A program made the position numbers and the translations under genes. Under the pieces are notes generated by a model. The model was not told the DNA's origin and ran no database searches. It worked only from the letters and a program-made list of their open reading frames with translations. A stretch of DNA of 64,000 bases from Sphingobium sp. Leaf26 (GTDB lineage: Bacteria > Pseudomonadota > Alphaproteobacteria > Sphingomonadales > Sphingomonadaceae): assembly GCF_001421665.1 (NCBI RefSeq), contig NZ_LMKV01000001.1, positions 541,038 through 605,037 of the forward strand, in the 5' to 3' direction. This document shows, one piece after another, positions 1-64,000 of this stretch. The stretch's first letter is position 1. Each line of letters opens with the position of its first letter.

Positions 1-319
1 CCTCGAACAGGCCGAAATTGCCGGTGCCCGGTCCCATGCCCTGTTCGACCGGCTGCGCCAGCGCCAGATGATCGATATGGGCGGAAATGCGGCCGACGAC
101 CTTGCCATTGCGACGGGCGAGAAAATATTGCGCCTCGGCATGGCCGAAAAAGGGGTTCTTCCCAGGCGTCAGCAATTCCTTCACCTCGGCCTTCAACGGG
201 GGCACCCAGTTGGGATCATTCGCATAAAGCCGCCAGGGCAGGTCGATAAAAGCCTTGAGGTCGGCCCCGCTGGGTACTGGGCCGGAAACGGGGGTGATGA
301 CCAGATCGTTATGCGCCAC
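1..319 (-). CDS. GNAT-like N-acetyltransferase, N-terminal part (cut by window edge)
   Basis: The reverse strand is open from a GTG at 319 to the window edge, giving about 106 residues with no stop. The peptide begins MAHNDLVITPVSG and continues with a WRLYANDPNWVPPL segment and a KNPFFGHAEAQYFLA segment, followed by a G-K-V-V-G-R-I strand. This pattern is typical of large cytoplasmic GNAT-fold acetyltransferase-like proteins of unknown substrate in alphaproteobacteria. An AAGGCGG sequence sits a few bases before the GTG. It is divergent from the desaturase gene. The C-terminal, cofactor-binding part lies outside the window, so the enzyme assignment rests on N-terminal resemblance only. Confidence 0.65.
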   Translation of the reverse strand, partial: MAHNDLVITPVSGPVPSGADLKAFIDLPWRLYANDPNWVPPLKAEVKELLTPGKNPFFGHAEAQYFLARRNGKVVGRISAHIDHLALAQPVEQGMGPGTGNFGLFE

Positions 320-469
320 AGGTGCCGCCTTGAAAGAAAGATGGAATGGGGTGCAGTTCGCGCCTTGTTTGCGGAATGTCAATCACGCGCCCCGTTCAGG
401 CCGGCAACATGATGAATATGTCATGGTGCTGCCATGATATCAGCGCATTTGGAGGCTAGGACCGCCCGC

Positions 470-1537
470 ATGACAGTGCATGATCCCATTCTTGCCGCCG
501 CGCAGCGGGCGCGGGCGGCCATTCCCGACGATACCGCCATGCTGCGCGCCGCTGCCGATTTGACGCGCGCCTATTCGACCGCCAATCCGCGCATCTACTG
601 GTCCGATCTGCTGGCGTCGGCGCTGGTCGGATGGGGCGCGATGGCCGGTGCGATTCTGGTCGACAATGGGACGATCGCGTTGGGCTGCGCCATCGTGGCG
701 ATGCTGGCGCTGTATCGCGCGGCCAGCTTCATCCATGAACTGACCCATATCCGAAAGGACGCCCTGCCCGGTTTCCGCCTTGGCTGGAACCTGATCGTCG
801 GCGTGCCCCTGATGATCCCGTCCTTCATGTATGAAGGCGTGCATACCCAGCATCATCAGCGCACCCGCTATGGCACGGCGGAAGACCCGGAATATCTGCC
901 GCTGGCGCTGATGAAGCCCTGGTCGCTGCCTTTGTTCATCCTCGTCGCGACACTGGCGCCGGTGGGTCTCATCCTGCGCTTTGGCGTGTTGACGCCGCTG
1001 TCGCTGCTGATCCCGCCGCTGCGCGCCAAGGTGGTGGCGGAATTTTCGGCGCTGTCGATCAATCCCGCCTATCGCCGCCGCCCGCCGGAGGGCGAGTTCG
1101 CGCGCCAATGGGCAGCCCAGGAAGCCGGCGCAAGCCTGTTCGCACTCGCGCTGGTGGGCAGCGTCTTCGCCTTCGGCTGGAAGCCCCTGCTGGTCTATAT
1201 GGCGATCCATTCGGCGATGACCGTCATCAACCAGTTGCGCACCCTTGTCGCGCATCTGTGGGAGAATGAGGGCGAGCCGATGACCGTGACGGCGCAATAT
1301 CTGGACTCGGTCAACGTACCGCCGCCCGGAACCCTGCCCGCTTTGTGGGCACCGGTGGGCCTGCGTTATCATGCGTTGCACCACCTGCTGCCGAGCGTGC
1401 CCTATCATGCGCTGGGCAAGGCGCATGCGCAGTTGATCGCCACGCTGGATGCGGGATCGCCCTATCATCGGGGCAATTACAGGGGGATGATGCCGCTGGT
1501 CGGCAAGATCGCCCGAAGTACGATGGCGGCGCGCTGA
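470..1537 (+). CDS. Membrane fatty acid desaturase family protein
   Basis: The product is an integral-membrane di-iron enzyme that probably introduces a double bond (or hydroxyl) into an acyl chain. The three histidine boxes of the family are visible: HELTH at residues 89-93, HTQHH at 125-129 and HALHH at 301-305. Hydrophobic segments lie around residues 50-85, 100-125, 150-180 and 225-250. ATG 470 is preferred because GGAGG lies at 451-455; an in-frame ATG at 434 has no convincing ribosome site. The gene stands alone and is followed by a hairpin repeat and a probable small RNA. The substrate cannot be read from sequence; membrane phospholipid or sphingolipid acyl chains are possible given the lipid genes nearby. 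Confidence 0.88.
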   Translation: MTVHDPILAAAQRARAAIPDDTAMLRAAADLTRAYSTANPRIYWSDLLASALVGWGAMAGAILVDNGTIALGCAIVAMLALYRAASFIHELTHIRKDALPGFRLGWNLIVGVPLMIPSFMYEGVHTQHHQRTRYGTAEDPEYLPLALMKPWSLPLFILVATLAPVGLILRFGVLTPLSLLIPPLRAKVVAEFSALSINPAYRRRPPEGEFARQWAAQEAGASLFALALVGSVFAFGWKPLLVYMAIHSAMTVINQLRTLVAHLWENEGEPMTVTAQYLDSVNVPPPGTLPALWAPVGLRYHALHHLLPSVPYHALGKAHAQLIATLDAGSPYHRGNYRGMMPLVGKIARSTMAAR

Positions 1538-1580
1538 GCCGGAGAAGCATCACGCGGAGGCGCTGAATGGAAATTGGGTA

Positions 1581-1604
1581 GTTCCCCGGCGCAGGCCGGG
1601 GAAC
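1581..1604. repeat. Perfect 10-bp palindrome, REP-like half element
   Basis: GTTCCCCGGC and GCCGGGGAAC form a 10-bp stem around a four-base loop, 44 bases after the desaturase stop. No T-run follows, so it does not look like an intrinsic terminator. It resembles the CCCCAGC/GCTGGGG arms of the longer repeat at 55798-55909. Confidence 0.6.
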
Positions 1605-1666
1605 GGTGGGCATAAGTTGGGATAACGCTCCACGCCTCAGTGCGCAGAAAATAATATAGTTGCGGG

Positions 1667-1694
1667 TTGAAACCGGATTTGCGTCAATTATATC
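1667..1694 (+). promoter_or_regulatory. Sigma-70-like promoter for the small RNA at 1701-1790
   Basis: TTGAAA at 1667-1672 and TATATC at 1689-1694 are separated by 16 bases, close to the housekeeping sigma consensus. The stretch is AT-rich in a GC-rich region. Transcription would start near 1700-1702, exactly at the foot of the first stem-loop. Confidence 0.5.
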
Positions 1695-1700
1695 GGCGTT

Positions 1701-1790
1701 GTTCCGGTCTTTCCCCTCCCCCCTTAAGAGGATCGGAACACCCCCTCTGGAAGGCCCCGCGCGACGTCCCTTGGTCGCCGGGGCCTTTTT
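1701..1790 (+). ncRNA. Probable trans-acting small RNA with anti-Shine-Dalgarno loop
   Basis: The transcript would begin with a 10-bp hairpin, 1700-1709 pairing with 1731-1740 (TGTTCCGGTC/GATCGGAACA). Its 21-base loop contains TTTCCCCTCCCCCC, complementary to ribosome binding sites. A short linker with a second CCCCCTC follows, and the RNA ends in a strong terminator. Promoter, structured C-rich loop and terminator together fit alphaproteobacterial regulatory RNAs that block translation, such as the alpha-r8/suhB (MmgR) type. Membership in that family is inference. No ORF is evident. Length is about 90 nt. Confidence 0.6.
1753..1790 (+). terminator. Rho-independent terminator of the small RNA
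   Basis: GGCCCCG plus CGAC-side bases (1753-1765) pair with 1774-1785 in a 12-bp stem with one bulged base, followed by five Ts at 1786-1790. It reads on the plus strand. lptG ends convergently ten bases further on and may share the structure. Confidence 0.75.
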
Positions 1791-1799
1791 ATTGGGGCG

Positions 1800-2900
1800 T
1801 CACTCTTCCGTGCGGAAGAGAACTGTTTCCCCCACCAGCAGGAACAGGAAGAAGGGCGCCCAGGCGGCCAGCACTGGCGGATAGGCGCCCAGGCTGCCCA
1901 TCGCGAGCGAGAAATTGTCGGCGACGAAATAGGCGAAGCCCAGCGCCATGCCCAGCACCGCGCGCATGAACAATTGCCCCGAACGCGCGAGGCCGAAGGC
2001 CGCGACCGACCCCAGGATCGGCATCAGCAGCGCGGAGAGCGGCCCGGACAGCTTGTGCCACAGGCTGCCTTCCAGTTCGGCGGTGGGGCGGCCGGCATCA
2101 TGCAGGTCGGAAATCGCCGCCTCCAGTTCGTGGAAGGTCAGCGCGTCGGGATCGACCTTCGCCAGCGTGAACTGGTCGGGGCGGATGTCGCGGCCGAAAC
2201 GGACGGTGCCGACATTGGTGACGGTGCCGCGCGCCACGTCGAACTGGCGCGCACCCTCCAGCAGCCAGCTCTTGCTCGCCGCGTCATAATGGCCCCTGGG
2301 CGCTTGAACGATCGTCGTCAGGCTGTTGTTGATGCGGTTGTAGATCTGCACCTTGCGCAACTGCACTTGCGTGCCGCGCCCGGCGACGATCGCCGCGTTG
2401 ACCAGATTATTGCCGTCGCGCACCCAGGGATTGCTTTTCACGCCGCTGTCGCGCGGGATCGGGCCATAATCCACCGCTTCCCAGGCACTCAGCGCCGCCG
2501 TCGAGCGGACGACGATCCGTTCGTTGAAGACGAAGCTGATGACCGACACGCCCAGCGCCGCCAGCACCAGCGGCGCCAAAATCTGGTGCGCGGACAGACC
2601 GGCCGCCTTCATCGAGATGATTTCGCTGTTCTGGTTGAGCGTCGCCAGCATCACCAGCGTGCCCAGCAGCACGGAAAAGGGCAGGAACCGGGCGATGATC
2701 TGTGGCGCGCGCAGGCCGACATAATGCCATAATTGCGCGTCGCCATTGCCCGGATAGGCCAGCACGTCGCCGGAATTGCCGAGCAGGTCGAGCGTCTGGA
2801 GCACGACGACCAGCAGCGCCAGCACCGCAAAGGTGCGGGTCAGGAACAGGCGCGCCATGTAAAGGCTGATCTGGCGCGAGGGGAAGAAGTTGAACTGCAT
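1800..2900 (-). CDS. lptG: LPS export ABC transporter permease LptG
   Basis: This is a YjgP/YjgQ family inner-membrane permease of 366 residues. With LptF it forms the membrane part of the LptB2FG exporter that extracts lipopolysaccharide from the inner membrane. The N-terminus (SLYMARLFLTRTFAVLALLV) is the first membrane helix. A large beta-jellyroll periplasmic domain occupies roughly residues 120-265, and three helices form the C-terminus. It follows lptF with a three-base gap and is co-transcribed. Assignment as LptG rather than LptF rests on position and on the resemblance of the first helix. Confidence 0.88.
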   Translation of the reverse strand: MQFNFFPSRQISLYMARLFLTRTFAVLALLVVVLQTLDLLGNSGDVLAYPGNGDAQLWHYVGLRAPQIIARFLPFSVLLGTLVMLATLNQNSEIISMKAAGLSAHQILAPLVLAALGVSVISFVFNERIVVRSTAALSAWEAVDYGPIPRDSGVKSNPWVRDGNNLVNAAIVAGRGTQVQLRKVQIYNRINNSLTTIVQAPRGHYDAASKSWLLEGARQFDVARGTVTNVGTVRFGRDIRPDQFTLAKVDPDALTFHELEAAISDLHDAGRPTAELEGSLWHKLSGPLSALLMPILGSVAAFGLARSGQLFMRAVLGMALGFAYFVADNFSLAMGSLGAYPPVLAAWAPFFLFLLVGETVLFRTEE

Positions 2901-2903
2901 GGG

Positions 2904-4127
2904 TCAGGCCGCTCCTTCAACAGCAGCGTCGGCAGGCGGGGCGCGGCGTCGGCCAAAGCGCAGCAGGCGCACGATCTGCTTGCCCAATTTGGAGAAGGCG
3001 ACTTCCAGCGCACCGATCGGCTGGCCGCCGGGGCGATTGGCGATCACATGATACATCCACAGGACAAGGCCTGATGCGAGCAGGAATGGTCCCCATAGCG
3101 CGATGATGGGATCGACCTTGCCCAGCGCGCCGATGCCTTCGCCATATTGGTTGATCTTGTGATAGGTCACGATGAATATGATCGAGAGGAAGACGCCCAG
3201 CGCCGAGGTCGATCGTTTGGGCGGGATCGCAAAGGCCAGCGCGGCCAGCGGCAGCAGGAACATGAACACCACTTCGACCATGCGGAAGTGGAAATTGGCG
3301 CGGACTTCGGCCTTCAGTTTGTCAGGCGTGGCCGGATTGCGGCCGATCACCATCAGTTCGGGAATCGTCTTTTCCCGGTCGACGTCGCGGCCGCGGAAAT
3401 TCTCGATCTGCGGCAGGTCGATCGGCAGGTCATGGCTGGAGAAGGACAGGATGCGCGGCGTCTTGTACTTGGGTCCGTCGTTGACCAGCACACCGTTGCG
3501 CAAGCGGAAGATGATGACGTCGGGGTCGTCGGTGGCCAGGAAGGTGCCCTGCGCCGCCGTCACCGCGACCGACTGGCCATCCTTGCCGACGGCGCGCACG
3601 AAAATGCCTTGCAGGTTGCGGCCTTCATCCTTGCTGCGCTCGATCCGCATGGTCATGCGCCGGCCCAGATTGGTGAACTCGCCGACCTTGATCGAGGCGC
3701 CGAGCGCGCCGGAGCGCAGTTCGAATCGCAGCGCTTCATAGGCGTGGCGGGAGAGCGGCTGAACGAAGCCGACGATGCCGAAATTGAGCAGCGCCAGCGC
3801 GATCGCGTACATATAGGGCACGCGCAGCAGCCGGCCGTAGGAGAGGCCCACCGCGCGCATCACGTCCAATTCCGACGACAGGGCGAGCTTGCGGAAGGCG
3901 AGCAGGATGCCGAGCATCAGGCCGATCGGGATGCCGAGCGAGAGATATTCGGGCAGCATATTGGCGAGCATGCGCCACACGACACTGACCGGTCCGCCCT
4001 CCGCCGCGACGAAATCGAACAGGCTGAGCATCTTGTCGAGGACAAGCAGCATCGCGGCGATCACCAGCGTCCCCAGCATGGGCACGGCGATCAGGCGGGC
4101 GAGATATCGGTCGGTGGCGGTCAGCAT
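2904..4127 (-). CDS. lptF: LPS export ABC transporter permease LptF
   Basis: The 407-residue YjgP/YjgQ permease begins MLTATDRYLARLIAVPMLGT, the family's start, with helices near residues 12-35, 50-80 and 95-120. A periplasmic jellyroll domain follows and three helices occupy about 280-365. The basic, Ala-rich tail after residue 380 is cytoplasmic. It is first in a two-gene operon with lptG. Sphingomonads carry glycosphingolipid in place of much or all LPS, so the substrate here could differ from enterobacterial LPS; that is inference. It is divergent from the DUF2141 gene, with about 130 bases between start codons. Confidence 0.88.
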   Translation of the reverse strand: MLTATDRYLARLIAVPMLGTLVIAAMLLVLDKMLSLFDFVAAEGGPVSVVWRMLANMLPEYLSLGIPIGLMLGILLAFRKLALSSELDVMRAVGLSYGRLLRVPYMYAIALALLNFGIVGFVQPLSRHAYEALRFELRSGALGASIKVGEFTNLGRRMTMRIERSKDEGRNLQGIFVRAVGKDGQSVAVTAAQGTFLATDDPDVIIFRLRNGVLVNDGPKYKTPRILSFSSHDLPIDLPQIENFRGRDVDREKTIPELMVIGRNPATPDKLKAEVRANFHFRMVEVVFMFLLPLAALAFAIPPKRSTSALGVFLSIIFIVTYHKINQYGEGIGALGKVDPIIALWGPFLLASGLVLWMYHVIANRPGGQPIGALEVAFSKLGKQIVRLLRFGRRRAPPADAAVEGAA

Positions 4128-4257
4128 TCTCTAAGTCGTCGTCCCATCACCATGTTTTGGCCGCAAACCCATCCCATATGCGAGTCAGGTAGAAATGCGG
4201 GGCGAACAGGGGCTCGCCGTCCGGTCCATATCGGCGGCTATAGCTTCCAGGAGTCTG

Positions 4258-4752
4258 ATGGTCATGGTAAAAGTTGCAATGGGTTTGATGGTTGGGGCAG
4301 CGATGGTCGCTGCAAGCCCGGTCATGGCCCATGGCCAGGAAATATCGAACGATCTGGAACGTTGCGGCGCGGATGCGCGCGGGCCGGCGGTGCTGGTCGA
4401 TGTGCGCGGTTTCGTGGCGGCCACCGGCAAGGTGCGTATCCAGTCCTATCCCGCCACCAAGTCGGCCTGGCTGACGAAGGGCGAATGGCTCAATCGAATC
4501 GATACGGCGGTGAAGCCGGCCAATGGCGTGATGCGCTTTTGCGTACCGGTGCCCCGGTCCGGCGAATATGGCATCGCCGTGCGGCACGACCGCGACGGCA
4601 ATGGCAAGACCGACATTTCGCGGGACGGCGGTGGATTTTCCAACAATCCGGCGATCAGCATCTTCAACCTGGGCAAGCCCGGCGTGGAGAAGGCGGCCTT
4701 TCATGCTGGGCCGGGCGTGACGAAAATCACGATCAACCTCAAATATATGTGA
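4258..4752 (+). CDS. DUF2141 family exported protein
   Basis: After a signal peptide (about 25 residues, hydrophobic core then S-P-V-M-A-H) comes one DUF2141 domain. It includes V-R-I-Q-S-Y-P-A, a C-V-P-V-P segment and the acidic G-I-A-V-R-H-D-R-D-G-N-G-K-T-D loop typical of the family. Function is unknown; DUF2141 proteins are small periplasmic or secreted beta-rich proteins. AGGAG at 4249-4253 supports starts at ATG 4258 or ATG 4264; upstream in-frame codons would spoil the signal peptide. Ten bases separate its stop from the diacylglycerol-kinase-like gene, so the two are an operon. Confidence 0.8.
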   Translation: MVMVKVAMGLMVGAAMVAASPVMAHGQEISNDLERCGADARGPAVLVDVRGFVAATGKVRIQSYPATKSAWLTKGEWLNRIDTAVKPANGVMRFCVPVPRSGEYGIAVRHDRDGNGKTDISRDGGGFSNNPAISIFNLGKPGVEKAAFHAGPGVTKITINLKYM

Positions 4753-4762
4753 TCGAAAAGCC

Positions 4763-5731
4763 ATGGTAAGCGTCGCCCTTTTGTCCAATCCGAAATCCAC
4801 GGGCAACCGCCAGACGCTTCCGCGCGTGCGCAGCTATTGCGCCAGCAACCCCGACATCTTCCACTATGAGGTGGAGCAGGTCGACCAGATCGGCCGGGCG
4901 TTCCAGACGATCGCCCGCGTCGATCCGACCGTCATCGTCATCAATGGCGGCGACGGCACAGTGCAGGCGTCGCTGACGGAGCTCTATCAGGGCGAGCATT
5001 TCAAGGGTCGGGTGCCACCGATCGCGGTGCTGCCCAATGGCAAGACCAACCTGATCGCCCTGGACCTTGGCATCCATGGCGACCCGATCAAGGCGCTGGA
5101 GCGGATCGTGCAGATCGCCAAGGCCGGCGTGGACGCCCATGTCGTCGCGCGCGAACTGATCGCTTTGTCGGACGGCGCGGTCGACAGCCGGCCGGTGCTG
5201 GGCATGTTCCTGGGCGGCGCAGGGCTGGCCGATTACATGCTCTATTGCCGCAATCAGATCTATCCGCTGGGGCTGTCCAATGGCCTTAGCCATGTCATCA
5301 CCGCGATCGCCGTGGTGTTTTCACTGCTGTTCGGCATTCGTGCCAAATTCCTGCCGCCTTCCGGCAATCCGGTACGCATATCCCTGATTCGTGACGGACA
5401 ACTGGTCGGGCGGTTCGCCGTTCTGATCGTCACCACATTGGAACGATTGCTGCTGGGCGTCGATCCGGGCGACAGTCGCCGCGGCAATATGAAGCTGATG
5501 GCGGTCGATCAGAATCTGCCGTCCCTGTTGCGGCTGGTATGGGCCAGCCTGTTTCGCCGCGTCGGCAAGCGCCAGATGCAGGGCATCCATCTGGAACAGG
5601 GCGACGTCATCCGCATCGAAGGCGACCGCAGCAGCGTGATCCTGGACGGCGAACTGTTCGAGGCGTCCGAAGGCAAGCCGATCGTGCTGCGCTCGACCCA
5701 GCCAGTGCCGTTCCTGCGGCTGGCGGCTTAG
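4763..5731 (+). CDS. Diacylglycerol/sphingoid kinase family protein
   Basis: The 322-residue protein has the DAGK catalytic fold. S-N-P-K-S-T-G-N lies at 8-15 (nucleotide-binding start), GGDGT at 62-66 (phosphate-binding motif), A-V-L-P-N-G-K-T-N further on, and a C-terminal beta-sandwich ending in an I-L-D-G-E-L-F segment. These enzymes phosphorylate diacylglycerol, sphingoid bases or related lipids with ATP at the inner membrane. The usual PxGTxN motif reads P-N-G-K-T-N here, a small departure from the family. Because the organism makes sphingolipid (spt lies 12 kb away), a sphingoid or ceramide substrate is possible but not shown. Confidence 0.82.
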   Translation: MVSVALLSNPKSTGNRQTLPRVRSYCASNPDIFHYEVEQVDQIGRAFQTIARVDPTVIVINGGDGTVQASLTELYQGEHFKGRVPPIAVLPNGKTNLIALDLGIHGDPIKALERIVQIAKAGVDAHVVARELIALSDGAVDSRPVLGMFLGGAGLADYMLYCRNQIYPLGLSNGLSHVITAIAVVFSLLFGIRAKFLPPSGNPVRISLIRDGQLVGRFAVLIVTTLERLLLGVDPGDSRRGNMKLMAVDQNLPSLLRLVWASLFRRVGKRQMQGIHLEQGDVIRIEGDRSSVILDGELFEASEGKPIVLRSTQPVPFLRLAA

Positions 5732-5835
5732 CGGCGTTGACGGGGTCGGGTGTTCCGCACCCTCCCCCTCACGCCTGCAAATGGGATATTATGTCCGCTG
5801 CCGATTGATCCGAGACGGCCTGTATTTCGCAGGCT

Positions 5836-6126
5836 CTATCCCGCCAGCGCGTCAATCGCCTTGGCAAGGTCGATGTCGCGCCGGGACAGGCCGCCGGCAT
5901 CATGGGTGGTAAGAATGATGTCCACCCGGTTATAGACGTTGGACCATTCGGGATGATGGTCCGCCTTTTCAGCGAGGATCGCGACGCGGGTCATGAAGCC
6001 GAACGCGGTGACGAAATCGGTGAAGGTCAGGTGGCGGGCAATGCCGTCCGGGTCCGACACTGGCGTCCAGTGCGGCAGGTCGGCCAGCGCGATCACGCGC
6101 TCTTCATCGGTCAGTTTACCAATCAT
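5836..6126 (-). CDS. phhB: 4a-hydroxytetrahydrobiopterin dehydratase
   Basis: This small cytosolic enzyme (96 residues) recycles the pterin cofactor of aromatic amino acid hydroxylases by dehydrating the 4a-carbinolamine. The family signature K-A-D-H-H-P-E-W with a later [11 protein letters not shown] segment is present, and these histidines form the active site. ATG 6126 is preferred because GAGGA precedes it by seven bases; a longer in-frame extension to 6177 would overlap the divergent gene. No aromatic hydroxylase gene is nearby, so a housekeeping pterin role is also possible. Confidence 0.9.
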
Positions 6127-6166
6127 GTCCCTATCCTCATGAAATAGCTTGGGGTATGTGGCAGGC

Positions 6167-6574
6167 ATGTCGTCCAACGGTCAACCGCCCCGCTTCGCTC
6201 CGACCAGGCAAGAGATTGAGACGTTGGCACTTGCCGCGCTCAATCGCCTGCCATCCCCTTTTACCGAGCATCTGTCCGATGTCGTGTTGTTCGTGGAGGA
6301 TTTCGCGGATGCCGCGATCCTGAAGGACATGGACCTCACCGACCCGTTCGAACTGACCGGCCTCTATACCGGCCGGTCCATCGGGCAGGAGGCGCAGACC
6401 GGGGACGGTCCGCCGACCGTGCATCTGTTCCGTCGTCCGCTGCTGGACGAATGGGTGGAGACGGGCGTGCCGCTGGATGCGCTGATCACCCATGTCGTGG
6501 TGCATGAGATTGGCCATCATTTCGGCCTGTCGGATATCGACATGCACGTGCTGGAGGACATGGTCACGCTATGA
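6167..6574 (+). CDS. Small zincin-like metallopeptidase
   Basis: The product has about 135 residues and one clear zinc motif, HEIGHHFG, close to its C-terminus ([15 protein letters not shown]). This is the minimal zincin family found across Actinobacteria and Alphaproteobacteria (PF06262-type). Substrate is unknown. ATG 6167 is preferred over a TTG at 6149 although its ribosome site is weak. Its last codons overlap the ccmA start by four bases (ATGA), so the two are translationally coupled. It is divergent from phhB with only 40 bases between start codons. Confidence 0.8.
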
Positions 6575-7182
6575 CCGGCGCGGCGTTGCGCCTGAGTGAT
6601 GTCGCCTGCCTGCGGGGCGGGCGGATGCTGTTCGCGGGCGTGAACCTGACGCTGGAGCCGGGTGGCGGGGCGTTGCTGACCGGTCCCAATGGCGTGGGCA
6701 AGTCCAGCCTGTTGCGGCTGTGCGCCGGGCTGCTGCCTGCCTTTGCCGGAACGGTGGAGCGCAGCGGTGGCGTGGCCATGACCGACGAACGGCTGGCGCT
6801 GGATGGCGAACAAGGGTTGCGCGATGCCCTGTGCTTCTGGGCGAAACTGGACCGGGCTGGGCCGGGTGCTGTCGCCGGGGCGCTGGCGGCGATGGCGCTG
6901 ACCGGGCTGGCGGAGGTGCCGGTGCGGATGCTGTCCACCGGGCAGCGCAAGCGGGCGATGCTGGCGCGGGTGATCGCGAGCGGGGCTGGCGTCTGGCTGC
7001 TGGACGAGCCGGGCAATGGATTGGATACGGCATCGCTGGACCTGCTGGGCGAGGCCGTGGCCGGGCATCTGGCGGCGGGCGGGGTCGTGGTCGCGGCGTC
7101 GCACCAGCCGCTGCCGATCGTTGCGCCGGTGACGCTGGCGCTTTCGGATTATCTGCCCACTTATCCGGCGGACGCGGCATGA
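6571..7182 (+). CDS. ccmA: Heme exporter ATP-binding protein CcmA
   Basis: The 203-residue ABC ATPase drives release of heme to the chaperone CcmE in cytochrome c maturation system I. Walker A (G-P-N-G-V-G-K-S-S) lies near residues 37-45, the signature L-S-T-G-Q-R-K-R-A near 125-133 and Walker B (V-W-L-L-D-E-P) near 145. The STGQ-x-RR style signature is typical of CcmA. ATGA overlaps link it to the zincin upstream and ccmB downstream. ccmC, ccmE and the remaining ccm genes are absent from this window. Confidence 0.9.
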   Translation: MTGAALRLSDVACLRGGRMLFAGVNLTLEPGGGALLTGPNGVGKSSLLRLCAGLLPAFAGTVERSGGVAMTDERLALDGEQGLRDALCFWAKLDRAGPGAVAGALAAMALTGLAEVPVRMLSTGQRKRAMLARVIASGAGVWLLDEPGNGLDTASLDLLGEAVAGHLAAGGVVVAASHQPLPIVAPVTLALSDYLPTYPADAA

Positions 7183-7826
7183 GGATATTATGGCTGCTCG
7201 CCGCGCGCGATCTGCGGCAGGCCTGGGCATCGGCGGGCCTGTGGCTGCCCGTCGCCTTCCTGCTGCTGGTCGCCAGCCTCTACCCTTTTGCGGTCGGGCC
7301 GGATGCGGCGCTGCTGGGGCGGACCGGCGGCGGGATGTTGTGGATCGCGGCATTGCTGGCCAGCCTGTTGCCGGTCGACCGGCTGGTCGCGCCGGACATG
7401 CAGGCCGGCGTGCTGGACCAGATCGCGCTGCGCGGTGTCGGCGAGGAACTGGTGGTGACGGCGCGGCTGATCGCGCACTGGCTGGGCTTTGGCCCGCCGC
7501 TGATGATCGCTACCCTGCCCGCCGCCGCGCTGCTGAAGCTGGACGGCGCAACGATCCTGACGCTGGAACTGGGATTGTTGATCGGCACGCCGGCGCTGGC
7601 GGCGCTGGGGTTGCTGGTGGCGAGCCTGACCGCCGGGTTGCGGTCCAGCGGCGCGCTGGCCGGACTGCTGGCGCTGCCGCTGGCTGTGCCACTGCTGATC
7701 TTCGGCGCGGGGACGCTGGGCGACGGGAGCGGCGCGGCGCTGAAGTTCCTGGGCGCGGCGTCACTGCTGCTGGTGGCGATCACGCCCTTTGCGGGCGGGG
7801 CGGCGATCCGGGCGGGGCGGGAATAG
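7179..7826 (+). CDS. ccmB: Heme exporter membrane protein CcmB
   Basis: The start ATG at 7179 overlaps the ccmA stop. The 215-residue product has about six hydrophobic helices and the CcmB features L-L-A-A-R-D-L at the N-terminus and P-D-M-Q-A-G-V-L-D-Q between helices 2 and 3. It forms the membrane part of the CcmABCD complex. An in-frame stop-free extension runs upstream inside ccmA to 6720, but it is antisense-frame noise. The following 229 bases hold no gene. Confidence 0.9.
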   Translation: MRILWLLAARDLRQAWASAGLWLPVAFLLLVASLYPFAVGPDAALLGRTGGGMLWIAALLASLLPVDRLVAPDMQAGVLDQIALRGVGEELVVTARLIAHWLGFGPPLMIATLPAAALLKLDGATILTLELGLLIGTPALAALGLLVASLTAGLRSSGALAGLLALPLAVPLLIFGAGTLGDGSGAALKFLGAASLLLVAITPFAGGAAIRAGRE

Positions 7827-8055
7827 GATTTTCGCCGCTTAACTTCGCACATTTCCCGCATGTTGCGACATTATGTTGCGCGGAGTCGATCCTATTGCAA
7901 AGTCGCAGGTCAACGTCGCAGCGATACGCAATGATGGCAGGATCGCGCACGATAGGACAGCCATAAGCGCCCTCGTTCATTGACGCGCCCCTGTAAATCG
8001 GGCATTTCCCGCTACGGACGTCGATAGAAATCGACGCCATGGAGAGGATGCCACC

Positions 8056-8307
8056 ATGAGCCGAAGTCGTGCGTACTCCGGAGATGTCTTTCATCGGCTG
8101 CTGGTCCGATGCCTGGCGGAAGAACATCAACCGACGGATGAAGAGATCGATCTGGTCGCCGGGAAGATCTGGCAGGACAGCTATGGCCTGGTGACCGGCC
8201 AACCCTGGCCCGATGTCGTACCCGATAGCGACGCGCACCGGCAGATGATCGGTGCGGCGAAAATGGCCCTCGCCCCCCCGCTGCGCTGCGAAGCGAGCGC
8301 CGCATAG
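8056..8307 (+). CDS. Small hypothetical protein (83 aa)
   Basis: I do not recognise this protein. ATG 8056 has a good ribosome site (GGAGAGG at 8041-8047) and the reading frame has normal high-GC codon bias. The product is soluble, acidic in the middle (E-E-H-Q-P-T-D-E-E-I-D) and ends in a basic, Ala-rich tail. A perfect hairpin, CGTCGAT/ATCGACG at 8019-8036, lies just before the ribosome site and could affect translation or stability. The 229 bases between ccmB and this gene show only that hairpin. The gene is monocistronic, and no terminator is obvious before the next gene. Confidence 0.6.
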   Translation: MSRSRAYSGDVFHRLLVRCLAEEHQPTDEEIDLVAGKIWQDSYGLVTGQPWPDVVPDSDAHRQMIGAAKMALAPPLRCEASAA

Positions 8308-8448
8308 GGGCCGCCCCGCGCCCGTCCTTGCCGCTTTTGCCTACCCCCGCGGCAAGGCGGACGCCTGGATTGGGCCGAACGCCCCTCCCCGCGCATCCTC
8401 CCTTCCTCCGGCTCGACATCGTCCTGCCCATCCGCCAAAGGCGGCGGC

Positions 8449-9339
8449 ATGTTCGGTCTTGTCGCTTCCATTCTCTTCATCCTCATCTGGTCTACCGGCT
8501 TCATCGTCGCGCGGGCGATGGTCCCGCATGGCGCGCCGGAACTGATCCTGGCGCTGCGCCTGACGGCGACGGCGATGCTGCTGAGCGGGGCGGCGCTCTA
8601 TGCGCGGCAGGCCTGGCCAACGGGGCGGCGGCTCGGGCTGCATCTGGCGGCGGGTGCGATGCTGCACGGCGTCTATCTGACGCTGAGCTGGTGGGCGGTG
8701 AATAATGGCATGCCGGCCGGGATCATGTCGCTGCTGGGATCGCTGCAACCCCTGATGGTCGCGGTGGTGAGCGTCGCCTTGCTGGGCGAGCGATTGCCGG
8801 GACGAGCCTGGGGTGGCCTGGCTGTCGCGATCTTTGGTGTGGGCTGCGTACTGATGCCGGCGATCGAACGGTCGGGCGCGGGCGGGATCGGCATCATCCC
8901 GGCGGTGGCCGGCATGATGGCGGTGCTAGGCATGGCCGGCGGCACGCTGATCCAGCGCGGCGCGATCGCCGGCGACGGCATCGCCGTATCAGGCGCGGTG
9001 CAGAATATCGGCGGCGCGCTGGTGGCGATCGCCGCGACCCTGCTGATCGGCGACTATCGCTGGGACGGGGCGCCGATATTGTGGCTGGGCCTGGGCTGGT
9101 CGGTACTGGGCCTGTCGGCGGCAGGCCTGTCGCTGCTGGTGTGGCTGGTGCGGCATCAGGGGGCCACGCGCATGTCGATGCTGCTGTTGCTGGTACCGCC
9201 GCTGGCCGCGATCGAGGCGTGGATTTTGTTCGGGGAGCGGCTGGGTCCGGTGCAACTGCTTGGCTTTGCGCTGGCTCTGGGCGGCGTGCTGATCGGGCGG
9301 TCGCAGGGTAAGAACGTGGCGGTCGTGGAGCCGGCCTGA
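8449..9339 (+). CDS. EamA/DMT superfamily permease
   Basis: The product has 296 residues and about ten hydrophobic helices arranged as two EamA repeats (roughly residues 5-135 and 150-285). The first helix region contains the family's S-T-G-F-I-V-A-R sequence, and the second repeat ends in G-F-A-L-A-L-G-G-V-L-I. Members export amino acids, metabolites or drugs; the substrate here cannot be told. It is flanked by unrelated genes and followed by a weak hairpin. Confidence 0.85.
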   Translation: MFGLVASILFILIWSTGFIVARAMVPHGAPELILALRLTATAMLLSGAALYARQAWPTGRRLGLHLAAGAMLHGVYLTLSWWAVNNGMPAGIMSLLGSLQPLMVAVVSVALLGERLPGRAWGGLAVAIFGVGCVLMPAIERSGAGGIGIIPAVAGMMAVLGMAGGTLIQRGAIAGDGIAVSGAVQNIGGALVAIAATLLIGDYRWDGAPILWLGLGWSVLGLSAAGLSLLVWLVRHQGATRMSMLLLLVPPLAAIEAWILFGERLGPVQLLGFALALGGVLIGRSQGKNVAVVEPA

Positions 9340-9349
9340 GCCTCCCATA

Positions 9350-9378
9350 CGTCCTTCGACAGGATCAGGACGGACGGA
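9350..9378 (+). terminator. Weak hairpin after the EamA gene, degenerate repeat half
   Basis: CGTCCT and AGGACG (9350-9355 and 9367-9372) pair around TTCGACAGGATC, followed by GACGGATTTTT. The loop resembles the CTTCGACAGG core of the REP family, so this may be a decayed half copy that now acts as a terminator. Confidence 0.4.
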
Positions 9379-9454
9379 TTTTTACAGCGGTTCGTCGTCA
9401 CATAAACGTCATTCGTTGCAACATCGCCGTCATCATCGGGCGGTAGGGTGCGGC

Positions 9455-10399
9455 ATGAGCAAGACGCTGCCCTCCCTTCCGACCCAGGCCGACGATATGC
9501 GGATGCAGATGGCGCTGCGGCAGATCGATTTCGGTGCCGCCGCCACAAGAGCGATGGCGCCCGTGCCAGCCATGGCGCCCAACGACGCGCTGGCGCTCAG
9601 GCGACAGGACTGGCTTATGGAGGTGCAGGAGCGGCAGCGCGCCTTGTCCCCCTATGCGTCCGGCCTGCTGACCGCCGAAAATCTGTCGGGCGAGGATTTC
9701 CTGCACGGCTTCTACGCGCCGGGGCGGCCGGTGCTGATCAAGAGCGCGATCGCCCATTGGCCGGCGCTGACACGCTGGACGCCCGATTATCTGGCGAAAA
9801 CGGTCGGCGACGCCATGATCGAATATCAGGGCGGCCGGACGGGCGCACAGGATTATGAACTGAAGAAGGAAAAGCATCGCAGGCGTGCGCCCTTCCGCCA
9901 GTTCATCGCTCTTGCGCGCAAGGGTGGCAACGACGCCTATCTGACCGCGTCCAACAGCGCCGCCAACGGCCCGGCGCTTCGCGTGCTGGAGGCCGATATG
10001 GGGCCGATCGACGCCTATCTGACGCGCGCGCCTGGGATGCTGTGGATCGGCGGCGAAGGCGCGTTCACGCCGCTGCATTTCGACCTGACCAACAATCTGC
10101 TGGCGCAGGTGACAGGCACGAAGCGCGTGATATTGATCCCGCCGTCGCAAACCCGGCGGCTGGCGCACCGGTCGCATGTGTTCAGTGACCTGTGCGATAT
10201 AACCGACGAGGCGCGGCTGACGCTGCATCCGCAAGCGCGGGACGTGCTGCGTTACGAGGTGCTGCTGTCACCGGGCGACCTGCTGTTCATCCCCATCGGC
10301 TGGTGGCATCAGGTGCGATCGGACAGCTTTTCGACCATGCTGACCCATACCAATTTCCATTGGCCCAATGTCGGGCATGAAAGCTATCCGGCCGGATAA
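9455..10399 (+). CDS. JmjC/cupin-like (cupin_8) domain protein
   Basis: The 314-residue protein resembles factor-inhibiting-HIF type 2-oxoglutarate/Fe(II) dioxygenases. The first metal pair is H-F-D in T-P-L-H-F-D-L-T-N-N, and the last histidine is in I-G-W-W-H-Q-V. P-V-L-I-K at about residues 90-95 and D-L-L-F-I-P-I-G-W are typical of the fold. In bacteria these proteins hydroxylate proteins or peptides, or act on small molecules; the substrate is unknown. ATG 9455 is chosen by domain fit, as the ribosome site (TAGGGTG) is weak. Confidence 0.82.
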   Translation: MSKTLPSLPTQADDMRMQMALRQIDFGAAATRAMAPVPAMAPNDALALRRQDWLMEVQERQRALSPYASGLLTAENLSGEDFLHGFYAPGRPVLIKSAIAHWPALTRWTPDYLAKTVGDAMIEYQGGRTGAQDYELKKEKHRRRAPFRQFIALARKGGNDAYLTASNSAANGPALRVLEADMGPIDAYLTRAPGMLWIGGEGAFTPLHFDLTNNLLAQVTGTKRVILIPPSQTRRLAHRSHVFSDLCDITDEARLTLHPQARDVLRYEVLLSPGDLLFIPIGWWHQVRSDSFSTMLTHTNFHWPNVGHESYPAG

Positions 10400-10414
10400 T
10401 TCGCCGTCACTCGC

Positions 10415-10693
10415 TCAGCCCTCGCGCAATTGTTCGTGGTGGCGGATGACTTCGTCGATGATGAAGCGAAGGAATTTTTCCGTGAAGTCGGGATCGAGCT
10501 TTGCATCAAGCGCCAACTGGCGCAGGCGGGCGATCTGGCGGTCCTCCCGGCCGGGATCAGCGGGGGGCAGGTCGTGAGTCGCCTTATGCTCGCCAACGGC
10601 CTGCGTAACCTTGAAGCGTTCGGCCAGCATGAACACCAGCGCGGCGTCGATATTGTCGATGCTCTCGCGATAGCGCTGCAATGTCTCGTCCAC
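10415..10693 (-). CDS. Chorismate mutase (AroQ class)
   Basis: This 92-residue all-helical monofunctional AroQ-type enzyme would convert chorismate to prephenate for Phe/Tyr synthesis. Family residues are visible: R-E-S-I-D-N-I-D near the N-terminus, A-E-R-F-K-V-T-Q-A-V-G-E-H-K in the middle, D-P-G-R-E-D-R-Q after it and a C-terminal helix ending H-H-E-Q-L. The start is a GTG at 10693, decided by a perfect GGAGG five bases upstream (10699-10703). The stop-free frame continues upstream to 10984 but without family similarity. It is divergent from the polyprenyl synthase gene. Confidence 0.9.
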   Translation of the reverse strand: MDETLQRYRESIDNIDAALVFMLAERFKVTQAVGEHKATHDLPPADPGREDRQIARLRQLALDAKLDPDFTEKFLRFIIDEVIRHHEQLREG

Positions 10694-10796
10694 TTGGGCC
10701 TCCGGTTCCAGATGGCGCGCTTTTTGCCGCATCTGCCGCGCTACGCAAGCTATTCCCGCTTGCCTTTCACATTTTGCACCGCCACATGGGCGCGTC

Positions 10797-11825
10797 ATGA
10801 CAGCACCCGCCCCCGGTAACGTCCACCCGATCGGCCGCGCCAACGCCGCGCCCTCGCTCGCCCCCATCATGTCGCTGGTCGCCCACGGCATGAACCAGGT
10901 CAACGCCGTGATCCTGGACCGGATGCAGTCGCGCATTCCGCTGATCCCGGAACTGGCGGGCCATCTGATCGCGGGTGGCGGCAAGCGGTTGCGGCCGATG
11001 CTGACGCTCGCCTGCGCCGATCTGGTCGGTTATGCGGGGTCGCGCCATTACAAGCTGGCCGCCGCCGTCGAATTCATCCACACCGCCACGCTGCTGCACG
11101 ACGATGTGGTCGACGGCTCCGGCCTGCGCCGTGGCCGCAAGACCGCCAACATCATCTGGGGCAACAGCGCCAGCGTGCTGGTGGGCGACTTTCTCTTCTC
11201 CCGCTCGTTCGAGTTGATGGTCGAGGCGGAATCGCTGAAAGTGCTCAAGATTCTGGCCAATGCGTCGGCGGTGATCGCCGAGGGCGAGGTCAACCAACTG
11301 ACCGCACAGCGCAAGATCGACACCAGCGAAGAACAATATCTGGACATCATCGGCGCCAAGACCGCCGCGCTGTTCGCCGCAGCCTGCCGCATATCCGCCG
11401 TGGTCGCCGACCGCAGCGACAGCGAGGAGCAGGCGCTGGACGTCTATGGCCGGAATTTGGGCATCGCGTTCCAGTTGATCGACGACGCGATCGATTATGA
11501 ATCGGACGGCGCGACCATGGGCAAGGATGCAGGCGATGATTTCCGCGACGGCAAGGTGACGTTGCCGGTGATCCTGGCCTATGCGCGCGGGAATGACGAG
11601 GATCGCGCCTTCTGGAAGGCGGCGATCGCCGGGCACAAGATCAGCGACGAAGACCTGGCCCACGCGACTGGCCTGCTGCGCCAGACCGGCGCGATCGCCG
11701 ACACGCTGGCCCGCGCGCGCCATTATGGCCAGCGCGCGATCGACGCACTGGGCCGGTTCGATGCCGGTCAGGCCAAGGCGGCCCTTACCGAAGCGGTCGA
11801 ATTCGCTATAGCGCGAGCCTATTGA
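10797..11825 (+). CDS. Long-chain polyprenyl diphosphate synthase (octa/decaprenyl type)
   Basis: This trans-prenyltransferase (342 residues) builds the isoprenoid tail of ubiquinone. The first aspartate-rich motif is DDVVD at 102-106 followed by G-S-G-L-R-R-G, and the second is DDAID in A-F-Q-L-I-D-D-A-I-D-Y. G-G-G-K-R-L-R-P marks the diphosphate-binding site. The residues just before the first motif are small (A-T-L-L-H), consistent with a long product. Chain length (C40 or C50) cannot be fixed from sequence; sphingomonads mostly use Q-10. The start has no strong ribosome site. Confidence 0.9.
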   Translation: MTAPAPGNVHPIGRANAAPSLAPIMSLVAHGMNQVNAVILDRMQSRIPLIPELAGHLIAGGGKRLRPMLTLACADLVGYAGSRHYKLAAAVEFIHTATLLHDDVVDGSGLRRGRKTANIIWGNSASVLVGDFLFSRSFELMVEAESLKVLKILANASAVIAEGEVNQLTAQRKIDTSEEQYLDIIGAKTAALFAAACRISAVVADRSDSEEQALDVYGRNLGIAFQLIDDAIDYESDGATMGKDAGDDFRDGKVTLPVILAYARGNDEDRAFWKAAIAGHKISDEDLAHATGLLRQTGAIADTLARARHYGQRAIDALGRFDAGQAKAALTEAVEFAIARAY

Positions 11826-11936
11826 GGTTTTCCGGCGCCTGATCGTTCGAGCAGACGCCATCCCCTGACAAAGAAAGTGCAGGGCTTCGACTTGTCTCGG
11901 CCCGAACGGGTCGGAAGGCGGAGCCTGACTCCGCCC

Positions 11937-12716
11937 ATGATCCTCTCCCCCGAAACCATCGCTTTCCTTGTGGCCGCAGCGACCATGGCCGGGTGCATCG
12001 ATGCGATGGCCGGTGGCGGGGGACTGATCACCCTGCCCGCACTGATGGCGGTGGGCATTCCACCGGTACAGGCGGTGGCGACCAACAAGCTGCAAAGCTG
12101 TTTCGGTACGTTCGGTGCCTGCGTAGCCTATGCCCGGCGCGGGCATATGGATCTGAAGACGTATAAATGGCCGATCGTCGCGGCCTTTGGGGGGTCGGTG
12201 GGCGGCGCATGGCTGTTGCAGCGGGTCGATCCGTCGATTCTGGCGGGACTGATGCCTGCGCTGCTGATCGCAATGGCCGCCTATTTCACCTTCTCGCCCA
12301 AGCTGGGTGATGCCGACCGCCATGCGCGGGTGGGGATTGCCGGGCTGACCGGACTTGTGGGGGTCGTAGGCTTTTATGACGGCTTTTTCGGACCGGGCGC
12401 CGGGGCCTTCTACACCACCATATTGCTGGCGCTGGGCGGGCTGTCGATCCTGCGCGCCACGGCCCAGACCAAAGCGGCGAATTTCGCGAGCAATGTCGCG
12501 GGCCTGCTGACCATGATCGCGGGCGGCCATGTGATCTGGATCGCAGGGCTGGCCATGGCCGTGGGCAGCATCACCGGCGGGCAGATCGGTTCCTATCTGG
12601 CGATGCGGTTCGGATCGCGGCTTATCAAGCCGTTGCTGATCGTAATGTCGCTGGCGCTGACGGCCAAGATGCTGCTGGACCCGAAGAACCCGATCCACAT
12701 CTATCTGTTCGGGTAG
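11937..12716 (+). CDS. TSUP family permease (TauE/SafE type)
   Basis: The 259-residue integral membrane protein has about eight helices in two repeats. It carries the family glycine-rich segments A-M-A-G-G-G-G-L-I near residue 30 and Y-D-G-F-F-G-P-G-A-G-A-F near residue 150. TSUP proteins move sulfite, sulfonates or other anions across the inner membrane. ATG 11937 begins the first helix; a GTG 60 bases upstream would add a charged extension. It converges on the hybrid kinase gene with one base between stop codons and no terminator. Confidence 0.85.
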   Translation: MILSPETIAFLVAAATMAGCIDAMAGGGGLITLPALMAVGIPPVQAVATNKLQSCFGTFGACVAYARRGHMDLKTYKWPIVAAFGGSVGGAWLLQRVDPSILAGLMPALLIAMAAYFTFSPKLGDADRHARVGIAGLTGLVGVVGFYDGFFGPGAGAFYTTILLALGGLSILRATAQTKAANFASNVAGLLTMIAGGHVIWIAGLAMAVGSITGGQIGSYLAMRFGSRLIKPLLIVMSLALTAKMLLDPKNPIHIYLFG

Positions 12717-12717
12717 A

Positions 12718-14328
12718 TTATTCCGCCTGTACCAGCGTCGCCACACGGCGATGCAGTTCGTCCACCGCGAAGGGCTTGGTCAGCACCTCCATGCCATGTT
12801 CGATATGGCCGTGGTTCAACACCGCATTTTCGGCATAGCCGGTCACGAACAATATCTTGAGGTCGGGGCGCAGCGCGCGGGCGGCATCGGCGACCTGCCG
12901 GCCGTTAAGGCCGCCGGGCAGGCCGACATCGGTGATCAGCAGGTCGATCCGCGATCGCGATTCCAGCATGCGCAGGCCTGACGGCCCATCCGCCGCCTCA
13001 AGGCAATGATAGCCCAGATCGGTCAGCGCATCGACGACCAGCATGCGAACCGAGGGTTCGTCATCAATCACCAATATGGTTTCGCCGGCGTCAGCCTCGA
13101 CCGGCGGATCACCGATGACGGGCGTGTCGACATCGTCCTCGCCGCGATGGCGGGGCAGATAGATGCACACCATCGTGCCCTGCCCCGGTTCGGAATAGAT
13201 GCGGACATGGCCGTTGCTCTGGCGGGCGAAGCCGTAGACCATGGAGAGGCCAAGGCCCGTCCCCTGCCCGATCGGCTTGGTGGTGAAGAAGGGGTCGAAG
13301 ACGCGGTCGATGATCCCCTTGTCGATGCCGGTGCCGGTGTCGCTGGTGCAGACCGTCACATATTGGCCCGGCGTCAGCCCATGGTCGCGCGCGGTGCGAT
13401 CATCGAGCCAGCGATTACCCGTCTCGATCGTGATCTTGCCGCCCCCCGGCATGGCGTCGCGCGCATTGATGCACAGGTTGAGCAGCGCATTTTCGAGTTG
13501 ATTGGCATCGACCAGCGCGGGCCAGAGGCCCGAAGCTGCGACGGTCTGCACCTCGATCTGCGGGCCGACGGTGCGGCGGACCAGTTCTGAAAAATCGCCG
13601 AGCAGGCGGTTCACGACCGTCGGCTTGGGCGTCAGCGTCTGGCGGCGGGAGAAGGCGAGCAGGCGGTGGGTCAGCGCCGCGGCGCGGCGGGTGGCGCCCT
13701 GCCCGGCGGTCAGATATTTCTCTACGTCGGCCGTGCGCCCCTGCGCCAGCCGCACCGCGATCATTTCGAACGCACCGGAAATGCCGGCGAGCAGATTGTT
13801 GAAATCATGGGCGAGGCCACCGGTCAATTGCCCCACGGCCTCCATCTTCTGCGCCTGACGCAGTGCGCTTTCGGCCTGTTCGCGCTCCTCCAGCGCCTGG
13901 GCGATGCGGGCTTCGAGCGTTTCGTTGAGCGCCCGTTGCGCCTTTTCCGCCCTGATCCGGTCGGTGATGTCGTTGAACAGAACCGCGACCTGGCGCTGTT
14001 CGAACGGCCCGACGCGGAAGGAGGATACCTCCAGATGATGGCCGGTCGCCTCCAGTTCGCGCTGGAAGCGGATGGGCTTGCCGCTGTGGAGGACGCCGCC
14101 ATAGAGTTCTACCCAGCCATCGGCTTCGTCCGGCACCATTTCGCGCAGCTTCTGTCCCACGACATTGGGGATGCCGGCATGCCGTTCATAGGCGGCGTTC
14201 GCCTCGACATGGATATAGTCGCTCAGGGGGCCATGCGGGCCATCGAAGAACTCGATGATGCAGAAGCCTTCATCCATCGTTTCGAACAGGGCACGATAGC
14301 GGTCCGCATCGTCCAACTGGCTCGCCAT
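12718..14328 (-). CDS. Soluble PAS-domain hybrid sensor histidine kinase
   Basis: From the ATG at 14328 the protein has 536 residues. A PAS domain spans about 8-125 (Y-R-A-L-F-E-T-M-D-E-G-F-C-I-I), followed by a coiled coil at 125-160. The HisKA domain carries the phosphoacceptor H174 in L-A-H-D-F-N-N, then come an HATPase domain (N-A-R-D-A-M, D-T-G-T-G-I, G-T-G-L-G-L) and a C-terminal receiver domain with acceptor D467 (I-T-D-V-G-L-P). No membrane helix is predicted, so it senses a cytoplasmic signal. The output partner is not encoded nearby. GAGGA ten bases upstream supports this start. Confidence 0.87.
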   Translation of the reverse strand: MASQLDDADRYRALFETMDEGFCIIEFFDGPHGPLSDYIHVEANAAYERHAGIPNVVGQKLREMVPDEADGWVELYGGVLHSGKPIRFQRELEATGHHLEVSSFRVGPFEQRQVAVLFNDITDRIRAEKAQRALNETLEARIAQALEEREQAESALRQAQKMEAVGQLTGGLAHDFNNLLAGISGAFEMIAVRLAQGRTADVEKYLTAGQGATRRAAALTHRLLAFSRRQTLTPKPTVVNRLLGDFSELVRRTVGPQIEVQTVAASGLWPALVDANQLENALLNLCINARDAMPGGGKITIETGNRWLDDRTARDHGLTPGQYVTVCTSDTGTGIDKGIIDRVFDPFFTTKPIGQGTGLGLSMVYGFARQSNGHVRIYSEPGQGTMVCIYLPRHRGEDDVDTPVIGDPPVEADAGETILVIDDEPSVRMLVVDALTDLGYHCLEAADGPSGLRMLESRSRIDLLITDVGLPGGLNGRQVADAARALRPDLKILFVTGYAENAVLNHGHIEHGMEVLTKPFAVDELHRRVATLVQAE

Positions 14329-14465
14329 TCCCCTGTTTTCCTCGCACGATATGATCTGGATCAGCTTCTGTGCGCCCAACGTACGGCTTGGCAACTCTTT
14401 CCCATGGGCCGGTCGATTTTTACCGCGCCTTGCGCTGGCTCCCGATTGGCGCAAGAGGAGGCGCG

Positions 14466-16922
14466 ATGATCGATCTACCCATTCATGCCGTGCTGCCGGA
14501 CCTGCTTGCCGCGTTGCGGGCGGGGAGCAATGCCGTGCTGGTGGCGCCGCCGGGCGCGGGCAAGACGACGGCCGTGGCCCCTGCCCTGCTGGACGAGCCA
14601 TGGTGCGAAGGTCAGGTGCTGCTACTGTCGCCGCGCCGTCTGGCGGCACGGGCGGCGGCCGAACGGATCGCTGAAATGATGGGCGAGCAGCCGGGCGGCA
14701 CGGTCGGCTATGCGACGCGGATGGACAGCAAGGTCAGCGCCAAGACCCGGCTGCTGGTGCTGACCGAGGGTATTTTCGTGCGGCGGATACAGGATGACCC
14801 GGAACTGGCGGGCGTGTCGGCCGTGCTGTTCGACGAAGTGCATGAGCGCAGTCTGGACAGCGATTTCGGGCTGGCGCTGGCACTGGATGCGCAGGAGGCG
14901 CTGCGGCCGGACCTGCGGATCGTGCCGATGTCCGCGACGCTGGATGGCGCACGGTTCGCGTCGTTGCTGAACGGCGCGCCGGTGATCGAAAGCGAGGGGC
15001 GCATCCAGCCGCTCGCATTGCGCTCCATCGGTCGCGCGTCGGAGAAGAAGATCGAGGATGAGATGGCGGCGGCGATCCGGCGGGCGCTGAGCGAGGAGGC
15101 GGAGGGCGATCTGCTCGCCTTCCTGCCCGGCGTGCGGGAGATCGAGCGGACCGCCGAGCGCATCGAGGGTGGTCCCTATGAGGTGCACATGCTGCATGGC
15201 TCGCTCGATCCGGGGGCGCAGCGGGCGGCAATCCGGCCATCGCGCGAGGGGCGGCGCAAGGTGATATTGGCGACATCGATCGCGGAAACCAGCCTGACCA
15301 TCGACGGGGTGCGGATCGTGGTGGACAGCGGGCTGGCGCGGCGGCCGCGCTATGACCGGGCGGCGGGCGTGACGCGACTGGTGACGGAGCGGGCCAGCCA
15401 GGCGTCGGCGACGCAGCGCGCGGGGCGTGCGGCGCGGCAGCGACCCGGCGTCGCCTATCGACTGTGGGAAGCGGCGGCGAGCGCGGGCATGCCGCCCTTC
15501 GACCCGCCGGAGATATTGGAAAGCGACCTGTCGAACTTGCTGCTCGATTGCGCGCTGTGGGGCGTGGGCGATCCCGGCGCGCTGCGCTGGCTGGATGCCC
15601 CGCCGGCTGCGGCGGTCGAGGAAGCGCGGGGGCGACTGACCGTGCTGGAGGCGCTGGATGCCGATGGCCGGATCACGGCGCATGGGAAGCTGCTGGCGAA
15701 GCTGCCGCTCAGCCCTCGCATCGCGCATATGCTGGTGCGCGCGGGGGAGATGGGGCTGGCGGACGTGGCGGCCGAGGTCGCGGTGCTGCTGGGCGAACGG
15801 GGCATTGGCGGGCAGGATACCGACCTGACCCTGCGACGGCAGCGCTGGCGGCGGGAAAGCGGCAAACGCGCGGACGCGGCGCGGGGGCTGGCGAAGCGTT
15901 GGGCCAAGCTCATCCCCGGCGAACGGAGCGCGGCCTTTGGCGAACATCAGGTCGGCCTCTGCCTCGCCCTCGCTTTTCCCGATCGGGTGGCGAAACGCCG
16001 CTCCGCCGATGGCGCGGACTGGGCGAGTGTCGGCGGGCGCGGGTTTCGGCTCGATCCGCTGTCGCCGCTGGCGCGGGAACAGTGGCTGGCGGTGGGCGAA
16101 GTGCATGGCAGCGCGGCCGGCGCGCGCATCCTGTCGGCCGCGCCGATCGACGAGGCTGACGTCATCGCCCTGTTCGGCGCGCGGATCGCAGAGCATCGCA
16201 CGGTGAAGTTCCGGGCAAGCAATGGCGGGATCGAGGCGTTGCGGGAACGACGGCTGGGCGCGGTGCGGCTCTCCTCCGGGTCGGACGACAAGCCCGACCC
16301 GGAAGCAGTGGCGGCGGCGCTGGTGGAGGGCGTGCGACAGGGTGGCCTCAATGTTCTGCCATGGTCTGAGGCAGCGCAATCGCTGAGGATGAGGGGCGAA
16401 TTTGCGGGTTTGGAGGCGCTGTCCGACGGGGCGCTGATCGAGACGCTGGACGACTGGCTGGCACCGCTGCTGGCGGGCAAGCGGCGTTTGTCCGACATCG
16501 ACCGGTCGCAACTGTCGGGTGTGCTGGAAGGGCTGATCGGCTGGGACGGCAAGCAGCAGCTTGATCGGCTCGCGCCACCCGATTTCCGATCGCCCGCCGG
16601 GAGCAACCATGCGATCGACTATGCGGCCGAGGGCGGGCCGCGCGTGGAATTGCGGGTGCAGGCGCTGTTCGGCCTGTCCGAGCATCCGACCGTGGGCAGC
16701 CAACGCATTCCTTTGGTCCTGTCGCTGACCTCCCCTGCGGGGCGACCGATCCAGACCACGCGCGACCTGCCCGGATTCTGGATGGGCAACTGGCGTGATG
16801 TGGCGAAGGAAATGCGGGGGCGCTATCCGCGTCACCCCTGGCCCGACGATCCGGCGAGCGCCAGCGCCACATTGCGCACCAAAAACGCCGACGCCAGAGG
16901 ACATGGCGCCCGCCACTCTTGA
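14466..16922 (+). CDS. hrpB: ATP-dependent RNA helicase HrpB
   Basis: The 818-residue DEAH-type helicase has Walker A G-A-G-K-T-T (K33), motif II D-E-V-H-E-R-S, motif III S-A-T, motif V with S-I-A-E-T-S-L-T-I and motif VI Q-R-A-G-R-A-A-R. HA2 and HrpB C-terminal domains follow, ending in W-M-G-N-W-R-D-V-A-K-E-M-R-G-R-Y-P-R-H-P-W, typical of HrpB. AGGAGG directly upstream fixes the ATG. It acts in the cytoplasm on RNA; its precise role is poorly known. It is divergent from the hybrid kinase, with 137 bases between start codons. Confidence 0.93.
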   Translation: MIDLPIHAVLPDLLAALRAGSNAVLVAPPGAGKTTAVAPALLDEPWCEGQVLLLSPRRLAARAAAERIAEMMGEQPGGTVGYATRMDSKVSAKTRLLVLTEGIFVRRIQDDPELAGVSAVLFDEVHERSLDSDFGLALALDAQEALRPDLRIVPMSATLDGARFASLLNGAPVIESEGRIQPLALRSIGRASEKKIEDEMAAAIRRALSEEAEGDLLAFLPGVREIERTAERIEGGPYEVHMLHGSLDPGAQRAAIRPSREGRRKVILATSIAETSLTIDGVRIVVDSGLARRPRYDRAAGVTRLVTERASQASATQRAGRAARQRPGVAYRLWEAAASAGMPPFDPPEILESDLSNLLLDCALWGVGDPGALRWLDAPPAAAVEEARGRLTVLEALDADGRITAHGKLLAKLPLSPRIAHMLVRAGEMGLADVAAEVAVLLGERGIGGQDTDLTLRRQRWRRESGKRADAARGLAKRWAKLIPGERSAAFGEHQVGLCLALAFPDRVAKRRSADGADWASVGGRGFRLDPLSPLAREQWLAVGEVHGSAAGARILSAAPIDEADVIALFGARIAEHRTVKFRASNGGIEALRERRLGAVRLSSGSDDKPDPEAVAAALVEGVRQGGLNVLPWSEAAQSLRMRGEFAGLEALSDGALIETLDDWLAPLLAGKRRLSDIDRSQLSGVLEGLIGWDGKQQLDRLAPPDFRSPAGSNHAIDYAAEGGPRVELRVQALFGLSEHPTVGSQRIPLVLSLTSPAGRPIQTTRDLPGFWMGNWRDVAKEMRGRYPRHPWPDDPASASATLRTKNADARGHGARHS

Positions 16923-16977
16923 CTTGGCGGCGGCCATTGGTGCAACGCAAAATGACGAATTTACGGAGTCCTTCGCG

Positions 16978-17256
16978 ATGAACGCGCGCATTTACCAGAT
17001 CCAGAAGAACGCCCTCCAGTCCGGCAAGGCGCTGACCCACAAATGGGTGCTGGAATATGCGCCCGCCGAAGCGAAGAAGGCCGACCCCCTGACCGGCTGG
17101 GCCGGATCGGGCGACACGCAGCAGCAGTTGAAGCTGACCTTTCCGTCGCAGGAGGCCGCTATCGCCTATGCGGAAAAGAAGGGCGTGGCCTATACCGTCA
17201 TCGCGACCCCGCCCAAGACGCTGAAATTGCAGGCCTACGCCGACAATTTCCGGTAA
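16978..17256 (+). CDS. NDUFS4-like complex I accessory subunit
   Basis: The product (92 residues) matches the ETC complex I conserved family (PF04800), homologous to mitochondrial NDUFS4. It begins A-R-I-Y-Q-I-Q-K and has G-W-A-G-S-G-D-T and L-T-F-P-S-Q-E-A-A-I-A-Y-A-E-K-K-G segments, ending K-L-K-A/Q-Y-A-D-N-F. It is a peripheral subunit on the NADH-oxidising arm of alphaproteobacterial complex I and is commonly encoded away from the nuo operon, as here. GGAG ten bases upstream supports ATG 16978. Confidence 0.88.
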   Translation: MNARIYQIQKNALQSGKALTHKWVLEYAPAEAKKADPLTGWAGSGDTQQQLKLTFPSQEAAIAYAEKKGVAYTVIATPPKTLKLQAYADNFR

Positions 17257-17343
17257 CGGCCGGTTCCACCCCGTTCATATTCGGGCGCGATGCTGCCCGA
17301 TTGACGCCTTATTCGCTTGCCAAAGAGCGGAGGTGAGCGGCAA

Positions 17344-17622
17344 ATGCCGCGCTTTGACGGAAAGATTTTGACGATAATGACGGATCGCAGCGCAATTTTC
17401 GACAGCGTCACCACGCAGATCGAGCCTTTCAACAAGAAGGGTGTCGCACTGACCGAAGCCACCAGCTTCGCCGGCGATCTGGAATGGGACAGTCTGACGG
17501 TGATGGATTTCGTCGCGGCGATCGAGGATGAGTTCGACATCATCATCACCATGAACATGCAGGCCGAGATCGAAACCGTGGGCCAACTGGTCGACGCGGT
17601 GGCGAAGCTGAAGGCCGCCTGA
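17344..17622 (+). CDS. Acyl carrier protein of the sphingolipid locus
   Basis: This small acidic carrier protein has the phosphopantetheine site D-S-L in L-E-W-D-S-L-T-V-M-D-F and helices typical of ACPs. It lies directly before spt. In other sphingolipid-making alphaproteobacteria an ACP next to spt supplies the acyl chain for 3-ketosphinganine synthesis, so this role is inferred. A strong GGAGGTGA at 17329-17336 supports ATG 17344. An alternative ATG at 17377 (start M-T-D-R-S) matches ACP length better but has a poor ribosome site. About 130 bases, mostly a palindromic repeat, separate it from spt. Confidence 0.85.
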   Translation: MPRFDGKILTIMTDRSAIFDSVTTQIEPFNKKGVALTEATSFAGDLEWDSLTVMDFVAAIEDEFDIIITMNMQAEIETVGQLVDAVAKLKAA

Positions 17623-17632
17623 TTTTATAACT

Positions 17633-17737
17633 CCGTTCGTCCCGAGGTGCCGCGTAGCGGCGTATCGAAGGACGGGAGCGGGAAGACCCTTCGATACGGG
17701 CCTTCGACTTCGCTCAGTCCCTACTCAGGGCGAACGG
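17633..17737. repeat. REP-like palindrome, family A, between acp and spt
   Basis: CCGTTCG at 17633-17639 and CGAACGG at 17731-17737 form the outer arms. CCTTCGA(C/T) and TATCGAAGG repeats form the inner arms, and CTCAGTCCCTACTCAGGG lies in the right arm. It is one of at least six copies of this family in the window. Confidence 0.8.
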
Positions 17738-17753
17738 CATAGGAATATTTGCC

Positions 17754-18986
17754 ATGACCGACGCCGCCATCGCCACCGAAACCCGCGACCTGTTTTCCAA
17801 GTTCGATCCGCTGATCAACGAGCGCGAGGCGCTGCTCGCGACCGGCGTGCGCGATCCCTATGCGATCGTGATGGATCAGGTGCTGTCGCCCACACGCGCG
17901 ATCATCCAAGGCAAGGAAACCATCCTGCTCGGCACCTATAACTATATGGGCATGACGTTCGACCCCGATGTGGTCGCAGCGGGCAAGAAGGCGCTGGACG
18001 AGTTCGGCGCGGGCACCACCGGCAGCCGCGTTCTCAACGGCACCTATCAGGGTCATAAGGAAGTCGAGGACGCGCTCAAGGAGTTCTACGGCACGTCCGG
18101 CGCCATGGTCTTTTCGACCGGCTATCAGGCGAACCTCGGCATCATCTCCACGCTGGCGGGCAAGGGCGACTATGTCGTGCTGGACGCGGACAGCCATGCG
18201 TCCATCTATGATGGCTGTGGCCTGGGCAATGCGGAGATCGTCCGGTTCCGGCACAACAGCGTCGAGGATCTGGACAAGCGGTTGGGCCGCCTTCCCGCCG
18301 ACGCGCTGAAACTGGTCGTGCTGGAGGGCGTCTATTCGATGCTGGGCGACGTCGCCCCGCTGCCCGAGATGGTCGCCGCGATCCGCAAACACCCCAATTG
18401 CATGATCCTGTGCGATGAAGCCCATGGCATGGGCTTTTTCGGCCCAAATGGCCGGGGCGCCTATGAGGAACAGGGCGTCGAGGGCGAGATCGACTTCGTG
18501 GTCGGCACCTTCTCCAAGTCGGTCGGCACGGTTGGCGGCTTCTGCGTATCGAACCATCCCAAGTTCGAAATCCTGCGCCTCGTCTGCCGCCCCTATGTGT
18601 TCACTGCGTCGTTGCCGCCCAGCGTCGTCGCCACCGCCGCGACCAGCATCCGCAAGCTGATGCACGCGGGCGAGAAGCGCGCCCATCTGTGGAAGAACAG
18701 CCAGCGGCTGCACAAGGGTCTGAGCGACCTTGGCTTCAAGCTGGGCAGCGCGACGCCACAATCGGCGATCATCGCGGTCATCCTTACGGATCAAATGCAG
18801 GCCGTCGCCATGTGGCAGACGCTGCTGGAACTGGGGCTGTACGTCAATATGGCGCGCCCGCCCGCAACCCCGGCCGGCACCTTCCTGCTGCGCTGTTCGC
18901 TGTGCGCCGAGCATAGCGACGATCAGGTGACGCAGATCATCGGCATGTTCGAGGCTGCGGGCAAGGCGACCGGCGCGATCGGCTGA
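17754..18986 (+). CDS. spt: Serine palmitoyltransferase
   Basis: This PLP-dependent alpha-oxoamine synthase (410 residues) condenses L-serine with palmitoyl-thioester to 3-ketodihydrosphingosine, the first step of sphingolipid synthesis. The PLP lysine is K255 in G-T-F-S-K-S-V-G-T-V-G-G, and the cofactor-contact motif D-E-A-H-G-M-G appears before it. The N-terminus and overall length are very close to the soluble homodimeric enzyme of Sphingomonas paucimobilis (420 residues). The organism therefore makes sphingolipids. The adjacent ACP suggests acyl-ACP use in vivo. The remaining ceramide genes are not in this window. Confidence 0.93.
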   Translation: MTDAAIATETRDLFSKFDPLINEREALLATGVRDPYAIVMDQVLSPTRAIIQGKETILLGTYNYMGMTFDPDVVAAGKKALDEFGAGTTGSRVLNGTYQGHKEVEDALKEFYGTSGAMVFSTGYQANLGIISTLAGKGDYVVLDADSHASIYDGCGLGNAEIVRFRHNSVEDLDKRLGRLPADALKLVVLEGVYSMLGDVAPLPEMVAAIRKHPNCMILCDEAHGMGFFGPNGRGAYEEQGVEGEIDFVVGTFSKSVGTVGGFCVSNHPKFEILRLVCRPYVFTASLPPSVVATAATSIRKLMHAGEKRAHLWKNSQRLHKGLSDLGFKLGSATPQSAIIAVILTDQMQAVAMWQTLLELGLYVNMARPPATPAGTFLLRCSLCAEHSDDQVTQIIGMFEAAGKATGAIG

Positions 18987-19108
18987 CCGCGTCCGGGTGC
19001 GGCATGACGGCCAACGGAACTGCGGTTACGACGGAATATGGTGCATCCATGGAACTTTTCGCGGCTGATGTTCCGTCCTTGACCTTGTTCGGCTAGTGTA
19101 ACGGTCCG

Positions 19109-21097
19109 ATGGCCGACACCGACGTTCCTGACGCCCAATATGATTGGGGCCGCGCGCTTTTTCGCCGCGCGCTGCCGCTATTGCTTGGCCTGTTGCTGAT
19201 CGGGTCGCTGGGCGCGCTGATCTATAGCGCCAGCAATGCGTCGCGCGACCATGCGCAGGCGCTGGCGGAACAGCAGAGCAGTTTCGAAGTGATCGCCCTG
19301 GCGCGCGGGTTCGAGGCGCGGGTCGCCCGGTCCGAAGTGACGCTGGCCCGCTATGTCATCAGCCTGGACCCCGATACCGGCCGCCTGTTTCAGGACCAGT
19401 GGCGCGGCGCCGCCAGCCAGTTGAAGGCGTTGAGCTATGCCATGCGCGCTTCGGACTGGCAGAAGGGCAATGTCGCGGCGCTGCGCCATGCCTTCATCGC
19501 GCGCGGCAAGACGCTGAACGAGATCGGCCTGCGCACCACCTATGACCAGAAGATGGGAGCGCTGGCGCGGTTCCATCAGGCCGGCAAGAGCCAGGATCTG
19601 CGTCGGATCACCGCCCTGCTCGACCTGGTCATCAAGGCAGAGAACGACCGGCTGCGCGAACGGAGCCTGGCAGTGACACTGGCCGGCGATCGCAACGAAT
19701 GGGTGGGCAAGACGTCGCGGCTGGTAGGGCTGGCGATGCTGGTGTGCATATTGTTCGGCCTGTGGTTCGCCAACAGCGCCTGGCGCGAGCGGCGGCAGGC
19801 GCGTCGGCTGGCCGAGGCGGAAGGCGAGCGCGCCGACCGGCTGTCAGCCGCCGTCGCAGCGCGCACCGCCGAATTGTCCGACGCCTACGAGCAGTTGAAA
19901 CAGGAATCGGCCGAGCGTGCGGCGGCAGAAGACCATCTGCGCCAGATGCAGAAGATGGACGCTGTGGGCCAGTTGACCGGCGGCATCGCGCATGATTTCA
20001 ACAATATGCTGGCGGTGGTTGTCGGCGGACTGGAACTGGCCAAGCGCAAGATGGTGCTGAAGCCGGACGAGGCGCACCGGCATCTGGACAATGCGATGGA
20101 GGGCGCCAATCGTGCGTCCGCCCTCACCCGCCGACTGTTGGCCTTTGCCCGGTCGGAGCCGCTGCTGCCGAGTGCGGTCGATCCCGATGGACTGCTGCGC
20201 GGCATGGCCGACCTGATCGACCGGACCATCGGCGACCAGATCATCGTCCATTTCGCGGAGGGCGCGAGCGGATGGCGCATCTTCGTCGACCAGCATCAGA
20301 TGGAGAATGCGATCCTGAACCTGTGCGTCAATGCGCGCGACGCCATGGAAGGGCGCGGACGGCTGACGCTGGCGACCGGACAGGCCCTGCTGTCCGACGG
20401 CGAGATCGGCGAATGCGCCGCCGGCGATTATGTGACCGTCAGCGTGACCGATGAAGGATGCGGCATGACGCCGGAGGTTCTGGCGCGGGTGTTCGAGCCG
20501 TTCTTCACCACCAAGCCGGTCGGCAAGGGCACGGGCCTGGGCCTCAGCCAGATTTTTGGGTTCGTGCGCCAGTGCGGCGGCGAGATCCGGATCGAGTCGA
20601 CACCCGGCATCGGTAGTGGCGTGCATCTGTACCTGCCGCGATCGGCCGGGGCGGAGGAAGCGGCGGAGGCGGAGACCAGTTTTGCCCGCGCGCCGGTGGA
20701 ACAGCCGCCCACCCGCATATTGGTGGTCGAAGATGACGCACGGGTGTTGAACCAGACGATGGCGGCGCTGAGCGAGTTGGGTCATCTGCCGATCGCCTGC
20801 GACCATCCGGCCAAGGCGGCCAAGCTGCTGGCCAGCCATGGCGATGTCGGCCTGATCCTGAGCGACGTCCTGATGCCCGACATGACCGGGCCGGAAATGG
20901 TGAAGGCCCTGCCCGCCCGTTTCCGCCACCTGCCGGTGCTGTTCGTGACGGGCTATGCCGGCGATGGCAATGACGGCGCCGATTTTGAAGGACACGCAGT
21001 GCTGCGCAAACCCTATACGCTGATGGCGCTGGGGCAGGCGCTTGGCCAGACGCTCAGCGAATCGCGCCGCCCCGGAACAGCCGCGGCAGCAGAGTGA
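19109..21097 (+). CDS. Membrane-bound hybrid sensor histidine kinase
   Basis: The 662-residue protein has a helix at about 20-42, a periplasmic CHASE3-like helical sensor to about 200 and a second helix at about 205-228. A coiled coil (235-280) leads to HisKA with phosphoacceptor H295 in I-A-H-D-F-N-N, then an HATPase (N-A-R-D-A-M, D-E-G-C-G-M, G-T-G-L-G-L) and a receiver with acceptor D586 (I-L-S-D-V-L-M-P). The kinase core is the same type as that of the soluble kinase at 12718-14328. No response regulator is adjacent. Its 3' end overlaps the convergent gene by 44 bases. Confidence 0.88.
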   Translation: MADTDVPDAQYDWGRALFRRALPLLLGLLLIGSLGALIYSASNASRDHAQALAEQQSSFEVIALARGFEARVARSEVTLARYVISLDPDTGRLFQDQWRGAASQLKALSYAMRASDWQKGNVAALRHAFIARGKTLNEIGLRTTYDQKMGALARFHQAGKSQDLRRITALLDLVIKAENDRLRERSLAVTLAGDRNEWVGKTSRLVGLAMLVCILFGLWFANSAWRERRQARRLAEAEGERADRLSAAVAARTAELSDAYEQLKQESAERAAAEDHLRQMQKMDAVGQLTGGIAHDFNNMLAVVVGGLELAKRKMVLKPDEAHRHLDNAMEGANRASALTRRLLAFARSEPLLPSAVDPDGLLRGMADLIDRTIGDQIIVHFAEGASGWRIFVDQHQMENAILNLCVNARDAMEGRGRLTLATGQALLSDGEIGECAAGDYVTVSVTDEGCGMTPEVLARVFEPFFTTKPVGKGTGLGLSQIFGFVRQCGGEIRIESTPGIGSGVHLYLPRSAGAEEAAEAETSFARAPVEQPPTRILVVEDDARVLNQTMAALSELGHLPIACDHPAKAAKLLASHGDVGLILSDVLMPDMTGPEMVKALPARFRHLPVLFVTGYAGDGNDGADFEGHAVLRKPYTLMALGQALGQTLSESRRPGTAAAAE

Positions 21098-21977
21098 CCG
21101 CGCCCAGCAGCGGCCAGCGCCGTTGCCAGGGCTTGATCTCGATCTTCGTGCCGGCATGGCGGTTGATCTTCCACGCCAGATAGTCGATCCCGCCGGCATA
21201 GGTGAAACTGGCCTTGGCCAGACGGATCACCGACAGGCGCTTGCCGCGGCTTTGCAGGTTGCGCCAGCGCAAGGCCGCCTTATCCGGCGACATGGGGTTC
21301 GGCACCTCGCCATCATTTCCCACGCCTTGCCGCTCGGCAACCGCGGCAAGTGCCGCACGTCCGAATTGCTCGTAGCGTTCAGGATCGACATCGACGATCG
21401 AGATCGAACGCCCTTTCTTTTCGGCCCTTAGTTCCGCGTTATAGGTCAGGTTGAATCCGGTCTTCCAGATATCCAACAAGCTATGATCCACGCCCGGCGA
21501 CAACATCGGCATGGTCAGATCAAATAATGTCGGCGCGGCCTGTGCCACGGCGGCGATGGTACGCTGGCGGGCGAGATCGTCGGCGGCCCAGAGCAGGCGC
21601 GAAGGTTGGGCAAAGCGCGCCCAGACCGAGACATTGTCCGCCGCCAGGTTGTTGAGCCGGGCGAAGTCCGCTTCGGACAGGACCGCATATTTGGCGATCA
21701 GGCCATTATGTTCGAACGGAAAGACATTGGGTGGGATGAGCCGATTGGCGCGGGCCAGCCAGCTTTTGCCGTAAGCGGTCGGATAGTCCGACACGATCAG
21801 GTAGAAATCGAGCATCAGCCCATCGAGATTGGCCTCTCGCAGGCAGGAGCCGTAGAAGAGGACGGCGCGGGCGGCATCGGGATATTTCGCCGCGAGCGCG
21901 CCAGCCATGGCGGCTGCGCGCGGATCGGCCGGGGCGGAAAGTTCAGCGGTGACGAGGGGGAGGAGGTTTTGGGGCAT
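21054..21977 (-). CDS. Nucleotidyltransferase-fold protein, Tam41-like phosphatidate cytidylyltransferase candidate
   Basis: The 307-residue protein begins M-P-Q-N-L-L-P-L-V and has a nucleotidyltransferase start motif, A-V-L-F-Y-G-S-C-L-R, followed by D-G-L-M-L-D-F-Y-L-I-V-S-D with metal-binding acidic residues. P-P-N-V-F-P-F-E and A-K-Y-A-V-L-S follow. The order G-S...D-x-x-L-D...Y...N recalls mitochondrial Tam41, which makes CDP-diacylglycerol; that is inference. It may act in the envelope lipid pathway with spt 2 kb away. ATG 21977 is chosen because upstream sequence is palindromic repeat. It follows DUF938 in the same direction. Confidence 0.65.
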   Translation of the reverse strand: MPQNLLPLVTAELSAPADPRAAAMAGALAAKYPDAARAVLFYGSCLREANLDGLMLDFYLIVSDYPTAYGKSWLARANRLIPPNVFPFEHNGLIAKYAVLSEADFARLNNLAADNVSVWARFAQPSRLLWAADDLARQRTIAAVAQAAPTLFDLTMPMLSPGVDHSLLDIWKTGFNLTYNAELRAEKKGRSISIVDVDPERYEQFGRAALAAVAERQGVGNDGEVPNPMSPDKAALRWRNLQSRGKRLSVIRLAKASFTYAGGIDYLAWKINRHAGTKIEIKPWQRRWPLLGAVTLLPRLFRGGAIR

Positions 21978-21995
21978 GGGACTGCTATATAGAGG

Positions 21996-22067
21996 GGCTC
22001 CTGCAAAAGCAGGAGCCCAGGGTCGAGCAGGATGACCTGACGTCCTGGAATCCTGCTTTCGCAGGAG
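21996..22067. repeat. Palindromic intergenic repeat, family D (TCCTGC arms)
   Basis: GGCTCCTGCAAAAGCAGGAGCC (21996-22017) is a perfect hairpin and is partnered by TCCTGCTTTCGCAGGA (22051-22066). The two units flank GAGCAGGATGACCTGACG. It fills the space between the DUF938 gene and the nucleotidyltransferase-like gene. Confidence 0.7.
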
Positions 22068-22079
22068 CACGCTGTTGTT

Positions 22080-22724
22080 TCAATCCTGCCGTCGGAACAA
22101 GAGCGACAGATTGTTCGCGGGCATTTCGATCAGCTTTTCAGGCACCAGTCCCGCCGCCAGCGCCGCCGCGATCACATCCTCCACCGCGCGCAGGCCCCAG
22201 CGCGGATCGCGGGCTTTCAACGAGGCGTCGAAGGCGATGTTGCTGGGCGCTGTTTCCACGCCCTCGCGGGTGTAGGGACCGTAGAGATAGAGGAGGCCGC
22301 CAGCTGGCAGCGCGGCCGCCGCCCCTTTGAGCAGGCCGAGTGTCGCTTTCCACGGGGAGATGTGCACCATGTTGATGCAGAGGATCGCATCGGCCTGCGC
22401 GATCGGCCAGTCGCCGGCCGCATCCAGTTGCATCGGGGCGCGGAGATTGGACAGGTTCGCTTCGGCGCGCCACGCCGCGATCGAGGCGAGCGCGGCCGGA
22501 TCAGGATCGGTCGGTTGCCAGTCGACCGCGGGGAAAGCGGCGGCGAAATGGACGGCATGTTCGCCGCTGCCGCTCGCCACCTCCAGCATGAGGCCGGAGG
22601 ATGGGAGGGCGTCGCGCAGGACCGCCACGATCGCGTCGCGGTTGCGCTGCGTCGCGGGGGCATGGCGCTTGCCCGCGACGGATGGGCCGGAACCCGGTTG
22701 CCAGGGTTCCGGGCTGTTCGTCAT
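22080..22724 (-). CDS. DUF938 family SAM-dependent methyltransferase
   Basis: The 214-residue protein is a class I methyltransferase-like protein. Motif I reads L-E-V-A-S-G-S-G-E-H-A, with W-Q-P-T-D-P-D as motif II and I-N-M-V-H-I-S-P-W characteristic of DUF938. The substrate is unknown. Its start codon overlaps the stop of gcvPB by four bases, so it is translated from the glycine cleavage operon; whether it works in one-carbon metabolism is open. Confidence 0.82.
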   Translation of the reverse strand: MTNSPEPWQPGSGPSVAGKRHAPATQRNRDAIVAVLRDALPSSGLMLEVASGSGEHAVHFAAAFPAVDWQPTDPDPAALASIAAWRAEANLSNLRAPMQLDAAGDWPIAQADAILCINMVHISPWKATLGLLKGAAAALPAGGLLYLYGPYTREGVETAPSNIAFDASLKARDPRWGLRAVEDVIAAALAAGLVPEKLIEMPANNLSLLFRRQD

Positions 22725-24292
22725 TCGGCGGCCTGCGCCAGCGCAGGATCGGTCCAGGTGAGGATCGGCTTGCGCGCGGCCAGCGTTTCGTCGAGGCGGC
22801 GACGGGGGGCGTGATAGGGCGCGCCCTTCAAGGCTTCGTCTCCGGCCTTGGCCCGTTCAGCGAGGCTGCGCAATGCCATGATGAACTGGTCGAGTGCGGC
22901 CTTGCTTTCGGTTTCGGTCGGCTCGACCAGCATCGCGCCATGGACGACCAGCGGGAAATACATGGTCATCGGGTGGAAGCCTTCGTCGATCAGGCCCTTG
23001 GCGATGTCGAGCGTCGTGAAGCCTTCGGCCAGCCCCTTGTCGCTGAACAGGGCTTCGTGCATGCACGGGCCGCTGCCACCGAAAGGCGCGTCGAGCACAT
23101 CGTCCAGGCTGCGCAGGATATAGTTGGCGTTGAGGACAGCATCCTCCGCGACCTGGCGCAGGCCGTCCGCACCGTGGCTGAGGATATAGGTCAGCGCGCG
23201 GGTGAACATGCCCATCTGGCCGTGGAAAGCGACCATCCGGCCGAAGGTTCGGGCATGGTGATCCTCCGCTGTTTCTTCCTCGACCAGCACGAACTTGCCG
23301 TCCTGCTTTTCTACGAAGGGCAGCGGCGCGAAGGGCGTGAGGGCCTGGGACAGCACCACCGGACCGGAACCGGGACCGCCGCCGCCGTGGGGCGTCGAGA
23401 AGGTCTTGTGCAGGTTGATGTGCATGGCGTCGACGCCCAGGTCGCCGGGGCGGACCCGGCCGACGATGGCGTTGAAGTTCGCCCCGTCGCAATAGACGAA
23501 GGCTCCGACTGCGTGGACCGCGTCGGAAATCGTCTTCATGTCGCGCTCGAACAGGCCGCAGGTGTTGGGGTTGGTGATCATCACCGCAGCCACGTCCGGG
23601 CCGAGGCGGGCCTTGAGCGCTTCCAGATCGACGCGGCCGTCCGGGGTCGCGGGGATATCCTCGACCTTGTAGCCGCAGAAGGCGGCGGTGGCGGGGTTGG
23701 TGCCATGCGCGCTTTCAGGGACGAGGACGACGCTGCGCGCGTCGCCGCGGGCTTCCAGAGCGGCGCGGATCGCAAGCAGACCGCACAGTTCGCCGTGGGC
23801 GCCCGCCTTGGGCGACATCGCGACCGAGTGCATGCCGGTCAGGGTCACCAGCCAGGCAGCCAGTTCATGGATGACGGCCAGCGCGCCCTGCACCGTCGAT
23901 TGCGGCTGCAACGGGTGGATGTCGGCGAAACCGGGCATCCGCGCGACCTTTTCATTGAGGCGCGGGTTATGCTTCATGGTGCAACTGCCGAGCGGGAACA
24001 AGCCAAGGTCGATGGCGTAGTTCTGGCGCGACAGGCGGGTGTAATGGCGCACCGTCTCTTGCTCGGACAGGCCCGGCAGACCGATGCTGTCGGTGCGGGC
24101 GAGGCCGCCGAGGCGGCTTGCGACCTTTGGCGCTTCGGCGAAATCGACGCCGGTGGTGTCGGTCGAACCGATTTCGAAGATAAGGGCCTCTTCCAGCATC
24201 AGCGCGCGATTGCCGGTGGCGGTTTGCGGGGCCATATGCGCGTCCTTCGCGGCCTGCGGGGTGGTCGGACGACCTTCCTTGAGCATGGTCAT
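22721..24292 (-). CDS. gcvPB: Glycine dehydrogenase (decarboxylating) subunit 2
   Basis: This is the C-terminal half (523 residues) of the split P-protein. It carries the PLP-binding lysine in [18 protein letters not shown]. With GcvPA it decarboxylates glycine and passes the aminomethyl group to lipoyl-GcvH. It overlaps gcvPA by four bases, typical of obligate subunit partners. The operon lies behind a glycine riboswitch, so expression should rise with glycine. Confidence 0.95.
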
Positions 24293-25647
24293 GCCAGTTC
24301 CTCCTCAAGCGCGGCGGCAAGGGTTTCGATATCCTCCGCCGTCACGGTTTCGGTCACGGCGACGACAAGGCCGTTGCCGATCTGCGGTGCGTCGGGGAAG
24401 AGGCGGCCGAGCGAGACGCCGGCGAGAATGCCCTTGTCGGCGAGGGTGCGGACAACTTCGCGCGCGTCCCTGGTCAGGACCAGCGTGAATTCGTTGAAGA
24501 AGCTGTCATTGACCAGCGTGACGCCGGGCACCTTCGCCAGACGATCGGCGGCTTGGCAAGCGAGGCCATGGTTGAGGCTCGCCAGTTCGCGCAGTCCCTT
24601 TTCGCCCAGCAGGGTCATGTGGATGCTGAACGCCAGCGCGCACAGGCCCGAATTGGTGCAGATGTTCGACGTGGCCTTTTCACGGCGGATATGCTGCTCG
24701 CGCGTGGACAGCGTCAGCACGAAGCCACGCTTGCCCGCCGCGTCGACGGTTTCACCGCAGAGGCGACCCGGCATCTGGCGCACATATTTCTGCTTGCAGC
24801 CGAACAGGCCCAGATAGGGACCGCCGAACTGGAGGCCGACACCGATCGACTGGCCTTCGCCCACAACGATGTCCGCGCCCATATGACCGGGCGCCCGACA
24901 AGCCCCCAGCGCGACCGGCTCGGTGACGACCGCGACCAGCAGTGCGCCGGCTGCGTGCGCCGCGTCGGCGAGCGGGGTCAGGTCGGCGATACGGCCGAGA
25001 ATGTCGGGATATTGAACGACGACGCAGCTTGTATCCTTGTCGATGGATGCGATCAGCGCGTCGATATCGGTCGCGGCGTCCAGCGTCGGGGCTTCATGCA
25101 CCAGCGCGTCGCCGGTGAATTTCGCCATGGTGTTGGCGACCGAGACATAATGGGGGTGCAGACCCGACGACAGCAAAGCCTTGCCGCGCCTGGTGATGCG
25201 GCGGGCCATGCCGATCGCTTCCCAGCAGGCGGTCGAACCGTCATACATGGAGGCGTTGGCGACATCGACGCCCAGCAGGCGAGCGACCTGCGTCTGGAAT
25301 TCAAACAGCACCTGCAACGTGCCCTGCGCGATTTCAGGCTGATAGGGCGTGTAAGCGGTCAGGAACTCGCCACGCTGGATCAGATGATCGACGCTGGCGG
25401 GGACATGATGCTTGTAGGCGCCGGCCCCCAGGAAGAAGGGCGCTTCCCCTGCCGACAGATTTTTACGGGCCAGCGCCCCCATATGGCGCTCGACGGCCAG
25501 TTCGCTGGCATGATCGGGCAGGCCGGCGATGGTGCCGGTCAGGCGGGCTTCAGCGGGGACGTCGATAAACAGGTCGTCGATCGTCCCGGCGCCAATGACG
25601 GACAGCATGTCCTGCCGGTCGGTGTCGGTAAGGGGTAGGTAGCGCAT
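24289..25647 (-). CDS. gcvPA: Glycine dehydrogenase (decarboxylating) subunit 1
   Basis: The N-terminal half of the P-protein (452 residues) begins M-R-Y-L-P-L-T and includes [23 protein letters not shown] and the T-S-N-I-C-T-N-S segment of the family. ATG 25647 is preceded by GGAG. The frame stays open upstream through the palindromic repeat to 25767, which would give a false extension. It forms a heterotetramer with GcvPB. Confidence 0.95.
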
Positions 25648-25660
25648 AACTGTCTCCACT

Positions 25661-25788
25661 CCCCTCCCTTTCAAGGGAGGGGCCGGGGGTGGGTGCGATT
25701 GCGCAGCAATCGGCGGTAACGCATGAGGCCAGGTTACAAGGCTCGCTCCGCTCGCCACCCACCCCAACCCTCCCTTAAAAGGGAGGGG
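25661..25788. repeat. Palindromic intergenic repeat, family B (CCCTCCC arms), gcvPA-gcvH
   Basis: CCCCTCCCTTTCAAGGGAGGGG at the left and CCCTCCCTTAAAAGGGAGGG at the right are each self-complementary and complementary to each other. GGGGGTGGGTG and CACCCACCCC form the next pair inward. The two ends enclose a GATTGCGCAGCAATC inner palindrome. The element separates gcvPA from gcvH. Confidence 0.75.
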
Positions 25789-25803
25789 CTTATTGATCGT
25801 CGA

Positions 25804-26175
25804 TTAAAGCGCGGCCACGAATTTCTTGTAGGCGGCTTCGTTCATCAGGCCTTCCAACTCGCTGGTGTCGGCGATGCGCAGCTTGAAGAACCAGCCATCT
25901 TCCTCGGCATCGCTGTTGACCAGTGCGGGTTCGTCTTCCAGCGCGCCGTTGCTCTCGACCACTTCGCCAGAGATCGGGGCGTAGACGTCAGAGGCGGCCT
26001 TGACCGATTCCACGACGGCGGCGTCGTCGCCCTTGTCGAAGGTCGTGCCTTCCGCAGGCAGTTCGACGAACACGATGTCGCCGAGTTGCTCCTGCGCATA
26101 GTCGGTGATGCCGACGGTGGCGATTTCGCCCTCTACGTCGATCCATTCATGTTCTTCGGTGAAATAACGGCTCAT
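25804..26175 (-). CDS. gcvH: Glycine cleavage system H protein
   Basis: This lipoyl carrier protein of 123 residues has its lipoylation lysine at K59 in [10 protein letters not shown]. Family features E-H-E-W-I near the N-terminus and [10 protein letters not shown] are present. It shuttles the aminomethyl group from GcvPA/B to GcvT. It lies 68 bases after gcvT and before the repeat preceding gcvPA. Confidence 0.96.
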
Positions 26176-26243
26176 GATGATACTCCCCAGAAGTGATTTA
26201 CCTGAAAATCACGACCTCCAAAAAGGTCAAAAAATATGAAGAA

Positions 26244-27392
26244 TCAGGCCTTGCGGCGATAACGATGTGGAACGAACGGCATCGGCGCAACCACCGCGGC
26301 GATGCGCTTGCCACGCACTTCGATTTCAAGCGCGGTGCCTTGCGCGCTGTGCGGCAGGCTGACCCAGCCCATGGCGATCGGCGCACCCACGCTCGGTGCA
26401 AAACCGCCGGATGTCACTTCGCCGACCTGTGTTGCGCCGATATGGATGGTCGCGCCTTCGCGGGCCGGCAGGCGGCCTTCGATTTTCAGGCCCACGCGCC
26501 TGGCACCGGGGCCATCGGCCAGTTCCTTCATGACGCGGGCATGGCCGATGAAACCGCCTTCCTCGCGCCGGCGCTTCTGGATGGCGAAGCCCAGGTCCGC
26601 GCCGATCGTGCTGACGGCGGGCGACAGGTCGTGGCCATAGAGCGGCAGGCCCGCTTCCAGACGCAGCGAGTCGCGCGCGCCCAAGCCGATCGGCTTCACC
26701 TGCGGCAGTTCGCACAGCGCATCGGCAAGCAGGGTCACATCATCGGCGGGGATGCTGATTTCGAAGCCATCTTCGCCGGTATAGCCCGAACGGCTGATCC
26801 ACAATTGCACGCCGCGCCAGGTAAAGAGGCCCGATTGCATGAAGAGCAGGTCGGCGGTTTCGGGGATGAGCGCGGCGAGCGCATCGCCCGCTTCCGGCCC
26901 CTGTAACGCCAGCAGCGCCTGATCCGCCATGTGATTCATCACGACGGCGTCAGGCAGATGTTCGATGATCCAGCCGATATCGTCATATTTGGTCGCGCCG
27001 TTGACGACCATGTAGATGTCCGCGCCGTCGAACGCTTCATTGCCGAGGCGCGACACCATGAGGTCGTCCAGGATGCCACCCTCTGCATCGAGCAGCATCG
27101 AGTAGCGCTGGCGAAAGGGCTTCAACCCTTTGATATCGCTGGGCAGGATATGTTCGAGTGCCTCGTCCACGCCTTCCCCCGAAAAGGTAAGCTGGCCCAT
27201 ATGGCTGACGTCGAACAGGCCGGCATGTTCGCGGGTCCAGCTATGTTCGGCCATGATGCCGTCATACTGGATCGGCATATGATAGCCGGCAAAACCGACC
27301 ATGCGCGCGCCACGGGCGCGGTGCCAGGCGTCGAGCGGGAGCGCGTCGAGCGGCAGGTCTTCGAAATGCGTGGCGTCTTGTGTGCCGGACAT
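26244..27392 (-). CDS. gcvT: Glycine cleavage system aminomethyltransferase T protein
   Basis: The T protein (382 residues) transfers the methylene group from lipoyl-GcvH to tetrahydrofolate and releases ammonia. Visible landmarks are F-A-G-Y-H-M-P-I-Q-Y near the N-terminus, L-F-D-V-S-H-M-G, the folate-contact R-S-G-Y-T-G-E-D-G-F-E and L-G-A-R-D-S-L-R-L-E-A-G. It is the first gene of the gcvT-H-PA-PB-DUF938 operon and begins about 73 bases after the riboswitch. Confidence 0.95.
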   Translation of the reverse strand: MSGTQDATHFEDLPLDALPLDAWHRARGARMVGFAGYHMPIQYDGIMAEHSWTREHAGLFDVSHMGQLTFSGEGVDEALEHILPSDIKGLKPFRQRYSMLLDAEGGILDDLMVSRLGNEAFDGADIYMVVNGATKYDDIGWIIEHLPDAVVMNHMADQALLALQGPEAGDALAALIPETADLLFMQSGLFTWRGVQLWISRSGYTGEDGFEISIPADDVTLLADALCELPQVKPIGLGARDSLRLEAGLPLYGHDLSPAVSTIGADLGFAIQKRRREEGGFIGHARVMKELADGPGARRVGLKIEGRLPAREGATIHIGATQVGEVTSGGFAPSVGAPIAMGWVSLPHSAQGTALEIEVRGKRIAAVVAPMPFVPHRYRRKA

Positions 27393-27464
27393 GAGCGGCC
27401 TTTCCGTACAGGAGGTGGTAGCGACGATATAGCAGGCCCGGAGTCGGACCTGTTGATACTGCCA

Positions 27465-27660
27465 CCCCCTCTGTCACGGAACCTGAGAGCTTTGACCAGC
27501 GGCCTTGCGGCAACATGGCTTACCCCTTCGGTGGGACAGCGTCAGCCGTCCGCTTTCCAGAGTGCCTTGCGCGCGATGCGGTCCTTTGGCCTGAGAGATT
27601 CCGGGGCGGTTGCTCCTTCGGCGACGGGGTGGCCTCAAAGGCTTCCCATGCTCTCCCGCA
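27465..27660 (-). promoter_or_regulatory. Tandem glycine riboswitch upstream of gcvT
   Basis: On the minus strand two glycine aptamers follow each other. The first (about 27660-27557) runs from GGGAGAGC through CCGAAGGAGCAA and AATCTCTCAGGCCAAAGGACC to ACTCTGG. The second (about 27555-27465) has CACCGAAGGGGTAAGCC, AAAGCTCTCAGGT and ACAGAGGGGG. Both carry the conserved CCGAAGG and CTCTCAGG cores of the class. It lies between dgt and gcvT and should turn the operon on when glycine is plentiful. A TTGACG overlapping the dgt stop is a possible -35 element, but no clear -10 is seen. Confidence 0.93.
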
Positions 27661-27721
27661 TCGTGCCCGGCAAACGAATCCGCCGGAGACATGTGCGCAT
27701 TGCTGCAAACGCAGCGGCGCG

Positions 27722-28882
27722 TCAATCGGCCAGCGCCATCGCGCCATAGATTTCCGCATGGCGCTTTTCAGCATAGCGATCCGTCATACCGGCGATGAAG
27801 TCCGCGATATGGCGGCTGCGGGCGGGCTCCTGCCGGTCGCAATCGTCACGCCATTCGGGCGGCATCAGCGCCGGGTCGGCCTGATAGGCGGCGAACAGGT
27901 CGGTGACGATGACCCGCGCCCGGTCGGCCGCGGCGAGCTGTTCGGGATGGTGATAGAGGGCCGCATACATGAAGCGTTTGAGGTCGCGCTCCTGCGCCGC
28001 CAGCTCCGGCGAGAAGGCGACCAGCGTGCGGCCGAGCGCGCGAACATCCGCGACCGTCTCGACACCGGACTCCGCGATGTTTGCGCGGGTCGCATCGATC
28101 AGGTCGTTCGCCATGACGCCGATCTGTTCGCGCACCAGTTCGCGCAGCAGCCGGTCGGGCGCCACATCGCGGTAGCGGGCGCGCACCCGGTCCCAGCAAT
28201 GCGCCACGAACGGCACGGCCAGCAACTGGTCGAGCGTCAGCAGGCCGGCGCGCAGGCCATCGTCGATGTCGTGATTGTCATAGGCGATATCGTCCGAAAT
28301 CGCGGCCAGTTGCGCCTCCAGCGAGGCGTGGCTGGTCAGGTCGAGCGGAAACAGCGCGTCCAGTTCGCGCATCGCCCAGCCGGGATGGTCGATCGGGCCA
28401 TTATGCTTGGCCAGTCCCTCCAGCATTTCCCAACTGAGGTTGAGGCCCCGGAAACGGGGATAGGGACTGTCGAGCAGCATCAGCGTGCGCAGCGTATGGG
28501 CGTTATGATCGAAGCCGCCATGGTCTTCGAGCGCCTGTTCCAGCGCATCCTCACCCGCATGGCCGAAGGGCGGATGGCCGATATCATGGGCGAGGCAGAG
28601 CGCCTCGGTCAGGTCTTCGTTGAGGCCGAGCGTGCGCGCGGTGGTGCGGCCGATCTGGGCGACCTCCAGGCTGTGGGTCAGGCGGACGCGAAAATGATCG
28701 CCGTCGGGCGAGACGAACACCTGCGTCTTGTGGCGCAGGCGGCGGAAGGCGATGGAGTGGATGATCCGGTCGCGATCCCGCTGGAACATGTCGCGCGGCC
28801 CCCGCACCTCCCCGCCCGGTTCGGCATGAAGGCGGCCACGGCTGGCGTCGGGATGGCAGGCATAGGAAGCAAGCGTCGTCAT
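27722..28882 (-). CDS. dGTP triphosphohydrolase-like HD domain protein
   Basis: The 386-residue member of the dNTPase family hydrolyses deoxynucleoside triphosphates to nucleoside and tripolyphosphate. HD motif residues appear in [10 protein letters not shown] and in [16 protein letters not shown], with [11 protein letters not shown] before them and a later [12 protein letters not shown]. It matches the type 2 subfamily annotated as deoxyguanosinetriphosphate triphosphohydrolase-like. It sits upstream of the glycine riboswitch in the same direction, with 61 bases between. Confidence 0.92.
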
Positions 28883-28971
28883 GACGTGCCTGTTAGCCCA
28901 AAGCGCGGCGGGTTTGAACGGCTATGAAGGGCAATTGCATATTTGGGGTTTGGGTTGGTGCGGTTGGGTGG

Positions 28972-29229
28972 TTAGCGGTCTGTCTGCTTTCTCCGACGGA
29001 TCGTATTGGCCCATGGCGTTGCGATCGTGCCGATCAAACCCAGCGTAAATATGATCGTTGAGAGGAGCGCTGAGGCTAGCAATCCATTATGAACATAGGT
29101 CCAGCTAGCCCGCGCAGCCATCTCGCTCCATAATCCGAGGACGCCACCATCCATCATTGTCGCCACAGCCCAGAGTAGCATCGGGCTGAGGGCGACGAGA
29201 AAGAACAGGCTAACTTTGGATGCGCGCAT
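28972..29229 (-). CDS. Small two-helix membrane protein, ORFan
   Basis: I do not recognise this 85-residue protein. It has two hydrophobic helices, at about residues 7-28 and 47-72, joined by a short loop, and ends in a basic tail (R-R-R-K-Q-T-D-R). The gene lies in a patch of about 45-50% GC, well below its neighbours, with different codon use, which suggests recent acquisition. No partner function is evident; the neighbour on its 5' side is also an ORFan. Confidence 0.5.
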   Translation of the reverse strand: MRASKVSLFFLVALSPMLLWAVATMMDGGVLGLWSEMAARASWTYVHNGLLASALLSTIIFTLGLIGTIATPWANTIRRRKQTDR

Positions 29230-29271
29230 ATATTCGGCCTAGCGTCTCTTCTCAACGGCTACAAATGGTCT

Positions 29272-29697
29272 TCAGCTACCAAAGGCAGGGCAGATCGGCG
29301 GCGAGCCATCATTAATCGGTTCGCCGATATTGCAGCCGCAGCGCCATTCGATCAATCTGTGAGATTGGATATCCCATCGTCCATGAGCAATAGGGTGCTG
29401 GCTATCGTCTATTCTTTTTACGAACGTTGGTGTTTCGGAAATGAATCGTCCGCCAGCAAGTCCGTTATGACCCGCTAGTTTATAAGCTATGGTGACAACG
29501 GATTTATCCACTCCGCTTCCGATAGCCCCCATGGCAGGTTGAAAATAGAACTCCCGATGCCAGTTGGATAAGTCGCCGACGCAACTATTTTCTGCTGTAG
29601 CGGCCTCTATCAGCTTAACCTCTTGAACAGATGGCTGACCGGCCGAGCAGCCTGCGATTTGCACAAGCCCCCAAAATGTGATCGCAATTGACTTCAT
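29272..29697 (-). CDS. Hypothetical lipoprotein, ORFan
   Basis: The protein (141 residues) starts M-K-S-I-A-I-T-F-W-G-L-V-Q-I-A-G-C, a short signal with lipobox I-A-G-C, so it should be a lipid-anchored envelope protein. The mature part has four more cysteines, two of them in the C-terminal C-G-C, and otherwise no recognisable domain. GC content is low, like the adjacent small membrane gene. The frame remains open to 29766, but the shorter start gives the signal peptide. It precedes the 85-aa membrane gene, and the two could be a small unit. Confidence 0.5.
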   Translation of the reverse strand: MKSIAITFWGLVQIAGCSAGQPSVQEVKLIEAATAENSCVGDLSNWHREFYFQPAMGAIGSGVDKSVVTIAYKLAGHNGLAGGRFISETPTFVKRIDDSQHPIAHGRWDIQSHRLIEWRCGCNIGEPINDGSPPICPAFGS

Positions 29698-29762
29698 TTG
29701 GCGCACTATGCCGCATCGAGAAATGTGTGCAACTGGTCGTAAAACGCCCTTTGGGAGCAGCC

Positions 29763-31739
29763 TCATTCCCCTGCCAGCTTCTCTACCACTTCGCCCGCGT
29801 CGCTGCGCCAGGCGAAGACGTCGGCGCCGTCCTTTTTCAGGGTGGCTTCCAGTTCCTTGGCGCGGGCGAAGCTGGCGAAGGGGCCGACCAGCAGGCGGTT
29901 GGTGCGCGCCCAGCCGGCGCTCCAGGCGCCTTGCGGGGCGAGGATCGTGTATTTTTTGCGCAGCCCCTTCATGGTGAAGCCGAGCGCGCCCTTGCTCTGG
30001 CCGACGCCGACCTGAAGCCAGTTGCGCGCAGGGTTGGCGGCGAGGCGCTTCTTTTCCTCCGCTTCGGCCTTGGCCTTTGCATCGACTTCCGCCTTGGCCT
30101 TGGCGGCCGCGTCCTTCTTCGCCTTGTCTGCGGCGGTCTTGGCGGCCGCCTGACGTTCGGCGCGGCGAGCGGCCTGGATGGTCGCGACCTCGTTCAGGTC
30201 GACGGCGGCGACGCTCGCCTGGCGTTCGGTTTCCGGCACGTCGATCGCACGGATGATGTCAGCCAGCGTGCGGACCATTTCGGGATCAGGCTGCGGCGCG
30301 GCGGTGGGCGGGCTGGCCGGCACCGTTGAGACAGTCGCAGGCAACGCGTGTTCCGGTGCGGGGGCCGAAGGTGGCGGCACGGGGGTAGAGGGCGGCGGCG
30401 TGGTCGGCGCGGATGCGGGCACCGGCGTCGAGGCCTGGGACAGCGCGATGGCATTGAGCTGCGAACCGCTGTTGGCCGGCGGGCTCTGCGGTGGCGTGGC
30501 GCGCGGCGCGCCCGTTTCGATCGAGTCGAAGCCCGGTGCCGGCGGGCCTTGTACCGTCGCATTGGGTGCTGTCGCCTGCCGCACGGGCGGCGTGGCGGGA
30601 GTCGGTTCCGGCGCGCGGGTTGCAGGCAGGGGCTGGACCTGCGGTCGCGCCTGCGGCTGAGGCTCGGTGCCGCCGGGTTGTGGCGCGGGCTGTTGCAGGA
30701 TCGGCTGGCGCGCGGGCTGCTGCACCGGCGGTTTCGTTTCGGCCTGCGCCACCTGAGTCCGGGTCGAGGGGGTCTGGGCCGGGCGCGTTTGGGCCGGGCG
30801 GCGGACCGCGGCGAGACGCTCCGCGCGCGCCTGACGGGCGGCCTCACGCTGCTGGCGACGCTGCTCGGTGCGGCTGAGCGGCTTGGCCGTCGCAGGCGCG
30901 GCAGCCGCGACCGTGACGGGCTTGCTGTCCGGGACGGCGATGCCGGGCGCTGGCGGGGTCGGCGTGATCGCGGCGATGCTGGTGCCGATCTGCTGCGGGA
31001 AATGGCCGAAATGCACCGCCGCAGCCTTTTGCGCGGCGGTCAGATAGGGCATTTTCTGCATATAAGGGGTGATAGCGCCGGCCAGTTGCGCGGGCATGGT
31101 CTGCTCCGCCACCTGCTTCGCGTCGGTCTGCTTGTTGTTCATCGCGAGGATGAAGGCCTTGTAGCGCCAGGCGGCCCGGTCGCTCTTGTACAGCAAAGGC
31201 TCCAGCACCTTGTCCGACGCAGCCACCTGCCCGGAAATGCCGAGCGAGGCGGCGTAGCGGCGCACCAGTTCATCGTCATTGGGCGTGCGTTGCAGCGCGG
31301 CCTGATAGTCCCTTTGTGCGCCGGCCTGATCGCCGGTCATGTCCTTCGCCAGACCGCGATCGGACAGGATCGTGGTGTCGGGATAGCCCAGCCGCCCCGC
31401 CTGATCGAACAGGCGCAGCGCCTCGACCGGGTTCTGCATCTTGAGCATCACCCGCGCGAGACCGGCCTTGATCCGGCCATTGCCGCTCTCGATCGCGTCG
31501 GCGCGGGCGTAGAAGCCGGCGGCGGCGCGCGGATCGTCCAGCGCCAGCGCCGCCTCACCCGCGCCGATCAGCGCAGCCACGTCACGGGGGTTGGATGCGA
31601 GCTTTGCCAGATTGGCGTTGAGATCGGCGGCGCCCAGCGGGCGAACGAGCTGGGACTGGTCAAGTTGCGCTTGCGCCATGCCCGCCGGCAGCGCGCCAGC
31701 AAGGCAAAGTCCGAAAATCCAGGGAGAAGTCTGTTTCAC
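29763..31739 (-). CDS. TPR and SPOR domain exported protein
   Basis: The 658-residue protein has a signal peptide (ends A-Q-A-Q) and tetratricopeptide-like repeats at about 35-200. A long Pro/Ala/Gln-rich disordered stretch covers about 250-500, an Ala/Lys-rich helical segment about 520-580, and a C-terminal SPOR domain about 585-655 (W-L-Q-V-G-V-G-Q-S). SPOR domains bind denuded glycan strands at the division septum. Its place just downstream of ftsZ fits a role in envelope division. Homologues in sphingomonads are annotated only as SPOR domain proteins. Confidence 0.83.
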   Translation of the reverse strand: MKQTSPWIFGLCLAGALPAGMAQAQLDQSQLVRPLGAADLNANLAKLASNPRDVAALIGAGEAALALDDPRAAAGFYARADAIESGNGRIKAGLARVMLKMQNPVEALRLFDQAGRLGYPDTTILSDRGLAKDMTGDQAGAQRDYQAALQRTPNDDELVRRYAASLGISGQVAASDKVLEPLLYKSDRAAWRYKAFILAMNNKQTDAKQVAEQTMPAQLAGAITPYMQKMPYLTAAQKAAAVHFGHFPQQIGTSIAAITPTPPAPGIAVPDSKPVTVAAAAPATAKPLSRTEQRRQQREAARQARAERLAAVRRPAQTRPAQTPSTRTQVAQAETKPPVQQPARQPILQQPAPQPGGTEPQPQARPQVQPLPATRAPEPTPATPPVRQATAPNATVQGPPAPGFDSIETGAPRATPPQSPPANSGSQLNAIALSQASTPVPASAPTTPPPSTPVPPPSAPAPEHALPATVSTVPASPPTAAPQPDPEMVRTLADIIRAIDVPETERQASVAAVDLNEVATIQAARRAERQAAAKTAADKAKKDAAAKAKAEVDAKAKAEAEEKKRLAANPARNWLQVGVGQSKGALGFTMKGLRKKYTILAPQGAWSAGWARTNRLLVGPFASFARAKELEATLKKDGADVFAWRSDAGEVVEKLAGE

Positions 31740-31812
31740 ATCCGGGCCTTAGAGCGTCCTGAAGTCGGCCGGGGCAGCCGACTCGCAGAGCGCGGAGAAC
31801 AAGAGATATTGA

Positions 31813-31845
31813 GAGCATCGGTCGATTCAATCTCTCCCGATGCTC
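31813..31845. repeat. Palindrome GAGCATCGG/CCGATGCTC
   Basis: A perfect 9-bp inverted repeat (31813-31821 and 31837-31845) flanks a 15-base AT-rich loop and is followed by TAGA. Similar AGAGCATCG palindromes are common between genes in alphaproteobacteria. It lies upstream of the TPR/SPOR gene and after the ftsZ terminator; no T-run follows on either strand. Confidence 0.55.
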
Positions 31846-31882
31846 TAGACGATCTGATGCGGAATGGGGAATTGGCGCAACG

Positions 31883-31923
31883 AAAAAGCGCGCCGGGTCG
31901 CCCCAGGCGACCGACAGCGCGCT
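31883..31923 (-). terminator. Rho-independent terminator of the dcw cluster
   Basis: On the minus strand, AAGCGCGC...GGTCGCC pairs with GGCGACC...GCGCGCTT in a long stem and is followed by TTTTTC. It lies about 34 bases after the ftsZ stop and ends transcription of the division cluster. Confidence 0.85.
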
Positions 31924-31956
31924 TCGTCATGCTCGCACGGCTGGAGCCAGGCGAAA

Positions 31957-33390
31957 TTACTGGTTGTTCTGACGATTCAGGAAGCGGGGAATGTCCACAC
32001 CCGGTGCGGCATCGTCAGCGCCCGGCGCCTTTTCCGTACCACGGGTCAGGCCAGCCATGCGCTCGAACAAAGTACCGCCGGTGGCAACGCGCGGAGCCGG
32101 TGCGGCGGGGGCCGCAGGCGCCGGCTGTTCGGCCGCTTCCGCGCCAAGGATCAGTTCGTCTTGCCCTGCATCTTCATCATCGAAGACGGCCGCTGCCTTG
32201 GGCGCTGCGAAGGACGCGGCTGGTGCAGGGGCTGCCGGAACGTCCAGTTCGAGCGTTTCGGGCTGCGACGCGGGGGCCGGAGCAGGCGCCGGCGCAGCCA
32301 CGGAGGCCGGCTGGGCCGCGACGGGCGCTGGAGCGGACTTGGGCGCTGCCGCCTGCGGTACCGACACCGACGGACGGTTGGCAAAGCTGAACGGCTGGGT
32401 CAGCGGCGCGGCGTTGCCACCGGCTTCGGCCTCTATGCCGGTGGCGACCACCGACACGCGGATCTTGCCATTAAGGCCGTCGTTGAAGGCGCTGCCCCAG
32501 ATGATGTTCGCGTCCGGATCCACCAGTTCACGGATATGGTTGGCGGCTTCGTCCACTTCCATCAGGCGCATGTCGTCGCCGCCGACGATCGACACGATCA
32601 CGCCCTTCGCGCCGCGCATCGACACGCCGTCGAGCAGCGGGTTCGCGATCGCCTTTTCGGCGGCCTGAAGCGCACGGCCGTCGCCTTCGGCTTCGCCGGT
32701 GCCCATCATCGCCTTGCCCATTTCGCCCATCACAGAACGGACGTCGGCGAAGTCGAGATTGATGAGACCCGGCATGATCATGAGATCGGTGATGCTGCGA
32801 ACGCCCTGTTGCAGCACTTCGTCCGCCATCTGGAACGCTTCCTTGAAGGTCGTGTTCGGATTGGCGATCAGAAACAGATTCTGGTTCGGGATGACGATCA
32901 GCGTATCGACATGCTTTTGCAGTTCCTCGATACCCGCGTCGGCCGACTTCATGCGGCGGTTGCCTTCGAAGGTGAAGGGCTTGGTCACGACGCCGACGGT
33001 CAGGATGCCGCGATCGCGCGCGGCCTTTGCAATGACGGGAGCAGCGCCGGTGCCGGTGCCCCCGCCCATGCCGGCGGTGATGAAGCACATGTGCGCGCCA
33101 TTGAGCGCTTCCTCGACGGAGGCGATCGTTTCTTCAGCAGCCGCCTTGCCGATTTCAGGGCGCGAACCGGCGCCCAGACCTTCGGTGATTTGCGGGCCAA
33201 GCTGGATGCGCCGTTCGGCCGGCGAGCTGTTGAGCGCCTGCGCGTCGGTGTTCGCCACGATGAAGTCCACGCCCTCGACATGGGCAGCGATCATGTTCGC
33301 GATGGCATTGCCGCCCGCGCCGCCGACGCCGATCACCGCGATGCGCGGCTTCAGTTCGTCCACATGCGGTGGGCTGATTTCAATGCTCAT
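31957..33390 (-). CDS. ftsZ: Cell division protein FtsZ
   Basis: This tubulin-like GTPase (477 residues) forms the Z-ring. The P-loop equivalent is G-G-G-T-G-T-G-A-A at about 105-113 and the T7 loop is in N-L-D-F-A-D-V. After the globular domain (to about residue 320) comes an unusually Ala/Pro-rich linker of some 130 residues. A short C-terminal peptide, [10 protein letters not shown], follows, the site for FtsA and other partners. It is last in the dcw cluster and preceded by an AT-rich 106-base leader. A terminator follows. Confidence 0.97.
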
Positions 33391-33496
33391 ATATTTGCTC
33401 CCTCAGCTTCCTCGTCAGGAAGCGACACCGTCACTAAATGTTAACACCAGAAAATAGAGTATTTCACCCCCTATTTTCGTCTAAATCCAAATTCGT
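33391..33496 (-). promoter_or_regulatory. AT-rich ftsZ leader with two hairpins
   Basis: The spacer between ftsA and ftsZ is far more AT-rich than its surroundings. It holds GAAAATAG/CTATTTTC (33450-33457 and 33471-33478) and GCTTCCT/AGGAAGC (33406-33412 and 33417-33423). Either could set ftsZ mRNA stability or mark a separate ftsZ promoter. No clear -35/-10 pair is visible. Confidence 0.4.
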
Positions 33497-34780
33497 TCAA
33501 TAGTTGGTCTTCATCGCGCGCATCATGCGCTGCCACCAGAGCGGCGCCCCCAGGCGATGCACCGTTTGCGGGGCCGGCGCCATCGTGCGGAGATCAACCG
33601 GGTTGGAAGCGCCGTAAAGCGCGAGTCCCGCCAATGTCGCGAAGGCCGGCCCACTATGCGCTTCGGGCAGCGCGGACAAGCCCCTTGGTCGTCCGACACG
33701 CACCGCACGGCCCAGAGCGCCCTGCGCATAATCGGCAATGCCTTTCATTTCCGCACCGCCGCCGGTCAGCACGACCTGCCGCCCGGTGGAGTTGAAGCCC
33801 ATGCCGGCAAGCGCCGCATTCACTTCGGTCATGATGAGGTTCAATCGTTCGCAGATAACGCCGACCAGCGACGCGCGGGTGATCTTGCCCCCTTCCGCAT
33901 TGGGACCGGCGGCCTGCCCCGGCACGGCGGTTTCGCCATGGGGCGGCGCGATTTCGATCATCTCGCGAAAATCACGCGGGTTCTGCATCGCCGAACCATA
34001 GAAGCATTTGATCCGCTCAGCCTGGCTGCGGCGGATGCCGAAGGCCGAAGCGATATCGTCGGTGATGTCGGCCGCGCCCAAAGGAATGGAATGGAGGCCG
34101 ACCAGCATGCCGCCCGCATAAAGCGACACATTCGTCACGCCCGCGCCCATTTCCACCAGCGCCACACCCAGATCGCGCTCTTCCTCCGACAGGCAGGCAA
34201 GGCCGGTCGCGATCGGCGAGGCGACGATCGAATTGACGTTGAGATAGGCGCCACGCACGCACAGGTCGAGATTGGCGAGCGGTGCGCCATCGGCCAGCAC
34301 GACATGGATGTCGACGCCCAGCAGATCGGCGTGCATGCCCAGCGGCTTCTTCACCGGCACCTTGCCATTGATGGTGAAGCAGGTCGGCTGCGCATGCAGC
34401 ACGATGCGGCCGTCCGGGTCGATGCCCTGTTGCCCGGTGGTCAGCAGATCGTCGATATCGGGCTGTTCGATGCGATAGCCGCCCATGTCGCGCTCGACCG
34501 TGACGACGTCGCTGACCAGAGAGCCGCCCGAAAAACTAACCCACACATCCTCGATATTGGTGCCGGCGACCCGCTCGGCCTGCTCCACCGTTTCACGCAC
34601 GGCCAGTTCGGTGCGCTCCATGTCGGCGATGAAGCCACGGCGTACGCCACGGCTTTCCCGCTGACCCGTGCCCAGGATCGCGAGTTCGCCGGTGTCGGTG
34701 CGACCTGCGATCAGCGCCGACACTTTCCAGGAGCCAATGTCGATCGCGGTGATGAGCTTTTCGACCTTGGGCTGCGCCAT
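33497..34780 (-). CDS. ftsA: Cell division protein FtsA
   Basis: The actin-like ATPase (427 residues) anchors FtsZ to the inner membrane. It has A-I-D-I-G-S-W-K at the phosphate-1 site and G-A-G-V-T-N-V in the phosphate-2 region. V-L-T-G-G-G-A-E-M-K-G is the adenosine site, and the C-terminal amphipathic segment W-W-Q-R-M-M-R-A-M-K is the membrane-targeting helix. It lies six bases after ftsQ. Confidence 0.96.
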   Translation of the reverse strand: MAQPKVEKLITAIDIGSWKVSALIAGRTDTGELAILGTGQRESRGVRRGFIADMERTELAVRETVEQAERVAGTNIEDVWVSFSGGSLVSDVVTVERDMGGYRIEQPDIDDLLTTGQQGIDPDGRIVLHAQPTCFTINGKVPVKKPLGMHADLLGVDIHVVLADGAPLANLDLCVRGAYLNVNSIVASPIATGLACLSEEERDLGVALVEMGAGVTNVSLYAGGMLVGLHSIPLGAADITDDIASAFGIRRSQAERIKCFYGSAMQNPRDFREMIEIAPPHGETAVPGQAAGPNAEGGKITRASLVGVICERLNLIMTEVNAALAGMGFNSTGRQVVLTGGGAEMKGIADYAQGALGRAVRVGRPRGLSALPEAHSGPAFATLAGLALYGASNPVDLRTMAPAPQTVHRLGAPLWWQRMMRAMKTNY

Positions 34781-34786
34781 CTTGTA

Positions 34787-35743
34787 CTAGCCTTCCTCGC
34801 CTGCGTCCGGCGCCTTGGCGGTTGCCGCTGCGGCGTCGGTCGGCTTTTCCTCGACCTTGCCTTGCGGCAGGCGCAGGACGAAACGGTCGGGATCGCGCAT
34901 GTCGAACTTGACGATGCCCCGACCGAGCAGGCGGTTGACGCCATCCATCCGCGCGAAATTCACCAAAGCGCCAGCCGAATCCTTGTCGCCCTCCGGCAGG
35001 GAGAGCGTCTCACCCGACTGAAAGCGCAGATCCCAACGCCGGTTCCCGACCCAGGTGGCGCCGGCCAGCATCGGTTTCAAAGCCGGGGCGTTTTCCATCA
35101 GCCGGTTGAGGCCGGCGGTCTGGCGGTTGGCATTGGGACCGACGACCAAAGGCAGGTCCGGCATGGCGCTGGCGGAGACGGACTGGAGCACGACACCCTG
35201 CACGTCGATCAGGTGCAACTGCCCATCATGCTGCCAGACGGCGACGGGATCGCGCTCGACGATATCGACCACCAGCGTATCGGGCAGGCGACGGGAGATA
35301 CGGGCATCCTTGACCCAGCCGAGTTTCAGCATCTCCGCCCGCACCTTGGGCAGGTCGAGCGAGAGCATGGAGCGATCGACCTGGCCCAGCGCGATATTGT
35401 AGACGGACAGTTCGTCCATCCGCTCGACACCGCGCACCTCGACCTTGTCGACCTCGAACCCGGCGCGGGCGGCGATGCCCGCCGCCTGCTGCCGGGCCAT
35501 GCCGGGCAGGCCCGCGAAGATGGCGATGGAGACGAGGATGGCGCCGAAGATGCCGACGATCGCCCAACTGGCCATGCGTTGCAGCGTCGCTTCGCTGACG
35601 GGCAGCATTTCGACCAGCCGGTCGAGACTGCTCTGGCGCTTGAGCGCGCGGCCGCGACCGTTTTTCGTCGCCCCGCTACCGGGCCGCCCCTTCGCGCTGC
35701 TCAGCCGTGCGGTGCCGCCGCGCCTGATCCGTGCCTCAGCCAT
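34787..35743 (-). CDS. ftsQ: Cell division protein FtsQ
   Basis: The bitopic protein (318 residues) has a basic cytoplasmic tail, one helix at about residues 60-83, a POTRA domain (V-D-K-V-E-V-R-G-V-E) at about 95-165 and a beta domain after it. It recruits FtsL/FtsB/FtsI/FtsW to the septum. The C-terminus is Ala/Glu-rich. It overlaps ddl by eight bases. Confidence 0.94.
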   Translation of the reverse strand: MAEARIRRGGTARLSSAKGRPGSGATKNGRGRALKRQSSLDRLVEMLPVSEATLQRMASWAIVGIFGAILVSIAIFAGLPGMARQQAAGIAARAGFEVDKVEVRGVERMDELSVYNIALGQVDRSMLSLDLPKVRAEMLKLGWVKDARISRRLPDTLVVDIVERDPVAVWQHDGQLHLIDVQGVVLQSVSASAMPDLPLVVGPNANRQTAGLNRLMENAPALKPMLAGATWVGNRRWDLRFQSGETLSLPEGDKDSAGALVNFARMDGVNRLLGRGIVKFDMRDPDRFVLRLPQGKVEEKPTDAAAATAKAPDAGEEG

Positions 35744-36686
35744 GCCCTGTTCCCCCGGCGCGCGTCAGCGCCTCCTCGACAATAGTCTCTACCAGCGTGG
35801 CATAGTCAATGCCCAGCTTTGCCGCCTGTTCGGGGACGAGGCTGAGCGGCGTCATGCCCGGCTGCGTATTGACCTCCAGCAGAAACAAGCCCTCGACGCC
35901 CTGTTCGTCGTCCCAGCGGAAGTCGGAACGCGACGCGCCCTTGCAGCCGAGCAGTTGATGCGCACGCAGGGCGAGCGCCTTGCAGGCTTCGCTGATCTCC
36001 GCCGGGATGTCCGCCGGGCAGACATGTTCGGTCATGCCGTCGGTATATTTGGCGTCGAAATCGTAGAAGCCGCTTTTGGGGCGCAGTTCGGTGACGAGCA
36101 GCGCTTCATCGCCCAGCACGGCGGTCGTCAATTCGCGACCGCGAATATAGGGTTCGGCCAGCAATTCGGGAAAATCCTGCCACGGCCCTACGCTGTCGCG
36201 GCCGATGGGGTTGCCATAATTGCCCTCCGCCGTGACGATGGCGACGCCAACAGAGCTGCCTTCATTCACCGGCTTGAGCACATAGGGGCGCGGGAGTGGG
36301 TCGGCCGTGAAGAGGCTTTCGCTTGCCACGATATGGCCTCCGGGCATGGGGATGCCGTGCGGCACCAGCGCCTGCTTGGTCAGTTGCTTGTCGATCGCGA
36401 TGACGGACGTGGCAAGGCCGCTATGGGTGTAGGTGAGGCCCATCAGGTCCATCATGCCCTGCACCGTGCCATCCTCACCGGGAACGCCGTGGAGGGCGTT
36501 GAAGATCACGTCGACCTTGGTTTCGGCGAGGCGCGCGGCGACGTTGCGGTCCATGTCGATGCGGGTGACTTTATGGCCACGCGATTCCAGCGCCTTGGCC
36601 ACGCCTTCGCCCGACGACAATGAGACGGGGCGCTCCGCCGACCAGCCGCCCATCAGGACGGCGACATGCCAAGGGCCACGGGTCAT
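35736..36686 (-). CDS. ddl: D-alanine--D-alanine ligase
   Basis: This ATP-grasp enzyme (316 residues) makes the D-Ala-D-Ala dipeptide for MurF. It has L-M-G-G-W-S-A-E-R-P-V-S-L near the N-terminus and A-L-H-G-V-P-G-E-D-G, K-P-V-N-E-G-S-S-V-G-V, and L-E-V-N-T-Q-P-G-M-T near the end. ATG 36686 is supported by GGAG nine bases upstream; a GTG at 36695 is possible. A REP-like palindrome lies before it. Confidence 0.95.
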   Translation of the reverse strand: MTRGPWHVAVLMGGWSAERPVSLSSGEGVAKALESRGHKVTRIDMDRNVAARLAETKVDVIFNALHGVPGEDGTVQGMMDLMGLTYTHSGLATSVIAIDKQLTKQALVPHGIPMPGGHIVASESLFTADPLPRPYVLKPVNEGSSVGVAIVTAEGNYGNPIGRDSVGPWQDFPELLAEPYIRGRELTTAVLGDEALLVTELRPKSGFYDFDAKYTDGMTEHVCPADIPAEISEACKALALRAHQLLGCKGASRSDFRWDDEQGVEGLFLLEVNTQPGMTPLSLVPEQAAKLGIDYATLVETIVEEALTRAGGTGHG

Positions 36687-36707
36687 GCGTAACACTCCGA
36701 ACTAAAG

Positions 36708-36787
36708 CCGTTCGGGCTGAGCCTGTCGAAGCCCTGCCCTTCACTTGTTGAAGAAGAAAAGCCCTTCGACAGGCTCAGGGCGAACGG
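36708..36787. repeat. REP-like palindrome, family A, between murB and ddl
   Basis: CCGTTCGGGCTGAGCCTGTCGAAG (left) and CTTCGACAGGCTCAGGGCGAACGG (right) are near-perfect inverse complements. They are separated by about 30 bases that include TTGTTGAAGAAGAAA. It interrupts the otherwise tight dcw operon. Confidence 0.85.
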
Positions 36788-36804
36788 GGTGAGAGGATGG
36801 TGCG

Positions 36805-37695
36805 TCACTTCGCCAACCCAACCCGCTGGATTTCCCATTGCAGGTCGACGCCGCTCTTTGCCTTCACGCGGCGGCGGACTTCTTCGCCCAGCGCTTCGAT
36901 GTCGGCGCTGGTGGCGTCGCCGGTGTTGAGCAGGAAGTTGGTGTGTTTCTCGCTGACCTGCGCGCCACCCAGTTGCAGGCCACGACAGCCCGCTTCGTCT
37001 ACCAGCGCCCATGCCCTGTGCCCGTCCGGGTTCTTGAAGGTAGAGCCGCCGGTCTTGCTGCGCAGCGGCTGGCTTTCCTCGCGCGCGGCGGCGATGCGGT
37101 CCATTTCGGCCTGGATCGCGGCCGGTTCGCCCGGATCGCCCCGGAAGGTCGCGCTGACGACGACTGCGCCGTCGGTCAGGTTGGAATGGCGATAGGTATA
37201 ATGAAGGTCGCGGGCCAGCAGCGTGATTTGTTCGCCGGAGCGCAACACGACTTCGCACGAGACGAGTATGTCCGCCGTTTCGCGGCCATAGGCGCCGCCG
37301 TTCATGCGGACGAAACCGCCGACCGTGCCGGGAATGGAACGCAGAAATTCGAGGCCCGCTATCCCCGCGTCGCGCGCGGTGGAGGAGACGAGGATGCCCG
37401 ATGCGCCACCGCCGCAGACCAGCGTGGTTTCATCCAGCCGATCGACCTTGGCGAAGGGCTTGCCGAGACGCACGACTACGCCCGGCACGCCGCCGTCGCG
37501 GACGATGAGGTTGGAGCCAAGGCCGAGCGCCATGACCGGCACGTCGGGATCGAGCATGGCGAGGAAGTCGGACAGGTCATCCGTATCCTTCGGCTCGAAC
37601 AGCCATTCCGCCACGCCGCCCGCCTTGAACCAGACGAGCGGCGCCAGCGGAGCGTCAGCCTTGAGCGTGCCGCGAACGGGCGGAAGGGCAGTCAT
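36805..37695 (-). CDS. murB: UDP-N-acetylmuramate dehydrogenase
   Basis: This FAD enzyme (296 residues) reduces UDP-GlcNAc-enolpyruvate to UDP-MurNAc in the cytoplasm. FAD-site features are L-G-L-G-S-N-L-I-V-R-D and S-I-P-G-T-V-G-G, and the late S-E-K-H-T-N-F-L-L-N segment is typical. ATG 37695 lies five bases after the stop of the 65-aa gene; a GTG at 37719 would overlap that gene. Confidence 0.95.
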   Translation of the reverse strand: MTALPPVRGTLKADAPLAPLVWFKAGGVAEWLFEPKDTDDLSDFLAMLDPDVPVMALGLGSNLIVRDGGVPGVVVRLGKPFAKVDRLDETTLVCGGGASGILVSSTARDAGIAGLEFLRSIPGTVGGFVRMNGGAYGRETADILVSCEVVLRSGEQITLLARDLHYTYRHSNLTDGAVVVSATFRGDPGEPAAIQAEMDRIAAAREESQPLRSKTGGSTFKNPDGHRAWALVDEAGCRGLQLGGAQVSEKHTNFLLNTGDATSADIEALGEEVRRRVKAKSGVDLQWEIQRVGLAK

Positions 37696-37700
37696 CGTCG

Positions 37701-37898
37701 TCAACCGCGCATGCCCCACAGGTTCATCCAGTTCTTCATCGCTTTCAGGCCCGCTTCATTGGCCTGCGCCGCCGCCATGCCGGTTCGGACCTGCTTCTGC
37801 GCGGCGTCCACCATGTCGCGCGCGACCTCCACGCCCTGCATCTGGGCGTCGATCATGCGTTTCTGCATTTCCAGGCCAACGGCGAACAGTTCGAACAT
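37701..37898 (-). CDS. Small conserved-position protein between murC and murB (65 aa)
   Basis: I do not recognise this protein. The frame starts at ATG 37898, overlapping the murC stop as ATGA, and stops five bases before the murB ATG, so it is embedded in the operon as a coupled gene. The product is rich in Met, Ala, Gln and Val with heptad-like spacing and is probably one or two long amphipathic helices (phasin-like in composition). It has a conserved-looking W-M-N-L-W-G-M end and no signal or membrane helix. Confidence 0.65.
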   Translation of the reverse strand: MFELFAVGLEMQKRMIDAQMQGVEVARDMVDAAQKQVRTGMAAAQANEAGLKAMKNWMNLWGMRG

Positions 37899-39322
37899 CA
37901 GGCGGCTTCCTTCACACTGTTTACGGCAGAGGCGAGACCCGCCGCCCATTTGGTGATGTCGCCTGCGCCCAGGCAAATGATCATGTCGTCCGGCTGGATA
38001 TCGGCGGCGATGACCCTGGCAAGATCGTCGGCGTCGGCAACGGTTCCGGCATGGCGATGGCCACGGCGCTTGAGCCCGGCGACCAGCCCGGCGCTGTCCA
38101 CATCTTCGATCGGCTGTTCGCCGGCCGTGTAGACGGGGGCCGCATACACGATGTCGGCGTCGTTGAATGCCTGCTGGAATTCATCCATCAGGTCGCGCAG
38201 ACGGGTGAAGCGATGCGGCTGGACCACGGCGATGACCCGCGCCTTGGCCCCTTCGCGCGCGGCGGCCAGCACGGCCTTTATCTCTACCGGATGGTGGCCA
38301 TAATCGTCGATGACGGTGGCCTTGCCGCCCGCCACGTCGATCTCGCCGACCTTGGTGAAGCGTCGTTTGACCCCGCCGAACTTGGCAAAGCCGGTCTGGA
38401 TGGTCGCGTCGTCAATGCCCATTTGCAGCGCCACGCCGATCGCCGCCATGGCGTTCAGCACATTGTGACGGCCGGGCATCGGCATTTCGATCCCCTCGAT
38501 CCGGCGGGTCGACCCGTCGCGCTCGCGAATCTGGATGTCGAAGCGATTACCACCGGGTATCGGCTGGACATTGTCACCGCGAATGTCGGCTTGGGCCGAG
38601 AAGCCGTAGGTGACGATCCGGCGGTCCTGCACGCGCGGCAGGATGGCCTGCACTTCGGGATGATCGAGGCACAGCATCGCCGCGCCGTAGAAGGGGACGT
38701 TGCCGACGAATTCGACAAAGGCGTCCTTCACCCGGTCGAAGCTGCCATAATGATCCAGATGCTCCGGGTCGATATTGGTCACGACCGCGATCGTGCCATC
38801 AAGGCGCAGGAAGCTGCCGTCGCTCTCGTCGGCCTCAACAACCATCCAGTCGCTGTTGCCGAGGCGCGCGTTGGAGCCGTAGCTGTTGATGATGCCGCCG
38901 TTGATGACGGTGGGATCGACCCCGCCCGCGTCCAGCAACGCCGCGACCATCGACGTCGTCGTGGTCTTGCCATGGGTGCCCGCGACAGCGACGGTGGATT
39001 TCAGACGCATCAGTTCAGCCAGCATTTCAGCGCGGCGGATGACGGGGACGCGGTTTTCCAGCGCCAGTTCGACTTCGGGATTGCCGCGCTTGATCGCGGT
39101 GGAGGTGACGACCACGGCGGCATCGCCCAGATTTTCGGCCTTGTGGCCGATCATCACCTTGATCCCCTTGGCCCGCAGCCCTTCCACGACATAGCCTTCG
39201 GCGACGTCGCTACCCTGAACGCTGTAACCCAGATTGTGCATCACTTCGGCGATACCGGACATGCCGATGCCGCCGATGCCGATGAAATGGATCGTGCCGA
39301 TGTCCGTGCCGACACCCTTCAT
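37898..39322 (-). CDS. murC: UDP-N-acetylmuramate--L-alanine ligase
   Basis: The Mur ligase (474 residues) adds L-Ala to UDP-MurNAc. It has the N-terminal [13 protein letters not shown]-loop G-T-H-G-K-T-T-T-T and D-Y-G-H-H-P-V-E in the C-terminal part. ATG 39322 has GGAGGA six bases upstream, supplied by the palindromic repeat beside it. Confidence 0.96.
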
Positions 39323-39328
39323 GCTATT

Positions 39329-39455
39329 CCTCCCCAATATGGGGAGGGGGACCGCCGCAAAGCGGTGGTGGAGGGGGTTCGCCCCCTACGCCATGCCCGG
39401 ACGATAGCCCCCTCCGTCAGCCCTTCGGGCTGCCACCTCCCCGTATCGGGGAGGA
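39329..39455. repeat. Palindromic intergenic repeat, family B, between murG and murC
   Basis: TCCTCCCCAATATGGGGAGG at the left and CCTCCCCGTATCGGGGAGGA at the right are each palindromic and pair with each other. GGTGGTGGAGGGGG and CCCCCTCCGTC...CCACC form inner arms. On the minus strand its end supplies the GGAGGA ribosome site for murC. Confidence 0.75.
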
Positions 39456-39470
39456 TTTTGCGTAGATAGA

Positions 39471-40652
39471 TCATGCCGGAACCCCCGCCAGATTCAGCGT
39501 AGTCGGGGTCGGGCCGACCCTGACCGGATCATTGACGATGGGCGCGGTGCCGATGCTTTCGAGCAGGTCGGCCATGTCGCGCGCGGCATGGGGGCGGCCG
39601 CAGTTGCGGGCGCGCTTGGCGGCATTTTGCAGGGCGCCGGGTTCCAGCGCCATCTTCTGCATCTGCTTGGCCAATTCGACGGCGGTAAAGCGCGCCTGCG
39701 GGATGGTGCGCGCGCCGCCGGCCTCGGTCATTTCCCTGGCATTGGCGGTCTGGTGGTCGTCCATCGCGCTGGGTAACGGAATGAGGATCGCCGGGCGACC
39801 CGCGCAGGTCAGTTCGGCCAGCGTCGAGGCCCCTGCCCGTGCGATCACCAGATGCGACCAGCCCAGCTTTTCGGGCACATCGTTGAAATAGGTGGCAAGG
39901 TCGGCGGGGATTTCCATCTCCGCATAGGCCTTGCGGACACGCTCGATATCCTCGGCGCGGCATTGCTGCGTGACTTGCAGGCGGCGGCGCAACGCGACCG
40001 GCAGCATCGACAGGCCTTCGGGCACGACGCTGGACAGGATGGAGGCACCCTGGCTGCCGCCGATCACCAGCACGCGAAAGACGCTTTCGTCGGTCAGCGC
40101 GGGGAATTCCTCCTCGCGCAACTGTTTCACTTCCTCGCGCACCGGATTGCCGATCAGGTGCACCTTCGACGCATAGGCGCTCTTGAGGCGCTGGACGTCG
40201 GGATAGGCGGTGGCGATCGCGTCGACACGCCCGGACAGCAGGCGGTTGACCCGGCCCAGCACGGCGTTCTGCTCATGGATCGCGGTCGGGATACCGTCGG
40301 CCAACGCGCCCAGCAAGGCAGGCATGGCGGGATAGCCGCCGAAGCCGACGACGGCGGTGGGGCGGAAGGTTTCGTTGAGGCGCCGGGCCATGCCGCGACC
40401 GGCCAGGATCGCCTTCAGCGCACCAGGCCAACTCAGCGGGTTCTTCGTCATGCGGCCGGCGGGCATGATATGCACCTGTGCCCGATTGTCCGGCGACTTG
40501 TCGAAGATGCCGGGAATCTTCGCACCGCGCGCATCGGTGACGAGGGCGACATGATGGCCGCGCGCCATCAGTTCCTCGGCAACCGCATGGGCTGGAATCA
40601 TATGACCGCCCGTCCCGCCGGCGGCGAGGACGAAGTGACGGGAAATGCTCAT
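39471..40652 (-). CDS. murG: UDP-GlcNAc:undecaprenyl-pyrophosphoryl-MurNAc-pentapeptide transferase
   Basis: This GT-B glycosyltransferase (393 residues) makes lipid II at the inner membrane face. G-G-T-G-G-H lies near the N-terminus, with G-F-G-G-Y-P, H-E-Q-N, G-G-S-Q-G-A and the UDP-GlcNAc-site A-R-A-G-A-S-T-L-A-E-L later. Its ATG overlaps the ftsW stop by four bases. Confidence 0.95.
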   Translation of the reverse strand: MSISRHFVLAAGGTGGHMIPAHAVAEELMARGHHVALVTDARGAKIPGIFDKSPDNRAQVHIMPAGRMTKNPLSWPGALKAILAGRGMARRLNETFRPTAVVGFGGYPAMPALLGALADGIPTAIHEQNAVLGRVNRLLSGRVDAIATAYPDVQRLKSAYASKVHLIGNPVREEVKQLREEEFPALTDESVFRVLVIGGSQGASILSSVVPEGLSMLPVALRRRLQVTQQCRAEDIERVRKAYAEMEIPADLATYFNDVPEKLGWSHLVIARAGASTLAELTCAGRPAILIPLPSAMDDHQTANAREMTEAGGARTIPQARFTAVELAKQMQKMALEPGALQNAAKRARNCGRPHAARDMADLLESIGTAPIVNDPVRVGPTPTTLNLAGVPA

Positions 40653-41851
40653 CGACCACTCCATTTGACGACCGTGTGCCGACCCATGAAGGGGTTGCGC
40701 CGCGTGAATGCGAGCAGCAGGCCGACGCCGATACAAAGCGCCAGCATAGAGGAGCCGCCGTAGCTGATAAAGGGCAGCGTCATGCCCTTGGACGGAAAAA
40801 TCTGCGCATTGACGCCCATGTTGATGATCGCCTGCAACCCGAACTGGGTGGTGAGGCCGGCAGCGGCGAGGATGGTGAAATTATCCTCTTCGTCCAGCAG
40901 GCGCAGCAGCACGCGCACCACGATGGCGAGATAGACGCAGGCGATGGCGATGCAGGCGAGCAGGCCGAACTCTTCGCCGATGACCGAGAAGATATAATCG
41001 GTATGCGCTTCGGGCAGGCGGAACTTGTTCTGCCCCCCGCCCGGCCCCACACCGGTAAAGCCGCCATGGGAAATGGTGCGGAAGGCAAGATCGGTCTGGT
41101 CCGGGCCGGTGTCGAGCTGGACCCCTATCCCCAAGAAGTCGTTCACGCGCTGCCGGCCATTTTCATAGAACATATAGACCGCGACCAGTAGCGCCAGCCC
41201 GGCGCCGACCATCGCGCCGATGAAGCGCATCGACACGCCCGACAGCAGCAACAGGACGCCGAGACAGGCGGCGAAGATAACGGTCTGGCCGAAGTCGGGC
41301 TGGCGCATCAGCACGACGGCGATGAGGCCGGTGACGCAGAAGCTGAGCGGCACCACCGGCAGGCTCATATCCTTGGTCCGCAGCGACAACAGCCAGGCGA
41401 GCGCCACGACGAAGACGGGTTTCAGGAATTCCGAGGGCTGGAAACGGAAGCCCGGCAGGTCGATCCAGCGCTTCGCCCCGTTCACCGTCGATCCCAGGAT
41501 CGGCACGCACAGCAGCATGACGAAGAAGAAGGCGCAGCCGAAGATGGCCAGCCGCCGCGCCTGCGGCCGGGGCAGCATGGAGATGACGAGCATGATCGGC
41601 AGGCCGATGAACACCCACATCAGCTGGCGCCAGAAATAGATGAGCGGATTGACGGCGACGGAAGCGGTCGACCGGTCGATCGCGGCGACGGGGGATGCGG
41701 CCGCGACCGCGACCAGTCCGATCGCCATCAGCGTCACGATCAGCGACAGGAGGACTCGGTCGATTTCCCAGAACCAGATGGCGAGCGCCGTCCGTTCGCG
41801 CGGCACGGTGCGGGTGCGGAAACCCTTCACCAGTTCGCCTGCTCTGGACAT
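40649..41851 (-). CDS. ftsW: Septal peptidoglycan glycosyltransferase FtsW
   Basis: The SEDS-family glycosyltransferase has about ten helices and polymerises lipid II at the septum together with FtsI. It carries the SEDS segments N-G-A-K-R-W-I, Q-P-S-E-F-L-K, E-A-H-T-D-Y-I-F-S-V-I-G-E-E and S-Y-G-G-S-S. ATG 41851 has AGAGGGG eight bases upstream and is preferred; an in-frame ATG at 41872 adds seven residues. Confidence 0.93.
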   Translation of the reverse strand: MSRAGELVKGFRTRTVPRERTALAIWFWEIDRVLLSLIVTLMAIGLVAVAAASPVAAIDRSTASVAVNPLIYFWRQLMWVFIGLPIMLVISMLPRPQARRLAIFGCAFFFVMLLCVPILGSTVNGAKRWIDLPGFRFQPSEFLKPVFVVALAWLLSLRTKDMSLPVVPLSFCVTGLIAVVLMRQPDFGQTVIFAACLGVLLLLSGVSMRFIGAMVGAGLALLVAVYMFYENGRQRVNDFLGIGVQLDTGPDQTDLAFRTISHGGFTGVGPGGGQNKFRLPEAHTDYIFSVIGEEFGLLACIAIACVYLAIVVRVLLRLLDEEDNFTILAAAGLTTQFGLQAIINMGVNAQIFPSKGMTLPFISYGGSSMLALCIGVGLLLAFTRRNPFMGRHTVVKWSGR

Positions 41852-41887
41852 ACCTGTTCCCCTCTTGCTCATCGTCGTCCCGGAGCC

Positions 41888-43204
41888 TTAATCGAGCGCC
41901 GCGACGGCGGCGGCGAAGGCATCGCCGCGCGCTTCGAAATCGCGAAACTGGTCGAAACTGGCGCAGGCGGGCGACAAGAGCACCACGTCGCCGGGCTGCG
42001 CGATGCGCGCGGCGCGGCGGACGGCGGCGCTCAGCATTTCACTGTCATCCACATCCATATGCGGGCGCAGCAGATCGGCGAACATATGCCCCGCTTCGCC
42101 GATGGTGTAGGCGTGCGCGACATTGGCGAAATGGGGAACGCACTCGTCCAGATTGTCGGACTTGGCGACGCCGCCCAATATCCAGTGGATGCGGGCCTTG
42201 CCATCCTTCGCGGGCCAGGCGGCGAGCGCGGGCGCGGTCGAGGCGGCGTTGGTCGCCTTGCTGTCGTTGACGTAGAGGACGCCGTTGCGGGTGGCCACGG
42301 CCTGCATCCGGTGGGGGAGCGAGGCGTAGCTGGCTAGGGCATTGGCGATGGTTGGTTCGTCGATGCCCAGCGCCTTTGCGACAGCCGTTGCTGCTTGGGC
42401 ATTTTGCAGATTATGCGGACCTTGAAGCGCAGGCCATTCCGTCTGCAACCCTGGTAGCTCAACCATGTCGATGAAGAACATCGACAAGCCCTCAGGCGCA
42501 TCGTCCACTACATCGAGATCAGCATAAGCAATGTAATCGACAACCGCGACATGCTCCGCCGACTGCATCGCGAACAGCCGCGCCTTCGACGCGACGTAGC
42601 CTGCAAAGCCCTCATAGCGATCCAGATGATCCGGCGTGATGTTGAGCAGCACCGCGACGTCGCAGTCGAGGCTATGTGTCAGGTCGATCTGGTAGCTGGA
42701 CAGTTCCAGCACATAGACGCCCACGCCATGCAGATTGGGCTCCAGCGGCGGCTGGCTGAGGATCGGCAGGCCGATATTGCCGCCCATGACGGTCGGATAG
42801 CCCGCCTGCTCGATGATGTGGTGGATCAGCGCGGTGGTGGTCGACTTGCCGTTGGTGCCGGTGATGCCGACGACCTTGTGCGGGGGCAGCGTCGGGCGGG
42901 CGAGCGCGAACAGTTCGATGTCGCCGATGATCGGTACGCCTGCGATTCTGGCGCGCATGGCGATCGGGTGGCGGTTCAGTGGCACGCCCGGCGACACGAC
43001 GATGCCATCGAAACCGGCCAGGTCGATCTCCATCGGATCGCCCAGTTCTGCCTGGCCCTCGACCAGCGCACGCGCTTCTTCCCGGCTGTCCCAGGCGACG
43101 ACGCGCGCGCCACTGGCAACCAGCGTTGCGACCGTGGCGAGGCCCGACCGCGCCAGCCCCAGCACCGCATAGGTCTTGCCTGCAAAGGCGCTGGAAACGA
43201 TCAT
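41888..43204 (-). CDS. murD: UDP-N-acetylmuramoylalanine--D-glutamate ligase
   Basis: The Mur ligase (438 residues) adds D-Glu. It has A-V-L-G-L-A-R-S-G at the N-terminus, ATP loop [11 protein letters not shown] and N-D-S-K-A-T-N in the C-terminal half. A tract of about 200 bases (42360-42560) within the gene drops to about 50% GC, unlike the rest. The start overlaps the mraY stop. Confidence 0.95.
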
Positions 43205-44274
43205 CGCAGCTTCAACGTGGCGAGGCCGGCAAGCGCCAGCACGAAGGCGATGATCCAGAAACGGATCACCACCGTCGGTTCGGCCCAGCCCAATTGCTCG
43301 AAATGATGGTGGATCGGCGCCATCTTGAACACGCGCTTGCCGGTGCGTTTGTAGAAGAACACCTGGATGATGACCGAGAGTGCTTCCACCACGAAAAGCC
43401 CGCCGATGATACCCAGCACGATTTCATGATGCGCGGTGACGGCGATGACGCCGATCGTTCCGCCCAGCGCCAGCGACCCGGTATCGCCCATGAAGACGGC
43501 GGCCGGCGGCGCATTGAACCATAGGAAAGCGAGACCGGATCCGATGATCGCGCCGCACAGGATCGTCAGGTTCCCCGCGCCCGGTACGTGCGGGATGCCC
43601 AGATATTCGGCGAAATCCGCGCGACCGACCAGATAGACGATCAGCAGGAACGCGAGGCTGGCGATGATGACCGGCATGGTGGCCAGGCCGTCGAGACCGT
43701 CGGTCAGGTTCACCGCATTGCCGAACGCGACGATCACGAAGGCGGCGAAGCAGAAATAGAACGGTCCAAGCTCGATCGCGGGGCCATTATAGAAGGGCAC
43801 ATAAAGGGCCGTGTTGCCATGCTGGTGGACGATCATCCAGGCGGCGACGCCCGCGATCAGGAACTCGGCCGCCAGTCGCGCCTTGCCCGACAGCCCCTTG
43901 TGGCTGGCCTTCGTCACCTTGTCATAATCGTCCAGGAAGCCGATCGCGCCGAAGCCCAGCGTCACGAACAGGCAGGCCCAGACATAGGTGGAGGACAGGT
44001 CCATCCACAGCAGCACGGACGCGACCATGGAGGTCAGGATCATGAGGCCGCCCATGGTCGGCGTGCCGCGCTTGGCGAGGTGGCTCTGCGGGCCATCGTC
44101 ACGGATCGGCTGCCCCTTGCCCTGACGGACGCGGAGCCAGCCGATAAATTTCGGGCCGATGACGAGGCCGATCAGCAGCGCGGTGAAGATCGCCGCGCCC
44201 GCCCGGAAGGACAGATAGCGGATCAGGTTGAAGACGCCTGCAAAATCCAGGGTTTCGGCCAGCCAGTAGAGCAT
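43201..44274 (-). CDS. mraY: Phospho-N-acetylmuramoyl-pentapeptide transferase
   Basis: The ten-helix membrane enzyme (357 residues) makes lipid I from UDP-MurNAc-pentapeptide and undecaprenyl phosphate. Catalytic landmarks are [23 protein letters not shown] and the histidine triad in P-I-H-H-H-F-E. It shares one base with murF (TAATG). Confidence 0.97.
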
Positions 44275-45665
44275 TAGTCGGTATCTCCGTCACGAGCGCC
44301 TTCGGTCAGGGCCGCGACCAGGCGGGACAGACCCACACCATTGGAGCCCTTGACCAGGATCGCGTCGCCCGCGCGCATTTCGGTTTGGATGAGGGGGATG
44401 GCCGCCGCCGTGTCGGCGACATGGACATGGGCAATGATACTGCCAAGCGCATCGGCCAGCGGCGCCATTTCCGCGCCGACCAATATGGCATAATCGACCT
44501 GGCCCGCGCCCAGCGGTTCGGCAAGGCCGGCATGGAGTTCGACGCTGCGGTCGCCCAGTTCGCGCATGCCGCCCAATATGGCGATGCGCCGATCGGCCTT
44601 CTCCCGACTAAGCTGGGTCAGTGTCGCCTTCATCGAGAGCGGATTGGCGTTGTAGCTTTCGTCGATCAGCAGCGCCTCGCCGCCCGCGACCGGCAGAATG
44701 CGCCGTTCGCCCCGGCCCGGCAGGCCCGGCATTTCGGCGAGCGCGAGGCCGGCGGCGGCGAGATCACCGCCCACCGCCTCGACGGCCGCCAGCACGGCGA
44801 GTGCATTGGACACCCAATGATCGCCCGGCGCGGCGACGGTGAAGCAGAGTTCGGCGTCCGGCAGGGTCGCCGTGACCAGCGTGCCGCCGCCCGGCGCGGG
44901 TACGGCTTCGCGCGCGCAGACATCGGCCTGCGGGCTGGTGCCGAAGGTCAGGATACGGGCAGCATGGCGCTCCGCCTTGTTGTAGAGCAGTGCGACATGC
45001 GGGCTGTCATAGGGGATGATCGCGGTGCCGCCGGGTTGCAGCCCCTCGAAAATCTCCGCCTTGGCCTCGGCGATCTTCGCCTCGGTGCCGAAAAATTCGA
45101 TGTGGGCGGGCGCGATGGCGGTGACGATCGCGACATGGGGGCAAACCTGCCGTGTCAGCGATGACAGTTCGCCAGCATGGTTCATGCCCATTTCGAACAC
45201 GCCAAAGGCTGCGTCCCGCGCCATGCGCGACAGGCTCAAGGGCACGCCGACATGGTTGTTGTAGCTTTTGACCGAACGATGCACCGTGCCCGGAGCCGCG
45301 CGATCCAGCGCCTGAAACAGCGCTTCCTTCGTCCCGGTCTTGCCGACCGATCCGGTGACCCCAATCACCCTGCCATTCATGCGCTTGCGTGACGCCTTGC
45401 CCAAGGCTTCGAGCGCGAGCGCGCTGTCGGGGACGAGGATGTGGGGATGATCGACGGCTTCGCTGACGATCGCGCCGGCGGCACCCTGCCCGAACGCCTT
45501 GTCGATGAACTTGTGGCCGTCGGTCGTTTCTCCCCTCATCGCGACGAACAGGTCGCCCTGCCCCACTTCGCGACTGTCGAAGGCGACGCCCGAAACGGCA
45601 AACGGCGCCGACGCGGCGCCGCCTGTGGCTTCGGCGATTTCGGCGGAGGTCCAGAGGTCGGTCAT
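44274..45665 (-). CDS. murF: UDP-N-acetylmuramoyl-tripeptide--D-alanyl-D-alanine ligase
   Basis: The Mur ligase (463 residues) adds the D-Ala-D-Ala dipeptide made by Ddl. It has F-D-S-R near residue 30, ATP loop G-V-T-G-S-V-G-K-T and N-N-H-V-G-V-P and I-D-E-S-Y-N-A-N-P segments typical of MurF. A 106-base gap holding a REP-like palindrome separates it from murE. Confidence 0.95.
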
Positions 45666-45688
45666 TTACCGTTGCCCCGCATAAACAT

Positions 45689-45748
45689 CCGTTCGTGCTG
45701 AGCCTGTCGAAGCACGCGCGCGCCCTTCGACAGGCTCAGGGCGAACGG
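45689..45748. repeat. REP-like palindrome, family A, between murE and murF
   Basis: CCGTTCGTGCTGAGCCTGTCGAAG and CTTCGACAGGCTCAGGGCGAACGG form a near-perfect stem around GCACGCGCGCGCC. It is the most compact copy in the window and lies inside the dcw operon. Confidence 0.88.
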
Positions 45749-45771
45749 AAGAAGGTGGCACATCTCCTTGT

Positions 45772-47229
45772 TCAACCCGCGCACTCCCGCGACACGGTGA
45801 CGTCGTCGAAGGGCAAGACGCGATCGCCGATGATCTGGCCCTGTTCATGGCCCTTGCCGGCCAGCAGGACGATATCGTCCGCACCAGCCTGACCGATGGC
45901 GGCGGCGATGGCGGCGCGACGACCGCCGATTTCTTCCGCTTCCGGCGCGCCGGCCAGCACGGCGGCGCGGATCGCGGAGGGCTCTTCCGAGCGGGGATTA
46001 TCGTCGGTGACGATAACATGGTCGGACAGTTCGGCCGCCACCTTGCCCATCAGCGGCCGCTTGCCCGCGTCGCGATCGCCACCGGCGCCGAACAGGGTGA
46101 TAAGCTTGCCGCGCGTATGCGGGCGCAGTGCCTCAATCGCGGCTTTCAGGCCATCGGGCGTATGGGCGTAATCGACATAAACAGGCGCGCCCGCCTTGCT
46201 GATGACCGCGCGCTCCAGCCGTCCGCGCACCGGCTGGACCCGGCCGAGCAGTTCCATGACCTTGGCCGTGTCACCACGGCAAGCGATGATGAGGCCGGCG
46301 GCGGTCAGCGCATTGGCGGCCTGATAGGCGCCGATCAGGGGCAGGTTGACCTTATAAAGTTTGCCGTCGGCTTCGACTTCCAGCGCCTGGCCCAACTGGG
46401 TCGGGGTGCGGTTGGCAAGGCGCAAAGCCTGCCCCTGCACCCCGACGCTCAGCACACGAAGCCCCCGCTTCGTAGCGCGCTGAATGACCTTGTCCGACCA
46501 TGCGTCATCGGCCCACACGACCGCCGCGCCGTCCGCCGACACGACTTCATCGAACAGCCGCATCTTGGCGTCGAAATAGCTGTCCATGTCGCCATGATAA
46601 TCGAGATGATCGCGCGACAAATTGGTGAAAGCGCCAGCGACGACCGGCAACCCTTCGGTGCGATACTGGTCGAGGCCGTGGCTGGAGGCTTCGAACGCGG
46701 CATGGGTGATGCCTTCACGTTTCAGGCCCGACATGTTCGCGAGGAAGGTGACGATGTCCGGCGTGGTGAGGCCGGTTGACACCTGATCGACGGCGGTGGT
46801 CACGCCCAGCGTACCGATCGACGCGGATTTGTGGCCCATCATGCGCCAGAGCTGGCGGGCGAGTTCGACCGTGCTGGTCTTGCCATTGGTGCCGGTGACG
46901 GCGACGGTCACATCCGGGAAAGGCGCGAAATAGCGGGCAGCCATCAGCGCCAGCAGGCGGCGCGGATTGGCATGCGCGATATGAATCGCCCCTTCCACCT
47001 TTGCTTCGGGGCGTGCGACGATGGCGACGGCGCCGGCCTTCACGGCGTCGGGAATATAATCCTCACCATTGACGCGCAGGCCCTGGAACGCACCGAAGAC
47101 GGTGCCCGGCGCAACCTTGCGATTGTCGATGGCAAAGCCGGTCACGGACGCATCAAGGCCGGCGATGCCGCCGACCTTGTCCGATATATCCGCATCCAAC
47201 CCCTCGATTAGCGACCCGAGGCGCATCAT
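45772..47229 (-). CDS. murE: UDP-N-acetylmuramoyl-tripeptide synthetase (meso-diaminopimelate adding)
   Basis: The Mur ligase (485 residues) adds the third residue of the stem peptide. ATP loop G-T-N-G-K-T-S-T is present, and T-D-D-N-P-R (D-N-P-R motif) marks meso-diaminopimelate specificity. The start ATGATG overlaps the ftsI stop; either ATG (47229 or 47226) is possible. Confidence 0.95.
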   Translation of the reverse strand: MMRLGSLIEGLDADISDKVGGIAGLDASVTGFAIDNRKVAPGTVFGAFQGLRVNGEDYIPDAVKAGAVAIVARPEAKVEGAIHIAHANPRRLLALMAARYFAPFPDVTVAVTGTNGKTSTVELARQLWRMMGHKSASIGTLGVTTAVDQVSTGLTTPDIVTFLANMSGLKREGITHAAFEASSHGLDQYRTEGLPVVAGAFTNLSRDHLDYHGDMDSYFDAKMRLFDEVVSADGAAVVWADDAWSDKVIQRATKRGLRVLSVGVQGQALRLANRTPTQLGQALEVEADGKLYKVNLPLIGAYQAANALTAAGLIIACRGDTAKVMELLGRVQPVRGRLERAVISKAGAPVYVDYAHTPDGLKAAIEALRPHTRGKLITLFGAGGDRDAGKRPLMGKVAAELSDHVIVTDDNPRSEEPSAIRAAVLAGAPEAEEIGGRRAAIAAAIGQAGADDIVLLAGKGHEQGQIIGDRVLPFDDVTVSRECAG

Positions 47230-48929
47230 TCTTTCTCCTTGTCGCCGTGCAGCAGCGGCATCAGATCCGAAATATCCACGTCACGGCTTTCGTCCGGCAT
47301 CACGCCCAGCATCGGGCCGGTGCGCTCCACCACGCGCTTGACCACCGGCGCGGCGGTCCAGGCGGCCGTGCGCAGGCCATATTGGCCCGTCGCCTCGTCC
47401 ATGATCGCCACCACGACGTAACGGGGATTGTCCATCGGGAAGGCAGAAGCGAAAGTCGTCACGAGCGAAGTCTTGTTATAGCGCCCCTCCTGGGGCTTTT
47501 CGGCGGAACCCGTCTTGCCGCCCACCCGGAATCCCTTGGCGTCGGCGCTTCGTCCTGTACCCGCCGACACGATCATCCGCAACAGTTGCCGCATCCGCGC
47601 GCTGGTGGCGGCGGTGAAGACGCGGCGGCCTTCGGGCACTTCGTCGGGACGCAGCTTGCGCACGGTGGCGGGACGCCAGATGCCGCCATTGACCAGCGCC
47701 GCATAGGCCGCCGCCAAGTGGAGCGGCGTCACGGCGATGCCATGGCCATAGGCGGTGGTCATGCTGGTGATGCGGCCCCAACTAGACGGCCAGATGCCCC
47801 TGGCGCGCTCGTTGAACTCGATCGGCGCACGCTGGTCGAAGTCCAGGCTGCGGAACATTTTTTGCAGCGGCGCCGCACCCATTTCGTCGGCGATTCGCGC
47901 CGTGCCGATGTTGGAGCTGTGGACCAATATCTCCGGCACGTTGATCCAGCGGCCCATCGCATGGTCGTCCTTGATGCGGAAACCGGCGACGGCAAGCGGC
48001 GCGGTCGCGTCATAGCGCTTGCTCATCGACGTCACGACGCCGGCATCCATCGCCGCAGCGATCGACAGCGGCTTGAACGAGGAACCCAGTTCGTAGCGGG
48101 CCTGCACCATATGGTTGCAGAGTGGCGATTGGCTGCAACTCTTGCCCGCATAATTTTGCAGCTTGTTGGGGTCGAAGACGGGGATGGAGGCCATGGCGAT
48201 GATCTCGCCGGTATTGGCGTCCATGATGATGCCGCCCGCGCCCTTGGCCTTCGTCTGCACCAGTTGGGCGTAGAGTTCGCTTTCCAGCGCACCCTGCACC
48301 CGGCTGTCGATCGAAATGGCGAAGGGCCTGCCGCGCTGGCCCACGTCGATCAGACGGTCGTTGAAGGCCGCCTCCACGCCCATGCCGCCGACACCCGCAG
48401 AGTCGGGCGCGAAGCCCAGCACATGGGCCGCCAGCGTGCGCTGCGGATAGAGGCGCTCTTTCTCGCGCGGAAATTCGATACCGATTTCACCCAGCGCGTT
48501 CACCGCCGCCACTTCTTCGGGCAGGGCGCGGCGACGCAGATAGGCCCAGCCCCGGCCGGTCAGCTTCTTGTAGAAAGCCGCTTCGGGTTCGTCGGGGAAG
48601 ATTTCGTGCAGCTTGCGCGCCAGTTCGCCCGGATCGCCGATCAGCTTGGACGGGCGTACCGCCACCGAATAGGCATCCATGGTCCGCGCCAGCGGCACCC
48701 CGTTGCGATCGACGATGTCGGCACGCGCGGGCAGGAAAGGCGACAGGCTGCCATCACCCACATTGCCATGCGCGAAAATACCGACCCAGACGAGTCGGCC
48801 AATGACGATGGCAGTGATGAGCATGAACAGGATCAACAGCAGCATGAGCCGGTTATGGGCGATGGCGGTCAGGTTGACCCGCGCTCGCCCCGCCCGCTCG
48901 CCGCCCGGCTGGACAATGATCGTCGCCAT
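47226..48929 (-). CDS. ftsI: Septal transpeptidase FtsI (PBP3)
   Basis: The class B penicillin-binding protein (567 residues) has a single N-terminal helix (about 27-50), a dimerisation domain and a transpeptidase domain. The active-site serine is S283 in S-S-F-K-P; S-S-N and K-T-G-S follow. It crosslinks septal peptidoglycan with FtsW. It shares one base with ftsL. Confidence 0.95.
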   Translation of the reverse strand: MATIIVQPGGERAGRARVNLTAIAHNRLMLLLILFMLITAIVIGRLVWVGIFAHGNVGDGSLSPFLPARADIVDRNGVPLARTMDAYSVAVRPSKLIGDPGELARKLHEIFPDEPEAAFYKKLTGRGWAYLRRRALPEEVAAVNALGEIGIEFPREKERLYPQRTLAAHVLGFAPDSAGVGGMGVEAAFNDRLIDVGQRGRPFAISIDSRVQGALESELYAQLVQTKAKGAGGIIMDANTGEIIAMASIPVFDPNKLQNYAGKSCSQSPLCNHMVQARYELGSSFKPLSIAAAMDAGVVTSMSKRYDATAPLAVAGFRIKDDHAMGRWINVPEILVHSSNIGTARIADEMGAAPLQKMFRSLDFDQRAPIEFNERARGIWPSSWGRITSMTTAYGHGIAVTPLHLAAAYAALVNGGIWRPATVRKLRPDEVPEGRRVFTAATSARMRQLLRMIVSAGTGRSADAKGFRVGGKTGSAEKPQEGRYNKTSLVTTFASAFPMDNPRYVVVAIMDEATGQYGLRTAAWTAAPVVKRVVERTGPMLGVMPDESRDVDISDLMPLLHGDKEKE

Positions 48930-49579
48930 CAGCGCTGCTCCCTGCGTTTTTCGCGCGCCGCCCTGGCGCTGAGGTCGCCCAGCGTGCTGTCATCCAGCAG
49001 CTTGGCGTCGAGCATCGCCATCCGTTCCGCCTTGCGCGCGATCGGATTGGGCTTCGACACATCGGCATCGACCTTGGCCTGCTGCGCGGGGGTGCGGGGC
49101 GCAGGCTTGGGCAGCTTGTCGACGGTATCGGCGGCATGGGCTTCGCGGATCACGGCGATATCGCTGCGAATCTGGGTCGCGGCCGGGCTTTCCGGCGCCT
49201 TCTGGGGAGCCGAAGGCAGGTCGGCCGGGGTTTCCACCATCGCCACCATCACAGGCGGCGCGACGTAATCGGGGCCATTTGGCTGGACGCCGTCCAGATG
49301 GGCGAGCGCCCGTTCCCCGCCCAGATATTGCTGCGCGGTGGGCGTCGCATACATGAAATCATCCTGATTCCAGCGCTCCAGCTGACGCATCGAGGCGCGC
49401 GCGCTGAATTCCGTTTCCAGATAGCGGATGTCGGCCTTTGCCCGCGCGATCTGCGCCCGAACCTTCATCAGTTCGTTGCGCTCGGTCGCGACCTTGAGCG
49501 ACACCATATAGGCGCCGAGCGCGCCCAGCGCGACGAGGATCACCCAGATCAGGCTCTGCAACCTCTTGACGGCGATCAT
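48929..49579 (-). CDS. ftsL: FtsL-like division protein with long C-terminal extension
   Basis: The bitopic protein has one helix (about residues 9-27), then a periplasmic coiled coil ([14 protein letters not shown]) and an L-x-x-W-N motif near residue 70, as in FtsL. It is 216 residues, against about 120 in Escherichia coli, with a Pro/Ala/Lys-rich tail of more than 100 residues. Position between rsmH and ftsI supports the name. Confidence 0.82.
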
Positions 49580-50526
49580 GCGCGGGCACTCCGGGCGGAA
49601 GTGGACTGGGCGGGGCCAGAGGTACGAATGGCGGCGCGCAGGGTGGCGGATCGGGCGCGGGGGTTGCGCGCCAGTTCCGCCTCGCCCGGCTTCACCGCCT
49701 TGGCCGGCTTGGCGAAGGTCGGTTGCGGACCAGCGGCGCGTTCGGGCATATGCCTCGACCCGCCGCTGTCGCCGCCGCTACGGTTGCGCAGAAATTGTTT
49801 GACGATGCGGTCTTCCAGAGAATGGAAAGTCACGATCGCCAGCCGACCGCCCTCCTCCAGCAGCATTTCCGCCGCGTCGAGGGCCATCTCCAGTTCCTCC
49901 AACTCGCGGTTCACATGGATGCGGATCGCCTGGAAGGTGCGGGTCGCGGGGTCTTTTTTGTCATGCGGCTTGTGGCCCAGCGCCTTGCGGACGACGGCGG
50001 CCAGTTGGCCTGTGCGCTCCAGCGGGCGCGCCTCCACGATCGCACGAGCGACGCGACGCGACCTGGGTTCGTCGCCATAGCGATAGATGACGTTGGCAAT
50101 GTCCTCTTCCGAAGCATCGTTGAGGAAATCGGCGGCGCTCATGCCGTCCTGGCTCATCGTCATGGTGAGCGGGCCGTCCGACTGGAAGGAAAAGCCGCGC
50201 TCCGCCCGGTCCAGTTGCATCGAGGATACGCCGATATCGAGCGTGATGCCCGACACCTTGTCGATGCCGCGTTCCGCCAGCAGTTCCGCCATGCGCGAAA
50301 ATTCGCCGGGGATCAGCGTGATCTGATGCGCATCGGCCACCGCCTGCCCTTCGCGGATCGCATCGGGGTCGCGATCGAAGGCGAAGACGCGCGCGCCGGC
50401 GCTGGCCATGGCGCTGCTATAGCCACCCGCGCCGAAGGTGCCGTCGACATGAATCTCGCCGGGGTTGATGGCGAGGGCTTCGAGCACTTCACTGATCAGG
50501 ACGGGGATGTGCGGAGCGCCGCTCAC
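49576..50526 (-). CDS. rsmH: 16S rRNA (cytosine1402-N4)-methyltransferase
   Basis: This SAM methyltransferase (316 residues) modifies C1402 in the ribosomal decoding centre. It begins at a GTG (50526) overlapping the mraZ stop as GTGA and reads [13 protein letters not shown], then [10 protein letters not shown] and [11 protein letters not shown]. The frame stays open upstream inside mraZ, without similarity. Confidence 0.95.
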
Positions 50527-51020
50527 TTCGCCGCCCCTTCGGCACGCGCGTCGATCCAGCGGCGGACCTTGTTGCGGATCAGCGCCGGGCGATCCGGGCT
50601 TTCGATGAGCGCTTCGGGCTTCCATATCTGGAAGTAGCGGCCCACGCCGTAGAAGAAGATCGCGTCCGTGATGCCTGCTTCTTCCTTGATATCGGGGTGG
50701 AGGAAGAAACGGCCGGCATCGTCGAAATTCACGTCCTCGATCGTGCCGAGGCGGTTTTCGCGCTCTATATCGGCGTTGAAGTCGCGCCCGGCCTCATAGG
50801 CCTTCTGCTCCAGTTTATCGACTTCCTCGAACAGGAACTGCTTGTGGGACAGGCCAAAGCCCGTGGCGCAGCCATTGTCGAAATGGACGGACAGGCACAG
50901 GCGATTTTCGCCACCGCTGGCCTGCTTCACCAGCTTGCGCATCTCCAGGGGCAGCACGAAACGGCCTTTGCCGTCCGCGACGCTGAATGCGTTGCCCGAA
51001 TAGAGAATGACGTCCGACAC
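50523..51020 (-). CDS. mraZ: Transcriptional regulator MraZ
   Basis: The 165-residue protein has two AbrB-like half domains, with D-G-K-G-R-F-V-L-P at about 17-25 and the second half around residues 90-130 (D-A-G-R-F-F-L-H-P). MraZ represses its own dcw promoter in Escherichia coli by binding TGGG repeats; such repeats lie 143 bases upstream here. It starts with GTG at 51020 and is the first gene of the cluster. Confidence 0.93.
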
Positions 51021-51146
51021 GATGGCTATCTGGCCCCTTGTTTTCGGGGCACAGGCCGTCCGTCGCTGGAATCATGAGAACGATCATCCAGCGCACAGGA
51101 CAACGCAAAGCCTGACGAACCCCAATGCTGGTTTTCCTACCAAGCA

Positions 51147-51190
51147 TGGGGGTGGACTGCAATGGGAAAGCATGGGTGGTGATGGGAAAA
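51147..51190 (-). promoter_or_regulatory. MraZ-type operator (TGGG repeats every 10 bases)
   Basis: On the plus strand TGGG occurs at 51163, 51173 and 51183, exactly one helical turn apart (TGGGAAAGCA, TGGGTGGTGA, TGGGAAAAGA), with a further TGGGGG at 51147. Three such repeats separated by about five to six bases define MraZ operators. The region upstream of mraZ (51021-51207) holds no gene; a clear -35/-10 is not visible to me. Confidence 0.75.
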
Positions 51191-51207
51191 GACGGTGAAA
51201 TACGGGA

Positions 51208-52491
51208 CTAACCGGATTTGTTATCTTTTGCGCCGCCATATTCCCTTTCTGTTCCGGGGCTGAAGCCTCGCCCGTCCCGGCGAAGGCGTATCGCGCCCAG
51301 CATCGCCCATATCATCCCAGCCAAAAGCGCCCACCTGAGTCCCCGGATGACGTCGCGCGACTCCCGCATCCAGCGCCGGTCGCCGGCTATGGCAGCGCCA
51401 CCCAGCCAGCGAACGAGCCCCGCGGGCGTATCGGCCACCCAGTAGCGGGGATCGAGAGGATGAGCCGGATCGGCGAGCCAGAGCCGGTCGTCGATCAGGT
51501 CGGCATCGCCCAACAGCACAACCTCTCCCCTGCCCAGCCGCTTGCGATGGACGATCCGGCGGTCGTCGCCCATGGCATAAAGCTGCGCACCTGACAGGGT
51601 GAGGAGATCGCCGTCGATTATGCGGCGGACCTCCCGATCCTCGATCGCGAGTGGCGCTGCCCCCCAATGGTGCAGCAGCGGCTGCAACTGACTGATCGAG
51701 GGCGCGCGGCGGCGATCGCCCAGCGGCAGGCTCGACGGCCACCGCAGCAGCGGGTCGGCCAGCACCAATATCGTACCGCCATCCCGCACCCATTGGTCGA
51801 TCGCGACCAGTTGTGCCGGCGCCAGCGCGCGGGGCTGGGCCAGAAGCAGGCGACGCGCACCCGCACCTGTGAGTTGAAGCGGATTATCCATCGGTATGAC
51901 GGTGAAGCGGGTGCGTAGCAGCGTGACGATCGGCGCATCGCGCGGTTCACCCTGTCCCGCCTCGTCCCAGAAGAGCGGCAGACCGGTGATGACAGCGAGG
52001 TCGGGACGGGCCGGGACAGGCCGGACCGGTTGCGCAGGCCCACGCCAGACGAGGACGGCGGCAAGAATCAGGAGGCTCAACCCAACACCCGTTCGTTTCG
52101 AGCGTGCCGAGAAACGCATAGGTGACCCCTGCGACTTCTCGACTTCACTCGAAGCGAACGGAAATGAACCAAGGGAAGCGCCGCCGAATGTGGCAAGCAA
52201 CGCCACCGCGAGAAATCCTGCCACTGCTAGTGGGGCGGGCGCGCGCCCGGCCGCCAATGTGCAAAAGATCAGCACCGTCCCGACGCCACCCAGCGTTACC
52301 CAGACCTGCATCAGCCAGCCACGCCGCGAGAGCAGCAGCCCAACCATTGCGAGCAGCAAGGCGGCAGACAGGCCCCAATCCCACGGATCGGCCTGCCCGG
52401 TCAGGAAAGCGCGCTGCAACCCGGCGAGGAACAGGCCGAGCGGTGACAACCACAGCCAGAGGAATCGCTTCAGGCCGGCTTTCATCGACAC
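51208..52491 (-). CDS. Membrane protein with GldG/DUF4350-like domain
   Basis: The 427-residue product has helices at about 10-30, 40-60, 65-85 and 95-110, a cytoplasmic or periplasmic loop, a further helix at about 135-150 and one near the C-terminus (about 390-408). Between them lies an alpha/beta domain with A-V-I-T-G-L-P and G-G-T-I-L-V-L-A-D-P segments, resembling the GldG/DUF4350 fold of gliding and ABC-associated proteins. Function is unknown. About 25 residues of the inter-helix loop are encoded by a REP-like palindrome in frame. It ends before the mraZ operator. Confidence 0.65.
   Translation of the reverse strand: MSMKAGLKRFLWLWLSPLGLFLAGLQRAFLTGQADPWDWGLSAALLLAMVGLLLSRRGWLMQVWVTLGGVGTVLIFCTLAAGRAPAPLAVAGFLAVALLATFGGASLGSFPFASSEVEKSQGSPMRFSARSKRTGVGLSLLILAAVLVWRGPAQPVRPVPARPDLAVITGLPLFWDEAGQGEPRDAPIVTLLRTRFTVIPMDNPLQLTGAGARRLLLAQPRALAPAQLVAIDQWVRDGGTILVLADPLLRWPSSLPLGDRRRAPSISQLQPLLHHWGAAPLAIEDREVRRIIDGDLLTLSGAQLYAMGDDRRIVHRKRLGRGEVVLLGDADLIDDRLWLADPAHPLDPRYWVADTPAGLVRWLGGAAIAGDRRWMRESRDVIRGLRWALLAGMIWAMLGAIRLRRDGRGFSPGTEREYGGAKDNKSG
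52089..52161. repeat. REP-like palindrome, family A, inside a coding sequence
   Basis: CCGTTCGTTTCGAG... at the left and ...CTCGAAGCGAACGG at the right are the arms of the same repeat family, with GTGCCGAGAA and TTCTCGACTTC as inner arms. It lies wholly inside the membrane protein gene at 51208-52491 and keeps its frame open. Confidence 0.8.
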
Positions 52492-52510
52492 CCCTGCATC
52501 CCGAATTCAT

Positions 52511-52586
52511 CCGTTCGACATAAACTTGTCGAAGGGCTGTCCTTTGGAAGAGGAGAGCAGGGCTTCGACAGTTTCAGCCTGAACGA
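52511..52586. repeat. REP-like palindrome, family A, degenerate copy
   Basis: CCGTTCGACATAAACTTGTCGAAGG and GCTTCGACAGTTTCAGCCTGAACG are imperfect arms. They are separated by about 30 bases, including CTTTGGAAGAGGAGAG. It lies between the small anchored protein gene and the membrane protein gene. Confidence 0.75.
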
Positions 52587-52630
52587 GCGTAGGGGACACG
52601 CAATATCCACTGATGCCCCGAATGACGCCC

Positions 52631-52987
52631 CTAGCGCTGCTGCTGCGCGGGGTCGCGGTCGATGGGCTTGCGGATATTGGGATCGGGCTGGAGGTCAGGC
52701 ACAATCGGCGCCTGCTCCGGTGCGGGCTGTACGCCGAGTTCGGCCAGCGGTTCCTTGGGCGAAACCGCATTTTGCGTCTGGCTCAGCGTGGGCACGACCG
52801 GCGGCGGCAGCGCGGCATCATCCATGCGCGCCTTTTCGATCACGATATTGGCGAGGCCAACCAGCAGCACGACGCCCGCCAGACCGGTCAGCCCGATCTG
52901 GACGCGCTGCAACCCTTCCTGACGGCGGGGTGTTTCAGCCATGCTTGCGCTCTTATTGTCTTCGCCGCGACCCGTGTCGACGATCAT
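52631..52987 (-). CDS. Small membrane-anchored protein with Pro-rich tail
   Basis: I do not recognise the family. The product (118 residues) has one helix (about 31-52, L-T-G-L-A-G-V-V-L-L-V-G-L-A) and a Pro/Gln-rich periplasmic or cytoplasmic tail ending P-A-Q-Q-Q-R. ATG 52987 overlaps the stop of the cysteine synthase as ATGA; an ATG at 52942 (M-A-E-T-P-R-R-Q) is also possible. Confidence 0.6.
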   Translation of the reverse strand: MIVDTGRGEDNKSASMAETPRRQEGLQRVQIGLTGLAGVVLLVGLANIVIEKARMDDAALPPPVVPTLSQTQNAVSPKEPLAELGVQPAPEQAPIVPDLQPDPNIRKPIDRDPAQQQR

Positions 52988-53979
52988 GCAGTCTGCGCGA
53001 GCCAGGGGAAGACCGTCAAGCCCTTAGATTCCAGCCATTGCCGGTTGTAGAGGGTCGAAAGGTACCGGAAGCCAGTGTCACACAGGATCGTCGCGATACG
53101 CTTGCCCGGCCCCAATTGCCTGGCCAACGCCACTGCGCCCGCGACATTGATGCCCGACGACAGGCCCAGGCACAGCCCTTCTTCGGCCAGCAAGCGGCGG
53201 ACCCAGAGCAGGCCATCCTCGTCGGAAATGCGGAATTGCGTGTCGATCGGCGCGCCGTCCAGATTGGCGGTGATGCGTCCCTGCCCGATGCCTTCGGCGA
53301 CCGACGAACCCTCTGCTTTCAATTCGCCATGGGCGTAATAATTGTAGAGCGCCGCGCCATGCGGGTCGCTAAGCGCGATGGTGATCGCCTCATCCTTGGC
53401 CTTGAGGCCAAGCCCCACGCCCGCGATCGTGCCGCCGGTCCCCGCCGCGCAGGTAAAACCGTCGATCCGGCCATCCATCTGAGTCCAGATTTCCTCGGCC
53501 GTGCCCACGATATGCGCCTTGCGATTGGCGATGTTATCGAACTGGTTGGCCCAGATCGCGCCGGGCGTCTCCTCCGCCATCCGGCGCGAGGTGTGAACGA
53601 AATGGCCGGGATTGGAATAGGGCGCCGCCGGCACCGTCACCAGTTCCGCGCCCAGCGCGCGCAGCGTGTCCATCTTTTCCCGGCTTTGCGTTTCGGGCAT
53701 GACGATGATCGACTTGTAGCCCTTGGCATTGGCGACCAGCGCAAGACCGATGCCGGTATTGCCCGCCGTCCCCTCGACGATCGTGCCGCCCGGCTTGAGC
53801 AGTCCCTTCTCCTCGGCATCGTTGACGATGAACAGGGCGGCGCGATCCTTTACGGACGCACCGGGATTGGCGAATTCGCATTTTGCGAAAATGTCGCAGC
53901 CCGTCTCCTGCGAGGGGCCAGCGAGGCGCACCATCGGCGTGTTGCCGATCAGCGCGAGACTATCCGATTGAAGCAGCAT
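52984..53979 (-). CDS. Cysteine synthase A-like enzyme
   Basis: This PLP-dependent beta-replacement enzyme (331 residues) converts O-acetylserine and sulfide to cysteine. It has S-V-K-D-R-A-A carrying the PLP lysine, G-N-T-G-I-G-L-A and G-T-G-G-T-I-A-G in the phosphate-binding region, and I-G-N-T-P-M-V-R-L near the N-terminus. The longer tail and cysteine-synthase-like D-G-F-T-C-A-A segment resemble the type annotated as cysteine synthase A in alphaproteobacteria; a cystathionine beta-synthase-like role is not excluded. Start ATG 53979 is chosen by alignment; the frame is open further upstream. Confidence 0.87.
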   Translation of the reverse strand: MLLQSDSLALIGNTPMVRLAGPSQETGCDIFAKCEFANPGASVKDRAALFIVNDAEEKGLLKPGGTIVEGTAGNTGIGLALVANAKGYKSIIVMPETQSREKMDTLRALGAELVTVPAAPYSNPGHFVHTSRRMAEETPGAIWANQFDNIANRKAHIVGTAEEIWTQMDGRIDGFTCAAGTGGTIAGVGLGLKAKDEAITIALSDPHGAALYNYYAHGELKAEGSSVAEGIGQGRITANLDGAPIDTQFRISDEDGLLWVRRLLAEEGLCLGLSSGINVAGAVALARQLGPGKRIATILCDTGFRYLSTLYNRQWLESKGLTVFPWLAQTA

Positions 53980-54174
53980 GAAACCCGCATAGCCCGGCCT
54001 GTACGACTTTGCCAAGCAAGGGAATGATGATCGGGGCAAAGCGGGCATTTTAACCTTTGCGCCAATCGCCGTCCCATCGCGGCACAGGCGCAAATGCAGG
54101 GAGGAAAGAATAAGGTTTTTCGGCTAAGAGCCAACGGGACGGGCGACGGCGGGTTGCCATTTTACAGGATTGGC

Positions 54175-55161
54175 ATGCGGTTGCTGGCGCAAATGCGAGG
54201 GTGGAAAGGGCATGGGGCGATTCTTGCGATCGCGCTGCTGCTGCTCGTGGCGCCGCGCCTCATCACCGCCGCGCCCCTCGACATGCTGGGCGGCGAACAG
54301 GATGCCGCCCATGCCGACCCGTCCGAGGTGTCGGCGCAGAATTTCCCCGGCTCCGCCTTCTTCTATGCGCAGGGCGCGTTCGATCCGGTTCCGGGCGTTG
54401 CCACGGTGCAAAGCGAACATGTGCTGGGGCTGGACGAAGCGAAGGCCGCGCCGGCGATGGTCTTTCGCGGGATGACCGGCGTGGACAGCTACCGTGCAAT
54501 CAACTGCCTGACATCGGCCATCTATTATGAGGCCGCCAACGAGCCGGACGACGGCCAGCGGGCGGTTGCGCAAGTGGTGCTGAACCGGGTGCGCAGTCCG
54601 CTCTGGCCCAACACGGTCTGCGGCGTCGTCTATCAGGGGTCGGAACGGACCGACTTTCGATGCCAGTTCACTTTCAGCTGCGACGGCGCCATGGCGCGGA
54701 TGCCGGCGGCGGCGGCCTGGGTGCGGGCGCGGCGCGTGGCCGAACAGGCGCTTGCTGGACAGGTCTATGTGCCGGTCGGCCTGGCGACCCATTATCATAC
54801 GCTGGCGGTACGTCCAGAATGGTCGTCCAGCCTTCAGGCGGTGGCGGTAATCGGCGCGCATATCTTCTATCGCAATCCTGGGTTCAACGGCACGCCCGCC
54901 GCCTTCCGCATTCCCTATCTGGGACGGGAGACGATTTCAGGCCCGGCGCGTACCAGTTGGCCCGCCAGGCCCGTCGTACCCCTGGAAACGCTTGCCCCCG
55001 CTTATGTCCCGCCAGCCGGCATGCCCCTATCCGCCACCCCGTCCCAGGCCATGCCGCCCGTCGGATGGACACCCGCACCCCGGCCGCAACCGGCCGATGA
55101 TGGCCTGCCGGAATCCACCATCCGGCCGGAATATCGCAATACGGGCCGCCCCCTTACCTGA
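54175..55161 (+). CDS. Cell wall hydrolase (SleB-like)
   Basis: From ATG 54175 the 328-residue protein has an N-terminal hydrophobic segment (about 15-32), probably a signal or anchor. The hydrolase domain follows with A-I-Y-Y-E-A-A-N-E-P, the hydrolase_2 (SleB) signature with catalytic Glu, and R-C-Q-F-T-F-S-C-D-G and A-T-H-Y-H-T. The C-terminus is Pro-rich. It would cleave peptidoglycan glycan strands. AGGA five bases upstream supports the start; an ATG at 54094 is followed by GGAGGAAAG inside the frame and looks less likely. Confidence 0.82.
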   Translation: MRLLAQMRGWKGHGAILAIALLLLVAPRLITAAPLDMLGGEQDAAHADPSEVSAQNFPGSAFFYAQGAFDPVPGVATVQSEHVLGLDEAKAAPAMVFRGMTGVDSYRAINCLTSAIYYEAANEPDDGQRAVAQVVLNRVRSPLWPNTVCGVVYQGSERTDFRCQFTFSCDGAMARMPAAAAWVRARRVAEQALAGQVYVPVGLATHYHTLAVRPEWSSSLQAVAVIGAHIFYRNPGFNGTPAAFRIPYLGRETISGPARTSWPARPVVPLETLAPAYVPPAGMPLSATPSQAMPPVGWTPAPRPQPADDGLPESTIRPEYRNTGRPLT

Positions 55162-55225
55162 TCTTTTTTCCGTTCAGCCGCCACTTTCTTGTGGTTAACA
55201 AGTCGCTCACCATCGAAGCATCTGT

Positions 55226-55256
55226 AAAAAAAGCATTTAAAGAAATGCGTTTTTTT
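55226..55256. terminator. Bidirectional intrinsic terminator
   Basis: AAAAAAAGCATTT and AAATGCGTTTTTTT form a hairpin around AAAG. The A-run and T-run on its flanks let it work in both directions. It follows the cell wall hydrolase gene by 65 bases and isolates the small RNA locus. Confidence 0.85.
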
Positions 55257-55266
55257 GGCAGTTGCG

Positions 55267-55292
55267 GGAACCGATCCGGGTCGCGACGGGTT
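55267..55292 (+). promoter_or_regulatory. EcfG-type (general stress) promoter for the small RNA
   Basis: GGAAC at 55267-55271 and GGTT at 55289-55292 are 17 bases apart. This fits the GGAAC-N16/17-(c/g)GTT consensus of alphaproteobacterial EcfG sigma factors. The predicted start, near 55298, falls just before the first stem-loop. Confidence 0.55.
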
Positions 55293-55297
55293 CTACA

Positions 55298-55394
55298 ATT
55301 CGGATAGCAAATCTTTTGCCCCCCGCTCTTGCTATCCACAAAATATGAGCCCGGAATGCTTCCCCCCCCGACGCATTCCGGGCTCAGAATTTTT
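55298..55394 (+). ncRNA. Probable stress small RNA with two poly-C-loop hairpins
   Basis: Two perfect stem-loops follow each other. GGATAGCAA/TTGCTATCC (55302-55310, 55329-55337) has an 18-base loop containing GCCCCCCGC. GAGCCCGGAATGC/GCATTCCGGGCTC (55347-55359, 55373-55385) has a loop with eight Cs. AGAATTTTT follows, which could end transcription. The loops are complementary to purine-rich ribosome sites. No protein is encoded. The layout (stress promoter, about 97 nt, tandem C-rich loops) recalls alphaproteobacterial stress RNAs such as Rhodobacter CcsR-type RNAs and Caulobacter GsrN in concept; homology is not claimed. Confidence 0.55.
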
Positions 55395-55437
55395 CCGGGG
55401 CAGATTTTCCCTTGAAATCATTATTCTTTCCGGCTGC

Positions 55438-55462
55438 GGAACGTATTCTGGCAGCGCGGGTT
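55438..55462 (+). promoter_or_regulatory. EcfG-type promoter for the entericidin gene
   Basis: GGAAC at 55438-55442 and GGTT at 55459-55462 are 16 bases apart, again the EcfG consensus. Transcription would start near 55469, giving a leader of about 56 bases. The leader contains GACGGCAATGCCGTC, a perfect 6-bp hairpin. Confidence 0.6.
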
Positions 55463-55524
55463 CTTCCTTTCGTCGCTGAGACGGCAATGCCGTCCGGTCA
55501 CAGAATTTGACGAGGAGACTTTCG

Positions 55525-55653
55525 ATGACGAAGAAAATCCTGGCTGCCGTGCTGCTCACAGGTTCGCTGATGGTCGCTGCATGCAACACGGTCGAGGGCG
55601 CGGGCCGCGACGTGCAGAGCGCTGGCAAGGCCGTGGAAAAAAGCGCGAACTAA
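55525..55653 (+). CDS. Entericidin-like small lipoprotein
   Basis: The 42-residue product starts M-T-K-K-I-L-A-A-V-L-L-T-G-S-L with lipobox V-A-A-C, and the mature peptide N-T-V-E-G-A-G-R-D-V-Q-S-A-G-K-A-V-E is the entericidin A/B pattern. Entericidins are small outer-membrane-associated lipoproteins induced on entry to stationary phase in Escherichia coli. GAGGAG seven bases upstream fixes the start. It has its own EcfG-like promoter and terminator, so it is monocistronic. Confidence 0.88.
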   Translation: MTKKILAAVLLTGSLMVAACNTVEGAGRDVQSAGKAVEKSAN

Positions 55654-55692
55654 GCGCTACGGATTTACCGTTTACTACCCCCTCCCTAGCAT

Positions 55693-55724
55693 GGCCCGCC
55701 CGTCAAACGGCGGGCCTTTTTTTT
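55693..55724 (+). terminator. Rho-independent terminator of the entericidin gene
   Basis: GGCCCGCC (55693-55700) pairs with GGCGGGCC (55709-55716) around CGTCAAAC and is followed by eight Ts. Confidence 0.92.
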
Positions 55725-55797
55725 GGAGAGTGGAGAATGACGATGCGTCGGGCCGATGGTTTTCGGTCAGAGGTGCATTTGAGACCACCCTGTAGCC

Positions 55798-55909
55798 GTT
55801 CCCCAGCGAAAGCTGGGGTCTCAGGCGGCGTTGGAAGGCGGCGAGCCGTCTCGCGCCATCCGTTTACGCAGCGTTCGCCTGCCTGAGATCCCAGCCTTCG
55901 CTGGGATGA
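55798..55909. repeat. Palindromic intergenic repeat, family C (CCCAGC arms)
   Basis: CCCCAGCGAAAGCTGGGG with TCTCAGGC, and GCCTGAGA with TCCCAGCCTTCGCTGGGA, form nested arms around GGCGGCGAGCC. It occupies most of the 347 bases between the entericidin gene and tatC; the remainder shows no gene. Confidence 0.75.
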
Positions 55910-56000
55910 CTGCATGTTGAGAACGCGATCTGAAAGCCGACAGTCCCCGTCTCACGCATTCAGATGCCCCATATCCACTGCGCCTGCTGAACCGGAAGCC

Positions 56001-56780
56001 TCAGGCCGGAGCCTCTTCCTCCGCTTCCACTTTCGCCGCCTTGCGGTCCGTGAACCAGATGGCGATGATGGTGATTTCGTACAGCAGCAGCAGCGGGATT
56101 GCGAGCATCAGTTGCGACACGACGTCCGGCGGGGTCAGCACCGCGGCAAGAATGAAGGCCGCGACGATCATGTAGCGGCGCATGCTGATCAGTTGCGCCC
56201 GCGTGACGAAACCTGCACGGTTGAGCAGCATCAGCAGCACCGGCATCAGGAAGCTGATGCCAAAAGCCAGGATGAACTGCATGACCAGCCCCAGATAGGC
56301 GTCCGCGCTCGGCAGCGCCTCCACTGACAGGCCGCTGCTATTGCCCTGAAACTCCAGGAAGAAGTGGAAGGCCGTCGGCATCACCACGAAATAGGCCAGG
56401 CTGGCCCCCATCGCGAACAGGAAGGGCGTCGCCAGGATGAAGGGCAGCAGCGCCTTCTTTTCCTTGGCATAAAGGCCCGGCGCGACGAAGGCCCAAAGCT
56501 GGTTGGCGATGATTGGGAAAGACAGGCAGAAAGCACCGAAGAACGCGATCTTCACCTGCACGAAGAAGGCTTCGTACAGCTTGGTGTACACCAGCCGGCC
56601 GCCGCCGTCGCCGAACGCTTCCTTGAGCGGATAGACCAGGATCGCGAACAGTTGCTCCGAAAAATAGAAGCAGATCGCACCGGTCAGGACCAGCGCATAG
56701 ACGCATTTGAGCAAACGGCCGCGCAATTCGATCAGATGATCGAGCAAGGGCGCCTTGCTGTCGTCGATATCCCCGATCAT
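56001..56780 (-). CDS. tatC: Twin-arginine translocase subunit TatC
   Basis: The six-helix membrane receptor (259 residues) binds twin-arginine signal peptides. It has [12 protein letters not shown] near the N-terminus and [11 protein letters not shown] and L-T-P-P-D-V-V-S-Q further on, typical of TatC. The cytoplasmic tail is acidic and Ala-rich. It overlaps tatB by four bases. Confidence 0.96.
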
Positions 56781-57259
56781 GCTGCCGCGTCACCCTTTTG
56801 AGGCTGAGCGACGGGGGCATCCGCCACATAGGGCGGCCCGTCGTTGGCCGATGTCGTAGCGGGCGACGGCGTAACGGCCGACGGCGAAGCGACTGGCGCC
56901 GATTCGGCGACGAAGGGCGGCTTTTCCACCGGCGCGGTGTCCGCGACATAGGGCGGCATATCCTGCACCCCGTCCTGCGCTGACGTTTCGACCGGCGCGG
57001 GCAGAGCATCCGTCGATGTTTCGGGCGGGTGCTCGTCCATGATCCGCTTGTTCTGCGCGGCCCATTTCTTTTCCAGCTCTTCCAGTTCCACTTCGCGCAC
57101 CATGGCGTCGATGCCGGTGCGGAAATGACGGGCCATGCCCTGCGCCTTGCCGACGATCTGCCCCACCTTGTAGAGCGCGCGCGGCAAGTCCTTCGGCCCG
57201 ATCACGATCACGGCAATGATCACGATCACCAGAAATTCAGACGAATCGATACCAAACAT
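56777..57259 (-). CDS. tatB: Twin-arginine translocase subunit TatB
   Basis: The 160-residue protein begins [12 protein letters not shown] with one helix, then G-P-K-D-L-P and an amphipathic helix to about residue 70. A long tail is rich in Pro/Ala/Val, with P-P-Y-V-A repeated about three times and other near copies. It forms the signal-peptide receptor with TatC. Confidence 0.9.
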
Positions 57260-57285
57260 GCGGGACTATCGGCCTTGCTGGAGGA

Positions 57286-57531
57286 TCAGGCCTTGGTCTT
57301 TTCTTCGGTCGCGCTGGGCGTCGGCGCATCCTGTTCGGGCACACGATGACCGTCGATGCGCACGGCCGGCTTGGCCGGCGTCACATCGTCGTCATCATCG
57401 GCCATGCCCTTCTTGAAGCTCTTGATGCCCTTGGCCACGTCGCCCATCAGGCCGGAAATACGGCCGCCACCGAACAGCAGCATGACGACCAGGAGCACGA
57501 TCACCCAGTGCATCAGCGAAAAGGAACCCAT
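57286..57531 (-). CDS. tatA: Twin-arginine translocase subunit TatA
   Basis: The 81-residue protein has an N-terminal helix ([14 protein letters not shown]) followed by G-G-G-R-I and an amphipathic helix with F-K-K-G, then an acidic D-D-D-D-D stretch. It forms the translocation pore and is the first of the three tat genes. Confidence 0.93.
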
Positions 57532-57559
57532 TTTTCAATACTCCTAGTAGAGGGCCTAT

Positions 57560-58153
57560 CTAGGCCTCTTCGTCGTCATTTTCCAGAACGGATTGCCCGC
57601 CCATACCCTCCAGCGCCAAATCAACGGGGTCGAGCAGACCTGCGGCGCGCAAATCGTCCATTCCGGGAAGGTCGCGACGGCTGCTAAGCCCGAAATGTGA
57701 CAGAAAATCTACGCTGGTCGCATAGATGAGCGGGCGACCGGGCACTTCACGCCGTCCGGCGGGGCGGACCCAGCCCGCCTCCATCAATACGTCCAGCGTC
57801 CCCTTGGCCACCTGAACCCCGCGAATGGCTTCGATTTCCGCACGGCTGACCGGCTCGTGATAGGCGATGATCGCCAGCGTCTCCATGGCGGCACGCGACA
57901 ATTTGCGCGGTTCGTCCTTCTCCCGGCGCAGGATATGGGCGAGATCGCTCGCGGTCTGGAAATGCCAGCGCCCGCCCCGCTCGACCAGGTTGATACCCCG
58001 CCCGGCATAATGATCCGACAGCGTGCACAACGCCGCATCCAGATTACCGCCCTCACCCACATGCAGCCTGAGTTCCGCCGGTGTCAGCGGCGCTTCTGCC
58101 ACGAACAGGGCGGCCTCTAACGCGCGGAGAAAATCGTCAGGCTCACTGCTCAT
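57560..58153 (-). CDS. scpB: Segregation and condensation protein B
   Basis: The kleisin-associated winged-helix protein (197 residues) has A-L-E-A-A-L-F-V-A-E-A-P-L and A-M-E-T-L-A-I-I-A-Y-H-E-P-V-S-R-A-E-I-E-A-I-R-G as its markers. It works with ScpA and Smc in chromosome condensation. It overlaps scpA by four bases and precedes tatA. Confidence 0.94.
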   Translation of the reverse strand: MSSEPDDFLRALEAALFVAEAPLTPAELRLHVGEGGNLDAALCTLSDHYAGRGINLVERGGRWHFQTASDLAHILRREKDEPRKLSRAAMETLAIIAYHEPVSRAEIEAIRGVQVAKGTLDVLMEAGWVRPAGRREVPGRPLIYATSVDFLSHFGLSSRRDLPGMDDLRAAGLLDPVDLALEGMGGQSVLENDDEEA

Positions 58154-58917
58154 GCCGCGCTTCCCTGATTCGGTGCGGGCGCACGCAGATAGATGGGGGC
58201 GAAGATGCCGTCCTGCTGCATCTCCAGCCGGCCCTGCCGCGCCAGTTCCAGCGCCGCGACGAAGCTGCTGGCCAGCGCCGACTTCGCCTTCGGCGCATCC
58301 AGATCCGGGGGGAGAAAGGATTCGAGCCGGGTCCAGTCGACCGCCGTGCCGACGAGCGACCCGACCCGCTGGATCGCCTCGTCCAGCGTCATCACCGGGC
58401 GCACCGCGATGGTGTGGACCACCGGCTGGGTCCGGGCGCGAATCTGGCCATAGGCCTGGATCAGGTCATAGAGGCTGGCCCGCCACTGCGCCTTCTTCAC
58501 CAACCGCAGTCCCTCCGGCTTGCGCCGGATGAAGACGTCGCGCCCCACCCGGTCGCGCGCCATCAACCGGGCGGCGGCATCGCGCATCGCGTGCAAACGC
58601 TGGAGCCGTAATTGCAACCGCAGCGCCATTTCTTCCGGGCTGGGATCTTCCTGCTCCTGCCGGGGCAGCAGTAGCGCGGATTTGAGATAGGCGAGCCATG
58701 CCGCCATCACCAGATAATCGGCCGCCAGTTCCAGCCGCAACTGCCGCGCACCGTCGATAAACGCCAGATATTGCTCGGTCAGCGCCAGAATGGAGATTTC
58801 GCGCAGATCGACCTTCTGCGTGCGCGCCAGATTGAGCAGCAGGTCGAGCGGCCCCTCCCACGCATCGAAGCTGACGGTGAGCGTTTCGACACTGGGAACA
58901 GCCGGCTGGCCGAACAT
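58150..58917 (-). CDS. scpA: Segregation and condensation protein A
   Basis: The kleisin subunit (255 residues) has F-D-A-W-E-G-P-L-D-L-L-L-N-L-A and L-V-M-A-A-W-L-A-Y-L-K-S-A-L-L-L-P. ATG 58917 is used, with a possible TTG at 58929 overlapping the nagZ stop because GAGGA is too close to the ATG. It bridges Smc heads. Confidence 0.92.
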   Translation of the reverse strand: MFGQPAVPSVETLTVSFDAWEGPLDLLLNLARTQKVDLREISILALTEQYLAFIDGARQLRLELAADYLVMAAWLAYLKSALLLPRQEQEDPSPEEMALRLQLRLQRLHAMRDAAARLMARDRVGRDVFIRRKPEGLRLVKKAQWRASLYDLIQAYGQIRARTQPVVHTIAVRPVMTLDEAIQRVGSLVGTAVDWTRLESFLPPDLDAPKAKSALASSFVAALELARQGRLEMQQDGIFAPIYLRAPAPNQGSAA

Positions 58918-58925
58918 ATCCTCAG

Positions 58926-59939
58926 TCAAGCGAGCGCCAGCCCCAAGAGCGAATCGCGAGTCGCCAGCAATTCTTCCAGTTCCGGCTGATCGCCCCCCCG
59001 CGTCACCGACGTCATCGCCCGGTCGAGCCGCGCCCGCGCCTGATCCGTGATGTCGGGCAGCAAACCGGCGATGCCGACCATATCGTCCATCCGCCCCCAG
59101 CAATTGAGCGCCAGATCGCATCCCGCCGCGACCACGCCGGCCGCGAGTTCGGGGATGCTGCCCCGCAACGCCTTCATGTCCAGATCATCGGACATCAGCA
59201 GCCCGTCAAAGCCGATCCGCTGGCGGATGATCTCGCCGATAATCCTGGGCGACAGGCTGGCCGGGCGCTCCGCATCCCATTCGGTGTAGACGACATGGGC
59301 TGTCATCCCCATCGGCGCGCGATTGAGCGTGCGGAACGGCGCCAGGTCGGTTTCCAGTGCATTGAGGTTGGCATTGACGATCGGCAGCGCCAGATGGCTG
59401 TCCACCATCGCCCGGCCATGGCCCGGCATATGCTTGACGATGCCGACCACGCCGCCTTCGGCCAGTCCTTCGAGCGTGGCGCGGCCCAGCGCCGCCACCC
59501 GCATCGGATCGGCACCCAGCGTGCGGTCGCCCATGATGTCGCTCGCCCCGTCCTGCCGCACATCCAGCAACGGTAGCGCATCGACGGTGATGCCGACGTC
59601 CGCCAGCGTGAGCGCAATCGCACGGGCATTGGCGCGCGCGGCGGCAATGGCGCTCGACGGCGCGATGTCGTAGAGTTGGTCGAACGCCGCGGCGGGCGGG
59701 AAGCTGGGCCAGACCGGCGCCTGCATCCGGGCCACCCGGCCACCCTCCTGATCGATCATGATCAGCAGGTCGTCGCGGCCATGCAGGTTGCGCAGATCAT
59801 CGGTCAGCGCCCGCACCTGCGCGCGGTCGGCGATGTTGCGCCTAAACATTATGTAGCCGGCCGGTTCAGCCTCAGCAAAGAAGGCGCGCTCGTCGGCGGT
59901 CAGGGTTTCGCCGGAAAGACCGAAGATGACGGGTTTCAT
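58926..59939 (-). CDS. nagZ: Beta-N-acetylhexosaminidase NagZ
   Basis: The GH3 enzyme (337 residues) removes GlcNAc from anhydro-muropeptides during peptidoglycan recycling in the cytoplasm. The catalytic segment K-H-M-P-G-H-G-R-A-M-V-D-S-H carries the flexible-loop His/Asp pair, and M-S-D-D-L-D-M-K-A-L the nucleophile Asp. I-D-Q-E-G-G-R-V-A is near residue 63. Confidence 0.93.
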   Translation of the reverse strand: MKPVIFGLSGETLTADERAFFAEAEPAGYIMFRRNIADRAQVRALTDDLRNLHGRDDLLIMIDQEGGRVARMQAPVWPSFPPAAAFDQLYDIAPSSAIAAARANARAIALTLADVGITVDALPLLDVRQDGASDIMGDRTLGADPMRVAALGRATLEGLAEGGVVGIVKHMPGHGRAMVDSHLALPIVNANLNALETDLAPFRTLNRAPMGMTAHVVYTEWDAERPASLSPRIIGEIIRQRIGFDGLLMSDDLDMKALRGSIPELAAGVVAAGCDLALNCWGRMDDMVGIAGLLPDITDQARARLDRAMTSVTRGGDQPELEELLATRDSLLGLALA

Positions 59940-60005
59940 GCGCCTGATGGTAGCGCGTGAAACCGGGATTGTCGAAGGGGAAGAGCAGCGCCCTTCCCCT
60001 TCATG

Positions 60006-60728
60006 TCAGTTCACGACCATGCAGCTTTCGCCGGCGACTTTCAGCCTGCCGCAGATGGTGCCGGCTTGCCCGCCGGCGCCGGCGCGCAGGCGGTAGACGG
60101 TGCCGCCGCCAACCTGTGCCGGTTCGACCGTCATAGCGAGCGGCGCGAGATAGGCGAAGCGCTTCGACAATTTGGTCCAGGCATCCTTGGCGCCGGACGC
60201 GCTACCGTAGGCGCCCAACTGGATCATCGCGCCACCGGCGGCTGGTCTGGCCGTTGCGACCGGGCGAACGCTGGTTTCGTCCGTGACCCGCGCGGTGACG
60301 CTGGCGGCGGGTTTGTTCGGCGCGGCCGGCGCAGGGCCGGCCGGCGCGGGCGCGGTCTTGGCGATCGGTGCTTCGGGCACGCGGCTGGGGTCGATACGGC
60401 CATCGCGGGCCACGCCTTCGCTGGCGGCGAAGCTGGCATCGCCTTCGCCGTCGAACTTCTTGGCGTCGGCCTCATTGGCGGCGATCTTGTAATCCTCGGT
60501 CGGTGCCGCGATGAGTTGACCCTCGCCAGCGCCACCACCGCCATTGCGATTCTGCATCCACCAGACGCTGGCGACCACCGCCCCGATCAGGGCAAGGCCG
60601 AGCAGGATCAGGCCGAGCAGCCGCAAGGGCGAGATGCGATCGTCCGCCTCATCGTCGATGGCCGGCTCCAGCCAGGGCAGACGATCCTCATCGTCAAGGT
60701 CCAGTCGTCCGCGCGCATAATCGCTCAT
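60006..60728 (-). CDS. SPOR domain membrane protein
   Basis: The protein (240 residues) has a cytoplasmic N-terminus and one helix at about residues 34-55 (L-L-G-L-I-L-L-G-L-A). A Pro/Ala-rich linker and a C-terminal SPOR domain (M-I-Q-L-G-A-Y-G-S-A near residue 165) follow. It would bind septal peptidoglycan. Its place between argS and nagZ is common in sphingomonads. Confidence 0.85.
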   Translation of the reverse strand: MSDYARGRLDLDDEDRLPWLEPAIDDEADDRISPLRLLGLILLGLALIGAVVASVWWMQNRNGGGGAGEGQLIAAPTEDYKIAANEADAKKFDGEGDASFAASEGVARDGRIDPSRVPEAPIAKTAPAPAGPAPAAPNKPAASVTARVTDETSVRPVATARPAAGGAMIQLGAYGSASGAKDAWTKLSKRFAYLAPLAMTVEPAQVGGGTVYRLRAGAGGQAGTICGRLKVAGESCMVVN

Positions 60729-60741
60729 TATATCCAGCGCC

Positions 60742-62469
60742 TCACTGCATTTCCGTCAGGGCCGCAACGCCCATGAGAGCGAGCCCGTTGCGGATAATCT
60801 GCCCTATTCCTTGCGCAAGGAAAAGCCGGGTCGCGGTAAGCGCCGGTTGGTCGGCCAGGATGACGCGCGCCTGTGGATCATCATTGCCCATATTCCACCA
60901 GCCATGGAAGGCCGACGCCAAGTCATTGAGATAGAAGGCGACACGGTGCGGTTCGCGGGCCTGCGCCGCGCCATCCACCACGCGCGGGAATTGCGCAGCG
61001 AGCTTTACCAGGCCCAGTTCCGCCGTCCCAAGAAGGGACAGGTCGGGCGCTGGCAGCGCAATCCCGGCTTCCTGCGCGCGGCGGCCGAGCGAGGAAATGC
61101 GGGCATGGGCGTACTGCACATAGAAGACCGGATTGTCCTTCGACGCTTCCACCACCTTGGCGAAATCGAAATCCATCTGGGCGTCGGCCTTGCGCGTCAG
61201 CATGGTGAAGCGGACGACATCCTTGCCCACTTCCTTGACCACATCGGCCAGCGTCACGAAATTACCCGCCCGCTTGGACATCTTCACCGGCTCGCCATCG
61301 CGCAGCAGGCGGACCATCTGGATCAGCTTGACGTCGAAGCGCGCCTTGCCTTCGGTGAGCGCGGCGACGGCGGCCTGGATGCGCTTCACCGTCCCGGCAT
61401 GGTCCGCGCCCCAGATGTCGATCAACTGGTCCGCGCTCTGGGCCTTCTGATAATGATAGGCCATGTCGGCGCCGAAATAGGTCCACGACCCGTTCGACTT
61501 CTTGATCGGCCGATCCTGATCGTCGCCAAATTGCGTCGAGCGGAACAGCGGCAGTTCCACCGGCTCCCAGTCGTCGGGCAACTCGCCCTTGGGCGCTTCC
61601 AGCACGCCGTCATAGACCAGGTCGTGCGCGCGCAGCCAGGCTTCGGCCTGCTCCGGCTTGCCCGCCGCCTGCAATTCCGCCTCCGAAGAGAAGAGGTCGT
61701 GATGGATACCCAGCAGCGCGAGATCGTCGCGGATCATATCCATCATCTTCGCCACGGCAAAGGTGCGGAACGTCACCAGCCAGTCCGCTTCGGGTGCGCC
61801 GACGAATTTGTCGCCATAGTCCGCAGCCAGAGCCTGTCCCACTGGCACCAGATAGTCGCCGGGATAGAGCCCTTCGGGAATGGCGCCGACATCCTCGCCC
61901 AGCGCCTCGCGATAACGGACATGCGCCGACCGGGCGAGCACGTCGACCTGCCCGCCCGCATCGTTGATATAATATTCGCGCGTCACCTTATGCCCGGCAT
62001 ATTCCAGCAACGTGGCGAGCGCGTCGCCCACCACCGCGCCGCGGCAATGGCCCATGTGCATCGGCCCCGTCGGATTGGCAGAAACATATTCGACGTTGAC
62101 GGTAACGCCCTGACCAAAATCGGACCGGCCATAATCATCCGCATCGGCATGGATCGCGGCGAGTTCCGCGCGCCAGGTCGGGTCGGTCAGGGTCAGGTTG
62201 ATGAAGCCGGGGCCGGCGATGGTCGCACTTTCCACTTCGTCCAGCGCCTGCAACTTGGTGACGATCGCGTCGGCCAGCGCGCGCGGATTGGTGCCGGCGG
62301 GCTTGGCCAGCACCATCGCGGCGTTGGTGGCGAGGTCGCCATGCGACGGGTCGCGCGGCGGCTCGACCGTCACGGGCTTACGGTTGAGGCCGGCAGGCAG
62401 CACGCCTTCAGCCTCCAGCGCGTCCAGCACGGTGTCGAGATGGGCGGTGAAACGGGTGTAAAGGGACAC
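60742..62469 (-). CDS. argS: Arginyl-tRNA synthetase
   Basis: The class I enzyme (575 residues) has the ATP motif variant H-M-G-H in G-P-M-H-M-G-H-C-R and K-M-S-K-R in K-M-S-K-R-A-G-N-F, with a C-terminal DALR anticodon-binding domain. The start is GTG at 62469 (M-S-L-Y-T-R-F). The frame stays open to 62544 only because it crosses a palindromic repeat. Confidence 0.95.
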   Translation of the reverse strand: MSLYTRFTAHLDTVLDALEAEGVLPAGLNRKPVTVEPPRDPSHGDLATNAAMVLAKPAGTNPRALADAIVTKLQALDEVESATIAGPGFINLTLTDPTWRAELAAIHADADDYGRSDFGQGVTVNVEYVSANPTGPMHMGHCRGAVVGDALATLLEYAGHKVTREYYINDAGGQVDVLARSAHVRYREALGEDVGAIPEGLYPGDYLVPVGQALAADYGDKFVGAPEADWLVTFRTFAVAKMMDMIRDDLALLGIHHDLFSSEAELQAAGKPEQAEAWLRAHDLVYDGVLEAPKGELPDDWEPVELPLFRSTQFGDDQDRPIKKSNGSWTYFGADMAYHYQKAQSADQLIDIWGADHAGTVKRIQAAVAALTEGKARFDVKLIQMVRLLRDGEPVKMSKRAGNFVTLADVVKEVGKDVVRFTMLTRKADAQMDFDFAKVVEASKDNPVFYVQYAHARISSLGRRAQEAGIALPAPDLSLLGTAELGLVKLAAQFPRVVDGAAQAREPHRVAFYLNDLASAFHGWWNMGNDDPQARVILADQPALTATRLFLAQGIGQIIRNGLALMGVAALTEMQ

Positions 62470-62492
62470 TGTACGAAACTTTCTGACAAGTT

Positions 62493-62570
62493 CCGTTCGC
62501 CCTGAGCCTGTCGAAGGGCCGCTCTTTTCTTTCAAGAAGGGCAAGGCTTCGACAAGCTCAGCCCGAACGG
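62493..62570. repeat. REP-like palindrome, family A, upstream of argS
   Basis: CCGTTCGCCCTGAGCCTGTCGAAGG and GCTTCGACAAGCTCAGCCCGAACGG are near-perfect arms around TCTTTTCTTTCAAGAAGG. The arms match the copies in the dcw cluster closely. Confidence 0.87.
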
Positions 62571-62586
62571 TAGAATGGGGCAGCGC

Positions 62587-63225
62587 TTAACGGGTCGCGT
62601 TATATCGGAGCTGATCCTGGGTCAGGTTGAAACCCACGAGCAGCTCGAAGCTGGTTTTCTGCAATGCCGCCTTCACGTCCGGCTGGGCGAAGGGGTCGAT
62701 CGCCGCGTCGGCGTCGCCGGCCTTGCGCTTCGCCGTGATCTTCTGCTGGATTTCGGCGGGCAGCGTGGCGGCGGCCTTATCGACATAGGAGCCGGCCTTG
62801 GCCTGCGCGCTGGCGCGATAGTCACCGGCGGCGAAGTTCAGCGTCACCTGTCCCACCCGCTTGGCGATCACGGCATTGCCGCCGCGCACCACCGCCGAGA
62901 AATAGGGCAAGATCACCTGCCGCGCGGCGCTGGCGTCGCTGCGCCGGGCGTTCACAGTGAAAGTCGCCTCGGTATAGAATTGGCCATTGTCGGCGCAGGT
63001 CGACCGCAAATTGGTGATATCGGCCACCACGTCGATCGCCGCGGCGTCGGTCCGGCCGGGCGCGGTGAAGAGCGTGATGTCGCCGGTCTGCGCCGGGATC
63101 GCCGCCACCGGGCAGGCCGAACGCACGGCAACGATACCGCCGGTCGCATCGATCTCACCGCGCCGCGAGCAGCCCGCCAGAGCCAGGGCCAACATTCCGG
63201 TCAGGGCGATAGGAGACAATTTCAC
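62587..63225 (-). CDS. Conserved lipoprotein of unknown function
   Basis: From GTG 63225 the protein (212 residues) has a signal with lipobox L-A-L-A-G-C and a mature part of mixed alpha/beta character with no domain I recognise; A-A-D-Y-R-A-S-A-Q-like repeats and the C-terminal F-E-L-L-V-G-F-N-L-T-Q-D-Q-L-R-Y are conspicuous. AAGGA lies upstream. It shares a divergent intergenic region with ispH; the frame is open much further upstream, into ispH, without meaning. Confidence 0.75.
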   Translation of the reverse strand: MKLSPIALTGMLALALAGCSRRGEIDATGGIVAVRSACPVAAIPAQTGDITLFTAPGRTDAAAIDVVADITNLRSTCADNGQFYTEATFTVNARRSDASAARQVILPYFSAVVRGGNAVIAKRVGQVTLNFAAGDYRASAQAKAGSYVDKAAATLPAEIQQKITAKRKAGDADAAIDPFAQPDVKAALQKTSFELLVGFNLTQDQLRYNATR

Positions 63226-63369
63226 AGGCAGACATTCCTTCGATTGGCCCACAAGACCAGACGCTTTGCGCTTCCTTATCCATCCGCCGCCCGCCACGCA
63301 ACTGCCCATCCCCTCCAACCATAAGGAAGCCGCTTTCATCCGGCGCCACATTCGCCTAAGCGGCAGGAC

Positions 63370-64000
63370 ATGACGCACGCGCCCGCCACCCGCCCGCCGA
63401 TGAAGCTCCTGATCGCCGCGCCGCGCGGCTTTTGCGCCGGGGTCGACCGAGCGATCATCATCGTCGAAAAAGCGATCGAAGCCTATGGCGCGCCGGTCTA
63501 TGTCCGCCATGAAATCGTCCACAACAAGTTCGTGGTCGATGGCCTGAAGGCCAAGGGCGCGATCTTCGTGGAAAGCCTGGACCAGGTACCCGACGGCGTG
63601 CCGGTGGTCTTTTCCGCCCATGGCGTGCCCAAGGCGGTCCCGGCCAAGGCGGAGGCGCGCGGCCTATCCTATCTGGACGCCACCTGCCCGCTGGTCAGCA
63701 AGGTCCATCGCCAAGCCGAACGGCAGGTCGCGGCCGGCCGCCATATCCTGTTCATCGGGCACAAGGGCCACCCGGAGGTGATCGGTACGTTCGGTCAGGT
63801 ACCCGACGGCACGATGACGCTCATCGAAACGGTCGAGGATGCGGAGGCGTTCGCCCCGTCCGACGACGACAATCTCGCCTTCCTGACACAGACGACGCTG
63901 TCGGTGGACGATACCGCCGCGATCGTCGCCACACTGGAACGCCGTTTCCCCACCATTTCCGCCCCCAAGGGCGAGGATATCTGCTACGCCACGTCGAACC
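63370..64000 (+). CDS. ispH: 4-hydroxy-3-methylbut-2-enyl diphosphate reductase (cut by window edge)
   Basis: The 4Fe-4S enzyme of the MEP pathway makes IPP and DMAPP. The cluster cysteines appear in [23 protein letters not shown] and, just before the edge, [16 protein letters not shown] and F-S-A-H-G-V contain catalytic histidines. About 210 residues are present; the last third lies outside. Confidence 0.95.

Follow-up and report, generated by a model that had tools for sequence, protein, structure and literature searches.

A putative EcfG-type small RNA with two C-rich hairpin loops, conserved among sphingomonads

The locus and its predicted RNA

The DNA analyzed here, referred to as the window, is a stretch of 64,000 nt from Sphingobium sp. 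Leaf26. Within it, an EcfG-type promoter is followed by a predicted small RNA of two hairpins, and the stretch lies between a bidirectional intrinsic terminator, situated 3′ of a cell wall hydrolase gene, and a separate EcfG-like promoter which precedes an entericidin (EcnA/B) gene (Table 1). Besides cell wall hydrolase and entericidin, TatC was found among the gene neighbors by Pfam searches of the window. This setting agrees with a preliminary description made from the sequence alone, and the promoter, the two perfect hairpins, their C6 and C8 loops and the terminal T-run listed there were all read from the sequence at the positions claimed. Concerning the stem lengths, 9 bp is correct for hairpin 1, while the second stem comprises 14 bp instead of the 13 bp reported.

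Table 1. Features of the locus, in coordinates of the 64,000-nt window.
Feature	Position	Strand	Basis and remarks
Cell wall hydrolase gene	54094–55161		PF07486; upstream neighbor
Bidirectional intrinsic terminator	55226–55256	.	A7-GCATTT-AAAG-AAATGC-G-T7, read from sequence; 3′ of the hydrolase gene
EcfG-type promoter	55267–55292	+	GGAAC (55267–55271), 17-base spacer, GGTT (55289–55292); sequence and conservation
Predicted small RNA, approx. 95–98 nt	55298–55395	+	Covariance model match and fold; start inferred 6–7 nt past the −10 box
Hairpin 1	55302–55337	+	9-bp stem, 18-nt loop; proposed main pairing seed
Hairpin 1, arms	55302–55310 with 55329–55337	+	GGATAGCAA pairs with TTGCTATCC
Hairpin 1, C6 of the loop	55319–55324	+	Conserved loop core UGCCCCCCGCU
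Hairpin 2	55346–55386	+	14-bp stem; intrinsic terminator, possible second seed
Hairpin 2, arms	55346–55359 with 55373–55386	+	TGAGCCCGGAATGC pairs with GCATTCCGGGCTCA
Hairpin 2, C8 of the loop	55362–55369	+	
Terminator T-run, T5	55390–55394	+	Read from sequence
Separate EcfG-like promoter	55438–55462	+	GGAAC-N17-GTT before the entericidin gene; genome place C1:596475–596499
Entericidin (EcnA/B) lipoprotein gene	55525–55653	+	PF08085, E = 1.4e-9; neighbor, outside the RNA

Some further structured elements were seen in the window. A terminator 3′ of the entericidin gene (55666–55731), with CCUCCCU ahead of it, gave a weak mmgR/suhB match in Rfam (21.9 bits, cut-off 41), and at 55795–55915 a long imperfect palindrome around GTCATCCCAGCGAAGGCTGGGATCTCAGG, for which Rfam gives microRNA matches below threshold, resembles a dispersed repeat. 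At gathering score, Rfam recognizes nothing in the window except a glycine riboswitch aptamer (RF00504, 27569–27668 on the minus strand, 65.7 bits).

Fold, covariation and promoter conservation

The predicted RNA (55298–55395) folds with −41.3 kcal/mol compared to a mean of −18.1 kcal/mol for shuffled sequences (z = −7.9). None of 200 shuffles was as low, bearing out the earlier remark that such stems are unlikely by chance. Two covariance models were applied: R1, which was built from an alignment of 30 copies (A2), and a second model, R2. R2 matches the window at 55299–55392 with 103.3 bits. For R1, the RNA is the sole strong match in its own genome (118.2 bits); further matches were the opposite strand at the palindromic terminator (32.3 bits) and a place on contig C32 (18.7 bits). 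R2 gave an additional match on contig C9 (L068; 26.9 bits, E = 0.0135), without a promoter by eye. The matches on C9 and C32 were taken as chance.

In A2, 99.8% of the paired cells are kept and both sides have changed at four of 23 pairs. A further set (A3) comprises 37 copies gathered with blastn and the covariance model, of which 28 belong to other genera within the family, and shows such changes at 15 of 23 pairs. The largest alignment (A4) consists of the window and 84 loci matched by R2, i.e., 85 copies in 83 distinct rows; here 99.0% of the cells are paired and both-side changes occur at 14 of 23 pairs, including 11 of the 14 pairs of the hairpin 2 stem, where it has to be considered that both A3 and A4 were aligned to the structure of the model, which favors pairing counts. 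In total, 245 cells of A4 have changed on both sides compared to 60.7 in shuffles, and 0 of 500 shuffles reached these values; kinship among the copies inflates this count, but the effect is nonetheless large. When partners were slid as a control, only three to five pairs with both-side changes were obtained. One A4 copy (L164) ends at a contig edge before loop 2 and is counted in the pairing and promoter figures, but excluded from figures on unpaired probability and length. The preliminary description had named a lack of compensatory base changes in relatives as a finding which would speak against its candidate; such changes are abundant, and comparison of the sequences indicates that the RNA structure is under selection. 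A possible inner pairing of hairpin 1 (GCAAA with UUUGC) was dropped, since it is impossible in copies that carry GCGACC there.

The promoter reads GGAAC-N16/17-NGTT in 83 of the 85 A4 loci, and the other two carry CATT behind a 16-base spacer. Among the NGTT copies, 56 have a spacer of 16 and 27 a spacer of 17 bases, with CGTT (62), GGTT (13), TGTT (6) or AGTT (2) as −10 box, and the gap between this box and the first RNA base of the model is 6 nt in 82 of 83. Information content amounts to 1.75–2 bits at the five GGAAC/GTT positions shared by both spacer lengths and at the neighboring position −27, to 1.1 bits at two blurred −35 positions and to 0.85 bits at the first −10 base. In the spacer it is 0.70 at the first base and 0.04–0.44 in the rest; thus, the boxes are kept while the spacer drifts. 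All of CGTT, GGTT, TGTT and CATT are named as EcfG −10 boxes in the portion of a Sphingopyxis granuli study used here (PMC7083833).

The promoter is also present in 78 of 78 loci which were found by blastn or covariance model, independent of any loop pattern (L001–L060, L069–L088, L237 and L238, minus the repeats L031, L071, L073 and L079). The weak matches L061–L068, L239 and L240 were excluded from this set, and some of its genomes recur by name in A4. Over the own genome, GGAAC-N17-GTT was found 71 times compared to 151 times for the reversed control and is, hence, not enriched; this pattern is the 16-base-spacer form, which fits the entericidin promoter and not the 17-base-spacer promoter of the RNA itself. 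As the pattern alone proves nothing, its conservation at this particular spot is the evidence. Promoter and RNA are conserved together, and the promoter is of EcfG type as judged by its motif. Of the general-stress small RNA proposed originally, a discrete RNA gene behind an EcfG-type promoter is upheld by comparison, namely by covariation and by a promoter kept together with the RNA.

Distribution and relation to known RNAs

Using blastn, the RNA was detected in 35 of 61 genomes: 35 of the 37 from its genus, the genome of the window among them, and none of the 24 from other families of the order. A covariance search of sphingomonad genomes, as suggested in the preliminary description, was conducted with R1 and found the RNA in 68 of 199 genomes of the family, representing 40 of 96 genera (E up to 0.1, strict filters, weakest matches not checked singly); with these filters, none was found in the other 56 genera sampled. 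R2 matched 86 of 296 genomes of the order, all within the own family (E up to 0.01, again with the weakest matches not checked singly). Over 385 genomes of the class, seven matched R2, two in the family and five weakly outside of it (E from 6.4e-5 to 0.034). The latter five have no GGAAC-GTT promoter by eye, though C-loop hairpins occur in some, and were taken as unrelated or convergent. In another family of the class, L063 (G382:C15:30660–30753) is a two-hairpin RNA-like stretch with loops of C7 and CCUCCCCC (36.2 bits) and no EcfG box by eye, possibly a convergent or distant C-loop RNA.

Within the genus, two diverged copies (L237, L238) adjoin CysK and TatC genes; both retain the promoter and an intact UUUGCCCCCCGC core, and the base changes in their stems compensate each other. 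In four other members, the RNA was not recognized: G027 and G033 gave no match, G203 and G808 only unrelated matches of 22.6 bits.

Further, named genomes were scanned with a loop-only pattern (loop 1 plus four bases of the 3′ arm, without 5′ arm or promoter), which yielded at least 119 loci, assigned by hand, on the basis of their record titles, to sphingomonads, unplaced organisms and other groups. Among the loci listed, at least eight of nine stem pairs together with a promoter GGAAC-N15–18-NGTT/NATT are present in 81 of 83 sphingomonad loci, and both stem and promoter in three of four unplaced ones (MAGs of Alphaproteobacteria or Proteobacteria). Of 32 listed loci in other taxa, four attain eight pairs by chance, and the promoter is absent from all 32. 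R2 matches the window and, among the matches listed, 84 of the 87 sphingomonad or unplaced loci, while the 32 loci from other taxa and the failing unplaced locus gave a single match of 18.9 bits (E = 0.048), likewise among matches listed. Named carriers among the matches listed are Sphingobium, Sphingomonas, Sphingomicrobium, Sphingosinicella, Stakelama, Sphingorhabdus, Parasphingopyxis and Rhizorhapis.

Over the RNA, no family of Rfam 15 attains its gathering score, either in the window or in 10 relatives; in the preliminary description, too, it had not been recognized as a named family. Up to E = 1, four matches were obtained in the 10 relatives, all below the cut-offs. A sub-threshold Scr3202 match covers the RNA in L040 (37.3 of 52 bits). 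In the window, ar14 (RF02344) matches over the whole RNA, with 27.3 bits compared to a cut-off of 58.8, and ar14 is not among the matches up to E = 1 in the 10 relatives; membership in this family was rejected on both grounds. The RNA does resemble ar14/NfeR1, the “cuckoo” RNAs, in being an alphaproteobacterial sRNA with repeated hairpins and C-rich loop motifs. However, it has two hairpins, an unbroken run of C6–C8 and an EcfG-type promoter, whereas ar14 RNAs are described, in the parts of the sources used, with three hairpins each carrying CCUCCUCCC, and NfeR1 with a sigma-70 promoter (PMC10746234, PMC7143759).

The hairpin 2 alone recalls ErsA/Pseudomon-1 (RF01719), which likewise has a C-rich loop on a long GC-rich stem, but its 21.3 bits are far under the cut-off of 50 and only this one hairpin is matched. 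The CcsR RNAs have C-rich loops. Together with the CIN1 loci of Rhodobacter, they are comparable as stress-linked alphaproteobacterial sRNAs filed with the cuckoo RNAs. In contrast to CcsR1–4, which according to the sections consulted arise by processing of a joint transcript that includes a DUF1127 gene and is driven by an RpoHI/RpoHII promoter (PMC10253847), the sphingomonad RNA is single, has its own EcfG-type promoter and adjoins no DUF1127 gene.

The closest counterpart is GsrN of Caulobacter crescentus, with which the RNA shares an EcfG/SigT-type promoter motif, a length of about 100 nt, an exposed 5′ C-rich loop (six C in GsrN) and a 3′ intrinsic terminator. Unlike GsrN, it has a second C-run in the terminator loop, and its neighbors are entericidin and tatC instead of the ecfG-nepR-phyR locus, which is typical for GsrN with the exception of C. 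crescentus itself. Erythrobacter litoralis, an outgroup in the GsrN work, is a relative of the sphingomonads. According to the part of the GsrN study drawn on here, BLASTn found GsrN only in Caulobacteraceae, further homologs in Rhizobiaceae and others were predicted by position, promoter and expression, and E. litoralis has no apparent gsrN-like gene (PMC5869019). The same part reports that the GsrN loop pairs with the katG leader and raises KatG, as shown by compensatory mutation, and proposes pairing with G-rich mRNA stretches (PMC5869019), which is also proposed for the sphingomonad RNA. A katG site of the GsrN type was not found for the latter: inspection by eye of approx. 220 nt around and before the katG start showed no stretch of four consecutive G. 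GsrN is further marked by cleavage to a stable 5′ form and by stabilization of the full-length RNA through Hfq. By its anatomy, the sphingomonad RNA would work like GsrN; the two are likened by description, and membership in one family is unproven.

No such RNA of sphingomonads was found among the open-access papers listed, as judged by titles and starts of abstracts. A term search in the main text of two sphingomonad EcfG studies (PMC6599016, PMC7083833) revealed no sRNA named beyond one cited title. That title, a 2018 study on SuhB, an sRNA of Sphingopyxis granuli, could contain the RNA as an unnamed transcript. We rate the RNA, which is absent from the public RNA family library Rfam, as a new family within a known kind, the EcfG-driven sRNAs with C-rich loops.

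Proposed working and competing explanations

For PhyR, NepR and EcfG, the alphaproteobacterial general stress response has been mapped well. Its RNA arm has, in the literature covered, been worked out for GsrN of Caulobacter only (PMC5869019, as far as used here). The same genome contains the PhyR-NepR-EcfG core: NepR, PhyR (PF22029, PF22233 and response regulator), an ECF sigma factor, which also matches the PhyR-type sigma domain, and an HWE/HisKA_2 kinase lie side by side on contig C12. As the RNA is located on contig C1, it is not near this ecfG-nepR-phyR locus.

Taken as a whole, the locus very probably encodes a real small regulatory RNA of sphingomonads that is switched on by the general stress regulator. 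In its specific form, we consider it likely that this is the gene of a trans-acting sRNA of approx. 95 nt, which is transcribed by EcfG-bearing RNA polymerase and whose C-rich hairpin 1 core pairs with G-rich stretches of mRNAs. Stress would free EcfG through PhyR and NepR, EcfG would read the promoter, and transcription would start near 55298 and end at hairpin 2. The unpaired core of hairpin 1 could then base-pair with G-rich mRNA stretches and alter translation or stability of these mRNAs, as GsrN does in Caulobacter, and the C-run of the terminator loop may act as an additional, less strict seed. Stress-dependent transcription, the pairing, its targets and the direction of regulation are inferred. 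As a conserved EcfG-type RNA across many sphingomonad genera, it would constitute a single deletable gene with a defined seed, by which RNA control of stress survival in sphingomonads becomes directly testable.

The two loops were compared among the copies. In 78 of 78 loci, the C-run of loop 1 is unbroken inside a UGC(6–8)GC core (C6 in 41, C7 in 36, C8 in one), and the flanking bases are as fixed as the run itself. These loci are the freer evidence, since the constancy of loop 1 in A4 exists by construction, the search pattern fixing this loop. Both C-tracts are open in the predicted fold, with mean unpaired probabilities over 84 copies of 0.89 for loop 1 and 0.98 for loop 2. The longest C-run of loop 2 varies from 5 to 12 in the 84 complete A4 copies and is C8 in the window. 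CCUCC is found in loop 2 of 60 of the 85 A4 copies, one of which ends before this loop, and is absent from loop 2 of the window itself. In three near-identical Sphingobium copies (L014, L017, L019), loop 2 has runs of 9, 9 and 11 C, a difference that suggests strand slippage. A further-reaching reading, in which a widespread EcfG-dependent sRNA forms the RNA arm of the sphingomonad general stress response, its near-frozen loop 1 serving as seed while the slipping C-run of loop 2 adjusts or broadens the range of G-runs and ribosome sites it can reach, is possible, but we regard it as rather doubtful.

The prediction of targets from complementarity, also suggested earlier, gave no conserved target in a crude search. 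The full 15-nt complement with up to two mismatches has 10 sites in the own genome, including the antisense of the RNA itself, compared to 12 for the reversed control, and the 13-nt complement GAGCGGGGGGCAA is present in that genome solely as the RNA’s own antisense. Across 37 genomes of the genus, GAGCGGGGGGCAA was found exactly at 12 other sites in 23 genomes, compared to seven sites for the reversed control in all 37. These sites are scattered without a shared conserved leader, save for one locus that two genomes share in identical form and a third in partly similar form; one site falls, by eye, in a pilin-like coding stretch.

One of the competing explanations is an anti-Shine-Dalgarno RNA of the cuckoo/ar14/CcsR kind, which would block many ribosome sites; the preliminary description had suggested that the RNA may repress many mRNAs, as C-rich loops can pair with Shine-Dalgarno sequences. 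The frequent CCUCC in loop 2 and the ar14 match below the cut-off, which spans the whole RNA, would fit this, but ar14 does not recur in the 10 relatives, the loop 1 run is never broken in the 78 loci, its core is complementary to G-runs rather than to AGGAGG, and loop 2 of the window lacks CCUCC. The earlier suggestion was not borne out in these points, and the explanation appears improbable. Since the effect of GsrN on katG is activation, a repressor of many mRNAs is also no safe default for the sphingomonad RNA.

Slightly less probable still is a decoy, i.e., C-rich loops which titrate an RNA-binding protein or a G-rich sRNA instead of acting on mRNAs. Two C-tracts in open loops of the predicted fold, bases beside the loop 1 run that are as fixed as the run, and the failure to find a conserved mRNA target are in line with it. 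On the other hand, the target search was crude, and GsrN, with the same type of promoter and loop, acts by mRNA pairing according to the part of its description used (PMC5869019).

A trans-acting RNA as favored here has also to be distinguished from a cis-acting leader or attenuator of entericidin, in which read-through from 55267 would place the hairpins on the entericidin mRNA and let them regulate it. The neighbors of 84 named loci among the matches listed were surveyed by tblastn (E up to 0.01). In 58 of these 84, entericidin follows the RNA within 450 nt, and both genes have EcfG-like promoters, as a leader would suggest; yet an EcfG-like promoter intervenes between RNA and entericidin in 55 of the 58, and hairpin 2 looks like a strong terminator. 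Further, in 17 of the 84 loci listed a tatC match was found downstream and entericidin was not, while RNA and promoter are kept. A protein as short as entericidin could be missed by tblastn at this threshold, but in 13 of these 17 loci fewer than 60 nt separate the end of the RNA from the tatC match, leaving too little room for an entericidin gene. Therefore, the RNA does not seem to depend on entericidin, and the leader was judged quite unlikely on the basis of this survey. The remaining nine of the 84 loci listed have neither entericidin nor tatC, four of them with less than 1 kb of contig left.

That the stretch is no RNA gene at all, being tandem terminators or part of a short reading frame, is hardly credible: a 74-codon ORF from TTG does cross the region, and the ends of hairpin 2 and tatC are convergent in many loci, but hairpin 1 lacks a T-run while its loop is conserved, the promoter is conserved as well, the length differences of 84 copies from the window are 0, 1 and 2 modulo 3 in 30, 25 and 29 cases, so that no reading frame is kept, and none of the seven small ORFs of the stretch, the 74-codon one included, matches a Pfam family, for which reasons of length and Pfam result a short protein was rejected. 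As a minor observation on the region downstream of the RNA in one relative, L052:1841–1907 gave a sub-threshold match to the Bradyrhizobiaceae sRNA BjrC68 (26.6 bits, cut-off 39).
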